Below, one piece after another: positions 1-64,000 of a DNA stretch of 64,000 nucleotides (its first letter is position 1; every line of letters starts with the position of its first letter). Origin of the DNA: Actinomycetota bacterium. GTDB taxonomy: Bacteria > Actinomycetota > Thermoleophilia > RBG-16-64-13. Position numbers and translations under genes: made by a program. The notes beneath the pieces are model-generated. The model was not told where the DNA came from. It worked only from the letters and a program-made list of their open reading frames with translations, and searched no databases. The DNA lies in NCBI GenBank assembly GCA_012523095.1, contig JAAYJE010000049.1, positions 1 through 64,000 of the forward strand, read 5' to 3'.

Positions 1-6
1 ATGTAC

Positions 7-37
7 ATTATAGTGCATTCAGCTTGCGCCAATGCAC
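7..37 (-). promoter_or_regulatory. Possible promoter with inverted repeat, reading off the left edge
   Basis: On the minus strand, positions 12-7 read TATAAT, a perfect -10 box, so a promoter may drive a gene lying to the left of the window. No good -35 hexamer is seen at 16-18 nt. A perfect 7-bp inverted repeat, GTGCATT at 13-19 and AATGCAC at 31-37, fills the region just upstream of the -10 and could be an operator. The target would be the next gene after pilC, plausibly another pilus gene, but it is outside the window. Positions 38-130 show no other signal. Confidence 0.4.
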
Positions 38-130
38 ACCGTTCCCGGCCGCTACGGTGTCCTTTTCCTCCTCATACATGGGACGCGACGCTGAGGAGCG
101 CCGCCAAACCGGAGAAACGTAGGCAAACGA

Positions 131-169
131 GGCGGCGGACCCAGAGCCACGAGGCCCGGGTCCGCCGCC
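131..169 (-). terminator. Hairpin terminator after pilC
   Basis: A perfect 12-bp GC-rich stem is formed by GGCGGCGGACCC (131-142) and GGGTCCGCCGCC (158-169) with a 15-nt loop. On the minus strand it is followed by a short T-containing stretch (TCGTTTGCC). It sits 24 bp past the pilC stop codon and probably ends the pilB-pilT-pilC transcript. Confidence 0.65.
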
Positions 170-193
170 TGTCCGAGAAACAGAGTCGGAAGC

Positions 194-1411
194 TCAGTTG
201 ACCAGGTTCATCATGTTGAACATCGGCAGGTACATCGAGATGACGATCACACCTACGATGCCACCGATGAAGAGCATCATGATCGGCTCGATGATGGTAG
301 TCAGCGACTTGACTGTGGTCTCGCACTCGTCTTCATAGAAGTCGGCGACTTTGTGCAGCATGGTGTCTAGTGCGCCGGTCTCTTCACCGATGGAGATCAT
401 GTGGGTAACCATGGCGGGAAACACCGCTACTCGCGACAATGGTTTGCTGATCGACTCACCGCTGCGGACGCTCTCTTTGACATCCACCATGGCTTCCTCG
501 ATCACCCAGTTGCCGGATACTTTGCCCGTGATCTCGATGGACTGAAGGATGGGAACGCCGGCACTGACGAGCGTAGCCATAGTCCGTGTGAAGCGCGCCA
601 CGGCCAGCTTCTGCACCACCGGACCTACCTTCATGGGCAGCTTGAGCTTGGCACGGTCCCAGACCTTGCGGCCTTCCTCAGTGTTCTTGAGGCGATTGAT
701 ACCCCATACTACCAGGATGACGAGCGGGAAGATGATGAACCAGTAGCTTTTCAACATGTTGCTCAGGGTCATCATCAACTGGGTCAGCGCAGGGAGCTCA
801 CCCCCTAGGTCGTCATACATGCCGGCGAAGATGGGAATGATGAACATCAACATGCCCAACGCCACACAAACGGCGAAGACCAGAAGAAGCACCGGGTACA
901 TCATTGCGGACTTGATGGTCCGCTTGAGGTTGTCATCCTTCTCAAGCTGGGTGGCCAACCGGATGAGGGTTTGATCAAGAGCGCCGCCCGCTTCGCCGGC
1001 GCGCACCATGGACACGTACAGGCGGTCGAACGCAACCGGATAGCGCTCCATAGCATCAGAGAGCGGCATGCCTGCCTCGACGTCTTCCCGCACCAAGGCG
1101 ATGATCTTCTTGAACCGTTTGTTCTCCGTCTGCTCCTCGAGTATGTAGAGGGCACGGAGAACGGCCAGACCCGAATTTATCATGGTGGAGAACTGGCGGG
1201 CAAAGACGGCTTTATCCCGAGTCTTGATGCGCTGGGAGTTCTCCAGCATGGCGTTGATATCGGGCATACTCCCGCGCTTCTGTTCCACCTTGAGGATGGT
1301 GAAGCCCTTGCGACGGAGGTCGGCTACGACGGCAGCCTTGTCGTCCGCCACCAGTTCCCCGGTGAAAGGATTCCCCTTATCTCGTTTCGCGGTGTACGTG
1401 AAAGTTGCCAC
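194..1411 (-). CDS. pilC: Type IV pilus inner-membrane platform protein PilC
   Basis: Polytopic platform protein of the type IV pilus or type II secretion machine, which couples cytoplasmic ATPases to pilin assembly. The 405-residue product has the usual family length and two T2SF domains (about residues 70-193 and 275-400). Hydrophobic helices lie near residues 172-193, 222-238 and 378-400. The start is GTG, chosen because AGGAGT (1421-1426) stands 9 nt upstream and the product begins MATFTYTAKR, typical of PilC N-termini. It is the third gene of pilB-pilT-pilC, with a 128-bp gap after pilT and a hairpin terminator behind it. GspF of a type II secretion system is the alternative, but the adjacent PilT makes a retractile pilus more likely. 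Confidence 0.95.
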   Translation of the reverse strand: MATFTYTAKRDKGNPFTGELVADDKAAVVADLRRKGFTILKVEQKRGSMPDINAMLENSQRIKTRDKAVFARQFSTMINSGLAVLRALYILEEQTENKRFKKIIALVREDVEAGMPLSDAMERYPVAFDRLYVSMVRAGEAGGALDQTLIRLATQLEKDDNLKRTIKSAMMYPVLLLVFAVCVALGMLMFIIPIFAGMYDDLGGELPALTQLMMTLSNMLKSYWFIIFPLVILVVWGINRLKNTEEGRKVWDRAKLKLPMKVGPVVQKLAVARFTRTMATLVSAGVPILQSIEITGKVSGNWVIEEAMVDVKESVRSGESISKPLSRVAVFPAMVTHMISIGEETGALDTMLHKVADFYEDECETTVKSLTTIIEPIMMLFIGGIVGVIVISMYLPMFNMMNLVN

Positions 1412-1539
1412 CGTCTATTCACTCCTCTTCTGGCCAATCTCCGGCGGTTCGACCGTTCCTGTCTCCTACTATCGGCTCCCAGGAGGAAACGCTGTAGCGC
1501 TTGACCGGGACCTCCTCCCCCTCCCGATGGCGCTGCCGG

Positions 1540-2604
1540 TCACGCCGCTCCGGCAAGTAACAGACGCTCGAGCTCGTCGGGGACCGATGAGCGGCGCAGC
1601 GCGAGTTCCTTCGTTATGTGCCCACGCCGGACCAGGTCGGCCAGGGACGAGTTCATCGTCTGCATACCGTGCAGACCCCCTGTCTGCATGACGGTGTAGA
1701 GCTGGTGCGTCTTGCCCTCTCGCACGAGATTACGGGCCGCCGGGGTGGCGATCAACACTTCACAGGCGCACGCCCGTCCCTTGCCGCCGACCTTGGGCAG
1801 GAGTTGCTGAGTGACGATTCCCTCAAGCGTTGCCGCTATCTGCACACGGATCTGTTCCTGCTGGTGTGGCGGGAACACGTCGATCATTCGGTCGATGGTT
1901 TGAGGGCAGTCCTGGGTATGGAGTGTAGCGAACACCAGGTGGCCGGTCTCGGCGGCCGTAAGGGCGATCTGAATGGTCTCGAGATCCCTCATCTCACCGA
2001 TGAGGATGACGTCCGGGTCCTGCCGTAGGGCGGAGCGCAATGCGGCCGGGAAGGCCTTGGTATCGGTGCCCACTTCTCTCTGGTTGACCACACACCGCTT
2101 GTGAGTGTGTAGGAACTCGATGGGATCTTCTATGGTGACGATATGATCGGCCCGCGTTTGATTTATCTCGTCGATGATGGAGGCTAGGGTCGTCGACTTG
2201 CCCGAACCGGTAGGACCGGTAACGAGAACGAAACCGCGGGGTCTATGGCAGAAGGAGTGGAGCACCTTGGGCAATCCCAATTCCTCGATCGTCTTGATTC
2301 CTACGGGCACCAAACGAAAGGCGGCGCTCAGAGTGCCGCGCTGGAAATATGCGTTGACACGGAAACGAGCCATACCGTAGAGAGAGTACGAGAGGTCCAC
2401 CTCCCAGTCTGTCTCCAGCTTCTGCCTTTGGTCCTGAGTAAGGATGCTATAAATCAGTTCTCGCACGTCATTGGCCATCAGAACGGGGCGGTCGAGATTC
2501 TCCAGGTGGCCATCGACACGGATCACCGGCGGCACGCCGACCGAGAGATGCAGGTCAGATGCATCTCTTTGGATCATCTCTCTAAGGATGTCGCCTATAT
2601 CCAT
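1540..2604 (-). CDS. pilT: Type IV pilus retraction ATPase PilT
   Basis: Hexameric ATPase that powers pilus disassembly, and so twitching and DNA uptake, on the cytoplasmic side of PilC. The 354-residue protein has Walker A GPTGSGKST at about 130-138, the acidic Walker B region with LIGEMRD, and ATLHTQD. It also carries AARNLVRE near residue 290, matching the AIRNLIRE motif that separates PilT from PilB. The length is typical of PilT. ATG start with an AGAGGTG-type site upstream; 36 bp follow pilB. Its presence indicates that the machine is a retractile pilus rather than only a secretion system. Confidence 0.95.
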   Translation of the reverse strand: MDIGDILREMIQRDASDLHLSVGVPPVIRVDGHLENLDRPVLMANDVRELIYSILTQDQRQKLETDWEVDLSYSLYGMARFRVNAYFQRGTLSAAFRLVPVGIKTIEELGLPKVLHSFCHRPRGFVLVTGPTGSGKSTTLASIIDEINQTRADHIVTIEDPIEFLHTHKRCVVNQREVGTDTKAFPAALRSALRQDPDVILIGEMRDLETIQIALTAAETGHLVFATLHTQDCPQTIDRMIDVFPPHQQEQIRVQIAATLEGIVTQQLLPKVGGKGRACACEVLIATPAARNLVREGKTHQLYTVMQTGGLHGMQTMNSSLADLVRRGHITKELALRRSSVPDELERLLLAGAA

Positions 2605-2640
2605 CGCTTACGCACCTCTTGCACTTGTTCTGCATCTTCA

Positions 2641-4392
2641 TCACACGATCACTCGTGAGATCTCCTCGATGCTCGTCTTACCTTGCACTACCCGTTCAAG
2701 GCCATCTTGGCGCAACGTGATCATCCCCTCCGCAGCCGCCACACGCATGATCTCATCGGCACTTTTGCGTTCAACGATGAGCCTCTCTATAGCTTCGGTG
2801 ACCGGCATGATCTCATAGATGCCCACTCGGCCCTTGTAGCCGGTGCCGCTACACCGGCTACAACCGACTGCTCTGTGCAGCGAGATGTTCTTCCAGTCCT
2901 CGACCACGTTTTCGGGGAAATCCAGGCGTTCAAGCATCTCTCGGGTTGCCGGATAAGGCTCTTTGCAGTACTCACACAACTTCCTCACCAGCCGTTGGGC
3001 GATCACGCAGTCGACCGCGGAAGCGGTCAGGAAGGGTTCCACCCCCATCTCGGTAAGACGAGACAGCGCGCCGGGAGCGTTGTTGGTGTGCAAAGTGGAG
3101 AGCACCAGGTGCCCCGTCAAGGCCGATTCCACAGCGATCTGCGCCGTCTCTCTGTCCCGGATCTCGCCGATCATCACTATGTCCGGGTCGCACCGCAGGA
3201 TGGAGCGAAGGCCGGCTGAGAAGGTTAGACCGGCCTTTATATTGACCTGCACCTGATTGATGCCCGCGAGACGGTACTCCACGGGGTCTTCGACCGTGAT
3301 GATGTTCTTCTCGGGGGTGTTGAGGATGTTCAGAGTCCCGTACAGTGTCGTCGATTTCCCAGAGCCGGTAGGTCCGGTGACTAGGATCGCTCCGTACGGT
3401 TTGGTGAAAGAACGCGTGTACCTTGAGAGAGCGAATTCTGAAAAACCAAGATCCTCCAGCTTCAGCATCACGTTGGAACGGTCCAACAGACGGATGACGA
3501 CCTTCTCGCCGTAGACCGTCGGCAGAGTCGCAACCCTCATGTCGATGGGACGATCCCCCACGACCAACCCGATGCGACCATCTTGCGGGATGCGGCGTTC
3601 CGCAATGTCCAGGTCGGCCATGATCTTCAAACGTGAGATCACGCCGGCCTGCAGTCGCTTCGGGATGGTCATGATCTCGTGAAGGACCCCGTCGTGGCGG
3701 AATCTGATGAGCAGGTCCTTCGCTTGGGGTTCAAAGTGTATGTCCGAGGCGCCTTCGTCGACGGCTCGTGCCATCACACCATTGACGAGTTTGACGACGG
3801 GAGGCGCATCGTCCGGCCCCCCCCTGATGTCTGGGGGGTCGGCCGATGTGCTGTCGTGTTCGTCAGAGCTCGGACCGTCGTCGATAGACTCAGTGATGGG
3901 CGGCTCTTGGCGCAAGTTGCTGATCATCGTGTTGATATCCTCGGCCGTCGCGAGGGCGGGCTCGATGTCGAAGCCTGTGAGGATCCTGAGGTCGTCGATC
4001 GCCACGATGTTGGACGGATCGGCCATGGCGACCAGCAAGGTGTCATGGTCGACGAAACTGACCGGGAACGCGGCATATCGCCGGGCGTCCTCTTCGGATA
4101 TCAGATCGTTCGCCATGGGGTCGACGTGCGAAACGGCAAGGTCTAGATAAGTGACGCCGAGACGGGCTGCAATTGCTTGCATCAGGATGTCCCTAGTGAC
4201 CCAGCCCTTGTCGAGTAGGATATCACCCATACGCTGGTGGGTCTCGCGTTGTTCGGCGAGCGCCTGATCGACCTGTTCCTGGGTCAGGACACCCATCTCG
4301 ACCAGAACTTCGCCGATGCGCTTCTCCGACAGCCTACGCTGGAAGTCATTCCCATTCGCGGCCTGCACAGATGATGCGTTAGCCTTCTCCAC
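2641..4392 (-). CDS. pilB: Type IV pilus assembly ATPase PilB
   Basis: Cytoplasmic ATPase that drives pilin polymerisation. The 583-residue protein has GspE-type N-terminal domains (about 20-165) and an acidic, low-complexity linker (about 165-195). The ATPase core has Walker A GPTGSGKST at 340-348, and Walker B with MIGEIRD follows. A zinc site is formed by CEYC (473-476) and CSRC (near 510), typical of PilB/GspE. The GTG start lies 14 nt inside the 3' end of aroE, so translation may be coupled to aroE. A second in-frame GTG at codon 9 is a possible alternative start. The GspE alternative is less likely because pilT follows. Confidence 0.95.
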   Translation of the reverse strand: MEKANASSVQAANGNDFQRRLSEKRIGEVLVEMGVLTQEQVDQALAEQRETHQRMGDILLDKGWVTRDILMQAIAARLGVTYLDLAVSHVDPMANDLISEEDARRYAAFPVSFVDHDTLLVAMADPSNIVAIDDLRILTGFDIEPALATAEDINTMISNLRQEPPITESIDDGPSSDEHDSTSADPPDIRGGPDDAPPVVKLVNGVMARAVDEGASDIHFEPQAKDLLIRFRHDGVLHEIMTIPKRLQAGVISRLKIMADLDIAERRIPQDGRIGLVVGDRPIDMRVATLPTVYGEKVVIRLLDRSNVMLKLEDLGFSEFALSRYTRSFTKPYGAILVTGPTGSGKSTTLYGTLNILNTPEKNIITVEDPVEYRLAGINQVQVNIKAGLTFSAGLRSILRCDPDIVMIGEIRDRETAQIAVESALTGHLVLSTLHTNNAPGALSRLTEMGVEPFLTASAVDCVIAQRLVRKLCEYCKEPYPATREMLERLDFPENVVEDWKNISLHRAVGCSRCSGTGYKGRVGIYEIMPVTEAIERLIVERKSADEIMRVAAAEGMITLRQDGLERVVQGKTSIEEISRVIV

Positions 4393-5242
4393 GCCTCACA
4401 CTTTCGAGCATGACATCAACAGGCGGCTTGAGACCGGTCCACAGACCGTACGACTCGACGGCCTGCATTACCAGCATCTCCATACCGTCGGCGGTCGAGG
4501 CTCCCCGCATTTGCGCCTCTCTCACCAACGGAGTCGCGCTATCCGAGTAAACCAAGTCCACCACGACATGGCCGCTGTGAACTGTATCGACAGGTAGAGC
4601 CAACTCCTTGACCGGACCTGCTAGCCCCAATGAGGTGGCGTTAACCAGCACTTCGGCCGCTGCGATGACCTCGCGGACTCGACCCAACGTCACGGCCTCG
4701 CAGAGCGTCCTCCCCCACGCGGACGCGACCGCGCAGAGCTGCACCGCCCGCTCGTGGGTTCGATTGGACACCCATACCTGCTCAGCCCCATCTTCCACCA
4801 GAGCGGCCACGACTGCTCGGGCCGCGCCGCCGGCACCCACGACCAAGCACCGCCGCCCACCTGCGCCCTCAGGCAACAGCGAACGAAGCGCCTTCTGGAA
4901 TCCCAGGACATCCGTGTTGTGACCGACAAGACGGCCGTCATCGTTCACGATCGTATTCACCGCCCCCACCCGATCTGCCAGCCGAGACACCCCGTCCAGA
5001 TGGGGCAACACTGCCTGCTTGTGGGGCAGGGTCACGTTGACACCCCTGATCCCCAACGCACGGATACCTGCCATCGCCGCCGAAAGACGGTCGATCGGGA
5101 CATCGAAGGTTACGTAGACCAGGTCGAGCCCCTGGGCTTGGAAGGCCGCGTTATGGATACGTGGGGACATCGAATGGCTCACGGGGTGGCCGATCACTCC
5201 GAGCACACCCCTGCCCGCTGTGAGGGTCTCAGGGCTTGACAT
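4379..5242 (-). CDS. aroE: Shikimate dehydrogenase (NADP+)
   Basis: Reduces 3-dehydroshikimate to shikimate in aromatic amino-acid synthesis; cytoplasmic. The N-terminus shows HPVSHSMSPRIHNAAF (shikimate binding), then NVTLPHK with the catalytic lysine, and a GAGGAARAV dinucleotide-binding loop in the second domain. The product is 287 residues, usual for the family. The start was moved to ATG 5242 because GGAGGT (5252-5257) is 9 nt upstream; the reading frame itself is open for a further 27 codons. The end overlaps the pilB start by 14 nt. The 145 bp up to the mltG stop codon holds no convincing promoter. Confidence 0.95.
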   Translation of the reverse strand: MSSPETLTAGRGVLGVIGHPVSHSMSPRIHNAAFQAQGLDLVYVTFDVPIDRLSAAMAGIRALGIRGVNVTLPHKQAVLPHLDGVSRLADRVGAVNTIVNDDGRLVGHNTDVLGFQKALRSLLPEGAGGRRCLVVGAGGAARAVVAALVEDGAEQVWVSNRTHERAVQLCAVASAWGRTLCEAVTLGRVREVIAAAEVLVNATSLGLAGPVKELALPVDTVHSGHVVVDLVYSDSATPLVREAQMRGASTADGMEMLVMQAVESYGLWTGLKPPVDVMLESVRRGEG

Positions 5243-5387
5243 CGCAACACTACCTCCGGCATTGCTCACCGCACCGCGGACGCGTAGACTACAGCCTTCT
5301 CGGCGACGGCGGTCTGATACCAAGGTTGGAGATTGGAGACCCTATCGAAGGCCGGCCGGCCGCCGTCCGGTCCGAGAACCCTCCACG

Positions 5388-6497
5388 CTATTGTGGTTGT
5401 TTCTTCTTGGCTTCCAGGAACTCCTCGTAGTCGGCCGTGAAGAAGTGGTTCCCGTCGGTGTCTGCGAGCACGTAGTAGAGATAGTCGACACCCGACGGCT
5501 CCAGAGCGGCTTCAAGAGCGGCTGCTCCTGGGCTGCAGATCGGGGTGGGAGGAAGGCCCTTCTTGAGTCGCGTGTTGTAAGCCGAATCGATTGCGAGGTC
5601 TTCGTCGTCGAGCGGCCCCGTCCACTTGTCCACCGCGTATCGCACGGTCGCGTCTATGCCGAGGGTCATGTCCTGCTTCAGGCGGTTGTAGATGACCGCC
5701 GCGACCAGTGGTCTCTCCTTCCCGACTTTGACTTCCTTTTCGATGAGTGAAGCAACGATCACGACCTCATAGGCGCTGATACCCAGCACTTTGGTGTTCT
5801 CCCAGGGCAGCGAGGCCGTCTTCGACTCGAACGCCTCAAGTTGTTTGCCGATCAGTTCGGTGGCGCCTTCTCCTTCGATCAGGTAGTACGTGCTGGGAAA
5901 GAGCAGTCCCTCCAGAGTGGCCATTTCGGGGATCGTACCCCCCACGTCCGGTATGACGAATTTGTCAGGCTGAGTACTCAGCTTGACGTACTCGGAGCCT
6001 TTGATCACTCCTCCTTCAGTGAGCAACGCACCCACCTGACTCACGGCCAGACCTTCGTTGACGGTGACCTGCACGATGGGAGACCCACGCCCCTGCTCGA
6101 GCATGTCGACGACTTCGAGCAGTTGCTGGTTCTCGTAGAACTCGTATATGCCGGGGCGGAGCTTCGTCTCGCTGTCACGCTTCTTCACGAGGTCGACGAA
6201 CTCGGCTTGGGAGTCGATCACCTTCTTCTCTTCGAGAAGCCGACCGATCTCTGAGGCGCCCATACCTGGGTTGATGGTCAGTTGTATTTCGCGCCCATGC
6301 ACGGCCACCGACGTAGTGGTGGAGGCCCGCACCTCGTACCAGTTGGCCCCTTTGTTAACAAGGTAGATCGCCGTGATCACAAAGGCGAGGAATGCGCCCA
6401 CTACAACGACACGAGTGGCCAGGCGCTTGACACGACGTCTGCCACGAGGCGACATGTGGTTCTTTCTGCCGGGCGGCTGTGGGTACCACTGATCCAT
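5388..6497 (-). CDS. mltG: Endolytic murein transglycosylase MltG (YceG-like)
   Basis: Membrane-anchored lytic transglycosylase that cleaves nascent glycan strands and sets peptidoglycan strand length. The 369-residue protein has a basic N-terminal tail, one transmembrane helix at about 29-47, LysM-like repeats, and the YceG catalytic domain. ASLIEKEV contains the expected catalytic glutamate, and LPPTPICSPG and YYVLADTDGNHFF match the family C-terminus. The ATG at 6497 was chosen over an upstream frame extension because GGGAGGG precedes it and it begins 4 nt after the ruvX stop. The alaS-ruvX-mltG-aroE order recurs in Gram-positive genomes. Confidence 0.95.
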   Translation of the reverse strand: MDQWYPQPPGRKNHMSPRGRRRVKRLATRVVVVGAFLAFVITAIYLVNKGANWYEVRASTTTSVAVHGREIQLTINPGMGASEIGRLLEEKKVIDSQAEFVDLVKKRDSETKLRPGIYEFYENQQLLEVVDMLEQGRGSPIVQVTVNEGLAVSQVGALLTEGGVIKGSEYVKLSTQPDKFVIPDVGGTIPEMATLEGLLFPSTYYLIEGEGATELIGKQLEAFESKTASLPWENTKVLGISAYEVVIVASLIEKEVKVGKERPLVAAVIYNRLKQDMTLGIDATVRYAVDKWTGPLDDEDLAIDSAYNTRLKKGLPPTPICSPGAAALEAALEPSGVDYLYYVLADTDGNHFFTADYEEFLEAKKKQPQ

Positions 6498-6501
6498 AGA
6501 C

Positions 6502-6903
6502 TCAAGACCCTCCCTGATCGCGCGCCCGCGAGTCCAGATAGTTCTGTAACATATAACAGGCCGCCACAGCGTCCTTCGCAGCCCTGCTGTGCACGCGCTC
6601 GGCCATCTTAGAGGTGAAGCGCTCATCCCAGACCCGGACCGGGACGGTAGCGGCGGCCTCCAGCCGGCCTACGAAGGACAACACCTCGGTCATCTGTTGG
6701 TTCGTTCCGCCTCCTAAAGGTCGGGGAAGACCAACCACGATCTCATCGACCTGCTCCTCAGCAGCCACAGCTGCGATCTTCAAGATCAAGCGCTTCTCGT
6801 CCCGCTCCCGAACGACGTCCAGCGGAGCGCAGCTCACTCCCACAGGATCGGACAAGGCCAGCCCGGTACGAGCACGACCTAGATCTATGCCCAACACGCG
6901 CAC
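6502..6903 (-). CDS. ruvX: Holliday junction resolvase-like protein RuvX (YqgF)
   Basis: Small RNase H-fold protein implicated in pre-16S rRNA 5' maturation and possibly Holliday junction resolution. The 133 residues include the first catalytic aspartate in LGIDLGRARTG, VVGLPRPLGG, DERFTS, and the C-terminal KDAVAACYMLQNYLD. The GTG start is immediately adjacent to the alaS stop codon (TAG then GTG), so the genes are almost certainly co-transcribed. Length and motifs are normal. Confidence 0.93.
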   Translation of the reverse strand: MRVLGIDLGRARTGLALSDPVGVSCAPLDVVRERDEKRLILKIAAVAAEEQVDEIVVGLPRPLGGGTNQQMTEVLSFVGRLEAAATVPVRVWDERFTSKMAERVHSRAAKDAVAACYMLQNYLDSRARDQGGS

Positions 6904-9525
6904 CTAGACGTCCAAACCCTCGAGTATTGCCTGCCGTGCTGCCTCGAGCGCCGTCTCCAGCTTGGCCGGATCGCCACCGCCGCCTCTCCCCAGCCGAGAT
7001 GTTCCTCCGCCACCTCCCCCGAACTTGCGCGCGGACGTACTCACTACTTGGCCGGCGTCCACTCCTGTGATCTCCGGGCTGACACTCACGACCAGTGCCG
7101 CCTTGCCCTGCAGTTCGGCTCCCAGAGCAACCACGCCGGGTCGGACACGATCTCTCACCTGGTCGACCAACGACAGCAAATGGTCCATGTCGCGGGCGTC
7201 CACCATCTCTGCCACCACGGACATACCGTCCCTGTTGATGGCCCGACCCGCCAGAGACTGCACTACATCTTTCGCCGCCTCCGACAAAAATGCCTTCACC
7301 TCTGTCTCCAGCGTTTGTGCACGGATCTGAAGCCTGCCTAGAGCGCTCAACACCTCGCCGGCATCCACTACGCCAAGGGCCTGCGCAGCCTTCACCATCA
7401 GACCGTTGATCTCCTGGTAATAGCCCACGGCGGCACGTCCCGTTATCGCCTCGATCCGCCGCACGTTGGCTCCCACACTCCCCTCCGAGACGATCTTGAA
7501 GATCCCTATCTCGCTTGTCGAGTCGACATGAGTGCCTCCACACAATTCCCGGCTGAAGTCGTCGACCTCGACCACCCGTACGAAGTCGCCATATTTCTCG
7601 CCGAACAAGGCGACCGCCCCCAGATCCCGCGCGTGCTCCAAGCTGGTGGTAAATGCACGGACGGGATGGTTCTCTACTATGCGCCGGTTGACCAGCTCTT
7701 CGATCTCCGCAAGTCTTTCGGGTCCCAAGGGCTCGTGATAGGCGAAGTCGAACCGGAACTTGTCGGCCCGCACCGACGATCCCGCTTGGGTCACATCTTT
7801 GCCGAGGCGGGAACGCAGAGCGTAGTGGAGTAGGTGTGTCGCGGTATGATTGGCCGCGACGTCGTGCCTGTAGGTCTCAGACAGAATGGCCTTGACCCGG
7901 GTACCCGGCTCTATCCGGCCCTCGAGCAACCTGGCAACGATGACCTGCACCTCTCCATGAAGCTGGACATCCTCCACGGCCGCCTTCCCGGCCTCTGAGT
8001 CGATGATCCCAGTATCCGCCGTCTGGCCGCCCATCTCCGCGTAAAACGGGCTTTCGCGGAGGGCCAGCACTATGCGCCCGTCACCTATGGACTCCACGTT
8101 CTCGACCACTGTGTAGAGCTCGTCGCGCTCGTAGCCCTTGAACTCGGTAGGGCGCGCGGTATCCCGGGCGAAGCGCACGACGATCTCTTGTAGCGCGTCA
8201 CTACCCTTCTGGGTGCCGCGCGCGCGTGCGCGTTGCCCCTCCATCGCGGCCTCGAAGTCCTCCAAATCAAGCGTTAGACCGTGTTCTGCGGCGATCTCGC
8301 GCGTGACCTCTACCGGGAAGCCGTATGTGTCGTGTAGAAGGAAGGCCACCGACCCCGGGAAGGCTTTCGCCCCCTCCTCTTCCGCCTTGCCGATGGCCTC
8401 TTCCACGAGTACCAGACCTTGGTCGAGAGTGCGGTTGAACCTCTCCTCCTCGGCTTTGGCCACGCGGAGAATGCTGTCTCTGCGCTCTCTCAACTCCGGA
8501 TAGGCTCCGCCCATGAGCTCGATAGCCCGTTCGGCGAAACGTGCCAGGAAGGGTGGTTCCATCCCGGCGGATCGGCTGAACCGGGCGGCCCGTCGCACGA
8601 TGCGGCGTAGCACATAACCGCGTCCTTCGTTGCTCGGCAGCACGCCGTCGGCTACGAGGAAGGCCATGGCCCGAGAATGGTCGGCCAACACTCTGAGAGC
8701 GACGTCAAGACCGGCGTCCTCTCCAAAACGCCTGCCTGCGAACTCCTCGCCCAACTCGATCAACGGCTTGAACATGTCGATCATGAAAACGGACGACACC
8801 CCTTGTTTCAGGACCGCCACCCGCTCCAAACCCATGCCGGTGTCGATGTTTTGGGCGGGTAACGGGCTGAGGTGCTGGTTCTCGTCCATGTTGTAGCCCG
8901 TGAAGACCAGGTTCCAATACTCGACGAAGCGGTCGCAGTCACAGCCCGGCCGGCAGCCGGGGGCGCCGCAGCCGTACTCGAGCCCGCGGTCATAGTAGAG
9001 CTCAGAACACGGACCGCACGGCCCACTGGGCCCCACAGGGCCCCAGAAGTTGTCGCTCCGTGGGAGGCCCACCATGCGTTCACGCGGTACTCCCACAGCC
9101 TCCCAGTACTGTACGGCCTCGTCATCCGGCTCTATGCCCTCATCGCCCTCGAAGTACGAGATCCACAGGCGGTCTGCCTCGAACTGGAGATAGTCGCGTG
9201 AGAACTCCCATGCGAAGTGGATGGCGCCTTCTTTGAAGTAGTCTCCCACCGAGAAGTTGCCGAGCATCTCGAAGAAGGTGCAGTGCCTGGCGGTGAGACC
9301 CACTCTATCTATGTCGGAGGTGCGGAAGCACTTCTGCAGGCTGGTGAGCCGGCGGCCGGGCGGCTCGGCCAACCCCATGAAGTAAGATTTGAATTGCTGC
9401 ATACCCGCCGTGGTGAAGAGCACCGAAGGGTCCTTGTAGGGCACGAGCGACGCGCTGGGGATCAGCAGGTGGTCTCGCTCGACGAAGTAGTCAAGATATA
9501 TTTTCCGCAGTTCGGCCGTCTTCAC
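6904..9525 (-). CDS. alaS: Alanyl-tRNA synthetase
   Basis: Charges tRNA-Ala and edits mischarged Ser/Gly. The 873-residue length is typical. The class II catalytic domain occupies about residues 1-240. The editing domain carries the zinc ligands NHTATH and CGGTHV, and the C-terminal DHHA1 domain ends in a glycine-rich segment (GGGGGGTSRLGRGGGG). The GTG start lies 3 nt after the stop codon of the sigma-factor gene. No T-box leader is visible upstream because the preceding gene abuts directly. Confidence 0.97.
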   Translation of the reverse strand: MKTAELRKIYLDYFVERDHLLIPSASLVPYKDPSVLFTTAGMQQFKSYFMGLAEPPGRRLTSLQKCFRTSDIDRVGLTARHCTFFEMLGNFSVGDYFKEGAIHFAWEFSRDYLQFEADRLWISYFEGDEGIEPDDEAVQYWEAVGVPRERMVGLPRSDNFWGPVGPSGPCGPCSELYYDRGLEYGCGAPGCRPGCDCDRFVEYWNLVFTGYNMDENQHLSPLPAQNIDTGMGLERVAVLKQGVSSVFMIDMFKPLIELGEEFAGRRFGEDAGLDVALRVLADHSRAMAFLVADGVLPSNEGRGYVLRRIVRRAARFSRSAGMEPPFLARFAERAIELMGGAYPELRERRDSILRVAKAEEERFNRTLDQGLVLVEEAIGKAEEEGAKAFPGSVAFLLHDTYGFPVEVTREIAAEHGLTLDLEDFEAAMEGQRARARGTQKGSDALQEIVVRFARDTARPTEFKGYERDELYTVVENVESIGDGRIVLALRESPFYAEMGGQTADTGIIDSEAGKAAVEDVQLHGEVQVIVARLLEGRIEPGTRVKAILSETYRHDVAANHTATHLLHYALRSRLGKDVTQAGSSVRADKFRFDFAYHEPLGPERLAEIEELVNRRIVENHPVRAFTTSLEHARDLGAVALFGEKYGDFVRVVEVDDFSRELCGGTHVDSTSEIGIFKIVSEGSVGANVRRIEAITGRAAVGYYQEINGLMVKAAQALGVVDAGEVLSALGRLQIRAQTLETEVKAFLSEAAKDVVQSLAGRAINRDGMSVVAEMVDARDMDHLLSLVDQVRDRVRPGVVALGAELQGKAALVVSVSPEITGVDAGQVVSTSARKFGGGGGGTSRLGRGGGGDPAKLETALEAARQAILEGLDV

Positions 9526-9528
9526 CGG

Positions 9529-10413
9529 TCAGACCTCGCCTCTCCCCCCGGCCGCTTCGGCCAAGGTCTCGTCCTCCGCCATATACCGGCGTAGATTCTC
9601 TATCGACTTCCGGATGAGCCTCGACACGTGCATCTGCGATATCCCGATGCGGGTGGCGACTTGTGTCTGGGTCATCCCTTCGAAGAAGCGCAGATGTAGG
9701 ATCAGACGCTCCCGGGGATCCAATCTCGCCATGGCAGGAGCGAGTACCCGACGCTGTTCGAACACCTCATAGGCCTCTTCTTCTGTCCCTAGATAGTCCA
9801 ACAACTCCAGGGATTCGTCGTCGTCGCCTGCTCCGCCCGAGAAGAGAGACACCGAGCTGTACGCCCGTCCGCTCTCCAGTGCCTCGACCACTTCCTCCTC
9901 GCTGACCTCTGTGGCCGCGGCCAGCTCAGCGATGGTCGGCGACCGACGCAATTCCACGGTAAGCCGCTCGATGACCTTGTTCAACTTCACATTAAGGTCC
10001 TGCAGGGCGCGCGGCACCTTGACGGCCCAACCCTTGTCGCGGAAATAGCGCTTGATCTCCCCCATGATGGTGGGAGTCGCGTACGTCGACAGCTCCACTC
10101 CCCTATCCAGATCGAAACGGTCGATGGCTTTGATCAACCCTATCGATCCGACCTGGATGAGATCCTCCACAGGCTGACCACGAGATGAGAAGCGCCGCGC
10201 CAGACTCCTCACCAGGGGTAGGTACCGCTTGATCAGCTCTTCGCGAGCGTCCTCGTCTTTGTGGTCCCGCACTCGAAGCAGAAGATCACGTTCCGACAGG
10301 GCCGCATAACTGTCGCCGTAACTCAGTGGGACGACGACCTGCCGCTTCTGCCCTCTCGATGGCTCCACCTCCGACACTAGCCGGTCCGTTTCTTCATCTC
10401 TACCGCGAACCAC
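9529..10413 (-). CDS. SigB/SigF-family RNA polymerase sigma factor
   Basis: Group 3 sigma factor of the SigB/SigF/SigG type, which directs RNA polymerase to stress or developmental promoters. The 294 residues contain regions 2.1-2.4 (GSIGLIKAIDRFD, then YATPTIMGEIKRYFRDKGW), region 3 (VPRALQDLN) and region 4 with a helix-turn-helix (MTQTQVATRIGISQMHVSRL). GTG 10413 has a good GAGGGA site and overlaps the anti-sigma-like gene by 37 nt. GTG 10377, which overlaps its stop codon by 1 nt, is an alternative. Adjacency to an HATPase-like protein fits partner-switch control. The transcript runs on into alaS. Confidence 0.9.
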   Translation of the reverse strand: MVRGRDEETDRLVSEVEPSRGQKRQVVVPLSYGDSYAALSERDLLLRVRDHKDEDAREELIKRYLPLVRSLARRFSSRGQPVEDLIQVGSIGLIKAIDRFDLDRGVELSTYATPTIMGEIKRYFRDKGWAVKVPRALQDLNVKLNKVIERLTVELRRSPTIAELAAATEVSEEEVVEALESGRAYSSVSLFSGGAGDDDESLELLDYLGTEEEAYEVFEQRRVLAPAMARLDPRERLILHLRFFEGMTQTQVATRIGISQMHVSRLIRKSIENLRRYMAEDETLAEAAGGRGEV

Positions 10414-10817
10414 CCCAAGCTTCCCTCTACCACGGCGTAGCTATCGACAAGAGAATCGAGGAATAGACGTACGTCGAGCAGACATCCCTCGCACGGCTGG
10501 AAGGGATCGCTCGCCAGCAGGGCCGCTTTCAGTCCCGGATTGGTCAATCCTTCCAATCGGAACGCGAAGCAGCCGCTTTCGACCCAAACGCAGAGCACCA
10601 GGTCGTCCCCCACCCCGGGCTCCTCAGCCATAAGCGTCTCGACGGCCAACTGGACGTCATCGAGTTCCTCCAACGGCATGTCGTGCCTGGATGCCATCCC
10701 ACTCATCACCACACGCATAACCGGCAGGGCAGGACCGCCCCTGGCCACGCGAAGCTCTACGATGTCTGACGAAGCGCTCAACTTGAGAGGACCGCTACTC
10801 CTACTGGATCGGAGCAT
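10377..10817 (-). CDS. Anti-sigma-factor-like HATPase-fold protein (RsbW-like, degenerate)
   Basis: Probably the partner that controls the sigma factor encoded directly downstream. The roughly 146-residue product resembles RsbW/SpoIIAB size and layout: a helix (DDVQLAVETLMAEE) where the N-box should be, followed by a beta-rich half. The N-box asparagine and the glycine-rich ATP-binding loops are not recognisable. It contains CEGC near the middle. The start is uncertain: ATG 10817 overlaps the ytxH-like gene by 17 nt and lacks a well-spaced ribosome site, apart from AGAGG 10 nt upstream. The family call rests mainly on position and general shape, so other functions are possible. Confidence 0.55.
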   Translation of the reverse strand: MLRSSRSSGPLKLSASSDIVELRVARGGPALPVMRVVMSGMASRHDMPLEELDDVQLAVETLMAEEPGVGDDLVLCVWVESGCFAFRLEGLTNPGLKAALLASDPFQPCEGCLLDVRLFLDSLVDSYAVVEGSLGWFAVEMKKRTG

Positions 10818-11058
10818 CCTCCTGGAGCCTCTCCCCCATCTCTTCCTGTTTCTCCATATACATCTCCCGACCCCGCTCCATGGCATCGTCGGCACGGCCC
10901 CGCAGATCGGCGAACATACGTTGCGCTTCAGCAGGAACGTCGGACAGAGCTTCCTGGAACGGCTTACCCGATTCCTCTGAGATGCGGTAGGCGATCAACG
11001 CCGCCCCCCCGAGGACTGCCCCTGCTGTCAGGATCAACAACGACCGGAACGATCCCAT
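10801..11058 (-). CDS. YtxH-like small membrane protein
   Basis: An 85-residue protein with one N-terminal hydrophobic helix (LLILTAGAVLGGAALIAY, about residues 7-24) followed by a charged helical region (GRADDAMERGREMYMEK). This is the architecture of YtxH-domain general-stress proteins. ATG 11058 is preferred over the adjacent GTG because it overlaps the preceding TGA by one base and has AGGAGG 5 nt upstream. It sits between a DUF948 protein and an anti-sigma-like protein. YtxH proteins are members of the SigB regulon in Bacillus, which fits the neighbouring sigma factor; that link is inference here. Confidence 0.7.
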   Translation of the reverse strand: MGSFRSLLILTAGAVLGGAALIAYRISEESGKPFQEALSDVPAEAQRMFADLRGRADDAMERGREMYMEKQEEMGERLQEDAPIQ

Positions 11059-11432
11059 CACTTCCTCCTTCTCTTGGCGCTCAAGAACGACGTTACGCCT
11101 TCACTTACCCCGGCGGCCAGCCCTGCAGCTTTCCTTATCGGTTTGGCCGCGGCTCCGTATACCGCCGTGGTGGTCTGCTCGGCCGTCCTCACGATACCGG
11201 CGACCGATCCGGTGATTTCGTCTACTTTTCCCAGCTCGGCGTTCACACCGTCGAGGGTGCTCTCAACCCGGGTCAGCAGCGGGATGACCTTGGTGTTTGC
11301 GTCGTTCAGTATGCCGCTCAATCTCTTGAAGACGGTCCCGAGACGGAAGAGGGCGAATGCTGTACCCACTCCGAATAGAACGAAGAAGACGCCTATAGCG
11401 ATTCTCATGATTGCGCCGGCATCCCACTCCAT
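11058..11432 (-). CDS. DUF948-family membrane-anchored helical protein
   Basis: A 124-residue protein with an N-terminal transmembrane helix (about residues 11-30), then amphipathic helices rich in T, V and A, and a basic C-terminus (SAKRRRK). This matches DUF948 proteins, which commonly travel with YtxH-like genes; their function is unknown. ATG 11432 was chosen because AAGGGGG stands just upstream; the frame is open further but without a site. It overlaps the next gene by one base. A TATATT -10-like box at 11469-11474 on the minus strand could provide a promoter, but no matching -35 was found. Confidence 0.72.
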   Translation of the reverse strand: MEWDAGAIMRIAIGVFFVLFGVGTAFALFRLGTVFKRLSGILNDANTKVIPLLTRVESTLDGVNAELGKVDEITGSVAGIVRTAEQTTTAVYGAAAKPIRKAAGLAAGVSEGVTSFLSAKRRRK

Positions 11433-11517
11433 ATCGAACCCCCTTGCGGTCCGTCCAGAACATAGGAGAATATACCACAGGGCCTGTTTCTCCCTTTCTA
11501 CGGAGCCCTCAGCGTGG

Positions 11518-12618
11518 TCAAGACCAGGCTTGTCGTGTTGACCGGATCGTCCCGGCCAACACGACCTCATCGCCCTCGTACAGGACCGCCGTTTGACCGG
11601 GTGCGATGCCCCTCAACGGTTTTTCGAGAACGATGGTGTCGGGTGGGTCCGTGCGCGCGGGCACAGCATCACCCGTGGAACGCAGTTGCGCCACCAGAGG
11701 TCCGGCGCCCGCCGGGCGGTGCCGCACGATACCGTCGATGGTCACTGCACCCACATCGGCGTCGCGGCCGTCACCGACCACCACCTCATCGCGCTCCGCG
11801 GCCAGTCCCACGACGTAAAGCGGCCCGCGACCGGCGACGCCTATGCGCCTGCGCTGACCGATGGTGAAGTTGTAGGCGCCCTCATGCCGCCCGACGACCT
11901 TTCCGGTCCGGTCGACGAGCGTGCCCGGCCTCTTCCCGAATCGTTCACGCAGGAAGCGCCGGTGATCGTTGTCGGGGATGAAACAGATCTCCTGGCTCTC
12001 GACCGCGGAGTCCTCCACCAGCCCCTCCTTCGCGACCCGGGCCCTCACCTCAACCTTGGTCATGTTCCCCAGAGGGAAGATGGTCCGCCGCAGAAGCGTC
12101 GGGTCCACCTCGGCCAAGACGTACGACTGGTCCTTAGCCCTGTCGACGCCCCGGGTGAGATTTCGAGGCCCGCCTGTCATCCGCGCATAGTGACCCGTCG
12201 CTATGTAGTCGAGGTTCATTCCGGCTGCGATCTCGACTAACAGACCGAACCGTACTCTGGCGTTGCACTTAGCACACGGATTAGGGGTCCGGCCGGCCTC
12301 ATACTCCTCCGCGAAGTACCTCATCACCTTCTCCTCGAAAGAGCGCCGGGCGTCAACCACCAGGTGTTGGATACCAAGCTTATCGGCCACCGCCCGGGCC
12401 CGCCGGACGACTTCCGCAGTACCGCTCCGCGGCTCCCGTCTCGAGGCTTCTTCCGGACACAGCAGCAGGGTCGCTCCCACTACCTGATAGCCGCGCTCAA
12501 CCAGCAGTGACGCGGCCATCGCGCTGTCCACGCCTCCGCTCAAGCCGACAAGGACGCCCGCGCCGGCTGCCTCCTCCGGCTCCACGTCTCTTGTCAAGTC
12601 GATCCTCTGCGGCGGCAT
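11518..12618 (-). CDS. mnmA: tRNA-specific 2-thiouridylase MnmA
   Basis: Transfers sulfur to U34 of Lys, Glu and Gln tRNAs using ATP. The 366-residue protein has the PP-loop SGGVDS at about 27-32. It has the catalytic cysteine in NPCAKCN (near residue 115) and the second, persulfide-carrying cysteine in QEICFIPD (near 205). The length is usual. The ATG start has only a weak ribosome site. TTGACG (with TATGCG 17 nt on) lies upstream on the minus strand, a poor promoter match. It follows the lipoprotein gene by 49 bp. Confidence 0.95.
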   Translation of the reverse strand: MPPQRIDLTRDVEPEEAAGAGVLVGLSGGVDSAMAASLLVERGYQVVGATLLLCPEEASRREPRSGTAEVVRRARAVADKLGIQHLVVDARRSFEEKVMRYFAEEYEAGRTPNPCAKCNARVRFGLLVEIAAGMNLDYIATGHYARMTGGPRNLTRGVDRAKDQSYVLAEVDPTLLRRTIFPLGNMTKVEVRARVAKEGLVEDSAVESQEICFIPDNDHRRFLRERFGKRPGTLVDRTGKVVGRHEGAYNFTIGQRRRIGVAGRGPLYVVGLAAERDEVVVGDGRDADVGAVTIDGIVRHRPAGAGPLVAQLRSTGDAVPARTDPPDTIVLEKPLRGIAPGQTAVLYEGDEVVLAGTIRSTRQAWS

Positions 12619-12667
12619 GGGCCCGCATAGCCCGGCCCTTGATCATCGTCAAACATCGCAAAAGCCG

Positions 12668-13171
12668 CTAACTTCGGCCCAGATCCACAAGTCCCTGGTT
12701 GAGTGAGCCCTCGTCCACGTAGCCATTCCAGACCCTGCGTATCACTCCCGCTTTGTCGATGAGGATCAACTCCGGTGGATAGCCGATCGTCAGCAAGGTG
12801 CTCAGATCACCGTAGGCGTCGGGGAGCTTGTAGTCGTAGACTAGGAAGGTGTAGCCGCTGAAGGAGGACTTCAGTCGATTCAGGCTCTCGAGAACACTCC
12901 TGTCGTCGGCGTTCCCCGGCACGTAGAATAGGACGACGACAGGGGTCTGCTCGTACGCATCCGTGAACTCCACCGGGGTATCGCGGGTCGTCCTGATGGT
13001 CGCGCCGATGACTCCCTGCCCGCCCGAGCCGGTCGGCGCGGTCGGAGTGGCTCCGCTTAGGCTTGTTGTAGTGGCGTCGCCACCTCCACCCCCGCCGCAA
13101 CCGTAGGCCGACAGCGTCACCAGTAGGATCACGAGAAGGACGCCAAACTTCTGTCTACTTCGTCCGGACAT
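12668..13171 (-). CDS. Thioredoxin-fold (AhpC/TSA-like) lipoprotein without redox cysteines
   Basis: The 167-residue protein starts with a signal peptide (hydrophobic residues 10-22) ending in a lipobox-like AYGC with Cys25, then a Gly/Thr/Ser linker. The remainder resembles a thioredoxin or peroxiredoxin-like fold: VVVLFYVPGNADDRS where an active site would be, and PPELILIDKAGVIRRVWNGYVD typical of TlpA/ResA-like C-terminal halves. Cys25 is the only cysteine, so neither CXXC nor a peroxidatic Cys is present. It is expected on the outer face of the membrane. The ATG is preceded by AGGAAGG. The gene directly follows the structured RNA at 13186-13343 and may use the same promoter. Confidence 0.75.
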   Translation of the reverse strand: MSGRSRQKFGVLLVILLVTLSAYGCGGGGGGDATTTSLSGATPTAPTGSGGQGVIGATIRTTRDTPVEFTDAYEQTPVVVLFYVPGNADDRSVLESLNRLKSSFSGYTFLVYDYKLPDAYGDLSTLLTIGYPPELILIDKAGVIRRVWNGYVDEGSLNQGLVDLGRS

Positions 13172-13185
13172 CGCTTACCTTCCTA

Positions 13186-13343
13186 TAAGAATGCTCCACC
13201 TTGCCGTGTCTGACAGGCGCTTGAACCTGCCGAAGCAGGTGGGTGGCCGCCTCTGAATGGAAATACGCCATTCAGGCAAACATGCCTCCCAAGCGAAATG
13301 TGTTGGCTCAAGTTTGGGCCAGATCACGCACAAGGTCGAGCAT
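13186..13343 (-). ncRNA. ssrS: Candidate 6S RNA (or structured leader of the downstream lipoprotein gene)
   Basis: The minus-strand RNA folds into a long closing helix: 13343-13320 pairs with 13212-13191 as about 21 base pairs interrupted by one G-G mismatch and two single-base bulges. Inside it lie an unpaired strand (13319-13296, containing UUGAGCCAACACAUUUC), an inner helix CGCUUG/CAAGCG (13295-13290 with 13223-13218), a hairpin ACCUGC-UUCG-GCAGGU (13240-13225) and an apical CUGAAUGG/CCAUUCAG hairpin (13275-13253). A rod with a central bubble and a hairpin in the 3' bubble strand is the 6S RNA architecture. As I recall, part of the bubble (UGAGCC...AUUUC) resembles the E. coli template strand. 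Location near aspS also matches Bacillus bsrA. No U-tract follows, and the RNA ends about 15 nt before the next start codon, so a regulatory leader remains possible. Confidence 0.6.
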
Positions 13344-13347
13344 CTTG

Positions 13348-13376
13348 AGGGTAACACAAGGCCCCCCACCCGGCAA
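13348..13376 (-). promoter_or_regulatory. Promoter for the 6S-like RNA
   Basis: On the minus strand TTGCCG (13376-13371) and TACCCT (13353-13348) are separated by exactly 17 nt, a sigma70-type arrangement. Initiation about 5-7 nt downstream would fall at 13343-13341, exactly where the long closing helix of the RNA begins. This coincidence is the best support for an independent RNA gene. Confidence 0.55.
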
Positions 13377-13453
13377 CGTTCGGCCCACCGCTTCTCGACT
13401 GCTTCCCAGCGCCTCATATACCCAATTCTCGACGGGTACGGCGCTTCACTTGA

Positions 13454-13485
13454 GGGTCGTCCCTGAAGGGCCATCCCTGCGACCC
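13454..13485 (-). terminator. Hairpin after aspS (possible terminator)
   Basis: GGGTCG and CGACCC arms (13480-13485 and 13454-13459) form a perfect 6-bp stem enclosing 20 nt, within which CCCTTCAGGG forms a shorter alternative hairpin. It lies 14 bp past the aspS stop and upstream of the RNA promoter. No T-run follows, so a Rho-independent terminator is only possible. Confidence 0.35.
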
Positions 13486-13499
13486 ACCGCCGAACCGGA

Positions 13500-15254
13500 T
13501 CACAGTGTTCTGATTCTGAGTTCGCGGAGTTGATCCACCGGGACCTCGGAGGGGGCGCCCGTCAGCGGACAGGAACCGCTCTGAGTCTTGGGGAAGGCTA
13601 TGACATCCCGGATAGAGGACTCTCCGGCCATGAGCATCACCATCCGGTCCAATCCCAAGCCTATGCCTCCATGCGGAGGAACGCCGTAGTCCATGGCCTC
13701 CACGAGGAAACCGAACTTCAACCCTATCTCCTCCTCCTCCAATCCCAAAGCACTGAAGACGGCCTCCTGCAGCTGTGGATCGGAGATGCGGAGCGAACCA
13801 CTCCCGAGTTCGACGCCGTTCAACACCAAGTCGTACGCGTATGTCCCCAACTCCAGCGGACGCTCCTTGAGATCCTCCAGGCTGTCGAGACGGGGCTTCG
13901 TGAAGGGATGATGCTGCGCCTTCAGCCTCTTCTCCCTCTCGTCGTACTCGAACATGGGGAAGTCGACCACCCAGGCGAACGACCATCCCGTGCGTTCCAC
14001 ACCGAGGCGGGTGGCTAGGGCAAGCCTGAGCGCTCCAAGGCTGGGCTCGACGACCTCTATGCTACCGGCGACCAACAGTATGAGGTCGCCCACTTGAGCC
14101 TGAAAACACCCGATGAGGGCCTGCATCTGTTCGGGGGTCGCGAACTTCTGCAGAGGAGACCGCACTGCTTCTTGCTCCACCCATATGGGGAGAAGTCCCT
14201 GTGCCCCGAACACCGCCGCCTGCGCCGCCAGGTCGTCGACGTCCTTGCGGGAGAAGCGCCCTCCGCCCTCGGCTCTTATCCCGCGTACTACGCCACCCAT
14301 GGATATCTTGTCCGCGAACAGGCGGAAGCCGATGCCCGAAGCTACGTCGCTCACGTCGACTATCTCCATGCCGAACCTCAGATCGGGCTTGTCGCTCCCG
14401 TATCGAGCCATGGCTTCTCTGTAGCTCAGGCGGGGGAAGGGCGGTTGAAGTTCGACGCCGAGGGCGTCAAGAAACACGGCCGAGAACATCCCCTCCACCA
14501 TATCCTGGATGTCGGCCTCATCGACGAAGCTCATCTCTATGTCGATCTGCGTGTGTTCAGGCTGCCTGTCGGCTCGAAGGTCCTCGTCGCGGAAGGCTCT
14601 CGCGATCTGGTAATAACGCTCGAAACCGGCGATCATCAGAAGCTGTTTATACAACTGCGGCGACTGCGGCAGCGCGTAGAACTCGCCCGCCTGCAATCTG
14701 CTGGGCACGAGGAAGTCACGGGCGCCTTCAGGCGTGCTTTTACACAGGATCGGGGTCTCGACGTCGACAAACCCACAGTCTCCCAGATACTGCCTGACCG
14801 CCTGCACCACCTGATGCCGAAGCAACAGGTTGTGGAACATGCGGGGCCGACGAAGGTCGAGGTACCGATAACGGAGTCGCAGGGTCTCATCGACTTCCTG
14901 GTCGTCTTCCGGCAGAAACGGCGGAGTCTCCGCCGCGGCCAGGATCTCGAGTTCTTCCACGACGATCTCCACGGCGCCTGTGGCTAAGTTGGGGTTGACC
15001 CTCTCAGGGGAGCGGGCGACCACCGCACCGGACGCCCACAGCACGTACTCGCTCCTCAAGTCCTCCGCCGTGGAATGAACCGCCGGGTTATCCTCAGCCT
15101 CGAAGACCAACTGCACCAAGCCTGTGCGGTCGCGCAGGTCGACGAATATGAGCCCGCCGTGATCGCGCCTCCGCTGCACCCACCCGGCAACACGCACCCG
15201 CCGGCCTATACTGCTCTCGTCGAGAGTCCCACACCATTCGTCTCTGTACGCCAC
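13500..15254 (-). CDS. aspS: Aspartyl-tRNA synthetase
   Basis: Class II synthetase charging tRNA-Asp (or also tRNA-Asn if non-discriminating; this cannot be told from what I can see). The 584-residue bacterial-type protein has the N-terminal OB anticodon domain (VRVAGWVQRRRDHGGLIFVDLRD), motif 2 (FRDEDLRADRQPEHTQID), the bacterial GAD insertion, and motif 3 (GIGLGLDRMVMLMAG). GTG start with AAAGGA upstream. It follows hisS by 49 bp in the relA-MBL-hisS-aspS series and ends the operon before the 6S-like RNA. Confidence 0.97.
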   Translation of the reverse strand: MAYRDEWCGTLDESSIGRRVRVAGWVQRRRDHGGLIFVDLRDRTGLVQLVFEAEDNPAVHSTAEDLRSEYVLWASGAVVARSPERVNPNLATGAVEIVVEELEILAAAETPPFLPEDDQEVDETLRLRYRYLDLRRPRMFHNLLLRHQVVQAVRQYLGDCGFVDVETPILCKSTPEGARDFLVPSRLQAGEFYALPQSPQLYKQLLMIAGFERYYQIARAFRDEDLRADRQPEHTQIDIEMSFVDEADIQDMVEGMFSAVFLDALGVELQPPFPRLSYREAMARYGSDKPDLRFGMEIVDVSDVASGIGFRLFADKISMGGVVRGIRAEGGGRFSRKDVDDLAAQAAVFGAQGLLPIWVEQEAVRSPLQKFATPEQMQALIGCFQAQVGDLILLVAGSIEVVEPSLGALRLALATRLGVERTGWSFAWVVDFPMFEYDEREKRLKAQHHPFTKPRLDSLEDLKERPLELGTYAYDLVLNGVELGSGSLRISDPQLQEAVFSALGLEEEEIGLKFGFLVEAMDYGVPPHGGIGLGLDRMVMLMAGESSIRDVIAFPKTQSGSCPLTGAPSEVPVDQLRELRIRTL

Positions 15255-15303
15255 CGTTGGTCCTTTGTCTTCCGTTTGACCCCGCGCCGGCTCGGCCCGT
15301 CGC

Positions 15304-16566
15304 CTACGCCTCGGCTCCCAGAGCGACCGCCTGAGCGCGCTTCACCGTGCGCTCGTCGCCCGAAGCCAGGTCGCGCACAGTGACCGTCCGCTCGGCAAGC
15401 TCCTGCGGGCCGACGATGAGCGCGTAGCGGGCCCCGCTCCGCCCCGCCTGCTTCATCTGACCCTTACCGCTCCGCTGCATGTAGTCCAAATCGATAGCGG
15501 CGCCTAGGCTTCGCATCTCGTGAGCAAGCGCGAATACCTCCGTCCGAGCCTCCTCACACATGGCGACGATATAGGCCACGGGCGACATCGGAGCGAGAGC
15601 TTCCCCACCGGAGCGAGAGAGCGCCAAGATGATGCGTTCCACGCCTGTGCCGAAACCTACGCCGGGCACCGGTCGTCCTCCGATAGCCTCGACCAAGTCG
15701 TCGTACCTCCCGCCGCCTCCGACCCCCGATTGAGCTCCCAGGACAGGTGACTGGAACTCGAACGTAGTACGCGTATAGTAATCCATGCCTCGTACAAGAG
15801 TGTGGTCGGTGATGAAGGGTATACCCTGCATATCGAGGCATTCCTTGACGCGCTGATGATGCTTCGAGCACTCCGGACACAGGTGATCGGTCAGCCGCGG
15901 CGCCGCCGCCAGAGCCTCTCGGCACGCCTGCACTTTGCAGTCGAACGTCCTCAGGGGGTTGAGACGGGCCCGCTCCCGGCACTCTCCGCAGAAAGAAGCC
16001 GCCTGCTCGGCCAAGAACGAGCGCAGCGCCGACGAGTAGACCCGACGACAATCTCTGCAGCCCATGGAGTTCAGCCGGAGCTCCAGGCCCGCCAACCCGA
16101 CCGCCCGATACGAAGCGGCCAAGACGCCGATGACCTCGGCGTCTATCTCAGGAGCAACAGATCCGAAGGCCTCCACGCCCAACTGGTAGTGCTGCCGGTA
16201 CCGCCCGGATTGCGGACTCTCGTACCGGAACATCGGGCTGTGGTAGTAGAGCTTCACCGGCTGGGCCAACGTGTGCATGCCGTGCTCCACATAAGCGCGG
16301 GCCACCGGAGCGGTCCCCTCGGGACGCAGGGTCATACTGCGGCCGCCGAGATCCTCGAAGGTGTACATCTCTTTGCGGACGATGTCGGTCGACTCCCCCA
16401 CTCCACGGGAGAAGAGCTTCGTCTCCTCGAATGTCGGGGTGTCTATCCGACGGTAACCGTAGTGCTGAAAGACCATTTCGGCCTGCGCGACCACCCAGCG
16501 CCGCAATGGCTGGTCTTCCGGCAGGATGTCATAGGTGCCCTTGGGTGCGCTGATCGCCTCACCCAT
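15304..16566 (-). CDS. hisS: Histidyl-tRNA synthetase
   Basis: Class II synthetase charging tRNA-His. The 420 residues begin with the diagnostic PKGTYDILP. They contain motif 2 (MFRYESPQSGRYRQHYQLG), the His-binding loops, GVGGGGRYDDL and the C-terminal anticodon domain. A Cys-rich insertion (CRDC, CGEC, CPECSKHH) is within normal variation for bacterial HisRS. The ATG overlaps the end of the upstream hydrolase gene by 8 nt, with GGGGGG as ribosome site. Confidence 0.97.
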   Translation of the reverse strand: MGEAISAPKGTYDILPEDQPLRRWVVAQAEMVFQHYGYRRIDTPTFEETKLFSRGVGESTDIVRKEMYTFEDLGGRSMTLRPEGTAPVARAYVEHGMHTLAQPVKLYYHSPMFRYESPQSGRYRQHYQLGVEAFGSVAPEIDAEVIGVLAASYRAVGLAGLELRLNSMGCRDCRRVYSSALRSFLAEQAASFCGECRERARLNPLRTFDCKVQACREALAAAPRLTDHLCPECSKHHQRVKECLDMQGIPFITDHTLVRGMDYYTRTTFEFQSPVLGAQSGVGGGGRYDDLVEAIGGRPVPGVGFGTGVERIILALSRSGGEALAPMSPVAYIVAMCEEARTEVFALAHEMRSLGAAIDLDYMQRSGKGQMKQAGRSGARYALIVGPQELAERTVTVRDLASGDERTVKRAQAVALGAEA

Positions 16567-17194
16567 CGACGTTCAGCCCCCCAAGGAAGGGGTTCATCGC
16601 CAGTTCCTCCCCCAAGGTGGTCGACTGCATATGTCCTGGATGGACCGGGGTCTCCGGCGGGTATCTTTCGGCAAGTCTACGCACGGAACCGAGCAACTCA
16701 GCGAAATCACCGCCCGGGAAGTCGGTGCGTCCGACAGACCGGTAGAACAGCAGATCGCCCGGGAACAGATGTCCTTCGATCTCGAAGGTGATATCTGCGG
16801 GTGTGTGCCCGGGAGTGGCTATGACGGTCACGCGAAGAGCACCTACGTTCAGCGTACTACCGTCGGAGACCGTCTCCAACCGGCCTGCATCCACCGCAGG
16901 GATCGCGAGGCCCGTGACCGAGCAATCTTTCGCGCCTTTCAGTACAGGAGCCACGCCCTCGGAAGAGTACACGACCGCCTCGGTGGCGTCGCTCAATCCT
17001 CTGACACCTTCCACATGATCGAAATGCCCGTGCGTGACTAAGATGGCCTCCAGAGTCAGGTCTTCCTGACGGACGACCTCGGCCAAACGCTCAGGCTCGC
17101 CCCCGGGATCGATCGCACACGCGCGACGATCATCATCCCAAACTAGATAGCAGTTGGCTTGAAGCGGCCCCACAGGCACGCACAATATCTTCAT
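16559..17194 (-). CDS. Metallo-beta-lactamase-fold hydrolase (YcbL/GloB-like)
   Basis: A 211-residue single-domain MBL-fold protein. It has the zinc motif THGHFDHVEG near residue 55, further metal-ligand positions in TPGHTPADI and HPGHM, and a start (MKILCVPVGPLQANCYLV) characteristic of YcbL-type glyoxalase II-like thioesterases. The substrate is not established for this subgroup; hydroxyacylglutathione-like thioesters are a family guess. It lies between relA and hisS, an order often seen in Gram-positive genomes. ATG start. Confidence 0.88.
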   Translation of the reverse strand: MKILCVPVGPLQANCYLVWDDDRRACAIDPGGEPERLAEVVRQEDLTLEAILVTHGHFDHVEGVRGLSDATEAVVYSSEGVAPVLKGAKDCSVTGLAIPAVDAGRLETVSDGSTLNVGALRVTVIATPGHTPADITFEIEGHLFPGDLLFYRSVGRTDFPGGDFAELLGSVRRLAERYPPETPVHPGHMQSTTLGEELAMNPFLGGLNVDG

Positions 17195-17226
17195 GAGGCA
17201 AGATTCTACCAGAGGTTGGGGGTCGC

Positions 17227-19509
17227 TTAGTGCGGGGTCACCCGATAGGCGTCGTAGACCGTGTCTATCCTTCGGATACGCTGCAGGACTGTCTCCAGGT
17301 AGTCGATCTCAGGCACGTCGAACACGAACCGGTCCTTGACCATGTTGTTGCGAGCCGTGGTGACATGAGCGGCCACGATACTGATCCCGCTCTCACTGAG
17401 TGTCCGGGATATGTCCTCCAGCAGGTGGTTCCGGTCGTAGGCCTCCACCTGGACCTCCACGCGGAGAGGGGCCCTCGTCTGGTTACTCCACTCCACGTGC
17501 GCAAAACGTTCTGGGTTCTTCTCCAGAGCCTTCACATTAGGACAATCCCGACGATGGATCGTGATGCCCCGGCCCAAAGAGATGTAGCCCACCACGTCGT
17601 CCCCGGGTACGGGACGGCAACACTGAGGCAATCGGACCGCGATGTCCTCCATACCGTCGACCTTGATGCCGAGCTGGTAGGCCGAGGTGGTCCCCTTGGT
17701 CTCCTTGCAGGCCATATCCGGTACGGCCAGTGCCGCCGTCGCATCCTCACTCTGACGGTTCAGGCTTTGGATGACGCGCAGCACGACGTGCTGCGGGCTC
17801 ACCTTGCCCGAACCTAGTGCGATGAAGAATTCCTCCTTCTTGAGGAGGTTGGCCTCCTTCATCGCCTCCAGCAGGAGATCGGAGTTGATCAGCCTCTGTG
17901 CAGGGAGACCTTGCTTGCGGAACGCTTCGAGGAGGGCCTCTCGCCCCAGGTGCTCGGCGTCTTCACGTCTCTCCCGTTTGAACCATTGGCGGATCTTGTT
18001 GCGGGCCCCCGAGCTCTCCACGAACTGCAGCCAGTCACGGGAGGGTCCCTGGGCCGTCCTCGAAGTAAGGATCTCGACGATGTCCCCCGACTGCAGTTTG
18101 TAGGTCAACGGCACGATCCGCCCGTCGACTTTTGCTCCTATGCAGCGATGGCCCACGTCGGTGTGGATGGCGTATGCGAAGTCCACCGGGGTGGATCCTG
18201 CGGGCAGGCTCTTGACTTCGCCTTTAGGGGTGAACACGTATACTTCGTCCCGAAAGAGATCGATATGCAGGGATTCCATGAACTCGCCTGCGTCCTTGGT
18301 CTCCGACTGCCAGTCCATGATCTGCCGCAACCATTGGAGCTTCTCCAGGTGCGCGTCGGACTTCTGTGCTCCCCTGCCTCTGTCCTTGTAGACCCAGTGG
18401 GCGGCGATGCCGTACTGAGCCGTTTCGTGCATCTCTCGAGTACGGATCTGGATCTCCAACGGTTTGCCCTGCGGGCCCATCACCGTCGTGTGGAGGGACT
18501 GGTACATGTTGAATTTAGGCATCGCGATGTAGTCTTTGAAGCGGCCCGGCACCGGCTTCCATAACGAATGGATGATGCCCAAAGCGGCATAGCAATCCTT
18601 GACCGAGCCAACCAGCACCCGAAGGGCGATAAGGTCGTAGATCTCGTTGAATTCCTTACCCCGCCGCACCATCTTGTCGTAGATGGAGTAGAAGTGCTTG
18701 GCCCTTCCAACGATCTCCCCGTCGATGCCCACCGTCACCAGCTCATCGGCAAGGATCGACCGAGCTTCTTCCACGTCCTTCTCACGATCGGCCCTGCGCT
18801 GAGCGACCATGTGTTGGATCTCGTTGTACTTACGAGGGTGGAGGGTCATGAAGGCGAGATCTTCGAGCTCCCAACGGATGGATTCGATCCCCAGCCTGTG
18901 GGCCAGCGGAGCGTAGACCTCCAGTGTCTCCTTGGCCTTCTGTATCTGTTTCTCCTTACCCAGATAGCCTAAGGTGCGCATGTTGTGGAGCCGGTCGGCC
19001 AGTTTGATGAGGATCACCCGGATATCCTTGGCCATGGCCACGATCATCTTGCGGATGTTCTCAGCCTGTTCCTCTTCGATGGTGCTGAAAGACATCTGGG
19101 AGAGCTTGGTCACACCGTCGACCAACAGGGCGACTTCATCCCCGAACTCCTCCCGCACAGCATCGGCAGATATACCCGTGTCTTCGACGACATCGTGAAG
19201 CAAAGCGGCCGCCAGAGTCGCGCTGTCCAGCTTGAGATCGGCACAGATGCCGGCCGTTCCGAGAGGGTGGTATATGTAGGCCTCTCCACTTGCCCTCGTC
19301 TGCGTCTGATGCTGGAAGGCGGCGGTCTCGAAGGCTCGGTTCAGTAGTCCCCGGTCGAACCCGGGGTTGTATTCCTCGATCCTTCCGAAAAGCTCGTCGA
19401 GCGACGAGCGATATTGCTCGACGACCTCCTGACGACTCAAGGAGCCCGGCGGATCGGCGGCTGCCTTCTTCCGAGCGGTTCTCAGAGGGTCAAGCACAGC
19501 TTCGAACAC
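17227..19509 (-). CDS. relA: Bifunctional (p)ppGpp synthetase/hydrolase (RelA/SpoT family)
   Basis: Makes and degrades the alarmone (p)ppGpp in the stringent response. The 760-residue Rel has an HD hydrolase domain (about 50-200) with intact LLHDVVEDTG. The synthetase domain (about 240-370) has GRAKHFYSIYDKM and YQSLHTTV. A TGS domain (about 405-465) and a C-terminal ACT domain (about 690-760) follow. Both catalytic halves look intact, so the enzyme is predicted bifunctional. The GTG at 19509 lies 28 nt inside recJ; a second GTG at codon 5 (19497) is better spaced from AGGAG and may be the true start. Confidence 0.95.
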   Translation of the reverse strand: MFEAVLDPLRTARKKAAADPPGSLSRQEVVEQYRSSLDELFGRIEEYNPGFDRGLLNRAFETAAFQHQTQTRASGEAYIYHPLGTAGICADLKLDSATLAAALLHDVVEDTGISADAVREEFGDEVALLVDGVTKLSQMSFSTIEEEQAENIRKMIVAMAKDIRVILIKLADRLHNMRTLGYLGKEKQIQKAKETLEVYAPLAHRLGIESIRWELEDLAFMTLHPRKYNEIQHMVAQRRADREKDVEEARSILADELVTVGIDGEIVGRAKHFYSIYDKMVRRGKEFNEIYDLIALRVLVGSVKDCYAALGIIHSLWKPVPGRFKDYIAMPKFNMYQSLHTTVMGPQGKPLEIQIRTREMHETAQYGIAAHWVYKDRGRGAQKSDAHLEKLQWLRQIMDWQSETKDAGEFMESLHIDLFRDEVYVFTPKGEVKSLPAGSTPVDFAYAIHTDVGHRCIGAKVDGRIVPLTYKLQSGDIVEILTSRTAQGPSRDWLQFVESSGARNKIRQWFKRERREDAEHLGREALLEAFRKQGLPAQRLINSDLLLEAMKEANLLKKEEFFIALGSGKVSPQHVVLRVIQSLNRQSEDATAALAVPDMACKETKGTTSAYQLGIKVDGMEDIAVRLPQCCRPVPGDDVVGYISLGRGITIHRRDCPNVKALEKNPERFAHVEWSNQTRAPLRVEVQVEAYDRNHLLEDISRTLSESGISIVAAHVTTARNNMVKDRFVFDVPEIDYLETVLQRIRRIDTVYDAYRVTPH

Positions 19510-22010
19510 TCCTCATAGTCCGCCTCCGCCGCAACGTACGCGGAGACGCTCCGTGCTTCTAGTTTACCTTCCCCAGGGAAGGGGTGTTCTATGCCGAGCT
19601 CGGCCAGGATGGCACGAGCCCGCCTCAGCGCCCTCTCAGAGAGGTCGACCCCGGCTTCCTTCCTACCCAACTCACGGGCACGTTCGAACACACCGTCATC
19701 TGTCCCCTCCGACTCCTGCATCGCCCTGTACACACAAACCATCGCGAAACGCGGGTGCACGGTGTAGCGCAACAGCCCGGCAGTCGCCAATCTCTCCTCT
19801 TGCCCGTAACAGAGGTGCACCACGGCCCCCCGGTTCTTGACGTCCCGTAGGAAGGCCAGGTGGCCGGCTCGATAGGGAGGATCCACCACGACCACATGGG
19901 CCCGATCTGCGGCCACCCAACCGGCCTCAGTGGCGGCCTCCCAATCCCCTACAAGCACCCTGGGCGCCTTCAGAGATTCCGCGTCCGTCGCATCGGACTC
20001 TCGTTTGTAGGTGGCTGTTTCTCCGCCTCCAAGCGCCTCCAAGGGCAATCGAACCCGTGCGTCTCTCGAGGCGCGCGTCACGGAACTCGTGACGATCAAC
20101 ACGCGCTCACCGGTCGCCACCACCTGGGCCAATGCGCTCATCAGATCCGGTTGATCCCTCAGATCCCGGGCGGGCGGCATGCCGACAAACGCCTCCGCAT
20201 CTGACGGCAGAACGCCGCCCTCCCCGCCGTCATGAGTCACAGGCCGCGGAAGCCTCCGTTCTTCCCTCCGCTCCGGCGGCCCGACCGAGGCATCTTCCGA
20301 GTCTCCGATGCGCTCTATGTGGAACTCGGGGCGGGGCGTCCCCTGCCATTCGTCGACCCTGAGCTGCACCCCCACCAGACGGCCTCCAGGCCGTTCCTGC
20401 AGTCCGGTGGCCTTCTCTCCCATCCCAAAACCTATTCCCCGGACCTTGATCCCGTCGAGTTGCACAGTGCAACGCAGGTGAGCTCCGCCCCGCGTGGCTT
20501 GGGCATCCTTCATCTCGGCCCCAACAAGCAGCAGTCGCGGGCGGGGGTTGCCGCTCCCGAAAGGCCCCAGCGAGGCCAGGGCAAGCGCAGTATCCACATC
20601 GACATCGACACCCCGCAGCACCGCATCTGCATGGAATACAGGCGTCAGGGAACGCTCGTCGAGCATCCGGCCGGCATGCTCCTCCATCACGCGGCGGAAG
20701 CCGTCTACCCGCTCGGCCGGGAGAGTCAGCCCCGCAGCCTGCGTATGGCCTCCGTATACGGTCAAAAAGTCGGCCGCGGCCTTCAAGCCCGTCATGAGAT
20801 CGTAACCGGGCACACTCCGCCCCGAGCCCTTGGCCACCTCTTCGCGGACGCCGAGCAGGATGCTGGGACGATGGTAACGTTCCACCAGCCGGGAGGCCAC
20901 GATGCCCACGACGCCCTCGTGCCACTCCCGGCCCGCCAACACAATGACCGGAGGGAGTGCGCTCAGCCCTTCCACCTGCTCCATGGCCTCCTCGAGTATC
21001 CGCCGCTCGACCTCCTGGCGCGCACCGTTCAACTCATGAAGCTCGGCAGCCAGTTTGGACGCTTCGCGTTCGTCCTCGGTCAACAGGAGTCTCAGTGGCG
21101 GCGCCGGATCGGCCAGCCGCCCGGCGGCGTTAAGCCGCGGCGCCAACCGGTATGCCACGGTGCTCGAATCAGCAGCTCCCGTGCATCCCGAAACAGAGGC
21201 CAGCGCACGGATGCCGACCCGCTGTCCTATGGCGATGAGTTTCAAACCCTCCCGCACGTAGTAGCGGTTCTCGCCCTGGAGTGTGGCCAGATCGGCGACG
21301 GTGCCCAAGGCCACCAAATCGAGAAGCGGATAGAGTCGCTCGGGAAGTGAGTCGGCGCCGGCCCTCTCCAGCCGGATGTGCAGCGCATGCATGACCTTGA
21401 GCGCCAGACCGACTCCACACAAGTCGCTGTGCGGGTAATCACCCACGACGGGGTGGATCACGCAGCAGTCCGGGAGCTCAGATCCCGGTCGGTGATGATC
21501 GACGACGACCACATCCAGCCCGGCTTCTTTCGCCAGCGCGACCTCCTCTGGATAGTTGACACCACAGTCGACCGTCACAAGCACCGCGGGGCCGCCGGCG
21601 GCGATGGTCTCCACGGCCGTACGCGATAGACCGAAGCCCTCGTTGAACCGGCTGGGCAGGTACCACTCGGGCCGGATGCCCAGGTCACGGAGCCCGCAGA
21701 GCATCAACGCCGTGGCGGTGATGCCGTCGGCGTCGTAGTCACCGTGGATGACGATCCGCCTACCCTGACGAACGGCGTCACCAAGAACGGTCACAGCGGC
21801 CTCCATGTGGCCGAAGAGGAAGGGGTCGGGCAAGGGGTACGAGCATTCGAGAAACGCCTTGGCCTCCGCCGGATCCGCCAGACCCCGGCCGGCCAGCACC
21901 ATGGCCGCGATCGGAGGGAGACCTAACTCGTCGGCCAGCGCCTGCGTCTCGCGCCAAGGATAGGGATTGACCGCCCAGGAGGTCCGTTCGGTGTCACTGC
22001 TCCCACTCAT
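19482..22010 (-). CDS. recJ: Single-stranded-DNA exonuclease RecJ, long form
   Basis: 5'-3' exonuclease of recombination and mismatch repair. The DHH core shows HGDYDADGITATALM, VTVDCGVNY, VVDHHRPG and the DHHA1 region with YGGHTQAAGLTL. The protein is about 842 residues, much longer than the roughly 560 of E. coli RecJ. The extra C-terminal 270 or so residues contain VLIVTSSVTR and HVVVVDPPYR, resembling the extended C-terminal domain of Gram-positive RecJ. ATG 22010 is preferred on family alignment; no ribosome site is visible at it or at the upstream ATG (22049), so the start is uncertain. Confidence 0.93.
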   Translation of the reverse strand: MSGSSDTERTSWAVNPYPWRETQALADELGLPPIAAMVLAGRGLADPAEAKAFLECSYPLPDPFLFGHMEAAVTVLGDAVRQGRRIVIHGDYDADGITATALMLCGLRDLGIRPEWYLPSRFNEGFGLSRTAVETIAAGGPAVLVTVDCGVNYPEEVALAKEAGLDVVVVDHHRPGSELPDCCVIHPVVGDYPHSDLCGVGLALKVMHALHIRLERAGADSLPERLYPLLDLVALGTVADLATLQGENRYYVREGLKLIAIGQRVGIRALASVSGCTGAADSSTVAYRLAPRLNAAGRLADPAPPLRLLLTEDEREASKLAAELHELNGARQEVERRILEEAMEQVEGLSALPPVIVLAGREWHEGVVGIVASRLVERYHRPSILLGVREEVAKGSGRSVPGYDLMTGLKAAADFLTVYGGHTQAAGLTLPAERVDGFRRVMEEHAGRMLDERSLTPVFHADAVLRGVDVDVDTALALASLGPFGSGNPRPRLLLVGAEMKDAQATRGGAHLRCTVQLDGIKVRGIGFGMGEKATGLQERPGGRLVGVQLRVDEWQGTPRPEFHIERIGDSEDASVGPPERREERRLPRPVTHDGGEGGVLPSDAEAFVGMPPARDLRDQPDLMSALAQVVATGERVLIVTSSVTRASRDARVRLPLEALGGGETATYKRESDATDAESLKAPRVLVGDWEAATEAGWVAADRAHVVVVDPPYRAGHLAFLRDVKNRGAVVHLCYGQEERLATAGLLRYTVHPRFAMVCVYRAMQESEGTDDGVFERARELGRKEAGVDLSERALRRARAILAELGIEHPFPGEGKLEARSVSAYVAAEADYEECSKLCLTL

Positions 22011-22095
22011 GTCGAGGACACTATAGCGGCCGGGGAGGACGGAATGCACGTCCGCGCAGCATGTGGGCCCACGCGCCCCTGTGATTCATACAGGG

Positions 22096-23772
22096 TCAGA
22101 GCCTGCCCGAGCGGATGATGGCGTAGATCAGCCATACCCCGAAAATGAGGGCCGCGACTAGTCCGGGTATGCCCCACAAGGAGAGACCGCCCACTTGCGG
22201 CCCGCCATCGACCGTAACGGCCACCGCCATGCCGGTGACGCCCAGCGCGATACTCACCAAAGCTACCACCACGCGGTTGGCGATCACATCGAGCCGGTGG
22301 ATCATCCCCTCCAAGCCGGTGTGACGGAACTTGATCTCGACCTCCCCGTCTCTCAATTCGTTCAACACGTCGTACACCTGAAGAGGATATTCGCTGAAGA
22401 TCTGGGCGTACTCGGCCGCGTACCGTTGCAGCCGTGTGGGGACACGTCGTGGGTCGACCAAGCCCCACTTCAACTCGCCGGTGTATCGGCCGGCGATCTC
22501 GAAGAGGTTGATGTCGGGATAGAGCCGGTTCACAACTCCCTCCAGCGTGAGCACCGCCTTATCCAGGGCAAGGAACCGGCTGGGCAGACGCAGCCGCAGC
22601 GAATACACAAGCTCGATCACCTGGTGGAGAAGTGTCCGGACGTCGACGTTCTTGACCGATACCCCGAAATAACGACTGAAGCTATCCTCGATGGCCTGAG
22701 TCACGGCCTCATCGACAGCCGGGTGCCACTGCATCCCCAAGCGTTTCAAAGAGCGCTTTATGCCGGGTATATCTGATCGCATGACCCGCAAGAACAGCTT
22801 CGTACCTTCTTCAAGGTCGTCGGCACGCAGAACGCTCACCATCCCGAAATCCAGCAGGCCGATCCTGCCCTCCCCCAGGTACACTATGTTCGCCGGATGC
22901 GGGTCGGCGTGTACGAAACCATGGTGGAGGATCTGCCTGAACCAGCAGGCGGAGATCGTCTCCGCCAGCACTTTTCGCTCCTCCAAGGGAAGAGCCATGA
23001 TCGCGGGATCATTGAGTGTCGGTCCTTCGATGCGCTCCATGGTGAGGATACGGGAACTGCAGTAGCGCGTGAACAGGGCGGGGATGCGCACGCTGTCGTC
23101 GTCGGCGAAGTTGGCGGAGAAACGGGCCGCGTTCCGTGCTTCGAGCACGTAGTCGAGCTCTCGGTTGATGGTACGCGCGAACTCCCGCACGAGCTCCACG
23201 AGCGAGAACCCGATCTCCAGTCGCCCTTCCAGAAGCTCGGCGAACTGAAGCAACAGCTCGATATCCTGCCCGATACGGCGCGCTGCATCCGGCCTTTGTA
23301 CCTTCACAACCACTTTTCGGCCGCCGGGGAGTCGAGCCGAATGCACCTGGCCGATGGAGGCGGACGCCAACGGCTCGGCATCGAAGCTTTCGAAGGCCCG
23401 TACGATCGTCAACCCCAGATCCTCCCTTATAACCTGATCGACGATGGAGAAGTCGAAGGGCGACACGTCGTCTTGGAGTCTGACCAGCTCTTCGACGATG
23501 TCGGGCGGGACGATGTCGGGCCGGGTGCTCAGCAGTTGGCCGAACTTGACGAACGTGGGACCCAGTTCGTCCAGCATCTCCCGGATATGCCGGCCCCGCT
23601 GCGTCGGTAGGCGGGTACTGACCGGCCGCCAGCGAGGGATCAGGCCAAGAAGTTTATGACGCTCGAAGAAATACCCGAAACCATGCCGCACAGCGACCCG
23701 GGATATCTCCCGCATCCTCTCTAGGTTGCGGAGACGCCTCCTGACCGGATGCAGTAGCTGAATCGACTGCAA
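22096..23772 (-). CDS. ABC1/UbiB-family atypical kinase (AarF)
   Basis: Membrane-associated atypical protein-kinase-like ATPase. UbiB members support quinone synthesis, and the role in Gram-positive bacteria is open. The 558 residues show KFGQ at 76-79 (the KxGQ inhibitory motif), the Ala-rich loop ASIGQVHSA, VKVQRP, HADPHPAN (near 285) and LLDFGM, all core ABC1 motifs. Two hydrophobic helices lie at the C-terminus (about 498-550). The start is TTG with GGAAGGG 8 nt upstream. It follows a phasin-like gene by 41 bp, a pairing seen in other genomes. Confidence 0.92.
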   Translation of the reverse strand: MQSIQLLHPVRRRLRNLERMREISRVAVRHGFGYFFERHKLLGLIPRWRPVSTRLPTQRGRHIREMLDELGPTFVKFGQLLSTRPDIVPPDIVEELVRLQDDVSPFDFSIVDQVIREDLGLTIVRAFESFDAEPLASASIGQVHSARLPGGRKVVVKVQRPDAARRIGQDIELLLQFAELLEGRLEIGFSLVELVREFARTINRELDYVLEARNAARFSANFADDDSVRIPALFTRYCSSRILTMERIEGPTLNDPAIMALPLEERKVLAETISACWFRQILHHGFVHADPHPANIVYLGEGRIGLLDFGMVSVLRADDLEEGTKLFLRVMRSDIPGIKRSLKRLGMQWHPAVDEAVTQAIEDSFSRYFGVSVKNVDVRTLLHQVIELVYSLRLRLPSRFLALDKAVLTLEGVVNRLYPDINLFEIAGRYTGELKWGLVDPRRVPTRLQRYAAEYAQIFSEYPLQVYDVLNELRDGEVEIKFRHTGLEGMIHRLDVIANRVVVALVSIALGVTGMAVAVTVDGGPQVGGLSLWGIPGLVAALIFGVWLIYAIIRSGRL

Positions 23773-23813
23773 GGCGGCACCCTTCCGGCGCCTGGGCGGA
23801 TACCCGGGACGGC

Positions 23814-24233
23814 CTAGCTTCTGGCTTTGTTCTCTGCCGCCGAACCAGGTTCCTGGTTCGCGTCGGCGGCGGCCTCGAGGAGCTGCACCCGCATCTCGAG
23901 TTGGCGGACCCGGAAGTCCAAGTCTTCCAGTTCGCGCTTGGTGCTGATGCCCAGATCGCGGTACGCACCCTGCAGCGATGAATCCGCCCGCTGGATAACC
24001 GTGCGCGCCTCTTCACGGCTCCGCGCAACGAGTCGGTCGATCACGTCACGACCCTCATCGCTACTCAACTGTCCGCGACGGACGAGGTCCTCCACCAACT
24101 CATGGACCCGGTCCTTTGTCAAAGCGGCAGCCCCCATGCCTGCTAGAAAAGTACGTTCTATCAAATCCCGGATGGCCTGTCCGGTGATCCCCTTGGTCTC
24201 AGTACCGTTCTTGTTCTCGGCCTCTTCGGTCAC
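23814..24233 (-). CDS. Phasin-like (PhaF/poly-hydroxyalkanoate granule-type) coiled-coil protein
   Basis: A 139-residue, charged, largely helical protein. The central part (LIERTFLAGMGAAALTKDRVHELVEDLVRRGQLS) matches the N-terminal pattern of phasin-family proteins, and the C-terminal half (FRVRQLEMRVQLLEAA) is a heptad-like coiled coil. No PHA synthase gene is seen in the window, so a granule role is unproven; proteins of this type often sit next to UbiB kinases. GTG start with GAGGAGG 6 nt upstream. Confidence 0.7.
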   Translation of the reverse strand: MTEEAENKNGTETKGITGQAIRDLIERTFLAGMGAAALTKDRVHELVEDLVRRGQLSSDEGRDVIDRLVARSREEARTVIQRADSSLQGAYRDLGISTKRELEDLDFRVRQLEMRVQLLEAAADANQEPGSAAENKARS

Positions 24234-24245
24234 GGCGTCCTCCTC

Positions 24246-25349
24246 TCAACGAGACGTCCGCTTGGTTCCCTTCCCTGCCGGTCGCTTGCTGCTTGTCTTA
24301 CCTTTCTTCGGCTTCTGCGAAACCCGGCCCTGCGACGGCTTAGGAGCGTTACTCTTGACGCCGCTCGATTTGGCGGAGGCCGTCTTCGCCCCTTGTTCAG
24401 GCAGCACCGCTTCCGCCGCCGTGCCCACATCCACAGCTGCGCCTGCACCCGCCGCGGCCGCCTGCAGTCGCTTGCGATAGCGAGGCTCCCTCTCCTTCAG
24501 AAGCACCGCCAGCGGCGTCGCTACGAAGAACGAAGAATACGTGCCGGTGATCACACCGATCGTGAGCGCGAAGGCGAAATCGTTCAGGGTCGGGCCGCCG
24601 AAGATCAATATAGCCAGCAGTGGTAGCAGGGTACTCACGCTCGTGTTGATGGAACGGACGACCGTCTGGGCGATGGACAGATCGGCCATCTCCCCATACG
24701 TCTCTCTCTTCATCAGATGGGTGTTCTCGCGCATGCGGTCGAAGACGACGATCGTGTCGTGGACGGAGTAGCCCAAGATCGTCAAGATGGCCGCCACAGT
24801 GGCGGCCGTCACCAAACGGTTGGTGGCCGCGTAGATACCCAAGGTAAGACCGACGTCGTGCACAAGAGAGACGATAGCCGGGAGGGCGAATTTGAACTCG
24901 AACCGCAGCGTGAGATAGGCGATGATGGCCACAACGGCTATGGCTATGGCTATGAACGCCCGGTTGGTCGTCTCCTTACTGAAGCTGCCACCGACCCGTT
25001 CTACGGCCAAAGACCCTTCGTCGACCCCGAATCGGGACTCCAGTGCAGCTTCGACCGCGTTCTGCTGCGTCTCGTCCATCTCCTCGGCGGTGATCATGAA
25101 GGAGTAGGTGCCACTCGCTCCTTTGACCGTCTGCACCACCGGGTCCTGAATACCTAGATCTCTGACCAGGGAGCGGACCTCGCCTTCGGAAGCCTGCTGC
25201 TCCAAGCCCACCTGCATTCGGACTCCGCCCTTGAAATCGATGCCGAGGTCCAGCCCCACGATGAACACGGCGATGATGGCGAAAACCGTCACCGCGCTAA
25301 GCGATACGATGAACCACCACTTGTAGCGCATGAACGGGACCACTCTCAT
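24246..25349 (-). CDS. secF: Protein translocase subunit SecF with basic C-terminal tail
   Basis: Membrane component of SecDF that uses ion flow to help pull proteins across the membrane after SecYEG/SecA. The 367-residue protein has the first transmembrane helix, LDLGIDFKGG and the periplasmic P1-like domain. Five more helices form the conserved SecF bundle (LGYSVHDTIVVFDRMRE). Residues from about 285 onward form an 80-residue tail that ends Lys/Arg/Ser-rich; such tails occur in some actinobacterial SecF proteins. The ATG overlaps the secD stop (ATGA). Confidence 0.96.
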   Translation of the reverse strand: MRVVPFMRYKWWFIVSLSAVTVFAIIAVFIVGLDLGIDFKGGVRMQVGLEQQASEGEVRSLVRDLGIQDPVVQTVKGASGTYSFMITAEEMDETQQNAVEAALESRFGVDEGSLAVERVGGSFSKETTNRAFIAIAIAVVAIIAYLTLRFEFKFALPAIVSLVHDVGLTLGIYAATNRLVTAATVAAILTILGYSVHDTIVVFDRMRENTHLMKRETYGEMADLSIAQTVVRSINTSVSTLLPLLAILIFGGPTLNDFAFALTIGVITGTYSSFFVATPLAVLLKEREPRYRKRLQAAAAGAGAAVDVGTAAEAVLPEQGAKTASAKSSGVKSNAPKPSQGRVSQKPKKGKTSSKRPAGKGTKRTSR

Positions 25350-26767
25350 GACCGCCCCCCCTTATCCGGCGAGAGCACCTTCGCCCGCGGCACATGCAGT
25401 CCAAGCAGTCTGCGGTTCTGGAACAGCTTCCAGCCGCTCAACACGCTGAGCAGGGAGCGGGTCACAAGCACCGCGGTCAAGAAGGAGAGCGCCACGCCTA
25501 TCCCGAGGGTGAGCGCGAATCCTCTGACGCCGCCGCTTGCGGCCCAAAACAGGATGATCGCGGTGATGATGGTGGTCATATTGCAGTCGAACACGGCCCT
25601 GAAAGCCTTACTGAATCCGGCGCTGGTAGCGGCTCCGATCGTCTTGCCCGCGGCCACCTCGTCGCGCATGCGCGCAAAGATGAGCACGTTGGCGTCCACC
25701 GCCATGCCGAAGGTGAGGATCATCCCCGCGATGCCCGGTAGGGTCATGGTCACCCCTACCGCGTTCAGTATCCCAAGGAACAGGACGGCATAGACGAAGA
25801 GCGCGATGCTGGCCACCACACCCAGAAGACGGTAATAGGCGATCATGAACACTATTATGAGCGCCACCCCCACAAGCCCCGCGACCAAGGCCTGGTCAAG
25901 GGCCGCCCTGCCCAGAGTGGCGCCGATCTCGTTCTTGCTGACCGGTTGCAGCTCGATAGGCAGAGCGCCGGTCTGCAACACCAGAGCCAGATTCCGCGTC
26001 TCATCCCGGGTGAACTTACCCGTGATCTCGGCGTTGCCGCCTGTTATCTCCCCCAGCACGCGAGGCGCCGACTCGACGACCCCGTCCAAGACGATGGCGA
26101 GCAACTGATCTTGCCCCGTTATCTGAGAGGTCTCTGCCATCCTCTTGGTCACCTGGGCGAAAACCTCCGCCCCTTCGCTCGTGAACTGCATATCTACTTT
26201 GGGGTTGTTGTTCAGCTGTTCAAAGGAACTCTGTGCGTCCTTGAGCATGTCCCCCGTCAGGGCCGGCTCAGCCGAGACCAGGAAGTATTGGTCGTGGGTG
26301 GCATCCCCTCTCACCGGCCAGAAGATCAACTGGGTCCCTTCGGGCAGATCGTCCGCGGAAGCCACGCTCGCGGCGGCCAAAGCCTCTGCTTCGCTCGCGT
26401 ACGGTGCGCCGAAATCATTCACGTCGAAGAATTGGAGCAGGGCCGTCTTGCCGATGACCTCCATGGCCTCTTCCGGGTTGTCGATTCCCGGCAGTTGGAC
26501 GCTGATCTTGGAGTCGCCCAGCCGCTGGATCTCGGGCTCGGCCACGCCTAACTTGTTCACGCGGCTCTGGATGATCTCTCTGGCACGGTCCATCTTGCTG
26601 CTGAAGTTGCTGATGGAGGGGTCCTTCGCCTCGAGGATGACCGAAAGGCCTCCCTGCAAATCGAGGCCCAGCTTAGTCTTTGACACTGGGAAAGCGAAGT
26701 AGGCGGCGACGCCGATGAGTATCGCCACTATGATCAGTATCACCACGTCGCGCTGTATTCTGGACAA
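25346..26767 (-). CDS. secD: Protein translocase subunit SecD
   Basis: Partner of SecF in protein export. The 473 residues contain the N-terminal helix, GLDLQGGLSVILEA, the large extracytoplasmic P1/P4 domains with LPGIDNPEEAMEVIGKTALL, and the transmembrane bundle with FGMAVDANVLIFARMRDE. The length is typical of Gram-positive SecD. The TTG start has AGGAAGGTG upstream. A strong promoter lies about 80 nt upstream, so secDF can be transcribed independently of yajC. Confidence 0.97.
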   Translation of the reverse strand: MSRIQRDVVILIIVAILIGVAAYFAFPVSKTKLGLDLQGGLSVILEAKDPSISNFSSKMDRAREIIQSRVNKLGVAEPEIQRLGDSKISVQLPGIDNPEEAMEVIGKTALLQFFDVNDFGAPYASEAEALAAASVASADDLPEGTQLIFWPVRGDATHDQYFLVSAEPALTGDMLKDAQSSFEQLNNNPKVDMQFTSEGAEVFAQVTKRMAETSQITGQDQLLAIVLDGVVESAPRVLGEITGGNAEITGKFTRDETRNLALVLQTGALPIELQPVSKNEIGATLGRAALDQALVAGLVGVALIIVFMIAYYRLLGVVASIALFVYAVLFLGILNAVGVTMTLPGIAGMILTFGMAVDANVLIFARMRDEVAAGKTIGAATSAGFSKAFRAVFDCNMTTIITAIILFWAASGGVRGFALTLGIGVALSFLTAVLVTRSLLSVLSGWKLFQNRRLLGLHVPRAKVLSPDKGGRS

Positions 26768-26845
26768 GGACGCACCTTCCTGAGGAACGGTTCAATAGCG
26801 AATCCGGCGGCCATCCTTTGCAGGCCCCTCCGGCCACAGGGCACG

Positions 26846-26874
26846 AGAATAGGTCACCACGGCAGCACTGTCAA
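26846..26874 (-). promoter_or_regulatory. Strong sigma70-type promoter of secD
   Basis: On the minus strand TTGACA (26874-26869, perfect -35) and TATTCT (26851-26846) are separated by 17 nt. Initiation near 26839 would give a roughly 70-nt leader before the secD TTG. It lies in the 166-bp gap between yajC and secD; nothing else was recognised there. Confidence 0.75.
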
Positions 26875-26933
26875 CGAGACCTGCGGCCCTTCTGACGCCG
26901 CGGCTTTCCAACACGGAGAGGAACTAGGAGACG

Positions 26934-27371
26934 TTAGTCGTCCTTCTTCCAAACATCCTTGCTCCAGGGATCATCGTCGGCGTCTTCAGCCGAATCGCCT
27001 CCCCCTGTATCCATATCATCCGAGGCGCCCGCCTCGATGTCCGCCCTCCAGCGCTTGCTACGACTCGTGGATGGGCCCTCCGGAGCGACGGCGCGCGCCT
27101 CGGTGCTGTCCCTGATGATCTCGGCCACAGCACGCCGCGCTATCTTCATGTTGACGCCTTTGGCCACCTCGACGACCACCATGTTCTCTTCCACCCGTTT
27201 CACTGTGCCGTAGATGCCGGAAGCCATGACGATCCGGTCGCCCTTCTTCAGCGCCGAGAGCAGGGCCTGATGGGCACGGCGCTGCCTCTGTTGCGGTCTG
27301 ATCGCCATGAAATAGAAGATGGCGATGAACGCAACCACATAGATGATCAGCATCCAAGATGACCCGGTCAA
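26934..27371 (-). CDS. yajC: Preprotein translocase accessory subunit YajC
   Basis: Small membrane protein of the SecDF-YajC complex. The 145 residues have one N-terminal helix (about 6-24) followed by the diagnostic RPQQRQRR, then the YajC domain (LKKGDRIVMASGIYGTVKRVEENMV). An acidic C-terminal tail of about 40 residues (DMDTGGGDSAEDADDD) is an extension. The TTG start is supported by AAGGAGG 5 nt upstream. Neighbouring secD/secF and tgt/queA match the common bacterial order. Confidence 0.94.
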   Translation of the reverse strand: MTGSSWMLIIYVVAFIAIFYFMAIRPQQRQRRAHQALLSALKKGDRIVMASGIYGTVKRVEENMVVVEVAKGVNMKIARRAVAEIIRDSTEARAVAPEGPSTSRSKRWRADIEAGASDDMDTGGGDSAEDADDDPWSKDVWKKDD

Positions 27372-27391
27372 CCTGTCCTCCTTGGTGAGTC

Positions 27392-27413
27392 CCGCCCGCC
27401 TGTGCGCGGGCGG
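27392..27413 (-). terminator. GC-rich hairpin between tgt and yajC
   Basis: CCGCCCGC and GCGGGCGG (27406-27413 and 27392-27399) form a perfect 8-bp stem with a 6-nt loop, 20 nt upstream of the yajC start and 30 bp past the tgt stop. No T-run follows, so it may be an attenuator or processing hairpin rather than a full terminator. Confidence 0.4.
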
Positions 27414-27443
27414 ACACGGAGTCTTTATTCGCGACCAGCTATC

Positions 27444-28583
27444 TTACCACGCAGTACACTTTTCCCTTCGGAAGGCGGAGAACCCTCCTGCCAGTATCGC
27501 TTCCCGCGCGCGGCGGACGAGTCCTGTGAGGAAGGTCAGGTTGTGCTCCGTGAGCAGCATGAGTCCCAGTATCTCCTTCTGCATCACGAAATGCCGGATG
27601 GCGCCCCTCGAGAACCCCATACAGGCGGTGCAGGGACAGCCTTCCTCGAGCGGCGTGTCTGATGACGCGTGCTCGGCATTACGCAGGTTGAGCCTACCCT
27701 GTTTCGTGAAGGCCGTGCCCATACGCGCCGTGCGTGTAGGAAGCACACAATCGAAGATGTCCACCCCGCGGGCTATGACCTCCACGAGGCCCTCGGGGTC
27801 ACCGATGCCCATGAAGTAACGGAGCCTCTCGGCCGGGAGCAGCGAAGTGGTGAAGGAGGTGGTCTCGAGCATGGCGTCCCGGTCTTCTCCCACGGTGAGT
27901 CCGCCTATCGCATAGCCGGGAAAGCCGATCGCGAGCAGCTGTTCGACACTCTCTCGCCGAAGGCGCTCCACCACTCCTCCTTGGACTATCCCGAGCAGCA
28001 TCTGGGGTCCATCGGCGCCGAGTCCTCCCCTCTCCTGGTGAGCGCTCTTGCAGCGCGCGGCCCACACCGCCGTGCGCTCCACCGCCTTCCCGATCTCCGA
28101 TTCGTCGGCCGAACCGGGAGGACACTGGTCGAAACACATGACAAGGTCTGCACCGAGGGCTGCCTGCTCGGCCATAGCGCGCTCCGGCGTGAACACGTTC
28201 CTGGACCCGTCGTAGATGGAACGGAATTCGACCCCGTCGTCGGCGATGTGTGCAGTGTCCCTGAGGCTGAACACCTGGTACCCGCCGCTGTCGGTCAGTA
28301 TCGGGCCGTCCCATTGCATGAAGCGGTGCAACCCGCCCAATCGCCGCACCGTCTCACTGCCGGGACGCAGAGCGAGGTGATATGTATTGGCGAGGATGAT
28401 CTGAGCGCCCACAGCCCTCAGACGTTCCGGGCTCATGGCCTTGACCGAGCCCTTGGTGCCCACGGGCATGAAGCAGGGAGTCTCCACGACGCCGTGCGGA
28501 GTCTCAAGACGCCCGGCGCGGGCCTCCCCATCCTGAGCCTCCAGCACGAATGGGAAATCGGGGAGCCCATCAACCGTTCGCAC
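27444..28583 (-). CDS. tgt: tRNA-guanine transglycosylase
   Basis: Exchanges G34 for preQ1 in Asp, Asn, His and Tyr tRNAs during queuosine synthesis. The 379 residues contain ILTDSGGYQVFSL, MCFDQC, the GIVQGG nucleotide loop and the zinc site CPCTAC followed by the conserved downstream His. The GTG start overlaps queA by 14 nt with AAGGAGG upstream. It forms a queH-queA-tgt set. Confidence 0.97.
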   Translation of the reverse strand: MRTVDGLPDFPFVLEAQDGEARAGRLETPHGVVETPCFMPVGTKGSVKAMSPERLRAVGAQIILANTYHLALRPGSETVRRLGGLHRFMQWDGPILTDSGGYQVFSLRDTAHIADDGVEFRSIYDGSRNVFTPERAMAEQAALGADLVMCFDQCPPGSADESEIGKAVERTAVWAARCKSAHQERGGLGADGPQMLLGIVQGGVVERLRRESVEQLLAIGFPGYAIGGLTVGEDRDAMLETTSFTTSLLPAERLRYFMGIGDPEGLVEVIARGVDIFDCVLPTRTARMGTAFTKQGRLNLRNAEHASSDTPLEEGCPCTACMGFSRGAIRHFVMQKEILGLMLLTEHNLTFLTGLVRRAREAILAGGFSAFRREKCTAW

Positions 28584-29637
28584 CGGCGCCTCCTTGGAGC
28601 TTCTCGATCAGCATGGCATCACCGAAACTGAAGAAACGGTACCGCATAGCCACGGCTTCCGCGTAGGCCTCGCGCAGTCGCCCGACCCCGGCGAAAGCCA
28701 TGGTCAGAGCGAGAACAGTGCTGCGCGGCAGATGAAGGTTGGTGAGCAGGACGTCGACTGCGCGGAACACATGCCCGGGGGTGATGAGAATATCGGTCTC
28801 TCCCCAGATGGGCTCTCCCGGCGTTGAAGAGTCTAGTGCCCCGTTCCCTGCCAGGGTTTCCAAGACCCGGGTGACCGTCGTGCCCACTGCGACTATTCGT
28901 CCGCGCGAGACGAGAGTGTCACGTATGGTCTCCAGAGCCTGCGCCCCCACATAGTACCTCTCTCGGTGGATATGGTGCGCCTCGACGATCTCTTCGTGGA
29001 TGGGTAGGAAGGTGTCTAGACCGACGTGCAACGTCACGCAGGCCGACCGGACTCCGGCCTGCCTCAGGACCTCCAACAGCTCGGAAGTGAAATGCAGGCC
29101 GGCCGTCGGGGCGGCCGCGGACCCCGGCCGTGAGGCGAACACGGTCTGATACGAAGCCGGGTCATCCGGATAGGTGTGGATATAAGGAGGCAGAGGCAGC
29201 CTCCCCTGCTTCTCCATGATGTCGATCATGGAACGCTCGGACGGGCCCTCGACCACCCAACGCCCCTGCCCGAGCGCGGCTCGGAGGGTCAGCCGAGAAC
29301 CATCGGCCAGCTCCAGCTCCTCTCCGGCGCGCAGGCGACGGGATGGGTGGGCAAGGATCTCCCACGAACGCCCGGTCTCTTCACACGGCCTCAAGAACAA
29401 CGCTTCGATGAGGCCACCGGTGAGCCTCCGGGCTTCAACCCTGGCCGCCAACACGCGCGAATCGTTGAGTACGAGGGTGTCGCCCGGTCGCAGCAGATCA
29501 GGAAGGTCTGAGAACACGAGATGCTCTCTCCTCCCGTCTGCGGCCAGAGACATGAGCCGGCAGGAATCCCGGGGGTCGGTCGGTTCCTGAGCGATCAAGT
29601 TCTGCGGGATGTGGAAATCGAGTTCCTCTAGACGCAT
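28570..29637 (-). CDS. queA: S-adenosylmethionine:tRNA ribosyltransferase-isomerase QueA
   Basis: Transfers and isomerises the ribosyl moiety of AdoMet onto preQ1-tRNA, giving epoxyqueuosine. The 355 residues have normal length, with the family patterns RDSCRLM, SRVLAAR, PTAGLHFT and HVGLDTF, ending in YAEAVAMRYRFFSFGDAM. ATG start. It follows queH by 36 bp and overlaps tgt, so the three queuosine genes are very probably co-expressed. Confidence 0.97.
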   Translation of the reverse strand: MRLEELDFHIPQNLIAQEPTDPRDSCRLMSLAADGRREHLVFSDLPDLLRPGDTLVLNDSRVLAARVEARRLTGGLIEALFLRPCEETGRSWEILAHPSRRLRAGEELELADGSRLTLRAALGQGRWVVEGPSERSMIDIMEKQGRLPLPPYIHTYPDDPASYQTVFASRPGSAAAPTAGLHFTSELLEVLRQAGVRSACVTLHVGLDTFLPIHEEIVEAHHIHRERYYVGAQALETIRDTLVSRGRIVAVGTTVTRVLETLAGNGALDSSTPGEPIWGETDILITPGHVFRAVDVLLTNLHLPRSTVLALTMAFAGVGRLREAYAEAVAMRYRFFSFGDAMLIEKLQGGAGANG

Positions 29638-29673
29638 GGCGACCGCAGGGCGACGGGTGTAGAGCCGCCCGCC

Positions 29674-30207
29674 TCAAGACCCACGGTATCTCTCCCACTC
29701 CGACACCAGGCATCCGCAGTACTTCTGGCGATAGATCCCCCACTCCCTGCTGAGCCGGCGCGATTCTCTGTACAGAGGCCGGAGGTCTTCGTAGGCGAAC
29801 TCCACCCCATGACGTTCTGCGGCTTGGGCACCCTCGGTCGCGATGGCCTCATGGTCCTGCCAGGGACTGATGGCCAGGGTGGTGGAGAACGCGTCGCAAT
29901 CCAGCGCAACGGCTTCGCGGGCCGTCCGCTCGAGTCGCAGACCGATGCACCGACTGCACCGCGTCCCGGCCTCTCCCGCCACCGAGCCGAACCAGACCTC
30001 GGGGTCGTACGCCTCGTCGGTGACCAGCTCCACCCTACTCATATCGGCCACCTCGTGGGCCCCGGTGAGCCGTCGGCGGTATTCGAGCAGCGGATGGATA
30101 TTGGGGTTGAAGAACAGCCCCACCGGATCGACGCCTCTCTGTCTCCAGAAAGGGATCGTGGCACTCGCGCAGGGACCGCAGCACACATGGAGCATGAGTC
30201 TCGTCAT
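29674..30207 (-). CDS. queH: Epoxyqueuosine reductase QueH
   Basis: Converts epoxyqueuosine to queuosine in tRNA; the cobalamin-independent alternative to QueG. The roughly 177-residue protein carries the N-terminal HVCCGPC, the middle CSRCIGLRLERTA, and the C-terminal KYCGCL, i.e. the Fe-S and disulfide cysteines of the family (old DUF208). The start was set at ATG 30207 from the family beginning (MTRLMLHVCCGPC); a GTG six codons upstream lies on the ribosome site itself. It follows the ruvB stop directly. Confidence 0.95.
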   Translation of the reverse strand: MTRLMLHVCCGPCASATIPFWRQRGVDPVGLFFNPNIHPLLEYRRRLTGAHEVADMSRVELVTDEAYDPEVWFGSVAGEAGTRCSRCIGLRLERTAREAVALDCDAFSTTLAISPWQDHEAIATEGAQAAERHGVEFAYEDLRPLYRESRRLSREWGIYRQKYCGCLVSEWERYRGS

Positions 30208-30229
30208 CGCCGCAACCCACTCCACTCCT

Positions 30230-31270
30230 TCAGTTGAACAGTGTGTCGGGAGGTGCCGGCCGCGTAGCTGCCGGCGGCGTCACCCCGCAGTGCTCGTATC
30301 CCAACCGTGTAAGCACCCGCCCGCGCGGAGTACGCATCAGGAAGCCACGCTGCAACAGAAACGGTTCGTATACGTCCTCGATGGTGTCCGCCTCCTCACC
30401 GATGGCCACGGCGAGTGTCGAAAGCCCGACCGGACCGCCGTCGAACTTATGGAGGATGAGATTCAAGATCTCGCGATCGACTCTGTCGAGCCCTTCATCG
30501 TCAACCTCGAAGAGCCGCAGAGCCTCCAGAGCGATCGACCTGGAGATGCGTCCCTCATGACGGACCTGCGCATAGTCGCGCACCCGCCTGAGCAGACGGT
30601 TGGCGATACGGGGAGTGCCGCGCGACCGCAGGGCCAACTCCTGTGCCCCCTCGTCGTCTAGGCCCACAGAGAGGATCTCGGCCGACCGCCGCACGATCAG
30701 CGCCAAGTCGTCCACGGAGTAGTAGTCGAGTCGATGCGAGAAACCGAAACGATCGCGAAGCGGAGTGGTGATGAGCCCGCTGCGCGTGGTCGCGCCGATG
30801 AGGGTGAAATGCTCCGCCGGCAGGCGGATGGTGCGGGCACTCGGCCCCTGCCCTATGACGATATCGATCTCGAAGTCCTCCATCGCCGGATACAGGATCT
30901 CCTCGATGGAGCGGTTGAGTCGATGGATCTCGTCGATAAAAAGCACGTCGCCTTCCTGGAGATGGGTGAGGATGGCGGCCATGTCGGCCTTGCGCTCCAG
31001 GGCCGGGCCCGATGTGGTGACGATGTTCACCCTCATCTCTAGGGCGATGATGTTGGCGAGTGTCGTCTTGCCTAACCCCGGAGGGCCGGCGAGGAGTACG
31101 TGATCGAGCGGCTCGCCACGGGAGGTGGCTGCTTCTATGAATATCTGCAGCTGTTCACGGAGGACGGGCTGCCCCACGAAAGTCGCGAGCGAACGGGGTC
31201 GCAACGTGCGTTCGAGCTCCTGCTCGAGGGGTACCTCCTCCGGGTCTGCCAGTCTATCTTCGTCGCTCAT
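30230..31270 (-). CDS. ruvB: Holliday junction branch migration helicase RuvB
   Basis: AAA+ motor that drives branch migration with RuvA. The 346 residues have Walker [10 protein letters not shown], Walker B DEIHR, GATTRSG, and the C-terminal winged helix ([15 protein letters not shown]). ATG start, 33 bp after ruvA. Part of yebC-ruvC-ruvA-ruvB. Confidence 0.98.
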
Positions 31271-31303
31271 CGCACTCTAATCTCTGCGTGTGTCATAGAC
31301 AGA

Positions 31304-31894
31304 TCACACGCGTTTGGTCAAAGCTTCGCGTATCAGTTCCTCCACCGGAAGCTCAGCGTCGAGAGGACTCAGCAGCTTGTCGGCCTCAAGGACGCTATAG
31401 CCGAGCTCCACAAGCGCTGCCCTCGCCAGCGGTATCGAGCCCGCCTCTGTTGTGGCCCCGCCGGCCGTCTCCGACCCTCCGACCAGGTCGACGTCACCCA
31501 TCTTCTCCCGCAGCTCAAGAATCAGGCGCTCAGCCGTCTTCTTCCCGATGCCGGGCACCGATGCGAACAGAGCCACATCGCCGGTTGCAAGTGCCTTCCT
31601 CAGGTCGCGAGCCCGCCTGCAGGAGAGAGCCGCCAAGGCGATCTTGGGTCCGATCTTACTGACCCCCAGGAACTGCCGGAACAGCTCGCGCTCCTCCTCG
31701 GTGGAGAAACCGTACAGTTGTAGGACGTCTTCTCGTACGTGCAGGTGGGTGAAAAGCAGCGTCTGCTCCCCTACGGCGGCGACGTCGCTCAGGGTGACGG
31801 CCGACACATCCAGTAGGAAGCCCACGCCTCCGACGTCGACGACCACGTGGTCGGCCGTCTTTGCCGCCACCGTACCTGTGATGCGCTCGATCAT
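31304..31894 (-). CDS. ruvA: Holliday junction-binding protein RuvA
   Basis: Tetrameric protein that clamps the four-way junction and loads RuvB. The 196 residues contain the N-terminal OB fold (MIERITGTVAAKT), two helix-hairpin-helix motifs (GVSKIGPKIALAAL and SVPGIGKKTAERLI) and a C-terminal RuvB-binding domain. The ATG overlaps the ruvC stop by 4 nt (ATGA). Confidence 0.97.
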   Translation of the reverse strand: MIERITGTVAAKTADHVVVDVGGVGFLLDVSAVTLSDVAAVGEQTLLFTHLHVREDVLQLYGFSTEEERELFRQFLGVSKIGPKIALAALSCRRARDLRKALATGDVALFASVPGIGKKTAERLILELREKMGDVDLVGGSETAGGATTEAGSIPLARAALVELGYSVLEADKLLSPLDAELPVEELIREALTKRV

Positions 31895-32436
31895 CGAGGC
31901 CTTCGTCGCTCAGCCGTAGCAGCCTGACTCCGAGCGATCCTCTCCAGGACCCCGGAGCTGTTGGCATGACAGATGGCTACTCCCAGTGCATCGGCAGCAT
32001 GGTCGGGCCGCGGCGTCTCCGCCATTCCCAACAACACGCGGACCATCTCCATCACCTGCTTCTTGTCGGCCTTTCCATACCCCACCACAGCCTGCTTGAC
32101 CTGCTGTGGCGTATACTCGTACACCTGACAGCCCACCTGCGAACAGGCGAGTAGTGTCACACCCCGCGCCTGTCCCACTGCGAGGGCCGTGCGGGCGTTT
32201 GCATTGAAGAAGAGCGCCTCGATGGCCGTCGCGACCGGTCGGTGCCGCTTCAGGACCTCTCCTACGTCGCTGTAGATCTGCTCAAGCCTGCGTTCGAGCG
32301 CAAGCCCCGCAGCCGTCTCGACCACTCCATATTCCATGACCCGAAACCGGTTTCCCACCACCGATATCACGCCGAAGCCCGTGGAGGCCGTTCCGGGGTC
32401 CAGCCCCAAGATCACTCGGCCTTCCACCCCGCTCAT
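31891..32436 (-). CDS. ruvC: Crossover junction endodeoxyribonuclease RuvC
   Basis: Dimeric resolvase that cuts Holliday junctions. The 181 residues carry the acidic active site: Asp in ILGLDPGTASTGFG, Glu in AIEALFF, and the Asp pair in DHAADALGVA. ATG start 16 bp after yebC. Confidence 0.97.
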   Translation of the reverse strand: MSGVEGRVILGLDPGTASTGFGVISVVGNRFRVMEYGVVETAAGLALERRLEQIYSDVGEVLKRHRPVATAIEALFFNANARTALAVGQARGVTLLACSQVGCQVYEYTPQQVKQAVVGYGKADKKQVMEMVRVLLGMAETPRPDHAADALGVAICHANSSGVLERIARSQAATAERRRPR

Positions 32437-32452
32437 GAAGATGAGGCCGTCA

Positions 32453-33205
32453 TCACTCGGCCAGCGCTTGCATTACATCGTCGGGGATATCGAAGTTGGC
32501 ATAGACCTCTTGCACGTCGTCGTTGTCCTCCAATGCGTCCAGCAGCCTGAGGGTCTTGCGGGCGTCGGCCTCGTCAAGCGCCACCGTGTTCTTAGGAATC
32601 ATCGTGAGTTCGGCCGACGTATAGGCTATCCCCGCTTCCTCCAAGCTCTTGCGTAAACTCATGAAATCGGCCACATCGCACCTGACCTCGTACATGTCGT
32701 CCTCAGCCAAGACATCCTCCGCTCCGGCGTCGATGACGGCCATCATCAACTCGTCCTCGTCCTGCTCCGCGGCATCGACGAAGACGACCCCCTTACGCTC
32801 GAAGATCCATCCCACCGACCCGTCGGTGCCCAGCTTGCCGCCCACCCGGTCGAACGCGAAGCGGATATCTGCGGCGGTGCGGTTCTTGTTGTCGGTGAGA
32901 GCCGTGACGTACACGGCCACCCCGTTCGGGCCGTAACCTTCGTACGTGAGATGCTGGAACGCTTCCGCGTCCGCCCCCTCCCCAGTGCCTTTCTTGATGG
33001 CCCGGTCGATGTTGTCGTAGGGCATGTTCGCGTCTTTGGCCTTGACAATGGCCTGGGCCAGCGTCGCGTTGTGATCGGGATCCCCGCCGCCTTCACGCGC
33101 AGCCACCGTGATGGCCCGGGCCAACTTGCCGAAGAGTTTGCCCCTCTTCGCGTCGACCAATGCCTTCTTGTGCTTGATCCCTGCCCACTTTGAATGCCCC
33201 GCCAT
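32453..33205 (-). CDS. yebC: YebC/PmpR-family transcription/translation regulator
   Basis: Conserved 250-residue TACO1/YebC protein, recently linked to relief of ribosome stalling and earlier described as a DNA-binding regulator. It begins MAGHSKWAGIKHKK as the family does and contains GGDPDHNATLAQAI and GPNGVAVYVTALTDNKNRT. ATG start. It heads the ruvCAB-queuosine-sec gene series and has its own promoter. Confidence 0.96.
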   Translation of the reverse strand: MAGHSKWAGIKHKKALVDAKRGKLFGKLARAITVAAREGGGDPDHNATLAQAIVKAKDANMPYDNIDRAIKKGTGEGADAEAFQHLTYEGYGPNGVAVYVTALTDNKNRTAADIRFAFDRVGGKLGTDGSVGWIFERKGVVFVDAAEQDEDELMMAVIDAGAEDVLAEDDMYEVRCDVADFMSLRKSLEEAGIAYTSAELTMIPKNTVALDEADARKTLRLLDALEDNDDVQEVYANFDIPDDVMQALAE

Positions 33206-33260
33206 GTCACAGACCTCCGCTCGAGCACCGGTGTGGTGTCATGGATTCCGCCTGCTCTTG

Positions 33261-33289
33261 AGTTTAGCCGAGGCCCCGGACGCCTTCAA
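33261..33289 (-). promoter_or_regulatory. Promoter of yebC-ruvC-ruvA-ruvB operon
   Basis: On the minus strand TTGAAG (33289-33284) and TAAACT (33266-33261) are spaced by 17 nt. Initiation near 33253 would give a leader of about 48 nt. A GGACGC/GCGTCC hairpin overlaps the -35 region and may also serve the end of the upstream regulator gene. Confidence 0.6.
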
Positions 33290-33312
33290 CGCGTCCGCCG
33301 TTGTGAAACCCT

Positions 33313-34206
33313 TCAGCGCAGCCAGCCCGACTCCGCCGCTTTGTCACGGACCGCCCTCACCCGCGCATCGTAGAGGTCCCGATCCCGGCTGTAGACGGCG
33401 GCCGCCAACGCGCTCACCAAGCTGATAGGCCCCACCAGCGAATGTGCGAAGAAGGTGGAATCGATGTCGGCGTACAAAGTCACCGTCCCCTTATCGGCCA
33501 GTTCGGATAAGGAGTTGTCGGTGACGACTATAACGTCCGCGTTCTGCGCGGCCGCCTTCTCTGCGAACGAGATGGTCACGGAATGGGCCCTGCGGAACCC
33601 TACTGCCATCAATACATCACCCGGTCCGAGACGTGCAAGTCTCGCCACGTTCGATTCCGTGCTGTCGGTCACCGCCAGACAGGGGATCCCCAGCAACTCG
33701 AAGACATATGACGCGTGCTGCGCCACTACTGAAGCCTCGTGGAGACCCACCACCAGCACCGTTCCGGCCTCGGCCAGCATGTGTACGGCCCGGTTGAAGC
33801 GCTCCAGGCTGTTCTTGCTGATGGTCTCCTCCAGGCTGAGACCGTCGGTGCGCAGCGACCTAGTGAGAACATCCTCCTCTATGGAGAATCCCAGCTGATC
33901 CTCGTGCACCACCGGCCGGGCGGTCGCTCCCAATCTGTACTCGTCGCGCGCCGCCTTCTGTAGCTCCGGATAGCCGTTGAAGCCGAGCGATTGGGCGAAG
34001 CGCACCACCGTGGAGCTCGAGGTGTTGCCCTTCCGCCCCAACTCCTCCGCGCTCAAATAGCCCACTTCTTCGAGGTGGTCGATGATGTAGCGCGCAATGG
34101 CCTTCTGGGATCGCGAGAACCCCTCAAAGCCATCCCGCAAGAGATCACTTACCCGCCGTGGTCTGGCGTCGTCCAACGTCCCTCCAGCAACAGATGAGAG
34201 TTGCAT
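33313..34206 (-). CDS. RpiR/MurR-family transcriptional regulator (HTH + SIS domain)
   Basis: Sugar-phosphate-sensing regulator. The 297 residues have an N-terminal HTH_6 domain (about 18-95; ELGRKGNTSSSTVVRFAQSLGFNGYPELQ) and a C-terminal SIS phosphosugar-binding domain (about 130-265; VLVVGLHEASVVAQH). The effector cannot be deduced because no sugar gene is adjacent. A TATAAT box ends 7 nt before the ATG, so the mRNA is predicted to be nearly leaderless. Autoregulation through the adjacent inverted repeat is inferred. Confidence 0.9.
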   Translation of the reverse strand: MQLSSVAGGTLDDARPRRVSDLLRDGFEGFSRSQKAIARYIIDHLEEVGYLSAEELGRKGNTSSSTVVRFAQSLGFNGYPELQKAARDEYRLGATARPVVHEDQLGFSIEEDVLTRSLRTDGLSLEETISKNSLERFNRAVHMLAEAGTVLVVGLHEASVVAQHASYVFELLGIPCLAVTDSTESNVARLARLGPGDVLMAVGFRRAHSVTISFAEKAAAQNADVIVVTDNSLSELADKGTVTLYADIDSTFFAHSLVGPISLVSALAAAVYSRDRDLYDARVRAVRDKAAESGWLR

Positions 34207-34213
34207 GCACTAA

Positions 34214-34231
34214 ATTATACAACAATCGTTG
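34214..34231 (-). promoter_or_regulatory. Promoter and possible operator of the RpiR-family gene
   Basis: A perfect TATAAT (34219-34214, minus strand) lies 7 nt before the ATG. Directly upstream is the inverted repeat CAAC-GATT-GTTG (34231-34220), a candidate operator placed between -35 and -10. No consensus -35 is visible, which suits a regulated promoter. Confidence 0.5.
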
Positions 34232-34305
34232 CAGGCCTCCTCCACCCTTCATCGGAGGATGAGGCTTGAATCTGAAGCGGCCGACCTCTGGAGGGCCCTG
34301 AGACG

Positions 34306-34335
34306 CGTTCGGCGGCCCCGGGGGGCCGCCGAACG
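34306..34335 (-). terminator. Perfect 12-bp GC-rich hairpin after rubredoxin
   Basis: CGTTCGGCGGCC (34306-34317) and GGCCGCCGAACG (34324-34335) form a perfect 12-bp stem with a 6-nt loop, 32 bp past the rubredoxin stop. There is no T-run, but stem strength and position suggest it ends the EF-G-like/rubredoxin transcript. Confidence 0.55.
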
Positions 34336-34367
34336 ACGGGCTTCACTTGTACGGAAGTCTTGACTTC

Positions 34368-34535
34368 CTATTCGTCCTCCACCTTCTCGAACTCCTCCAC
34401 TCCCACCCCACAGTCGGGACAGACCCAGTCTTCGGGCAGGTCCTCGAAAGCCGTGCCCGGGGGTACTCCCTGGGTGGGATCTCCCACGGCCGGGTCGTAG
34501 ACGTAGTCGCAGACCAAACAGATCCATTTGTCCAT
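34368..34535 (-). CDS. Rubredoxin
   Basis: A 55-residue one-iron electron carrier typical of anaerobes and microaerophiles. It has the two knuckles [10 protein letters not shown] (Cys6, Cys9) and CPDCG (Cys39, Cys42) and the usual core [21 protein letters not shown]. Electron partners could include reductases of oxygen or superoxide detoxification; none adjoins. The ATG begins one base after the stop of the EF-G-like gene, so it is translated from the same mRNA. Longer open frames across this stretch in other phases are not genes. Confidence 0.95.
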
Positions 34536-34536
34536 A

Positions 34537-36621
34537 TCACTCAGCCGCCTTTCGTGCTTTTGCCTCCGCCACGATCTTCTCCGAGAGATGAGAGGGGACT
34601 TCTTCGTAGTGGTCGAACTCGAGCGTGAACGAGCCTCGACCGCCGGTCATCGACCTGAGCTGCGGCGCGTACGTCAGCATCTCGGCCAGTGGCACCTGGG
34701 CCCGGATGGCATGCATCTCGCCCATAGCCTCACTGCCCTGTGGTCTGCCGCGACGGCCGGAAAGGTCACCCATGATATCGCCCATGTTCTCTTCCGGAGC
34801 CGTCACTTCCACGTTCATCACCGGCTCCAGAAGCACCGGTACAGCCTCAGACATGGCCTTGTTCCACGCAAGGGAGCCGGCGAGCTTGAAGGCGAGTTCC
34901 GATGAATCGACAGTATGGTACGAGCCGTCGTAGAGCTTCACCTTCACGTCCACGACGGGATATCCGGCCACGACGCCCTGTTCCATGGCTTCCACTATGC
35001 CTTTCTCCACCGCCGGGATGAAGTTGCGTGGTATCGCGCCGCCAAAAATAGCGTCCTCGAACTCGTAGCCCTCGCCCCGCGGTCTCGGCTCCACTTCGAT
35101 CCAGCAATCGCCGAACTGGCCCCGGCCGCCCGTTTGCTTCTTGTGCCGGCCCTGAGCACCTGCCTTCTTCCTGATGGTCTCCCTGTACGGCACCTGCGGG
35201 GGGTGCAGTTCCACCTCCACCCCGAAGCGCCTCTTCAACTTGTCGAGTATGACCTCCACGTGCACCTGGCTGGTGCCGGAGATGAGCATCTCCTTGGTTT
35301 GAGAATCGAAACGCAGCTCCATCGCCGGGTCCTCTTCGGCCAGGCGCCGCAGGCCGTTGCTGACCTTCTCCTCATCACCACGCGTCTTGGGAGTGATGGC
35401 GAAGGATATCGCGGGGGGCGGGAACTCCAAAGGTTGGAAACGTACCGGGCGGGCCGGATCGGACAGGGTGTCTCCCGTACCGGTGTCTTTCAACTTGGCT
35501 AGGGCTACGATGTCCCCCGCCCCTGCTTCCTCGATGGCCTTAGTCTCTTTGCCCTGCATGAGCAGGATGTTCCCTGTGCGCTCCTTGTCCCCAGTCCGAC
35601 TGTTGACCAATTGTGAATCCGTAGCGATCTTGCCCGAGAAGACGCGGACCAGGTTGACCCTACCTGAGAACTGGTCGTAGATGGTCTTGAAGACGAATAG
35701 AGCCGCCGGCGCGCCCGTGTCGGTCGCGAGCGTCGTCTCCCCGGTCTCACCGCCTCCCCCTGAGGCCGTGCGCTCGGGCACATCAGCCGGGGATGGACCG
35801 GCCAGCAACAGCTCGAGAAGCCGGTCGACCCCTATGTTCTTCGTCGAGCACACAGGCATGACCGGGCACATCGAACCACTCTTGACGGCTTCCGCCAGGG
35901 CCAAGGCGATCTCGTCCTGGGTGAGCTCGTTCCCCTCCAAGTACTTCTCCAGCAGGGCGTCATCCGACTCCGCCACCCGGTCCACCAATATCTCCCTGGC
36001 CTCTGCGGCCGCCTCTTCCAGGTCGTCGGGAATGGGGCCCTCCATCCCCTTGCCGGCACTTCCCGAATAGGTGTACGCCCTGCCGGCGACCAGGTCGACC
36101 ACACCCTCGAACCCGGCTTCTTCTCCGATGGGGAGCGCGACGGCGACCACCTCGTCTCCGAAGCGGGCCTTGAGGGTCTCCATCACCTCGCCGAAATAGG
36201 CCCGCTCCCGGTCCATCATGTTGACCGCCGCGACCCGAGCCACACCCATGTCCCGCGCCCTCTTCCACAGTCTCTCCGTCTGGACCTCCACCTTCGTGAC
36301 CGCATTGACGACCACTAAGGCCGTCTCGACCACCGGGAGGGCACCCAGGGCCTCGGTGATGAAGGAGGCCTCACCGGGAGTGTCGACCAGGTTGACCTTG
36401 TGGTGGGCCCACTCCGCGTGCGCAAGACCGGCGGAGATGGTCATCTGCCGTCTGATCTCGTCTTCATCGTGGTCCATCGTCGTAGTACCGTCCATGACGG
36501 TGCCGAGACGGTTCTTCGCACCGGCCGTGAAGAGGAGCGCCTCCACGAGTGACGTCTTCCCTGCTCCTCGGTGACCTACCACCGCGACATTCCTGATCTT
36601 CCCCGGGTCCACCAGCGCCAT
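34537..36621 (-). CDS. Elongation factor G-like GTPase (EF-G paralogue)
   Basis: A 694-residue translational-GTPase-like protein with all EF-G domains: P-loop GHRGAGKT (16-23), domain II, and domains III-V ([40 protein letters not shown] near the tip of domain IV). It differs from true EF-G in the G domain. Switch I has RQMT instead of RGIT. The G3 motif is DTPGE instead of DTPGH, so the catalytic histidine is replaced. G4 is NMMD instead of NKxD. This marks the EF-G-like paralogue group, whose role is unsettled. ATG 36621 was chosen for its GAGGAGGAG site. Confidence 0.9.
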
Positions 36622-36688
36622 GACTCCTCCTCGTGTCAGCCTTCTTAGGTAGCCGTCTGGATAGCGGGGTGTCAGAACCCCATTAGCG

Positions 36689-36714
36689 AAAAACGCCGCC
36701 CAGGGGGCAGCGTT
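36689..36714 (-). terminator. Intrinsic terminator upstream of EF-G-like gene
   Basis: On the minus strand AACGCTGCC and GGCGGCGTT form a 9-bp stem with a 5-nt loop, running into TTTTT. It ends the transcript carrying rpmF and the small gene at 36800-37051, so the EF-G-like gene needs its own promoter between 36688 and 36622. CTGACA is seen there, with only a weak -10. Confidence 0.75.
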
Positions 36715-36799
36715 CCTCGCCACAAAGCATGCATGTCGGCAGATCCAATGCCGGTCTTTTCGTAGTCCTTCATTCTAGACATGGTCGAATAGCTCTTGC

Positions 36800-37051
36800 T
36801 CAGCCCTCTCCACCGATCTTGAGTTGATAACGCCGTCCCTTCTTCAGCCAGGCCAAAGATCCGATGGCGGCGGGGAGGATCTCAAGAGCGCCTTCCCGCA
36901 CCTCGACACGGACGACCTCTAGATCACGATAATAGACCTTGCCCGGGCCGGTCACGATCTGCACGGTCATAGTCCGCAGATTCTCGTCCGGCGCCTGGAT
37001 GGCCGTGATCAGGCTGACCAAGATCTCGCCCTCTTGCACTATGATCTGCAT
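36800..37051 (-). CDS. Hypothetical 83-residue protein
   Basis: I do not recognise this protein. It has no signal peptide, membrane helix or cysteine; predicted strands alternate (MQIIVQEGEILVSLITAI, VQIVTGPGKVYYRDLEVVRVEVREG). The C-terminus is basic (WLKKGRRYQLKIGGEG). It looks like a small soluble beta protein. ATG start with GAGGAG 10 nt upstream. It is the last gene before the terminator, 48 bp downstream of rpmF. Confidence 0.6.
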   Translation of the reverse strand: MQIIVQEGEILVSLITAIQAPDENLRTMTVQIVTGPGKVYYRDLEVVRVEVREGALEILPAAIGSLAWLKKGRRYQLKIGGEG

Positions 37052-37099
37052 GTGACGTCAACTCCTCGTGGCATACTCAGCCACTCTTGACATATCGAC

Positions 37100-37279
37100 C
37101 TATTCTTCTTCCTTGATGACCTGTCGACCCCTGTACATCCCGCAATTCGGGCACACTCGGTGCGGAAGCTTCGGGCTATGGCAATGCGAACACTCGACGA
37201 TGGTCGGGGCGCTGGGGGCATGGGTGGCTCGGCGCGCATCCCTGCGTGCACGCGAGGTTTTCTTCTTGGGAACGGCCAT
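37100..37279 (-). CDS. rpmF: Ribosomal protein L32
   Basis: A 59-residue large-subunit protein starting MAVPKKKTSRARRDARRATH, followed by a zinc ribbon: CSHC (30-33) and CPNCG (43-47). This is the zinc-binding (C+) form. ATG start with AGAGAGG upstream. It follows the DUF177 gene, the standard bacterial pairing. Confidence 0.97.
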   Translation of the reverse strand: MAVPKKKTSRARRDARRATHAPSAPTIVECSHCHSPKLPHRVCPNCGMYRGRQVIKEEE

Positions 37280-37341
37280 GTTCTGCCTCTCTATCGACCT
37301 ATACGGAAACCGAATATTTGTACCCCATCAGCCGGGATATT

Positions 37342-37860
37342 TCAAGGGCCGAGTTCGTCGTCAAACCCTAGTTCTCTCAGTTTCTGCCACCGTTCGTCGC
37401 CGGCGTTTGCCTCGCACGCGCACTTCTCGACGTTCAGATCCTGCCCGCACTGCGGGCAGAGTCCCCTGCACTCCTCCGAACAGACCAGTCGTTCGGGCAA
37501 CGCCAAGACGACGGCCTCTCTCGTCAGACCGGCCACGTCCACGATCAGATCTTCGACGAAGGCGCTCAGGTCGGAACCTTCCCATCCATCGCGGGCGGTG
37601 GGAGCGAACTCCTGCTGTTCCGCCGTCACCTCTACCATCGTCTCAGCAAGACAACGCGCACAAGGCCCGTAGACCCTGGCCATCGCGGATATCGACACCA
37701 CAAAACCGCCGGCCACTCTGTCCACCGTGACGGTGACTCCCTCGGGCAGCAGGGCCTGGTAGGCGATGCCCCCAAGGACCACAGGATCCACGTCCAGGGA
37801 GTAGACACGTTCGTGTCGCTCTCCGGCGCGCAGAGAGAGATCGTTCAGATCGAGTAGCAC
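37342..37860 (-). CDS. DUF177 (YceD) family protein
   Basis: A 172-residue protein of the YceD family, implicated in 23S rRNA metabolism in other bacteria and conserved next to rpmF. The C-terminal region holds CSEECRGLCPQCGQDLN with metal-binding-like cysteines, then CACE. GTG start with AAGGGCGG upstream. 62 bp separate it from rpmF. Confidence 0.9.
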   Translation of the reverse strand: MLLDLNDLSLRAGERHERVYSLDVDPVVLGGIAYQALLPEGVTVTVDRVAGGFVVSISAMARVYGPCARCLAETMVEVTAEQQEFAPTARDGWEGSDLSAFVEDLIVDVAGLTREAVVLALPERLVCSEECRGLCPQCGQDLNVEKCACEANAGDERWQKLRELGFDDELGP

Positions 37861-37898
37861 CAGACCGCCCTTCGCGCTGAGTGGTGCGGGAGGCGGGG

Positions 37899-38360
37899 CT
37901 ACACGGCCTCGCCGGACTGGCCGCTCTGCAAACGCTCGCGACCGCGTTGTACGGCGGCTAAGAACTTGTCCAGATTGGTCTCCAGCGTCTTCAGGATCTC
38001 GTCGGCGTAGTCCTCGGCGCCCAAGCGTATCTCGCGCTCCCGGGCCTCTGCTTCGCGGATGATCTCCTCCGACTGGCGTTGAGCCCTCTTCACCACCTCC
38101 TGCTCGCTGGCGAGGCGTTGAGCCTCCTCCCGGGCCTCGCTCAGGATGCGATCAGACTCCTCTTTGGCCTCTTGAAGCATCTCCTGGCGCTCCTTGACGA
38201 TCCAACGCGCCTGCTTGATCTCCTCTGGGATGGTGGCCCGCATCTGGTCGAGCAAGTCGTAGATCTCATCCCTATCGATCATCACCTTATCAGTCATAGG
38301 GAACGTGCTCGCACCATGGACGAGATCGTCCAGTTTGTCGATCAGAACGAGAACATCCAT
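37899..38360 (-). CDS. Coiled-coil protein (DivIVA-like/ATP-synthase-B-like helix)
   Basis: A 153-residue highly charged helical protein; residues about 45-140 form one long coiled coil (EEIKQARWIVKERQEMLQEAKEE). The N-terminus (MDVLVLIDKLDDLVHGAS) is short and amphipathic. No membrane helix. Proteins of this kind commonly sit between coaD and DUF177 in actinobacterial genomes and are loosely annotated as DivIVA or cell-division-initiation proteins; the function is not established. ATG start 2 nt after the coaD stop. Confidence 0.7.
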   Translation of the reverse strand: MDVLVLIDKLDDLVHGASTFPMTDKVMIDRDEIYDLLDQMRATIPEEIKQARWIVKERQEMLQEAKEESDRILSEAREEAQRLASEQEVVKRAQRQSEEIIREAEAREREIRLGAEDYADEILKTLETNLDKFLAAVQRGRERLQSGQSGEAV

Positions 38361-38362
38361 CC

Positions 38363-38854
38363 TTAGTCCTCCGCGGATCCGTACATTTCTGCGAAACGAC
38401 CCTCTACGACTTCAGGGACAAGGTCGCTCACGCAGCCGCCGAACTTGGCTATCTCCTTCACCCCACTCGAGCTGAGGAACGAGTGCTCAGGTGACGCCAT
38501 AAGGTACATCGTCTCCAAGTCGGGGTCCAGTTTACGGTTGAGTTGAGCCATCTGGAACTCGTATTCGAAGTCGGTGAAGGCCCGAAGTCCTTTTACCAAG
38601 ACATGAGCCCCCACCTCACGCGCCAATTCGACCACCAGCCCGCGCATGACGACGACTCTAACATTCGGCAGTTGCCTGGTCGACTCCTCCAAGAAACGTA
38701 CCCGCTCCTCCACCTTGAAAAGCACGGTCTTGCGGAACGAATCGTCCACCACGGCGACGACCACTTCGTCGAATATGGCGCTGCAGCGAGTGATGACATC
38801 CACATGTCCGACGGTCACGGGATCGTACGTGCCGGGGCAGAGCGCGGTCTTCAC
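38363..38854 (-). CDS. coaD: Phosphopantetheine adenylyltransferase
   Basis: Makes dephospho-CoA from 4'-phosphopantetheine and ATP. The 163 residues contain CPGTYDPVTVGHVDVI (nucleotidyltransferase HxGH-type motif) and the C-terminal FLSSSGVKEIAKFGG. GTG start overlapping the rsmD stop (GTGA). Confidence 0.96.
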   Translation of the reverse strand: MKTALCPGTYDPVTVGHVDVITRCSAIFDEVVVAVVDDSFRKTVLFKVEERVRFLEESTRQLPNVRVVVMRGLVVELAREVGAHVLVKGLRAFTDFEYEFQMAQLNRKLDPDLETMYLMASPEHSFLSSSGVKEIAKFGGCVSDLVPEVVEGRFAEMYGSAED

Positions 38855-39426
38855 GCGATATTCCTCCTCATGGTGATCATCATGACCTTGGTGTCGCCGT
38901 AGATCCGGTCGAATACCGTAGTTTGGCCGAACGTCGTCTGGGACGACTTGCCGCCTTCCACAACCGCCACGCCGTCCTCAGCGAGAAGCGACGCCAGCAG
39001 CGGCTTCAGCGTTACTTCAACTTCCGCCAGCATTCTATAGGGAGGGTCGACAAAGAGCAAATCAAACCCCTTCTCTTCCTGCCCAAGACGGCGCGCGGCC
39101 CGCTCGTACCCGGCGAGCATGACTCGCGAACGAGAGCCGTATCCCAAAGCCGCGATGTTCTCTCTAAGCACGACGGTCACGCCCCTGTCTTCTTCTACGA
39201 AGACGCACCGCTCCGCCCCGCGGGAGAGAGCCTCCAGCCCCATGGCCCCGGTGCCCGCGAACAGATCCAGCACCTTGAGGCCGTCCACCGGCCCTAGGGC
39301 GTCGAAGATCGCCTCCCGCACCCGTTCACCGGTGGGCCTCGTAGCGCCCCCTCGCGCCACCTTCAGGCGGTGACCCCTCTTTGCGCCGCCCACGATCCGC
39401 ACGTTTCTCGGGAGCCTGCCGCTCAT
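38851..39426 (-). CDS. rsmD: 16S rRNA (guanine966-N2)-methyltransferase RsmD
   Basis: Methylates G966 of 16S rRNA. The 191-residue Rossmann methyltransferase has RPTGERVREAIFDAL, the AdoMet loop LDLFAGTGAMGLEALSRGA, and the DPPY catalytic motif. ATG 39426 was chosen because it overlaps the recG stop by 4 nt and gives the usual N-terminus. Adjacent to coaD as in most bacteria. Confidence 0.94.
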   Translation of the reverse strand: MSGRLPRNVRIVGGAKRGHRLKVARGGATRPTGERVREAIFDALGPVDGLKVLDLFAGTGAMGLEALSRGAERCVFVEEDRGVTVVLRENIAALGYGSRSRVMLAGYERAARRLGQEEKGFDLLFVDPPYRMLAEVEVTLKPLLASLLAEDGVAVVEGGKSSQTTFGQTTVFDRIYGDTKVMMITMRRNIA

Positions 39427-41612
39427 ACACGGTCCATCCACGTCATCCTGCCGCCGAACCGGGCTCGGGCCGCCTCGAGCGCGTACACAGCCGATGCGGA
39501 CGGCCGTGATCTGAGCGCCTTCGAGAGCAGGCTCTCAGCTTCGGCGCGTGCTTCCTCCAGCAGCCTTCGGTCTCTGACGAGAGACGCCACCTCGAGATCC
39601 CCGACGCCCGATTGGCGTTCCCCGAAAAGCTGTCCCTCCCCGCGACCGGCCAAATCAGCTTCCGCGAGGGCGAATCCGTCGGAGATGCGTGAAAACAGCT
39701 CGAGCCGTTCAAGCACGGCCTCATCCTCGCCTTCCGCAAGCAGGTAACAGTAGGATTTCTCGCTTCCACGGCCCACCCGTCCTCGCAACTGATGCAGCTG
39801 CGAAAGACCGAAGCGTCGCGCTCCCATGATGACCATCACGGTCGCGTTGGGCACATCAACCCCCACCTCGATCACCGAGGTGCTCACCAACACGTCCACC
39901 TCCCCGGCGGTGTAGGCGGCCATGGCGCTGCTCTTCTCCGCCGGGGGCAGCTGGCCGTGGAGCAATCGTAGGCGGAACCCGGCCAACTCATCCGCCGCGA
40001 GCTCTTCGAAAGCGCGCCGGGCTGAAGCCGTCTGCAGGCTCTCGCTCTCCTCTATCAAGGGACACACCACGTATGCCTGCCGGCCGCGCGACAACTCCGC
40101 TCGTACCGCTTCCCACATCGGCCCTTGTGACTCCTGCGCCACTACCTTAGTGGAGACCGGCCGTCTGCCTGCCGGCATCTCGTCAAGAACGCTGACGTCC
40201 AGATCTCCGTACAGCGTCAGACTGAGCGTCCGCGGTATGGGAGTAGCCGACATGTGCATAGTGTGCGGCCAGAGACCCGGGTCGCCCTCTCCTCCGAGGA
40301 TAGCGTCTCGTTGCCGTACTCCGAAGCGGTGTTGTTCATCCACCACGGCAAGCCGAAGATCGTGGAAACGGACCCCTTCCTGGATGAGAGCGTGGGTGCC
40401 CACCACAACGGACAACTCACCACACTCCAGCGCTCGGCGGACGGCGCGACGCTCGCCTGCCGGTTGGCTCCCCTTCAGAAGCCCCAACCGCACCCCCTGC
40501 CGCTCCATCTGTTCTTGTAGCCCGATGTAGTGTTGGTCGGCCAGCACCTCCGTGGGTGCCATCAGAGCGCCCTGGGCCCCCTGTTCTACAGCCCGCAGCA
40601 AACAGTAGGCCGCGATCATGGTCTTACCCGACCCCACATCGCCGTGCAGAAGGCGACGCATGGGTACGGTACGGGCCAGGTCGGCCTCGATCTCGGCTAT
40701 CACCCTCCTCTGGGCAGCCGTCGGGGTGTAGGGAAGCTCGTCTAGATAACGGAACGACAGCTCCCCCGGCGCCCCAAGCGCCCGCGCGCGGCGTTCTCCC
40801 TCTTTGGCCTTCTTCTGCTCCAATACGGCCATCTGTAGGAGGAGCAGCTCCTCGAACGCCAGCCGTTCCCGAGCCTGCTTGGCCTCCCTCAGATCCTTGG
40901 GGAAGTGACAGCACAAGACCGCCTCCGCCTTCGCCGGATAACGCCTGCGCGCCCGTAGGGCCGCGGGCAGCGGGTCGACCAGATGGTGCGCCCGAGGCGC
41001 CGCTTCGTGAAGTAGAGTGCGGATGGTACGTACGCTGAGATCGGCCGTGCTGGGATACACGGGTATGAGGCCCATGATATGGCGGCTCTCGCCCGTCTCG
41101 CTCAGTATCTCATGGCGCTTGACCAGGAAGGTCGAGACTCCTCGCTGCCTGATCAAGACACCCTTCAGAAGAACCTCCGGCCGCTCCCTGAAAGCCGCCT
41201 CCAGATAGGCCTGGTTGTACCAAGTGGCAAGGACGCTCCCGGTGTCGTCGGACACCAGTGCTTCGAGCACCTTCACTCGACGCTTGAGCGTCTCACGGAC
41301 CGCAGAGGACACTACACGCACGCGCAGGGTCACCTCTTCGCCCACGTGGAGATCTCCGGCCCCGCACAACCGCGACGGCGGCTCGTGACGGAAGGGCAGA
41401 TGCATGATGAGTCCGCGGACGGTCTCGATACCCAGTCCGGCAAGCCTGCGCTCCGTGGTCTTGCCGACGCCCTTCAGGATGGATACGCGCTCGTCCAGAT
41501 ACCGGGGATCCAGGCTCCCTTTGGAGGTGACCATGCCTGTGGATCGACGGCTCCTCAGCACCTCGCGAGAGCCCAAGGGGTAGTGGACACCACCCCTTGC
41601 GCGGGCGTTCAT
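39423..41612 (-). CDS. recG: ATP-dependent DNA helicase RecG
   Basis: Branch-migrating helicase that regresses stalled forks. The 729 residues have a wedge/OB domain, Walker A GDVGSGKTM, VVDEQHRFGVRQR (DEQH box) and the C-terminal QLHQLRGRVGRG motif. The ATG at 41612 overlaps the degV stop by 4 nt; ATG 41534 is an alternative that removes 26 atypical residues. Confidence 0.95.
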   Translation of the reverse strand: MNARARGGVHYPLGSREVLRSRRSTGMVTSKGSLDPRYLDERVSILKGVGKTTERRLAGLGIETVRGLIMHLPFRHEPPSRLCGAGDLHVGEEVTLRVRVVSSAVRETLKRRVKVLEALVSDDTGSVLATWYNQAYLEAAFRERPEVLLKGVLIRQRGVSTFLVKRHEILSETGESRHIMGLIPVYPSTADLSVRTIRTLLHEAAPRAHHLVDPLPAALRARRRYPAKAEAVLCCHFPKDLREAKQARERLAFEELLLLQMAVLEQKKAKEGERRARALGAPGELSFRYLDELPYTPTAAQRRVIAEIEADLARTVPMRRLLHGDVGSGKTMIAAYCLLRAVEQGAQGALMAPTEVLADQHYIGLQEQMERQGVRLGLLKGSQPAGERRAVRRALECGELSVVVGTHALIQEGVRFHDLRLAVVDEQHRFGVRQRDAILGGEGDPGLWPHTMHMSATPIPRTLSLTLYGDLDVSVLDEMPAGRRPVSTKVVAQESQGPMWEAVRAELSRGRQAYVVCPLIEESESLQTASARRAFEELAADELAGFRLRLLHGQLPPAEKSSAMAAYTAGEVDVLVSTSVIEVGVDVPNATVMVIMGARRFGLSQLHQLRGRVGRGSEKSYCYLLAEGEDEAVLERLELFSRISDGFALAEADLAGRGEGQLFGERQSGVGDLEVASLVRDRRLLEEARAEAESLLSKALRSRPSASAVYALEAARARFGGRMTWMDRV

Positions 41613-42466
41613 TCCTGTATGAAGCAGACGGCGACGGCCTTCGGCCCCACATAGGTGCCGATGACCGCCCCCACTTCGCTGGTCAGTCGGATCTCGATGT
41701 CACGGTCCGGCACCGTCTCGACGAGCTCGCGCAGCTGGCCGAGGACAGGCTCGTTGAGCCCGTGGGACAGACTCGCGTAGATGGTCGTGCCGGGTCGCGT
41801 GTTCTCCACCAACCCGTCGCGCATCACCTCCAGCGCCTGGCGCAGGCCGCGCACCTTCTTATAGACGTCTATCACGCCCTCTTCGATGCTCAGCACCGGC
41901 TTGATGTTCAGCATGGTGCCGACCAGGTGCGACGCCCTGCCGATGCGGCCCCCTTTGTAGAGCTGGTCCAGCGTGGTGGGCAGGAAGTAGAAGATCTTGT
42001 CCCTCAAGAACCTGTCGATGTAGGCATCGAGCTCTTCTTCCGTCGTTCCTCGATCGATGCGCTCCATGATCCTATCCACCAACAGAGCTATGCCCCCGGT
42101 AGCGAGCTGCGAGTCCACGACCTTCACCCCGTCGATCTGGCTGCGGGCTACTTCGGCGCTTGCGCAGGTGCCGCTCATCTGGCTGCTCAGATGGACCGAA
42201 TAGACCCTCTCGTACTTCTCGCGCAGCCCCTTGTACATCTCGAGAAACGCCCCCGCAGACGGCTGCGAAGTACGGGGCAGTTCGGACGCTTTGCTCAACC
42301 TATCGTAGAACTCGACGGGCTCCAATTCAGCCCAATCGAGGAAGGCTTCGTCGCCGAAATAGACGGTCAGAGGGATCATGGTCAGATTGGGATCCTTGAC
42401 CAAGTACTCTGGAAGATCGGCGGTGGAGTCCACGACCAAGGCGGTCGTCTCTCGATTGATGATCAT
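41609..42466 (-). CDS. DegV-family fatty-acid-binding protein (FakB-type)
   Basis: A 285-residue DegV protein that binds a fatty acid and presents it to the FakA kinase. It begins with VVDSTADLP and has TSQPSAGAF, SSQMSGTCASAEVA and a C-terminal HGLNEP, typical of DegV. ATG with GAGAGGGGG upstream. It directly follows the DhaL-type kinase gene, so the two probably form a FakAB pair that phosphorylates exogenous fatty acids. Confidence 0.92.
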   Translation of the reverse strand: MIINRETTALVVDSTADLPEYLVKDPNLTMIPLTVYFGDEAFLDWAELEPVEFYDRLSKASELPRTSQPSAGAFLEMYKGLREKYERVYSVHLSSQMSGTCASAEVARSQIDGVKVVDSQLATGGIALLVDRIMERIDRGTTEEELDAYIDRFLRDKIFYFLPTTLDQLYKGGRIGRASHLVGTMLNIKPVLSIEEGVIDVYKKVRGLRQALEVMRDGLVENTRPGTTIYASLSHGLNEPVLGQLRELVETVPDRDIEIRLTSEVGAVIGTYVGPKAVAVCFIQE

Positions 42467-42504
42467 CTGTCGCCCCCTCTCAAATTACGACTCAGCACTC
42501 CCCA

Positions 42505-44127
42505 CTACTCGGCTGCCAGCAGGACCGGATAGTGCGGCTGCCCGCCGTCATGGACGTCCATCTCCACCCCAGGATAACGCTGTTGCAGACGTTCGACCGC
42601 CTCCCGCGCCCGCTCGTCCTCCCCTCCTGCGCCTAGGAGGATCGTCAGCATCTCCCGCTCCCCCTCAAGAAGCCGCTCGGCGAGATCGTCTATCACGGCC
42701 TCCAGGTCTCGTGATGCGACCACCACATGATCGTCGATAAGACCGATATAGTCGTCGATCTTCACCTGTATGCCGTCCACCAGCGAATCTCGCACCGCCC
42801 GCGTCACTTCGCCCGCGGCAACGTTCTCGAGAGCAAGGCCCATCTCCTCAGCGTTCACGTCGCCCGAGTTCCGCTTGTCATATGCCACGGCGGCGCTCAA
42901 ACCGGCCTGTATGGTGCGCGTCGGCACGACGTAGACCTTGCGGCCCGTCAAACCGATGGTCTGCTCGGCGGTCATTATCACGTTGGCGTTATTGGGCAGA
43001 ATCACGACTGCAGGGGCCGTCGACCGCTCCACAGCCCGTATGAGATCCTCAGCCGATGGGTTCATGGACTGCCCTCCATCGACTATGAGCTCCACGCCCA
43101 GGTTGCGGAACAAGGCCTTGTTCCCTTCACCGGCCACGACCGCCACCACTTGAGTGAGGGAATCCTCAGCCACACCCTGTCCGGACGCCTCTCGGAGCCG
43201 CTTGGTGCGGGCGGCGGTCTGCTCTTTCATGTTGTCTATCTCGATCTCGCTCAAGACACCCCGCGCCGTAGCCAAACCGATGACCGTCCCCGGATCGTCG
43301 GTGTGCACATGCACCTTGATCTGCCGCGCGTCCCCCACCACCAGCAGACTGTCGCCCAGTCTTCCAAACTCCTCTTCCAGGAGGGCCTTGTCCAGGTTCC
43401 AACCGCTGAGAAGGAAGCTGGTGCAGTAGGTATATTCGCTCTCCTCTTCGGCGGCTTCGTCTTCATAACGCAGACCCTCGAAAGCCGGGCTCGGAGCCAC
43501 ATGAGTCGCGATGGGCACCTCCCAGCCGCTGCTTCCATTCGCCGCCCCCTCCAAGATGACCACCAAACCGAAGCCACCGGCATCCACCACCCCGGCGTCG
43601 GCCAGCACTTTCAGTAGGGTGGGTGTCCTTTCCACGCTCTTCCACCCCGCCGTCACTACATGGTCCATGAACGCCTTACGCCCATCGCCGACGGGGGCCT
43701 CCACCGCAGCCTCCGCCATCTCTCGAAGGACGGTCAACATCGTGCCCTCCACCGGCCTACGAACGGCCCGGTAGGCGGTCTCGGTGGCGTTGGTCAAAGC
43801 CTGACTGATCACTTCAGGCGTCACGTAGACCTGCTCGCCCAAGATCTCCATCGCCCCTCGAACGATCTGCGAGAGGATGACCCCGCTGTTGCCCCGCGCC
43901 CCCATGAGGGCGGCCTGAGAGATGGCTGCACATAGCTCCTTGGTCGAGAGCCCTTCAGGGAGTTGCGCTACCGCTTCCAGGATGCCGCGCATCGTGAGAG
44001 CGAGGTTCGTGCCGGTATCGCCGTCGGGGACCGGATATACGTTGAGATCGTTGATCTCTTGCTTGCGTTCTTCGAGCGCCTTGACACCGGCCCTCAGCAC
44101 AGACCGAGCCCGAGTGACCGTCAGCAT
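42505..44127 (-). CDS. fakA: Fatty acid kinase subunit FakA (DAK2/DhaL-domain)
   Basis: ATP-binding subunit that phosphorylates FakB-bound fatty acids. The 540 residues have an N-terminal DhaL domain with NVYPVPDGDTGTNL (Mg-ATP aspartates) and ALMGARGNSGVILSQ, a middle domain, and a C-terminal DegV-like domain (TQVVAVVAGEGNKALF, VVILPNNANVIMTAEQ). ATG 44127 was chosen from the family start (MLTVTRARSVL). Flanked by degV and asp23-like genes as in many Gram-positives. Confidence 0.93.
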   Translation of the reverse strand: MLTVTRARSVLRAGVKALEERKQEINDLNVYPVPDGDTGTNLALTMRGILEAVAQLPEGLSTKELCAAISQAALMGARGNSGVILSQIVRGAMEILGEQVYVTPEVISQALTNATETAYRAVRRPVEGTMLTVLREMAEAAVEAPVGDGRKAFMDHVVTAGWKSVERTPTLLKVLADAGVVDAGGFGLVVILEGAANGSSGWEVPIATHVAPSPAFEGLRYEDEAAEEESEYTYCTSFLLSGWNLDKALLEEEFGRLGDSLLVVGDARQIKVHVHTDDPGTVIGLATARGVLSEIEIDNMKEQTAARTKRLREASGQGVAEDSLTQVVAVVAGEGNKALFRNLGVELIVDGGQSMNPSAEDLIRAVERSTAPAVVILPNNANVIMTAEQTIGLTGRKVYVVPTRTIQAGLSAAVAYDKRNSGDVNAEEMGLALENVAAGEVTRAVRDSLVDGIQVKIDDYIGLIDDHVVVASRDLEAVIDDLAERLLEGEREMLTILLGAGGEDERAREAVERLQQRYPGVEMDVHDGGQPHYPVLLAAE

Positions 44128-44137
44128 CGCTTCACCG

Positions 44138-44515
44138 CTATTCCCCAACCCGGACCCCCTGCACATAGATCTGCAGAGTCGTGGCGGGCAGCCCGATCAT
44201 CTTCTCCACGTTGTAGGCCACCTGAGAGCGCACGTTTCCGGCCACTTCCGCCACATTCAACCCGTACTCCACGATGATGTAGAGCTTGATCCGCAGTTGC
44301 CCGCCGTCCTGATCCACCTTTATGCCCTGATGAAGCCGGTCGCGGGACAAGAGTGACGCCACTCCTCTGCGCAGGTTCGGTGAGGCCATGCCCACCACTC
44401 CATAGCATTCCAAGACCGTCCAGCCCACGATATCGGCTACGGCTCGGTCGGTGACGACCAAGCGGCCGGCGATGGTGGACTCTGCCCCAGTCATACCCGC
44501 CTTCTGAGCGTCCAT
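44138..44515 (-). CDS. Asp23/Gls24-family protein
   Basis: A 125-residue protein of the Asp23/YloU family, envelope-stress-associated in Firmicutes. It shows STIAGRLVVTDRAVADIVGWTVLECYGVVGM and the C-terminal VAYNVEKMIGLPATTLQIYVQGV. No membrane helix. ATG start; ATG at codon 8 is possible. The asp23-fakA-degV order is the same as yloU-yloV in Bacillus. Confidence 0.9.
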   Translation of the reverse strand: MDAQKAGMTGAESTIAGRLVVTDRAVADIVGWTVLECYGVVGMASPNLRRGVASLLSRDRLHQGIKVDQDGGQLRIKLYIIVEYGLNVAEVAGNVRSQVAYNVEKMIGLPATTLQIYVQGVRVGE

Positions 44516-44529
44516 GACTCGCCCGCCCC

Positions 44530-44742
44530 CTACTCCGCCGGCGCGGGTCGGTGTTCGACGAGTCTGTTCAGATCGGCGACGACCTGTTCGGGATCAAGAC
44601 CATGCATCCTAGCGCCTTCCTCGATCGTCTCCACGCTCATCCCTATGCAGCCGATACACCCCATCCCGTGAGCGGCGAACACGTCACGCGCCCGCGGGTC
44701 GGCCTGCAGCGCCTCCATCAACGACATGTCCTTCGTGAAGAT
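44530..44742 (-). CDS. DUF1858 redox-disulfide-type small protein, possible ATC start
   Basis: A small DUF1858 protein with CIGC, the paired-cysteine motif of this family; its physiological role is unclear. The first ATG (44727) yields 65 residues beginning MSLMEALQ, but family members begin about five residues earlier (M-x-TKDM). Exactly there the frame reads ATC TTC ACG AAG GAC ATG, and AAGGAG (44754-44749) stands 6 nt before the ATC. No ATG, GTG or TTG occurs in frame between. The coordinates given assume the ATC start (70 residues); if that is wrong the gene is 44530-44727. A TAGAAT box at 44787-44782 could be its -10. Confidence 0.75.
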   Translation of the reverse strand: MFTKDMSLMEALQADPRARDVFAAHGMGCIGCIGMSVETIEEGARMHGLDPEQVVADLNRLVEHRPAPAE

Positions 44743-44830
44743 GGCCGTCTCCTTTCCCCCACCTGCTCGTCTCGTGCTGGTATTCTATCGTAACCAACGA
44801 AGGCGGACGGAGCCTATAGACAACAGCCCC

Positions 44831-44860
44831 TTGTCAGGGGCGGTGCGGCTGCGGCATACT
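44831..44860 (+). promoter_or_regulatory. Promoter of rpmB
   Basis: TTGTCA (44831-44836) and CATACT (44855-44860) are spaced by 18 nt; initiation near 44867 gives a leader of about 37 nt before the rpmB ATG. It is the only plus-strand promoter needed in the left 62 kb. Confidence 0.5.
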
Positions 44861-44903
44861 ATGGCACTCCCCGTGCGGACGACAGAGACAAGGATGATCG
44901 AAC

Positions 44904-45095
44904 ATGTCCAAAGTGTGTGTGATCTGCGGAAAAAAACCCAGCTTCGGCAACAATAGGAGCCACTCTATGCGCGCCACCCCGCGCCGCTGGGACCCTAACG
45001 TACAGAAGGTCCGCATCCTCCTTGACGGTCGGCCGACCCGCGCCTACGTCTGCGCGAAGTGCATCAAGGCTCACAAGGTAGACAAAGTAGGCTGA
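44904..45095 (+). CDS. rpmB: Ribosomal protein L28
   Basis: A 63-residue large-subunit protein: MSKVCVICGKKP, NRSHSMRATPRRWDPNVQKV and a C-terminal YVCAKCIKAHKV. The CVIC and CAKC pairs make the zinc-binding form. ATG start with AAGGAT upstream. It is transcribed opposite to its neighbours: divergent from the DUF1858 gene and convergent with ribH, whose stop is one base away. Confidence 0.97.
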   Translation: MSKVCVICGKKPSFGNNRSHSMRATPRRWDPNVQKVRILLDGRPTRAYVCAKCIKAHKVDKVG

Positions 45096-45096
45096 C

Positions 45097-45585
45097 CTAT
45101 TTCGCGACCTCGTCCAGTTTTCGTACGAGGTCGGCCATCTCCAGAGCCGAAAGGGCCCCGTCCCAGCCCTTGTTGCCGGATTTGGTCCCCGCACGCTCGA
45201 CCGCCTGCTCGATGTTCTCCGTCGTCAGGACCCCGAAGATGATGGGCACGCCGGTCGCCAGCTGTACGTGGGCCACTCCCTTGGCCACCTCAGAGGCCAC
45301 GTAGTCGAAGTGAGGGGTCGAGCCCCGGATGACCGCCCCCAGACAGATCACCGCGTCGTACTTCTTGCTCACGGCCAATCGTTGGGCGACCAAGGGGATC
45401 TCCATAGCCCCGGGCACCCACGCTACATCCACATCGCCGGGCCTGACACCGTGACGCATAAGACAATCCTGGGCTCCCGAGAGCAGTCTGCTGCCGATGA
45501 ACTCGTTGAAGCGTCCCACCACTATGCCGAAGCGGAGTCCTTCTCCCTTCAAGACCCCTTCGAATACTTGACCCTTCTCATTCAT
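45097..45585 (-). CDS. ribH: 6,7-dimethyl-8-ribityllumazine synthase
   Basis: Penultimate enzyme of riboflavin synthesis; forms icosahedral or pentameric assemblies. The 162 residues contain [21 protein letters not shown] and [23 protein letters not shown] with the catalytic His. ATG 45585 with GGAGG upstream overlaps the ribBA stop by 8 nt. Last gene of the ribD-E-BA-H operon. Confidence 0.97.
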
Positions 45586-46837
45586 CCCCTCCGTCCTTTC
45601 CGTCGTCTTCTTCGTATTGCAGTCCTTGATGATGGAGGATGTGGCCCATCTTCTCCCTCTTGGCCTGCAGGTAGCGCACATTGGTGCGGTTGGGCTTCAT
45701 CTCCAACGGGACCCGCTCGGTGATGGTGAGGCCGTATCCTTCCAGACCGACCAGCTTGCGCGGGTTGTTGGTCATGACGCGTATGGAGGACAGACCCAGG
45801 TCGTTGAGGATCTGAGCCCCGGTCCCATAGTCGCGGAGATCGGGCGCGAACCCCAGTTCCACGTTTGCCTCCACAGTGTCTCTGCCGTGCTCCTGCAGCT
45901 CATAAGCTCTGAGTTTGTTGAGCAGCCCGATACCACGTCCCTCCTGCGCCAGGTAGAGGATCACGCCCAGCCCCTCATCCTCGATGGCGTCGATCGCAGC
46001 TTCCAGCTGGTCGCCGCAGTCGCACCGCAGCGAGTGGAACACGTCGCCGGTGAGACACTCCGAGTGCACCCGCACGAGCACGTTCTCCTTGCCCGCCACG
46101 TCACCTTTGACGATCGCCAGGTGTTGCTCACCGTCCAGCAGGCTCTCGTACCCGTACGCCATGAAGTCGCCGAAACGGGTGGGCAGATGGGCCGTAGCCA
46201 CCTGTCGGACCAGCTTCTCGGTGCGCCGCCGGTACTTGATGAGGTCGGCCACCGTGATCATCTTCAGGCCGTGACGCTGGCAGTACTTCACCAGGTCGGG
46301 GACACGAGCCATTGTCCCGTCCTCGTTCATGATCTCGCATATGACCCCGGCCGGGATCAGTCCCGCCAGCCTGGCCAGGTCGACGGCCGCCTCCGTCTGT
46401 CCGGCCCGCGTCAGCACGCCTCCGGGACGAGCGACGAGGGGGAACACATGGCCTGGGCGGACCAGGTCTTGCGGCGAACTGCTCGGATCGATGGCCACTT
46501 GTATGGTGTGGGCCCTGTCGGCCGCGGAGATGCCGGTCGTCACCCCCTGGCGGGCCTCGATCGAGACCGTGAAGGCCGTGCCGAAGCGCGATTGGTTCTC
46601 ACGAGCCATAGGGTGCAGCCGCAGAACGCCGGCGCGCTCCTCCGTGAGCGATAGACAGATCAACCCTCGTCCGTGCAGGGCCATGAAGTTGACGGCGCCC
46701 GGCGATACGAACTGGGCGGCCATGGTGAGGTCACCCTCGTTCTCGCGGTCTTCATCGTCGACGACCACCACCATCCGTCCGGCCTTGAACTCTTCGAGAG
46801 CCTCCTCGATGGTGGCAAAATCCACTCCGTTTCTCAT
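45578..46837 (-). CDS. ribBA: Bifunctional DHBP synthase / GTP cyclohydrolase II
   Basis: Supplies both precursors of riboflavin. The N-terminal half (about 1-205) is 3,4-dihydroxy-2-butanone-4-phosphate synthase ([15 protein letters not shown]). The C-terminal half (about 206-405) is GTP cyclohydrolase II with the zinc site [18 protein letters not shown] and QEGRGIGL. 419 residues, usual for the fusion. The ATG overlaps the ribE stop (ATGA). Confidence 0.98.
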
Positions 46838-47499
46838 ATGAACCCCTGTTCCCGCAAGAGGTCCTCCGTGAGTCCGTCTTTCACGAGCCCACTCGGGACC
46901 TCATCCTTTCTTATAAGTTCCAAGGCCCGCTCAACGTAGCGGGCCAGTACGTCCGCTTCCACATTCACCCGTGTGCCCACGGTGACCGACTTCAGCGTGG
47001 TCTCGCTCAGCGTGTGGGGGATGACGCCCACATCGAAGCCGCCGTCGGAGACACGCACCACAGTGAGTGAGATCCCATCGATGGCCACCGATCCCTTGGC
47101 CGCGATACAACCACGGACTTCGTCGGGGAGAGAGAAGCTCACCTCCCAGGTGCGACCTTTGCGCTCCAGCGCGAGGACCTCGGCCACAGCGTCTACGTGT
47201 CCGAGCACGAGGTGTCCTCCCAACCTGCTCCCCACGGCCAGTGAACGTTCCAGGTTGACCAAGACGCCCCGGCCGGCCTGTCCAAGGGTGGTGCGCAGGA
47301 AGGTCTCCGGCATGCAGTCCACCGTGAATCCGTCCCGGGCCAGATCGACCACGGTAAGGCACGCGCCGCTCACCGCTATGGAGTCCCCGATGGATGTACC
47401 CTCGAGCACCTTGCGGGCCCGCAGGCTCATGCGGCCCCCCTCGCGGGAACGCTCCACGCTCTGCACCACCCCGAGCTCTTCCACCAGTCCCGTGAACAT
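46834..47499 (-). CDS. ribE: Riboflavin synthase alpha chain
   Basis: Dismutates two lumazines to riboflavin. The 221 residues comprise two lumazine-binding repeats: [10 protein letters not shown] with [15 protein letters not shown], and then [20 protein letters not shown] overlapping the ribD stop by one base (TGATG). Confidence 0.97.
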
Positions 47500-48662
47500 C
47501 AGAACGGCTCTCCCGTGTAGCCCGATACCAGTACATCCGGACCGACCTGCTCCACCTCTGTCTCGCGCAGCCTCACTGCTTCGTCCATGCGCGCGGCGCC
47601 GGGGCCGCAGAGCGCGCCTCGGTTATCCACACCCGCCGCCATGAGGGGGCACACGAAGACGCCGACCTGGTCCACCAACCCGGCATTCCACCACGACCCC
47701 GCCAGCTTCGGCCCCCCCTCCAGCAGCACCGTCTGCACGTTCCGCTCCCCCAGAAGCTTAGCCACCGCCACAGGATCCAGCATGCCGGAAGCTCCTGCGG
47801 CCACGGCAACGGTCTCCACACCCCACTGCTCCACCTCGTCACGCCTCTTTTCGCTCACATCCGCGCCGCAGACGGCCAGCACCGGCCCGTCATCGACCGA
47901 CCGCACCAGAGCGGAGGAAGGATCCAGCTCCAAGCGACGATCGACCACCACTCGAAGGGGTTGCCGCTCGCAGCGGACGTCTCGAGCCGTCAGCCTCGGA
48001 TCGTCGGCGCGGAGCGTCCCGGCCCCGACCACCACTGCATCGGACCAGGCCCGCCATTGATGTACTAGGGCGCGGCTCTGTTCGCTGGAGATCCACCGCG
48101 AATCGCCGGAGTCGGTCGCCACGCGCCCGTCCAGGGTCATGGCGTACTTGTAGATGACGAAGGGAAGACCCGTGATGGCCGCCTTGCGTTGCCCGTTGTT
48201 CTGTCGTTTCGCCCGCAGCGCCAACGCCCCCTCGGCAAGGTCGACCTCGATGCCCGCCGCACGCAGCAGGTCTACCCCCTTGCCGTTCATCTGGGGCGAG
48301 GGGTCGAGCGCTCCCACTACCACCCGGCCGAAGCCTGCGCCGATCAGAGCCTCGGTGCAGGGCGGCGTACGTCCGTAGACACAGCAGGGCTCGAGCGTGA
48401 CATACATCGTGGCGTCGGCGCAGACCGGCCGACACTTGGAAGCGTCCACCACGGTGGCGACAGGGGTGTCCACCGGCGTCCCCGCCCGGTTGAGCGCATC
48501 CTTGATGGCCACCACCTCGGCGTGATCGCGTCCCGGCCCGGCGTGGTGCCCCTCACCCAGGACCTCGGAATCCCTGACGATGACGGCTCCTACGACGGGA
48601 TTGGGGCTGGTGCAACCCCGGCCGAGCTCGGCAAGCGCCAAAGCCCGGTCGAGATATGCCAT
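47499..48662 (-). CDS. ribD: Bifunctional riboflavin deaminase/reductase RibD
   Basis: Deaminates and reduces the pyrimidine intermediate. The N-terminal cytidine-deaminase-like domain has DHAEV and PCCVYGRTPPC (zinc). The C-terminal reductase domain contains DGRVATDSGDSRWIS and VLLEGGPKLAGSWW. 387 residues from ATG 48662. The frame is open further upstream but that part lies in the riboswitch expression platform, so it is not coding. GGGTGGAT serves as a weak ribosome site. Confidence 0.96.
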   Translation of the reverse strand: MAYLDRALALAELGRGCTSPNPVVGAVIVRDSEVLGEGHHAGPGRDHAEVVAIKDALNRAGTPVDTPVATVVDASKCRPVCADATMYVTLEPCCVYGRTPPCTEALIGAGFGRVVVGALDPSPQMNGKGVDLLRAAGIEVDLAEGALALRAKRQNNGQRKAAITGLPFVIYKYAMTLDGRVATDSGDSRWISSEQSRALVHQWRAWSDAVVVGAGTLRADDPRLTARDVRCERQPLRVVVDRRLELDPSSALVRSVDDGPVLAVCGADVSEKRRDEVEQWGVETVAVAAGASGMLDPVAVAKLLGERNVQTVLLEGGPKLAGSWWNAGLVDQVGVFVCPLMAAGVDNRGALCGPGAARMDEAVRLRETEVEQVGPDVLVSGYTGEPF

Positions 48663-48681
48663 ATCCACCCGGTTGAGTCCC

Positions 48682-48718
48682 AAAAAAAACAACCCCTTCA
48701 GCCATGGGCCAGGGGTCG
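48682..48718 (-). terminator. Riboswitch-controlled intrinsic terminator before ribD
   Basis: On the minus strand CGACCCCT (48718-48711) pairs with AGGGGTTG (48697-48690), with an inner GCC/GGC stem, followed by eight T residues (48689-48682). The ribD ATG is 20 nt further on. This is the off-state terminator expected of a transcription-type FMN riboswitch. Confidence 0.9.
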
Positions 48719-48747
48719 GGACGGCGCGCACATTCCTGCCGCGCACC

Positions 48748-48860
48748 GGTCTTCTCTCTTCCAGACTTTCACTGTCGGCCCAGGGCTCTCACCTGGTCGG
48801 CCCCAGAGGGCTCGCGGGCTGTCACCGCCGGTAGGGAATCTCACCCGACCCCGAAGACCA
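48748..48860 (-). promoter_or_regulatory. FMN riboswitch (RFN element)
   Basis: The minus strand shows the conserved RFN blocks in order: CTTCGGGGTCGGGTGA, ATTCCCTACCGGCGGTGA, AGCCCGCGAGCC, GGTGAGAGCCC, GGGCCGACAGT, AGTCTGGA and the closing AGAGAAGACC, which pairs with the GGTCTTCGGG start. FMN binding is expected to favour the terminator at 48682-48718 and so shut off ribD-E-BA-H. A GTGCGCG/CGCGC segment between the two is a candidate antiterminator. Confidence 0.95.
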
Positions 48861-48871
48861 TGTGTCGTCTC

Positions 48872-48903
48872 GCACCATACAGGTGCCGCACACCTTCCGG
48901 TGC
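48872..48903 (-). terminator. Nested hairpin between rpe and the FMN riboswitch
   Basis: Outer arms GCACC/GGTGC and inner arms AGGTG/CACCT form a two-part hairpin 10 bp past the rpe stop. It has no T-run. It may end the metK-priA-def-fmt-rpe transcript. A TATGGT in the same stretch could be a weak -10 for the rib operon. Confidence 0.35.
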
Positions 48904-48913
48904 AGCGTAGAAT

Positions 48914-49612
48914 CTACCACACAGAGCCGTGACCCGTCATCAGGTCCTGCAATACCCGCGCTTCGGCTCCCGGATCCTGTGCACCGAAGACCGCCGATCC
49001 CGCCACGATCCAGTTGGCCCCCAACTCGACCACCCGGCGGATGTTCTCCCGGTTCACACCTCCGTCCAGCTCGATGGCGGCCTCCTCGGGAAGCATCTCC
49101 CGCAGGACGGGGACTTTCTCCAGCACCCTCTCGATGAGCTTCTGTCCGCCGAAGCCCGGGTTCACCGTCATGATGAGCACGAGGTCCACCAGCCCGGCCA
49201 CCTCCCGCACCCGCGACACGTCGGTGCCGGGGTTCAGAGCCACCCCGGCCCCCACGCCCAGGGCCTTCATGGTCTCGACGGTGTGATAGAGGTGCGGCCC
49301 GGCCTCTGCATGCACGCTTAGAGCATCGGCGCCGGCCTTCGCGAAAGCCTCCAGGTAGCGTTCAGGCTTCTCTATCATGAGGTGCACGGACAGCAGGCCG
49401 CCCCGCTCGTGGACCAGAGGAGCGACCGCCTCCACCACCACCGGCCCGATAGTGATGTTGGGGACGAAATGACCATCCATGACGTCGACATGGATGATCC
49501 GCACCCCGGCATCCATCACGGCGCCTATCTCCTCTCCTAAACGGGAGAAATCGGCCGAAAGGATCGACGGGAGCAGTTGGATCTCTTTATATGCAGCCAG
49601 GGGGATCGTCAA
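48914..49612 (-). CDS. rpe: Ribulose-phosphate 3-epimerase
   Basis: Interconverts ribulose-5-P and xylulose-5-P. The 232-residue TIM barrel has LLPSILSADFSRLGEE, VDVMDGHFVPNITIGP, MTVNPGFGGQ and ELDGGVNRENI, with all metal ligands. TTG start supported by AGGAGG 8 nt upstream. Follows fmt by 34 bp; the fmt-rpe-rib order is common in Gram-positives. Confidence 0.97.
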   Translation of the reverse strand: MTIPLAAYKEIQLLPSILSADFSRLGEEIGAVMDAGVRIIHVDVMDGHFVPNITIGPVVVEAVAPLVHERGGLLSVHLMIEKPERYLEAFAKAGADALSVHAEAGPHLYHTVETMKALGVGAGVALNPGTDVSRVREVAGLVDLVLIMTVNPGFGGQKLIERVLEKVPVLREMLPEEAAIELDGGVNRENIRRVVELGANWIVAGSAVFGAQDPGAEARVLQDLMTGHGSVW

Positions 49613-49646
49613 GTGATCGCCTCCTCCGTCTCCACGTTCTCAAGTA

Positions 49647-50636
49647 TCACTGCTCCCGGCACCTTTCGATGGTGCGACTCGGCTCGAGTCCCAGCCGCTC
49701 CGGGAGACGGCCCCCGTAACCACGGAGGAACGCGGCGGTGTCCATCCTGCCCTTACCGGCCGGTTGGACCTCTAGGATCTCCACCACCCCTTCGACGCAG
49801 CCCACGAATAGCCGCCCGCCGGCCGTCACCACCCGTCCGGCGTCGCCGGAAGCCGCCTCTGCGGCCGGGGGCACGGAAGCCAGTCCAGGCTGCCCGTACG
49901 GCCAGGTGCGCCAGATCTTGAGGTCCAGGCGTCCGGCGGTCGCCCGCGCGCCGATAGCCGGAGATAAAGACCGCACCCGGTCGTGCACCGCCTTAGCGCC
50001 CAAAGATGTGACGAATCGACAGTCTTCTGCACGAAGCTTGGCGGCGTACCAACTCTCACCTTCCTGCTCGCGCCAGACCACGGTGCCGTCGTCGAGCCCG
50101 GTCAGCGTCTGATCGATCCCAGCAGCCCCGAGCAGGGCCAAGATACGCGCGATGGACCCGGCGTCGTCCCGCAGACCTATCGATACCGACGTCTGCACGG
50201 TCCAGGGACCATGGTCGAGGGCCTCCGTGACCCGCATGATGGTGACTCCCGTATAGGGCTCGCCGGCCGCCAGGGCCCGCTCGATGGGAGCCGCCCCCCG
50301 GTAGGCCGGCAACAGAGAGGCGTGGATGTTGAGGCAGAACACACCTTCCAACAGAGACGGTGAGAGGATCTGCCCGAAGGCCGCGATGACCAATGTGGAG
50401 GCTCCCGCAGCCCTCAAACGCTCCAGCACGGCCGGTGAGTTGATGTCGTCGGTCTGCAGGCACTCGAGCCCCAGACGGGCCGCCTCGCCCGCCGCGGGCG
50501 GCGGGGCCGGTCTCAATCCGCGTCCCCTGGGTCTGTCCGGCTGCGAGATGACGAGCGACGGCCGCCTTCCCAGACCGTCCAGGTCGCTTAAGACCCAAGC
50601 CGCGAACTGAGGGCTGCCGGCGAAAGCGAAGTTCAC
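49647..50636 (-). CDS. fmt: Methionyl-tRNA formyltransferase
   Basis: Formylates initiator Met-tRNA. The 329 residues contain VNFAFAGSPQFA, QPDRPRGRGLRP, the catalytic NIHASLLPAYRGAAPIERAL and the C-terminal OB domain. The start was set at GTG 50636, which overlaps the def stop (GTGA) and matches the family N-terminus; the long open frame upstream is a Gly/Pro-rich artefact antiparallel in phase to def. Confidence 0.95.
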   Translation of the reverse strand: MNFAFAGSPQFAAWVLSDLDGLGRRPSLVISQPDRPRGRGLRPAPPPAAGEAARLGLECLQTDDINSPAVLERLRAAGASTLVIAAFGQILSPSLLEGVFCLNIHASLLPAYRGAAPIERALAAGEPYTGVTIMRVTEALDHGPWTVQTSVSIGLRDDAGSIARILALLGAAGIDQTLTGLDDGTVVWREQEGESWYAAKLRAEDCRFVTSLGAKAVHDRVRSLSPAIGARATAGRLDLKIWRTWPYGQPGLASVPPAAEAASGDAGRVVTAGGRLFVGCVEGVVEILEVQPAGKGRMDTAAFLRGYGGRLPERLGLEPSRTIERCREQ

Positions 50637-51187
50637 GTTTCGACCGCTAGGGCCTGCTCGCGTAGCTCTTTCATCACTCGACGGCGTTCCTCGGGGCTGG
50701 CCCTGTCGAGGATGAGGCGGCCCTCCAGATGGTCGATCTCGTGTTGGGCGATACGGGCCGGAAGACCGACCAGGCGCACGCGCAGCGGTTCTCCCGAGAG
50801 GTCCTGGCATTCCACCACCACTTCCTCCGCCCGAGCCACCTCCATAGCCGCCCCCGGCACAGACAAGCAACCTTCTATCTCCGTGCAGCGGGCTTCCGAC
50901 TCCTCCACGATCACGGGATTCACCCACGCATATCGCTCCTCGTCGGCGTCGGGGTTCCTCCACACCATGACCCGGCTGACCACACCGATCTGGTTCGCCG
51001 CCAGTCCCACGCCCTCGTCACGCACCATGACTTCCATCATGACCTGAGCCAGTTTCTTCAACCGTGCATCGAACGCGGTGACCGGTTTGGTTTGCTGCCT
51101 GAGGACCGGGTCGCCCAGCGTGCGTATCTGCGCCAGGGGGACCGCCTTGTCTGTCTGTGTCTTCGAGGATGCTCTTTTTGCACTCAT
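50633..51187 (-). CDS. def: Peptide deformylase
   Basis: Removes the N-formyl group from new proteins. The 184 residues contain motif 1 GVGLAANQIG, motif 2 EGCLSVPG with the metal Cys, and motif 3 QHEIDHLEG. An N-terminal basic extension of about 16 residues precedes the usual start region (LAQIRTLGDPVL). ATG 51187 has AAGAGG upstream. Confidence 0.96.
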   Translation of the reverse strand: MSAKRASSKTQTDKAVPLAQIRTLGDPVLRQQTKPVTAFDARLKKLAQVMMEVMVRDEGVGLAANQIGVVSRVMVWRNPDADEERYAWVNPVIVEESEARCTEIEGCLSVPGAAMEVARAEEVVVECQDLSGEPLRVRLVGLPARIAQHEIDHLEGRLILDRASPEERRRVMKELREQALAVET

Positions 51188-51215
51188 TCTGGGCCTCTTC
51201 GCTCCGCTTCTGACC

Positions 51216-53567
51216 TCAGCCGAAGGACTGAGGATCCACGTCCACAAGGAGCGTGACCCCGCGGCGTCTGTACGGCTCGGAGAGCTGAGCCATGGCCTGG
51301 CCCACTATCCGCCGTGCGCGCGCCCCATCGCGAGCCGCTATCAAGAGGTGCCACCGTGCGCGCCCGCGCAACTTGGGCAACCGCACCGGCCCTTTGATCT
51401 CCTCACCTTTGAAGTGGGCCGCCAAACGTTCCACGAGATACTGGGACGCGACCTGAGCCCGTTCAGCATGCTCGGCCACCGTCATCACCCGGATGAGCTC
51501 CGTGAAAGGCGGGTACCCGAGACGCTCCCGGACGCTCAGCTCCTCCTTGTAGAAAAGCTCCTCGTCCCGCTCCAGCGCCATTCTAATACAGGGCACATCG
51601 GGATTCCAGGTCTGCACGAGCACCCGGCCGGGGCGCTCGGCCCGTCCGGCGCGCCCGGCCACCTGCGTCAGTAACTGGAAGGTCCGTTCCGCCGCTCGGA
51701 AGTCGGGGAGGTATAAGCCGGTGTCGGCATCGGCCACCAGCACCAGCGTGACATCTGCGAAGTCGTGGCCCTTGGCCACCATCTGGGTTCCCACGAGCAC
51801 GGCCGGACGTGTCACGGCGAATTCCTCCAGGATCGCCTGCACCCGGCTGCCGCTCGTGAGTACGTCGGAGTCCATGCGGAACACCTGTCCCCGCGGTACC
51901 AGCCCCCGAAGTTCCCGGTCCAAGCGTTCCGTCCCTGGAGCCGTCCGCGTGAGTGGAGCCTCGCCGCACTCGGGGCATAAGGCCGGCTGAGCATACGCTC
52001 TGCCGCAGTGATGGCAGACGAGACGTCGTTCCCGGCTGTGGTAGGTGAGGGACAACTCACAGTCTCGGCATGTCATGACGTGCCCGCACAGGTCGCAGTG
52101 AACATGCGCCGCGAAGCCCCGCCGGTTCAGCAGTACGATGGCCTGTTCTCCCCGCCTGAGCGTCTCCGCCAGCGCCTCCCGTGATCGCGGGGCCAGCAAC
52201 GAGGCGGCTCCTTGGCGGCGCATGTCGACCACTTCGCATTCCGGCGGAGCACCGGCCGCCCGGTAGGTCAATCGTATCCGCTCTCCACCCCGCTCCATAT
52301 CCTCCACGGCGGGCGTGGCGCTGCCCTCCAACAGCAGCCCTCCCGACTCCCGCAGGCGCAGCGCAGCGGCCGTCCTTGCATGATACCGAGGCTCCTCCTC
52401 CTGTTTGTAAGAGGAGTCGTGACTCTCGTCGATCACGATCAACCGCAGGTCGCGCACCGGGGCGAACACCGCCGACCGGGCGCCCACTACCACCGGAGCC
52501 TCCCCGCTCGCGATGCGCCGATGCTCCGTCACACGTTCCCCCTGGGCGAGACCGCTGTGCAGCACTCCCACCTTGTTCCCGAAGCGGGCCCGCACCCGGC
52601 TGATCATCTGCGGCGTCAAGGCGATCTCCGGCACCAGCAGGATCGCCCCCGCCCCCTCCGCCAAGACGTGGGCGACGACGCGCAGGTACACCTCGGTCTT
52701 ACCGCTGCCCGTAACACCCCAAAGAAGCCGTTGTGAGAATCCCGGCTCCGCGTAGGCTCTGATGAGCGCCTCGACGGCTCTCTCCTGCTCGACTCGAAGG
52801 GGCGGCCCCGTCACTCCCCATGCAACCTGAGCACCCACTCCCCGGTCGTGCGCCGCCTGAGCTCCGTGGCCCGCGCCGGCGGCCTGCTCGCCCGGCCGTC
52901 TCGGCCGGATCTCTACAAGACCCTTCGCCGCCAGAGCCCGGACCACCCCAGGACCGACCCCCACCTGCTCACAAACGGCGGCGATCGCCGTGCCTCCGAC
53001 CGGGATGGCTTCGAGCAGCGCCTTCTGCTTGGCGGTGAGTCGCACTGTAGGGCCGCCGGCGTCGGACGCGGCGCCGGAGCCTCGCCCGCCATCGGCGCCC
53101 GACGCGCAACCTGGTTCCGGCCCGTCATCGGCGTCGGATGCGCCGCCGGCGTCGGTCTCTCCATCGGTCCGTTCCACCCAGGTGTTCCGACTTCCTCCGA
53201 CAGGCCCGCCACGACGCGTCGTAGAGGGTGGAGCCATAAGTCGAAGACACGACTCATACGAAGCCAGAAATCGCGCAGACAAGGTACGAGCGAGGGCGAG
53301 CAGCTCGGGCGGCACGTAGTCTCCCGTGACCGACTCGAGGCGTCGCAGTCCTCCCTCTTCGACTTCGCCGCTGGCTCCCAGGCTCTCGACTACAGCCAAG
53401 GCCGTCCGGCGACCGAAGGGGACCCGCACGAGCGAACCGATCTGGACCCGATCGGCAAGTTCCTCGGGTACGAGATAGTCGAAACTCCGGTCGCCCAGAT
53501 GCCGCAGTTTGAGCAGCGGCACCACTTGGACCACCCGTGCTCTAAGTTCATCAGAGGCCGGCGGCAT
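51216..53567 (-). CDS. priA: Primosomal protein N' (replication restart helicase PriA)
   Basis: Reloads the replisome at stalled forks. The 783 residues have the N-terminal 3'-DNA-binding domain, Walker A GVTGSGKTE, DESHDSSYKQEE, and the zinc-binding insertion (CDLCGHVMTCRDC, CHHC, CPEC) between helicase lobes. A Gly/Asp/Ala-rich linker (about residues 130-165) separates the DNA-binding and helicase parts and is encoded by imperfect repeats. ATG 53567 with GGAGG 5 nt upstream is preferred over GTG 53591. Confidence 0.95.
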   Translation of the reverse strand: MPPASDELRARVVQVVPLLKLRHLGDRSFDYLVPEELADRVQIGSLVRVPFGRRTALAVVESLGASGEVEEGGLRRLESVTGDYVPPELLALARTLSARFLASYESCLRLMAPPSTTRRGGPVGGSRNTWVERTDGETDAGGASDADDGPEPGCASGADGGRGSGAASDAGGPTVRLTAKQKALLEAIPVGGTAIAAVCEQVGVGPGVVRALAAKGLVEIRPRRPGEQAAGAGHGAQAAHDRGVGAQVAWGVTGPPLRVEQERAVEALIRAYAEPGFSQRLLWGVTGSGKTEVYLRVVAHVLAEGAGAILLVPEIALTPQMISRVRARFGNKVGVLHSGLAQGERVTEHRRIASGEAPVVVGARSAVFAPVRDLRLIVIDESHDSSYKQEEEPRYHARTAAALRLRESGGLLLEGSATPAVEDMERGGERIRLTYRAAGAPPECEVVDMRRQGAASLLAPRSREALAETLRRGEQAIVLLNRRGFAAHVHCDLCGHVMTCRDCELSLTYHSRERRLVCHHCGRAYAQPALCPECGEAPLTRTAPGTERLDRELRGLVPRGQVFRMDSDVLTSGSRVQAILEEFAVTRPAVLVGTQMVAKGHDFADVTLVLVADADTGLYLPDFRAAERTFQLLTQVAGRAGRAERPGRVLVQTWNPDVPCIRMALERDEELFYKEELSVRERLGYPPFTELIRVMTVAEHAERAQVASQYLVERLAAHFKGEEIKGPVRLPKLRGRARWHLLIAARDGARARRIVGQAMAQLSEPYRRRGVTLLVDVDPQSFG

Positions 53568-53613
53568 CTCCACCTCCGGCTGCCTCGTCACCTCCGCGCC
53601 GCGGCGATTCGCC

Positions 53614-54825
53614 CTAGCTCAACCCCGCGTCGCCGCGCAAGGCTTCGGCCTTGTCCGTCTTCTCCCAGGTGAAGTCGGCGTCCTCACGCCCGAAGTGACC
53701 GTAGGCCGCCGTCTTCTCGTAGATCGGCCGGAGCAGCCTGAGATCGCGGATGATGGCGGCGGGCCTGAGATCGAAATGGCTCCGCACCAACTCCTCGATG
53801 ACTGCCGGGTCGACCTTTGCCGTCCCGAAGCACTCCACCATGATGCTGACCGGATGCGCCACCCCGATGGCGTACGCGATCTGGACCTCGCAGCGGTCGG
53901 CCAGTCCGGCCGCCACCACGTTCTTGGCCACATAACGGGCTGCGTAGGCCGCCGAGCGGTCCACCTTGGAGGGATCTTTCCCTGAGAACGCCCCACCGCC
54001 GTGTCGCCCGAAGCCTCCGTACGTGTCCACGATGATCTTCCGTCCGGTGACCCCTGTGTCACCCATCGGCCCTCCGATGACGAACTTGCCCGTCGGATTC
54101 ACGTAGAGCTTGGTCTCCTTGAACTCCGGATCATAAAGCCCTTGGGGCAGGATCGGCTTGATGACATGGTCGATCAGGTCGGGGCGCAGCAGCGTGTCTA
54201 TGTCGATGCCGTCCTTGTGTTGCGTGGAGATGACCACGGCCGTGATGAACTCCGGCCTGCCGTCGACATACCTGACCGTGACCTGGCTCTTGCTGTCGGG
54301 ACGTAGATATCCGAGGACATCGCCCTTGCGGATCTCGCTCAGACGGTGCACCAGGCGGTGGGCGAGGTAGATAGGCATGGGCATAAGAACGTCGGTATCG
54401 CGGCACGCGTATCCGAACATCATCCCCTGATCGCCCGCGCCCTGGCGGTCCAGTGCGTCTTTGTCGTGAGGATCGGTCCGGCTCTCTAGAGCCGCCGACA
54501 CGCCCTGAGCGATGTCGGGCGATTGTTCGTGGATGGCCGTGACCACACCGCAGGTGGAGGCGTCGAAACCATACTTCGCGCGTGTGTAGCCGATGCGCTC
54601 CACAGTCCTTCGCACGATGGTGGGCACGTCGACGTAAGTGGAGGTCGTGATCTCCCCCGCAACGACCACCAGGCCGGTGGTGATCAGCGTCTCGCAGGCG
54701 ACGTGGCCCTGCGGATCGTCTCTGAGGACGGCGTCCAGCACCGCATCTGCGATCTGATCGGCGATCTTATCGGGATGTCCCTCGCTCACCGACTCCGATG
54801 TGAACAAAAAGTCACGATTCTCCAC
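53614..54825 (-). CDS. metK: S-adenosylmethionine synthetase
   Basis: Makes AdoMet from ATP and Met. About 403 residues with [29 protein letters not shown]-type loops ([17 protein letters not shown]) and [22 protein letters not shown] 54825 is chosen because GGAGGT lies 4-5 nt upstream; TTG four codons earlier overlaps that site. The leader has no SAM-riboswitch motif that I can recognise. Confidence 0.96.
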
Positions 54826-54851
54826 AACGACCTCCAAGACTGACGTTCAAA

Positions 54852-54893
54852 GCCGGGTCCCGCCCGGCCTTCGCTCACCATCGCGGCAGTGTA
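54852..54893 (-). promoter_or_regulatory. metK leader: -10-like box and hairpin
   Basis: On the minus strand TACACT (54893-54888), within CTGATACACTG, is a -10-like box 15 bp after the paaK stop; the same CTGATACACTG occurs before the gene at 61485-62735. Downstream, GCCGGG/CCCGGC (54868-54852) forms a 6-bp hairpin followed by TTT, a weak terminator or attenuator before the metK start. No -35 consensus was found. Confidence 0.35.
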
Positions 54894-54908
54894 TCAGACC
54901 CCTCGGTC

Positions 54909-56213
54909 TCACACTCCGCGGTTGTCTACGACCCGGCGCGCCACACCCGACGAACGGGGTATGGTCTTGGGCTCCACCAGCCGCACGCGGGGCCGGATAC
55001 CCAGTTCCTGGCGCAGACGCTCCTCCACGTGTTGCTGGAAGCTCTGAAGCTTCCGCACGGCGTCGGAGAAGAAGGAGGGCGCCACCTCCATCTGCACTTC
55101 GATCTGATCGAGCGAACCTTCTCGGTATAGGATGACCTGGTAGTGTGGCTCGGCCTTCTCGATGTCTAGAAGGACGGCTTCAATGGAAGCCGGGTACACG
55201 TTCACTCCCCGGATGACGAACATGTCGTCGGTCCTCGCGTAGACCTTGCTGTGCCGGGCGAGGGTCCGTCCGCACACGCACGGCCTGTAGCTGACACCGG
55301 CCAGATCACCGCTCCGATACCGTATGACCGGCACGGCCTCCTTCGTGAGCGAGGTGAACACCAGCTCGCCCTCCTTGCCTTCGGGCACGGGCTCACCGGT
55401 CTCCGGATCGATCACCTCGACGAGCAGATGGTCCTCATTGATATGGAGCCCATCCTTGTTCCAGCACTCGAAGGAGACGCCCGGACCTATCACCTCGGAG
55501 AGCCCGTAGATGTCGCAGGCCGACATCCCTGTGCGCTCCTCCAGTCTGGTCCGCAGCTGGTTGGTCCACGGCTCCGACCCCAGCAGGCCCACCCGGAGCT
55601 TCAGGTCCTTGAAGTCGTAGCCCGACTCTAGAGCCACGTCGGTGAGATGCATCACATAAGAGGGAGTGCCTACCAGCACGGTGGTCTCGAAGTCGCGCAT
55701 GATCTGCAGCTGCCGGATGGTGTTACCGGTCGAGGCGGGGATGACGGTCACGCCCACCCGCTCCAAGCCCGCATGCATGCCGAACGCGCCGGTGGTGAGG
55801 CCGTACTCGAAGGCTATCTGCGCCACATCGTGGTAGCGCGCGCCCCCGGCCACCGCCACCCGGGCGCAGAGCTCAGACCACGTACTGAGGTCGCCACGGC
55901 TGTATCCCATGACGGTGGGATTGGACATCATCCCAGAGGAGGCGTGGACGCGCACCACTTTCTCCAGAGGCAGGGCGAAGAGGCCGTAAGGGTAAGCGGC
56001 CTTGAAGTCGGCCTTCACCGTGAAGGGGACCTTGTGCAGGTCGTCCAGGCTGCGGATGTCACCCGGCTTCAGCTTCAGGTTCGCCCATCGTTCGCGGTGG
56101 AAGGGGACGTTCTCGTACACCCACCTGAGCGTCATCTGGAGCCGCTTGAACTGCAACTCACGCAGCTCGTCCCTGCTCATGGTCTCGTACTCGGGGTTCC
56201 AGATCTCGTTCAT
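54909..56213 (-). CDS. PaaK-like acyl-CoA ligase (phenylacetate-CoA ligase family) with altered P-loop
   Basis: Adenylate-forming enzyme that would join an aryl or acyl acid to CoA. The 434 residues match PaaK length and have YGLSEVIGPGVSFEC, RYRSGDLAGV and the PaaK C-terminal domain (KVYARTDDMFVIRGVNVYPASIEAVL). The usual SSGTTGKPT loop reads SSGMMSNPT (92-100), so the ATP-phosphate-binding Thr-Thr-Gly-Lys is lost. The ATG overlaps the livF stop (ATGA), linking it to an amino-acid-type ABC transporter. Substrate unknown; phenylacetate or a branched-chain keto-acid derivative is a guess. Confidence 0.88.
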   Translation of the reverse strand: MNEIWNPEYETMSRDELRELQFKRLQMTLRWVYENVPFHRERWANLKLKPGDIRSLDDLHKVPFTVKADFKAAYPYGLFALPLEKVVRVHASSGMMSNPTVMGYSRGDLSTWSELCARVAVAGGARYHDVAQIAFEYGLTTGAFGMHAGLERVGVTVIPASTGNTIRQLQIMRDFETTVLVGTPSYVMHLTDVALESGYDFKDLKLRVGLLGSEPWTNQLRTRLEERTGMSACDIYGLSEVIGPGVSFECWNKDGLHINEDHLLVEVIDPETGEPVPEGKEGELVFTSLTKEAVPVIRYRSGDLAGVSYRPCVCGRTLARHSKVYARTDDMFVIRGVNVYPASIEAVLLDIEKAEPHYQVILYREGSLDQIEVQMEVAPSFFSDAVRKLQSFQQHVEERLRQELGIRPRVRLVEPKTIPRSSGVARRVVDNRGV

Positions 56214-56953
56214 GTCTTCTCCATCCCGCGTCTGTACCCGGCGTTGCGCCGGCCGAAGTAGATCGCCCGCACCTCTGGGTTGTCCAACAACGCCTGCGCG
56301 GAATCCTCAAGAACGATGCGGCCCCTCTCCATGACCAGACCTCTGTGGGCAAGACTGAGGGCGATGCGCGCGTCCTGCTCGACCAAGACCATGGTGAGGC
56401 CTTCTTGGTTCAAACGGCGGAGGCCGGTGAATATGTCCTGCACCACGATGGGCGCCAGACCCATGGAGGGCTCATCGAGCAGCAGTAACCGGGGCTCGGC
56501 CATCAGGGCCCGGCCCACGGCCAACATCTGCTGTTCTCCTCCGGAAAGAGTCCCGGCCTGCTGGCTCAGCCGCTCCTTCAGCCTGGGGAACAGCGCGAAC
56601 ACGCGCTCCAAACGCTCGGCCACAGGACTGCCGCTCCCCCGCCGGGAGTAGCCGCCCAGCTGCAGATTCTCCTCCACGCTCATCGGACCGAAGAGCCGGC
56701 GACCCTCAGGGATCTGGATCAACCTCCGGGATACGATGTTCTCCACGCCCAGCGGATCGATCCGCTCTCCGTCATAAGTGATGGAGCCTCCCGAGATGCG
56801 GACCACTCCCGAAACGGCCTTGAGCAGCGTGCTCTTGCCGGCGCCGTTGGCTCCCACGATGGTGAGGATCTCGCCTTCACCGACAGTGAGGTCTATCCCG
56901 TGCAGGACCTCGATCCTGCCGTAGCCGGCCCGGACTCCACGCAGCTCAAGCAC
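56210..56953 (-). CDS. livF: Branched-chain amino acid-type ABC transporter ATPase LivF
   Basis: One of two ATPases of a HAAT-family importer. The 247 residues have Walker A GANGAGKST, LSGGEQQMLAVGRALM and Walker B LLLLDEPSMGLAP, with the LivF-type C-terminus. GTG start with GAGAGG upstream. Follows the binding-protein gene by 18 bp. Confidence 0.95.
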   Translation of the reverse strand: MLELRGVRAGYGRIEVLHGIDLTVGEGEILTIVGANGAGKSTLLKAVSGVVRISGGSITYDGERIDPLGVENIVSRRLIQIPEGRRLFGPMSVEENLQLGGYSRRGSGSPVAERLERVFALFPRLKERLSQQAGTLSGGEQQMLAVGRALMAEPRLLLLDEPSMGLAPIVVQDIFTGLRRLNQEGLTMVLVEQDARIALSLAHRGLVMERGRIVLEDSAQALLDNPEVRAIYFGRRNAGYRRGMEKT

Positions 56954-56971
56954 GCCGCCGTCCTCTCGTTG

Positions 56972-58210
56972 CTATTCCACCAGCACCCAAGTGCCCCCCT
57001 CGACCCTCACTATGATCATGTCGTCGGGCGTCAGGCCGTCACGGTCGGTGGCCGAGTAGTTGTAGATGCCGTCCGGGCCGGCGAAGTCCTGAGTCGAGTT
57101 CAAGGCCGCCTGGAGGGCCGCCGGCTCCGTGCTCCCCGCCCTCTCTATGGCCGAAGCGAGCAGCGTGATGGCCTCGAAGGCATACCCGGCGAAAGCGTTG
57201 GGCGACTCACCGTTGTACGCAGCTTGGTAGTTCGCGATGAATCCGTCGGTGACGGCTTTCTGCGATGGTTCGGTGATGGAGCTCGGCACCAGCAGCCGGC
57301 CGGCGGGGAAGACGACGCCCTCCGCCGCGTCGCCGGCAAGCTCGATGAAGGTCTTGTTGGCGATGCCGTGGCTACCCACGTACGGGATGTCCATCCCCAG
57401 TTGCTTCAGGTTCTTGGCCGCCAAAGCCGGGCCCGGATTGGTCCCCCACACTATGAGGACTTCCGGTGCTGCGCCCTTGATCTTCGTCAACTGCGCCGTG
57501 ACATCGGTGTCGGCCGTCTTGTACGACTCCTTGGCGACGATATCCAGCCCCAGGCTCGGCGCCGACTTCTCGATCTCGGCCGCTCCGGACGAGCCGAAGG
57601 CGTTCTCGTCGTGGAGGATGGCGACTTTCTTGACCCCAAGCGACTCAGCCACGTACTTCAGCGCCCGAGCCGCGGCCATGGCGTCCTTGTGCGGAGTGCG
57701 CCACATCCATTCAGCGGGCGGGACGTCGGTGACGTCGTTCGCGGCCGCCATGGATATCTGCGGTAGGCCCTTCTCCGCCGTTATGGGTTTCACGGCAAGC
57801 GTAGGCGCCGACCCGGTGGCGGCGATGATCGCCACCGCCTTCTTCTGATCGATGAGGCGATTGGCCGCCGTGACGGCCTTCTGCGCGTCGCTCTCGTCAT
57901 CCTCGATCAGGATCTCGACGGGCCGTCCCAGTATGCCTCCACCGTCATTGATGACGGTCTCCATCATCACGAACACGTTCCGCTCCTGCGCGCCCAGCGC
58001 CGAGTTGGGGCCCGTTGCCGACACGATGGCCCCGATCACGATGGGAGGGCCGGCCGTCGCAGAGCCCCCTGCGGCCGTCGTTTCGCCGCCGCAGCCCGCG
58101 ATCATCGCCGTCGTCAGTGCGAACGCCAGCGCCAATGCGAACAACAGGGAGACCCCCCGCAGTGAAGACCTTCCGCGACCCCCGACCCTCTTGTCATGTC
58201 CGTTCTTCAT
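56972..58210 (-). CDS. livK: Branched-chain amino acid-type substrate-binding lipoprotein
   Basis: Extracytoplasmic receptor (periplasmic-binding-protein type I fold) of the liv transporter. The 412 residues start with a lipoprotein signal: hydrophobic segment about 22-37 ending AGC with Cys near 40. IGAIVSATGPNSALG and IELLIEDDESDAQKAV-like patterns of Leu/Ile/Val receptors follow. Ligand could be Leu/Ile/Val, an aromatic acid or a short amide. The ATG overlaps the livG stop by one base, preceded by AGGAG. Confidence 0.92.
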   Translation of the reverse strand: MKNGHDKRVGGRGRSSLRGVSLLFALALAFALTTAMIAGCGGETTAAGGSATAGPPIVIGAIVSATGPNSALGAQERNVFVMMETVINDGGGILGRPVEILIEDDESDAQKAVTAANRLIDQKKAVAIIAATGSAPTLAVKPITAEKGLPQISMAAANDVTDVPPAEWMWRTPHKDAMAAARALKYVAESLGVKKVAILHDENAFGSSGAAEIEKSAPSLGLDIVAKESYKTADTDVTAQLTKIKGAAPEVLIVWGTNPGPALAAKNLKQLGMDIPYVGSHGIANKTFIELAGDAAEGVVFPAGRLLVPSSITEPSQKAVTDGFIANYQAAYNGESPNAFAGYAFEAITLLASAIERAGSTEPAALQAALNSTQDFAGPDGIYNYSATDRDGLTPDDMIIVRVEGGTWVLVE

Positions 58211-58974
58211 CACCCCAACTCCTCTCCCAGATACGCCTTGATCACTTCCTCGTTGTCCTGGATCATGAGCGGCGGGCCCTCGGCAATCTTCCGTCCGTAG
58301 TCGAGCACCACCACTTCGTCGGATATCTCCATGACGAAGGTCATGTCGTGCTCCACCAGAAGCACGGTCACACCCTCGTCCCTGATCCTCCTCACCGTGT
58401 CGGCCAGTCTCTCCGTCTCCTCGTCGTTCAACCCGGCCGCCGGCTCATCCAACAGCAGCAGCTTCGGCTCCGACGCCAGCGCCCTTGCGATCTCCAACAG
58501 ATGACGCTCCCCCATGGGCAGGTTCTCCGCAGGCTCCTCCGCGTGGTGGTCGAGGCCCACCCGTCGTAATGCCTCATGCGCGGCTTTGAACGCCTCCTTC
58601 TCTTCACGCCTGTGCAGCGGCAGGCTGAGGGCCGCCGACAGGACTCCTGCCTTGGTGCGCGAGTACCGGCCCACGGCCACGTTCTCCACCACACTCATGC
58701 CGTCGAAGACAAGGCTGTGCTGGAAGGTCCTCCCCAGACCCAGCCGGCATATCCGGTGCGGCGCCCGACCGGTGACGTCCTCTTTGGAGAATACCACTCG
58801 ACCCTCGTCGGGACGGTAGGAGCCCGAAGCCACGTTGAAGAGGGTGGTCTTGCCGGCGCCGTTGGGCCCGATCAGCGCCTTGATCTGCCCTTGATGCACG
58901 GCGAAGGTGACCCCTCGAAGGGCGTCCAGCCCTCCGAACCTCTTCGATACCGAATCTATCCTGAGGAGAGGCAT
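58210..58974 (-). CDS. livG: Branched-chain amino acid-type ABC transporter ATPase LivG
   Basis: The second ATPase. The 254 residues have Walker A GPNGAGKTT, a signature region NLPMGERHLLEIARAL in place of LSGGQ (normal for LivG), and Walker B LLLLDEPAAGLND. ATG start 6 bp after livM. Confidence 0.95.
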   Translation of the reverse strand: MPLLRIDSVSKRFGGLDALRGVTFAVHQGQIKALIGPNGAGKTTLFNVASGSYRPDEGRVVFSKEDVTGRAPHRICRLGLGRTFQHSLVFDGMSVVENVAVGRYSRTKAGVLSAALSLPLHRREEKEAFKAAHEALRRVGLDHHAEEPAENLPMGERHLLEIARALASEPKLLLLDEPAAGLNDEETERLADTVRRIRDEGVTVLLVEHDMTFVMEISDEVVVLDYGRKIAEGPPLMIQDNEEVIKAYLGEELG

Positions 58975-58980
58975 CGCCTG

Positions 58981-59985
58981 CTACTCTCCCGGCCCGGGCG
59001 GTCTCGAGCCTCCCGGGCCGCTCCGCGACCGCCGCTCCTTCACCATCTGCCAAAGACCCCGGGTGCGACCCTGCCACAGCACCATGATGGCCACCAAGAG
59101 CACGCCGAACACCAAGTTGGTGATGTCGTCGTTCACCCGTTTCAGCAGCTCGGGCAGGATGACGATGACGAGAGTCCCCCACATGGCGCCCCACACCGTT
59201 CTCAGACCCCCGATGATGACCCCCGTGATCAGGATGATCGAGAAGGTGATGGTGTAACTCTCCGGGCTGATGAAGCGCACGTAATAGGCGTCGAAGCTCC
59301 CCGCGATGCTGGCGAACACCGCCGCCAGCATGAACACCTGCACCTTGCGGTACGAGGTGTCTACACCCAGCGATTGGGCGGCAGGCTCCGAACGGTGCAG
59401 AGCCCGCAGCGACCGCCCCACCCGGCTGCTCGAGAGGTTGAGCGAGAAACGGAGCATGAGTAGTGCCACCCCCCACACCACCAAGTGATAGGCCCTCGGC
59501 CCGCTCAGACCCAAGCCGCCGATGGAGAGCGGAGGGATGCCCGATATGCCGTCGGTGCCGTTGGTGAGACTCTTGAGCTGGATCAGAAGGATGTAGATGA
59601 TCTCGTTCACTCCCAACGTGGCCATGGCCAGGTAGTAGCCCTTGAGCCTGAGGGCCGGCATCCCCACCAGTCCGGCTATGGTGGCAGAGACCAAAGCAGC
59701 CGTCCCCATGGCCAGCCAGGGATCCCACCCCAGACGGGTGGTCAGGATGGCCGCCCCATAGGCGCCGATGCCTACGAAACCGGCCTGGCCGAGCGAGATC
59801 TGGCCCGCCTGCCCCAGTAGCAGGCTCAAACCGAGCGCCATCATGAACTTGGTGGCCACAAAGGCCAGTATCGACAGGTAGTACGAGTCGCTCAGGTAGG
59901 CGGGGATGGTCATCACGATCACCGCGAACGCCAGGTACGCCGCGTGTTTGCGTAGATACGACACCACTGTCTCCACCCTGGTCAC
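58981..59985 (-). CDS. livM: Branched-chain amino acid-type permease LivM
   Basis: Polytopic permease of 334 residues with 8-10 hydrophobic helices and the family loop LGVDTSYRKVQVFMLAAVFASIAG. It ends in a basic/Pro-Gly-rich tail (RRSRSGPGG). GTG start overlapping the livH stop (GTGA). Confidence 0.94.
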   Translation of the reverse strand: MTRVETVVSYLRKHAAYLAFAVIVMTIPAYLSDSYYLSILAFVATKFMMALGLSLLLGQAGQISLGQAGFVGIGAYGAAILTTRLGWDPWLAMGTAALVSATIAGLVGMPALRLKGYYLAMATLGVNEIIYILLIQLKSLTNGTDGISGIPPLSIGGLGLSGPRAYHLVVWGVALLMLRFSLNLSSSRVGRSLRALHRSEPAAQSLGVDTSYRKVQVFMLAAVFASIAGSFDAYYVRFISPESYTITFSIILITGVIIGGLRTVWGAMWGTLVIVILPELLKRVNDDITNLVFGVLLVAIMVLWQGRTRGLWQMVKERRSRSGPGGSRPPGPGE

Positions 59986-60860
59986 CCTCTGTTCCCCATC
60001 TTGGCGCCCAGCAGCCCTACGGGCCTGACGAAGAGCACGAGCAGAAGGATGACGAAGGCGATGGCGTCCTTGTAGCCCGCGGAAACCACGCCCACTCCCA
60101 GAGCCTCCACTATGCCCAGTATGAACCCGCCCAACACCGCGCCCACCGGATTGCCCAGCCCTCCGAGCATCGCGGCTGCGAAACCCTTCATACCCAGGAG
60201 CGAGCCTGAGTGGAAACCCATGAAACTGATGGGGGTGATCATCACTCCGGCAGCCGCCGAAATGGCCCCTGTAAGCGCGAAACTGAAGATGACCACGCGG
60301 CTGTAGGAGATGCCCTGCAGGCGGGCCGAAGTAGCATCGACGGCGCAGGCCCTGACGGCCTTGCCGAATAGGCTCTTACGGTAGAAGAGCTGCAACGCCA
60401 CCACGATCACGATGGTGAGCCCGACCACCCACAGGGTCTGAGGCACCACGGTGGCTCCGCCCACGGACAGCGGTTCTTCACCGGAGAAGGCCGGCAGGGT
60501 GACGGCGTCCCTGCCCCAGATGAGCATGGCGGCCGTCTCGAACACGAAGGAAGCCCCCACGGTAGCTATGACCTGCGCCAGGATGCCTTTGCGCAGCAGG
60601 GGCCTGATGGCGATCCGTTCGAAGCCGACGGCCACCAACACCACGATGGCGACTGAGCCCAGAAACGCACCCCACAAGGGCGCTCCCGCTCCGTACAGCC
60701 CCACTGCGATCATCCCTCCCAGCATGACCAGCTGGCCTTGGGAGAAGTTGATGATCTGGGTGGCGTTGAACACCAGGGTGAAGCCCATGGCCGTGAGCGC
60801 ATACACGCTCCCGCTGGTGACGCCGCTGAAGATGTATTGGAGGAACTGCTCGAAGGTCAC
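59982..60860 (-). CDS. livH: Branched-chain amino acid-type permease LivH
   Basis: First permease, 292 residues, with SGVTSGSVYALTAMGFTLVFNATQIINFSQGQLVMLGG, the highly conserved LivH N-terminal region, and KGFAAAMLGGLGNPVGAVLGG near the C-terminus. Eight hydrophobic helices. GTG start; ribosome site weak. Follows the ACT-domain gene by 25 bp. Confidence 0.94.
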   Translation of the reverse strand: MTFEQFLQYIFSGVTSGSVYALTAMGFTLVFNATQIINFSQGQLVMLGGMIAVGLYGAGAPLWGAFLGSVAIVVLVAVGFERIAIRPLLRKGILAQVIATVGASFVFETAAMLIWGRDAVTLPAFSGEEPLSVGGATVVPQTLWVVGLTIVIVVALQLFYRKSLFGKAVRACAVDATSARLQGISYSRVVIFSFALTGAISAAAGVMITPISFMGFHSGSLLGMKGFAAAMLGGLGNPVGAVLGGFILGIVEALGVGVVSAGYKDAIAFVILLLVLFVRPVGLLGAKMGNRG

Positions 60861-60885
60861 GACTCGTCCGCCGTCCCGTCCTCGC

Positions 60886-61296
60886 TCAGCTGAGGTCGCC
60901 GGGGCCGAGCACCCGGAAACCGTGTTCCACCAGCAACCCCTCGAGCCGCTCCAATTCTTCGGTCTTCAGTAGGAGCGAGTCGTGCGTCCCCAAGTAGATA
61001 TACTCGATATCGAGGCCCGACTCGGCCACCAGACGCGCCACCGCCGCCAGGACCCCGGGCTCGTTGGGCAAGAGGGCGCAGACCACCGGATGCTCCACCA
61101 CCGCGTACCCTCCGGCCCCCAGCAACTCCTTGGCCTTGTCCACTTGGTCGACCACCAGGCGGAGGATGCCGTAATCGATCGTGTCGGCGATGGTGAAGGA
61201 GAGAACGTTGACGTTCCCGCGCGCCAGCGTGGCAAGAGTATCCGCCAGGTGCCCCGGCTTGTTCTCGACGAATACCGACAACTGCGGAATGCTCAT
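60886..61296 (-). CDS. Tandem ACT-domain amino-acid-sensing protein
   Basis: A 136-residue protein made only of two ACT domains (about 4-68 and 71-134; QLSVFVENKPGHLADTLATLA, and CALLPNEPGVLAAVARLVAE). Such proteins often accompany PaaK-like ligases and liv transporters and are presumed to sense an amino acid; no DNA-binding part is present. ATG 61296 with GGGGGG upstream. It is the first gene of the six-gene transporter series that ends in the CoA ligase. Confidence 0.88.
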   Translation of the reverse strand: MSIPQLSVFVENKPGHLADTLATLARGNVNVLSFTIADTIDYGILRLVVDQVDKAKELLGAGGYAVVEHPVVCALLPNEPGVLAAVARLVAESGLDIEYIYLGTHDSLLLKTEELERLEGLLVEHGFRVLGPGDLS

Positions 61297-61363
61297 CAGG
61301 CCCCCCACACGATCGATGGACGCTTCTCAGGCGCGCCGGCCCAAAGTACGACGAACGGACGCT

Positions 61364-61387
61364 ATTCTAGTACACGGGATGCATATG
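61364..61387 (-). promoter_or_regulatory. Promoter of the ACT-liv-paaK operon
   Basis: On the minus strand TAGAAT (61369-61364), five of six matches to the -10 consensus, lies about 70 nt before the ACT-gene start. A weak TTCGCG stands about 18 nt upstream. The rest of the 188-bp gap shows no further recognisable element. Confidence 0.5.
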
Positions 61388-61484
61388 CGCGAACGGCGCG
61401 GGTGCAGGGCTCCGACGCTCGGCCCCTCGACCTGCCGATCATGAAGGGTCGGATGTGTCCACCGTCCACCGGCCGTAACGGAGG

Positions 61485-62735
61485 CTACCCTCCTGCCGGA
61501 CTAGGGCGCAGAGCTCCTTCGGTGTACTTGTTGCCTGCATTCCAAAGCAGCCACTCGTCGTAGCCCTGTCGTTCCGCGGCTTCGATCTCGGCCTTGACCT
61601 CCTCCACGCCGTAATCCACACCGTAGTCGTCGTCTTTGAGCCAGGGCCTTCCCTTCGCGCCCGTGCCGGCCAGCCTGCGGGTGGTGTCTTTCATTGCGGC
61701 GGTGATCAGTTCGAACGGATGAGCGTCGGGTTTGTCCAGTCCGTAGGAGCCGTCATCGTAGTGAGAGGGATAGACCATCGGACAGACGATGTCCACATTC
61801 ATACAGACCTTCTCGATCTTCTGTCCGAAACCTCCGTCGTCACTGGCGTGTACGGTCAGACCGAAGACATCCGCCGACACCCACACCCCCAGCTTCTCCA
61901 GTCGGTCCCTGGCGTAGGCCAGGAACCCCGCAATAGCGTCCTCCATCTTGCAGTACTTGCCTGGATATGAGGCTTTGGATATCGGACCGTCCGTGGGGAA
62001 GCGTACGTAATCGAACTGGATCTCCCGGAATCCGTGCCGGGCGGCATCCTCCGCCACCTGGACGATGTATTCCCAGACCTCATGGTTGTAGGGGTTGGTG
62101 TAATTGAGCCCCTTCCAGTCGGCCCACATGCCCCCTTCGGTGCTCTGCACCGCCAGATCGGGTCTGGCCTGAGCCAGCTTGGTGTCTTTGAAGCAAACCA
62201 CCCTGGCTATCGGGATGACGTCGTGCTCGGCAAGAGTGGCCAGCAATCCGTCGACGTCGGAGATCCGTTTCTCGACCAACCCCAGCTCCTTCGCAAAGGC
62301 TACGTCCGCGTCGTAGGTCACCATCCCCAGGTCTTCTTTTATATCGATGACGAACGCGTTGATCTCCGTTCTGTCGGCCAGTCCCAGCAACTTGGTCATC
62401 CTGCCGGCGTCTCCCGCCACATAGCTGGTCACGTAGACCCCTTTGACGGGCACATAGGCGAGGTCGCGAAGAGCGACCAGGTCCACCAACGGCTCGATCT
62501 TGTACTCAGCGTCAACCGGCATCACGGAGGGCAGGGTCACGGAGCCCCCTTCGGACTTCCAAGGGAAACCCGGGCCACCCACCATCACGCTCCCCAGAGC
62601 CCAAAGGAGTATGAATCCCACCGCGAACCCGGCCGCTCCCAAGAAGGCGATGAAGGCCAAACGGATCCCTGCGCCTCGGCGCGGCCGGACAGGTCGGGGG
62701 TGACGGGGATTCCTGCTGGAGCGGACTTGAGCCAT
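61485..62735 (-). CDS. Membrane-anchored DUF4015 putative glycoside hydrolase
   Basis: A 416-residue protein with a very basic cytoplasmic start (RNPRHPRPVRPRRG), one transmembrane helix (about 25-50) and an extracellular TIM-barrel-like DUF4015 domain. Characteristic patterns are VKGVYVTSYVAG, INAFVIDIKEDLG, GFREIQFDYVRFPTDG, VSADVFGLT, DIVCPMVYPSHY and YDEWLLWNAGNKY. DUF4015 is assigned to glycoside-hydrolase-like barrels; the substrate is unknown, presumably a wall or surface polysaccharide. ATG start 9 nt after a TACACT box. Divergent from the polysaccharide deacetylase. Confidence 0.88.
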   Translation of the reverse strand: MAQVRSSRNPRHPRPVRPRRGAGIRLAFIAFLGAAGFAVGFILLWALGSVMVGGPGFPWKSEGGSVTLPSVMPVDAEYKIEPLVDLVALRDLAYVPVKGVYVTSYVAGDAGRMTKLLGLADRTEINAFVIDIKEDLGMVTYDADVAFAKELGLVEKRISDVDGLLATLAEHDVIPIARVVCFKDTKLAQARPDLAVQSTEGGMWADWKGLNYTNPYNHEVWEYIVQVAEDAARHGFREIQFDYVRFPTDGPISKASYPGKYCKMEDAIAGFLAYARDRLEKLGVWVSADVFGLTVHASDDGGFGQKIEKVCMNVDIVCPMVYPSHYDDGSYGLDKPDAHPFELITAAMKDTTRRLAGTGAKGRPWLKDDDYGVDYGVEEVKAEIEAAERQGYDEWLLWNAGNKYTEGALRPSPAGG

Positions 62736-62744
62736 GGCCCGGAC

Positions 62745-62770
62745 AGTGTATCAGAGCCTTCTGCTAAACT
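62745..62770. promoter_or_regulatory. Overlapping divergent promoters of the DUF4015 and deacetylase genes
   Basis: The 44-bp gap holds TACACT on the minus strand (62750-62745) and TAAACT on the plus strand (62765-62770). Each ends exactly 9 nt before the start codon it faces, so both mRNAs would have leaders of only about 2-3 nt. Neither gene has a Shine-Dalgarno sequence, as expected for near-leaderless messages. Confidence 0.55.
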
Positions 62771-62779
62771 CTTCCCGCT

Positions 62780-63877
62780 ATGCGGCGAGATAAGGTCTTC
62801 CGATTCGTCATTCTTACCTTCGCGATAGGCGCCTTCATCGGTCTCATCGGGGGGCTGGCGTTCGGCGGTGGGTCGGGCCGGAGCACGCCCAGACAGTCCG
62901 CCAAGACCTCCGACCACTCCCAGGCCGACGCCACCGATCCGTCGGCCGATACATCCACCATCTACGAGCCTATGACCCCCGAACGAGCGAAGGCCATCGG
63001 CGCCAACGAGATGGGCCGGCTCCTGGTGCTCATGTACCACCATTTCGGCCCCGAAGAAGCCGAGTGGACCCGCACCCCCGCCAATTTCCGCAGTGATCTG
63101 GCTCTGCTCAAAGCCGAGGGCTTCTACCCTGTCAACGTGCGCGACCTGGTCACCGGCAACATCGATATACCCGCCGGGAAGACACCGGTCGTCCTCACCT
63201 TCGACGACTCCAGCTCCGGGCAGTACCGTATCCTCGACGACGGCGCCATCGATCCCGACTGCGCCGTAGCCATAATGCAGCAGGCCGTAGACGACGGGGA
63301 TTGGGCCTCGCGGGCCTCCTTCTTCTGCCTCATCGACGTGGACTCCAGGGATCGCGAGATCTTCGGCCAGGAGAGCGTCAGGAAGGAGAAGCTCAGGAAC
63401 CTGGTCGACTGGGGGTACGAGGTCGGCAGTCATACGGTGACCCACCTGGATCTCAGCAAAGCCTCGGAAGAAGAGGCTGTGAAGCAACTTGCTCAGTCCA
63501 AGTCGATCCTGGAAGGACTCATCGGCAACAGCTACGAAGTCACGAGCCTCGCCATCCCCTTCGGCTCCTACCCTGAGTCCGACAGCATCCTCGCGGGCGG
63601 CCGGTACGAAGACATCACGTACGCGTATACGGCGGCCCTCTCGCTGGGCGCAGTGCCTTGTCCCTCCCCGTTCTCGACGGAATTCAGACCGCTCCACATC
63701 CCGCGTATCAGAGGCAGCGCCGATTTCATCACCGACGCCATCAAGGCGCTCAAGAAGAACCCCGGGATGCGCTACATCTCAGACGGCGACCCCATCACCA
63801 TCTCCGCGCCGCACGACCTCCCCACCGAACTGGGAAAGCTCCCGGACGATCTGGGTCGCCAGATCATCCGCTACTGA
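62780..63877 (+). CDS. Membrane-anchored polysaccharide deacetylase
   Basis: A 365-residue NodB-homology (CE4) protein with one N-terminal helix (about 8-30), a Ser/Thr/Asp linker, then LVLMYHHFG and VVLTFDDSSSGQYR (motif 1, metal Asp pair). GSHTVTHLDLS (motif 2, H-x3-H) and IPFGSYPE (motif 3-like) follow. An insertion between motifs 1 and 2 carries DGDWASRASFFC. It probably de-N-acetylates peptidoglycan or another wall polymer outside the membrane. ATG start without a Shine-Dalgarno. Confidence 0.92.
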   Translation: MRRDKVFRFVILTFAIGAFIGLIGGLAFGGGSGRSTPRQSAKTSDHSQADATDPSADTSTIYEPMTPERAKAIGANEMGRLLVLMYHHFGPEEAEWTRTPANFRSDLALLKAEGFYPVNVRDLVTGNIDIPAGKTPVVLTFDDSSSGQYRILDDGAIDPDCAVAIMQQAVDDGDWASRASFFCLIDVDSRDREIFGQESVRKEKLRNLVDWGYEVGSHTVTHLDLSKASEEEAVKQLAQSKSILEGLIGNSYEVTSLAIPFGSYPESDSILAGGRYEDITYAYTAALSLGAVPCPSPFSTEFRPLHIPRIRGSADFITDAIKALKKNPGMRYISDGDPITISAPHDLPTELGKLPDDLGRQIIRY

Positions 63878-64000
63878 CCACGCGACCGAGGGGATCGAGA
63901 AGCCTGCGGGGCCCGTTTCAGATCCGGCCCGTCGCCGCCTTCCACCACCTCAGACACGCCGCCGCAGAGCCCGCAGGCGTATCGCTCACCGGCCTTCGCG
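63871..64000 (-). CDS. Partial small zinc/iron-ribbon protein (desulforedoxin-like N-terminus), cut by the window edge
   Basis: A minus-strand frame runs from the edge to a stop at 63871 (42 codons visible), overlapping the end of the deacetylase by 7 nt. Its start GERYACGLCGGVSEVVEGGDG resembles the N-terminal knuckle of desulforedoxin and superoxide reductases (GERYxCxxCG...EVVxGG). The second CC pair of that fold is missing; a basic tail (SRSPRSRGQ) follows. It could be a divergent redox or zinc ribbon, or a chance frame; the start is outside the window. Confidence 0.35.
   Translation of the reverse strand, partial: AKAGERYACGLCGGVSEVVEGGDGPDLKRAPQASRSPRSRGQ

Follow-up and report, generated by a model that had tools for sequence, protein, structure and literature searches.

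Identity of the element between aspS and the lipoprotein gene

The question raised by this locus is what occupies the 328-bp gap between the stop of aspS (13500) and the start of a lipoprotein gene (13171), both of which lie on the minus strand of the window, i.e. the whole analyzed stretch of 64,000 nucleotides from an Actinomycetota bacterium. The gene boundaries agree with the gap described in an earlier note on this DNA, in which the element had been called a probable 6S RNA gene and a search with the Rfam 6S covariance model as well as a look for covariation in relatives had been proposed. 6S RNAs are small promoter mimics that keep RNA polymerase occupied. The Rfam 6S model RF00013 matched positions 13189–13344 (minus strand) with 71.4 bits (cutoff 46.4; E = 4e-12 for the window) over the whole model length (positions 1–187), and this match is the sole copy in the 2.54 Mb genome. 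A covariance model of our own, trained on sequences of the class, assigned 152.9 bits to positions 13186–13345. Relative to the Rfam consensus, the apical arm lacks about 24 nt. Within the span of 13186–13376 proposed earlier, the transcribed part covers about 13346–13186, while the upper end at 13376 belongs to the −35 element. All features are outlined in Table 1.

The Rfam match, the covariation in relatives, the pRNA template and the aspS synteny described below back the earlier call, and we consider it highly probable that this element represents the source organism's 6S RNA gene (ssrS). The family match, the structure with its covariation, the conserved promoter, the alternative helix and the synteny are demonstrated for this RNA; polymerase binding and pRNA synthesis would follow from its membership in the family, and the termination site given here is a probable one. 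As an RNA it is ordinary, belonging to a known family as one of its standard members. A 99-aa open frame on the same strand (13175–13474) overlaps the 6S RNA; it was taken as a chance frame because the RNA structure accounts for the conservation.

Table 1 Features of the aspS–6S–lipoprotein locus, with positions in the window and the evidence for each (ends of the 6S RNA are approximate).
Feature	Position	Strand	Evidence
aspS, aspartate--tRNA ligase, upstream neighbour	13500..15254	minus	NCBIfam equivalog NF001750, 808 bits; 6S linkage conserved
−35 element TTGCCG	13371..13376	minus	sequence; TTGnnn kept in 37/40 relatives, ~1% in shuffles
Extended −10 element TGT-TACCCT, 17-nt spacer from −35	13348..13356	minus	sequence; conserved as (TGn)TAnnnT
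6S RNA, ~160 nt	13186..13346	minus	RF00013 71.4 bits, own covariance model, fold, covariation
Closing helix, 5' strand	13330..13344	minus	fold and covariation; helix 1, 98.9% of cells paired
P2 5' strand and putative pRNA template, CUUGAGCCAAC	13302..13312	minus	nearly invariant in 40 relatives; refolding model; comparison with known pRNAs
Element of the predicted refolding	13290..13295	minus	predicted refolding; family covariation, 0/5000 permutations
3' bubble-strand hairpin ACCUGC-UUCG-GCAGGU	13225..13240	minus	3 bp in free RNA, 6 bp once P2 opens (predicted)
P2 3' strand GGUUCAAG, predicted to be freed on pRNA synthesis	13220..13227	minus	helix 3, 99.1% of cells paired, 3 compensatory pairs
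Closing helix, 3' strand	13189..13203	minus	fold and covariation
U-rich tail UUCUUAU right after the closing helix, possible termination site	13185..13191	minus	T counts in relatives; termination inferred
Lipoprotein ribosome-binding site AGGAAGG	13178..13184	minus	sequence
Thioredoxin-fold lipoprotein without CxxC	12668..13171	minus	structure model, PDB matches, synteny
mnmA, next downstream neighbour	11518..12618	minus	NCBIfam NF001138, 341.9 bits; order conserved

Promoter, fold and covariation

The TTGCCG-17-TACCCT promoter noticed earlier is present at 13376–13371 and 13353–13348, with a TG one base upstream of the −10 element. The motif TTGnnn-17/18-TAnnnT was found correctly placed in 37 of the 40 relatives, which come from four families, compared with about 1% in shuffled sequences; a strict sigma-70 promoter scan gave no match at the locus. 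From this sigma-A type promoter with its extended −10 element, a rod-shaped RNA of about 160 nt would be transcribed.

The predicted fold of the minus strand has a minimum free energy of −72.3 kcal/mol (z = −4.4), and none of 200 shuffles was equally stable, corroborating the earlier proposal that the ends of the transcript pair with each other. The alignment of the 40 relatives, drawn from the window's own family f1 and from f6, f3 and f2, comprises 37 pairs in five helices with 97.8% of the cells paired, and in 16 of these pairs compensatory changes occurred on both sides. The covariation score amounts to 0.281 as against 0.121 in shuffles (reached in 0 of 500), and sliding the partners by 1–3 columns lowered the paired cells to 38–44%. 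The 6S structure is under selection. Covariation thus backs the rod that characterizes 6S RNAs, with its closing stem, central bubble, helix P2 and apical arm. The class-trained model detected it in 115 of the 150 class members, with matches also in the families f4, f5, f8 and f72, which were outside the training set. No match to this model was obtained among the listed members of the class family f7 (G026, G031, G036, G046, G056 and others), an apparent loss of 6S RNA inside a class that otherwise bears it.

pRNA template and release switch

The 5' side of the central bubble carries UUGAGCCAACACAUUUC, and judged by its sequence the pRNA template is located on this side. The predicted pRNA 5'-GUUGGCUCAAGUUU, whose start lies opposite C13302 (GUUGGCUCAAG...; 5' start GUUGGCUCA), resembles both the E. 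coli pRNA AUCGGCUCAGGGGACU and the G-initiated pRNA of B. subtilis 6S-1, GUUCGGUCAAAACU (PMC12005410), and has GGCUCA in common with the E. coli pRNA AUCGGCUCAGGGG (PMC12005410).

When at least nine template bases were blocked, the predicted fold formed the collapse helix CGCUUG/CAAGCG, and the 3' hairpin ACCUGC-UUCG-GCAGGU lengthened from 3 to 6 bp. In the window's family the collapse helix covaries: the members build it from differing sequences (CGCUUG/CAAGCG, CUCUUG/CAAGAG, UGAAC/GUUCA), and their own partners yield −7.71 kcal/mol compared with −5.39 for permuted partners (0 of 5000 permutations, a value which is not a strict probability because related sequences are not independent). Taken singly, f6, f3 and f2 gave no significant covariation of this helix, since the sequences there vary too little or pair elsewhere. 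Predicted refolding and the covariation in f1 together point to a release switch of the 6S type, consisting of the 3' bubble hairpin and the collapse helix.

By analogy with the family, the central bubble and its flanking helices would imitate an open promoter, so that the housekeeping RNA polymerase holoenzyme may bind the 6S RNA instead of DNA. With plentiful nucleotides the polymerase would copy the 5' bubble side from C13302 into a short pRNA (GUUGGCUCAAG...), whose synthesis is expected to open helix P2. The freed P2 strand would allow the bubble to close (CGCUUG with CAAGCG) and the 3' hairpin to lengthen, and the polymerase would be released.

B. subtilis 6S-1 (bsrA) is likewise a rod with a central bubble, its free form contains a small 3' bubble hairpin, and its central bubble closes into a collapse helix on release (PMC8876501). 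It differs from the RNA of the window, which is about 160 nt long with a shorter apical arm and which is followed about 20 nt further on by the thioredoxin-fold lipoprotein gene, not by yrvM. E. coli 6S RNA (ssrS) belongs to the same Rfam family, but it is a longer RNA at a different locus; its 3' bubble hairpin also lengthens as P2 opens (PMC8876501), yet to a 9-bp hairpin and with no collapse helix.

3' end and the downstream lipoprotein gene

A classical terminator scan found none at the locus, and within 130 nt no hairpin terminator was present in 48 of 50 class members (two have one); in the family f25 five of nine members carry one. The earlier statement that a terminator is lacking consequently holds for a separate hairpin terminator and has to be amended, as the closing helix leads directly into a conserved U-rich tail. 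At least five T within the 10 nt after this helix were counted in 17/17 members of f1, 8/8 of f6 and 7/9 of f3, with a background of 3–11% (3% for f1). Since the tail follows directly, the closing helix may have weak terminator activity. Most likely the 3' end lies at this tail, where transcription would stop perhaps incompletely: the window's own UUCUUAU is weak for a terminator and the ribosome-binding site is immediately next to it, so that read-through is plausible; it would lead to expression of the lipoprotein gene, which has its start codon about 20 nt downstream. Longer versions of B. subtilis 6S-1 that carry additional aspS or yrvM sequence are reported to retain the ability to bind the sigma-A holoenzyme (PMC11077062), and a longer form of 6S RNA therefore need not be inactive. 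The lipoprotein has a single cysteine (position 25, in the lipobox) and a predicted domain with pLDDT above 90 that carries no CxxC site. The best PDB matches of its model are thioredoxins (Foldseek E = 3e-6, TM 0.79 by target), and weak hits to Pfam Thioredoxin_2 were obtained for 14 of 23 relatives. E. coli 6S RNA is also followed by a co-transcribed gene (ygfA).

The arrangement at this locus raises the alternative that the RNA, although folded like 6S RNA, has no role in trans and acts mainly in cis, as the lipoprotein gene's leader or attenuator. No separate terminator intervenes, the lipoprotein start codon lies about 20–26 nt past the closing helix in most members of f1, f6 and f3, and the arrangement recurs in f10, f19, f47, f64, f65 and the record L104; across all these families and L104, relatives of the lipoprotein start about 11–26 nt past the 6S match. 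In the Coriobacteriia record L119 a weak profile match to the lipoprotein (E = 7e-4) starts 57 nt past it. The 6S RNA is, however, kept beside other neighbours (f25, f12, f22), the aspS–lipoprotein pair is kept without it (f24, f51, f69), and conservation extends to the pRNA template, P2 and the collapse helix, none of which a simple leader would need. A purely cis-acting leader is therefore very unlikely.

A 6S RNA that additionally serves as regulated 5' leader for a thioredoxin-fold protein, membrane-anchored and without CxxC, with the closing helix and U-rich tail of the RNA forming a self-built leaky terminator, is a more tentative extension, which we regard as rather doubtful. If it were true, polymerase sequestration and lipoprotein expression would share one promoter and one folding decision.

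The order aspS–6S–lipoprotein recurs in several families and is a further lead. In f24, f51 and f69 aspS and the lipoprotein gene are adjacent without a detected 6S RNA (gaps of about 80–270 nt to the matched part), so that gene order does not prove a functional link, and a coupling of 6S RNA and lipoprotein drawn from it alone is weakened. In other families with 6S RNA, the downstream gene codes for a RarA-like ATPase or is alaS.

Two arrangements among the relatives were noted besides. A RarA-like AAA ATPase follows the 6S RNA in the actinobacterial families f22, f36 and f50 (e.g. L180:1613-2968), and such an ATPase is likewise reported as a 6S neighbour in lactic acid bacteria (PMC8414754). 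In f19 genomes (G071 and G085, for example) aspS and the lipoprotein relative are divergently oriented on opposite strands; in G085 a 6S RNA lies between the two on the strand of the lipoprotein gene, and in the other listed f19 genomes neither Rfam nor the class model found one.

Distribution in Actinomycetota

Publications from 2022 and 2024 describe the Actinobacteria as lacking 6S RNA or as having none identified, and regard Ms1 as its substitute there (PMC9130861, PMC11077062). Among 296 sampled genomes, RF00013 found 6S RNA in 98 and the class model in 82, which results in 111 for the union of both lists. We infer that the phylum of these genomes is Actinomycetota, because of the AspRS of the Coriobacteriia record L119 and because of WhiB. 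The former shares 60–64% identity with the AspRS of f20, f27, f41 and f47, all from the window's phylum, and no more than about 56% with those of the compared Bacillota records; WhiB occurs in 135 of the 296 genomes and, among the control genomes, matched only Corynebacterium glutamicum, in which no 6S match was obtained. Among the named records, L104 (55.4 bits) and L119 (47.6 bits) lie above the Rfam cutoff, and f20, f27 and f41 show weak 6S matches of 31–46 bits below it.

6S RNA was found in 107 of 161 genomes without WhiB, as against four of 135 genomes with WhiB (G063, G073, G100, G298); the Fisher p of 1e-33 for this association was computed without regard to shared descent. Canonical 6S RNA is thus present in more than a third of the sampled Actinomycetota genomes, almost exclusively in lineages without WhiB, which points to its loss in WhiB-bearing lineages. 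The aspS-side placement of Bacillus bsrA, to which the earlier note refers, is borne out by the literature, where aspS and yrvM are named as its flanks (PMC11077062), and 6S RNA also lies directly downstream of aspS in the Bacillota records L083, L084 and L102. As many of the actinobacterial families show this same position, the data suggest an old aspS-linked locus that was inherited vertically and lost in WhiB-bearing lineages.

With Ms1, which binds core polymerase without sigma, the question arises whether the RNA of the window belongs to this type instead. Both come from the same phylum, and Ms1 of Mycobacterium and Streptomyces, a polymerase-related RNA, is likewise a rod with a central bubble, described as structurally related to 6S RNA and as replacing it in Actinobacteria (PMC9130861). 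Ms1 is, however, about 300 nt long, has extra hairpins at both ends, binds the core enzyme and shows a different synteny (PMC9130861), whereas only about 160 nt of RNA lie between promoter and start codon in the window, where the additional hairpins would not fit. Furthermore, the RNA matches the Rfam 6S model and carries a pRNA template and a predicted release switch, its aspS synteny is that of Bacillota 6S RNA, and the window's genome has no WhiB, while 6S RNA is nearly confined to WhiB-less lineages. An RNA of the Ms1 type is consequently extremely improbable, and 6S RNA is retained as the assignment.

Earlier surveys (Wehner 2014, Barrick 2005) or the Rfam full alignment may already include actinobacterial 6S RNAs, so that first sight is not claimed here. 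The finding is useful as a phylogenetic correction to the distribution of 6S RNA: its loss and the origin of Ms1 become questions that can be tested by sequence, and the 6S-bearing Actinomycetota are organisms in which 6S RNA and Ms1 could be compared.

Further observations

Elsewhere in the window, a sigma factor of the SigB/SigF/SigG family (9529–10413, minus strand; TIGR02980, 301 bits) is encoded just upstream of alaS on the same strand, and a small ORF (10377–10895) overlaps the start of this sigma gene. An FMN riboswitch aptamer was detected at 48745–48862 (minus strand; RF00050, 107.5 bits). Among the comparison records, a Syntrophomonadaceae contig (L090:8175-8274, minus strand) matched the pyrrolysine insertion sequence mttB (RF02510) with 60.2 bits.
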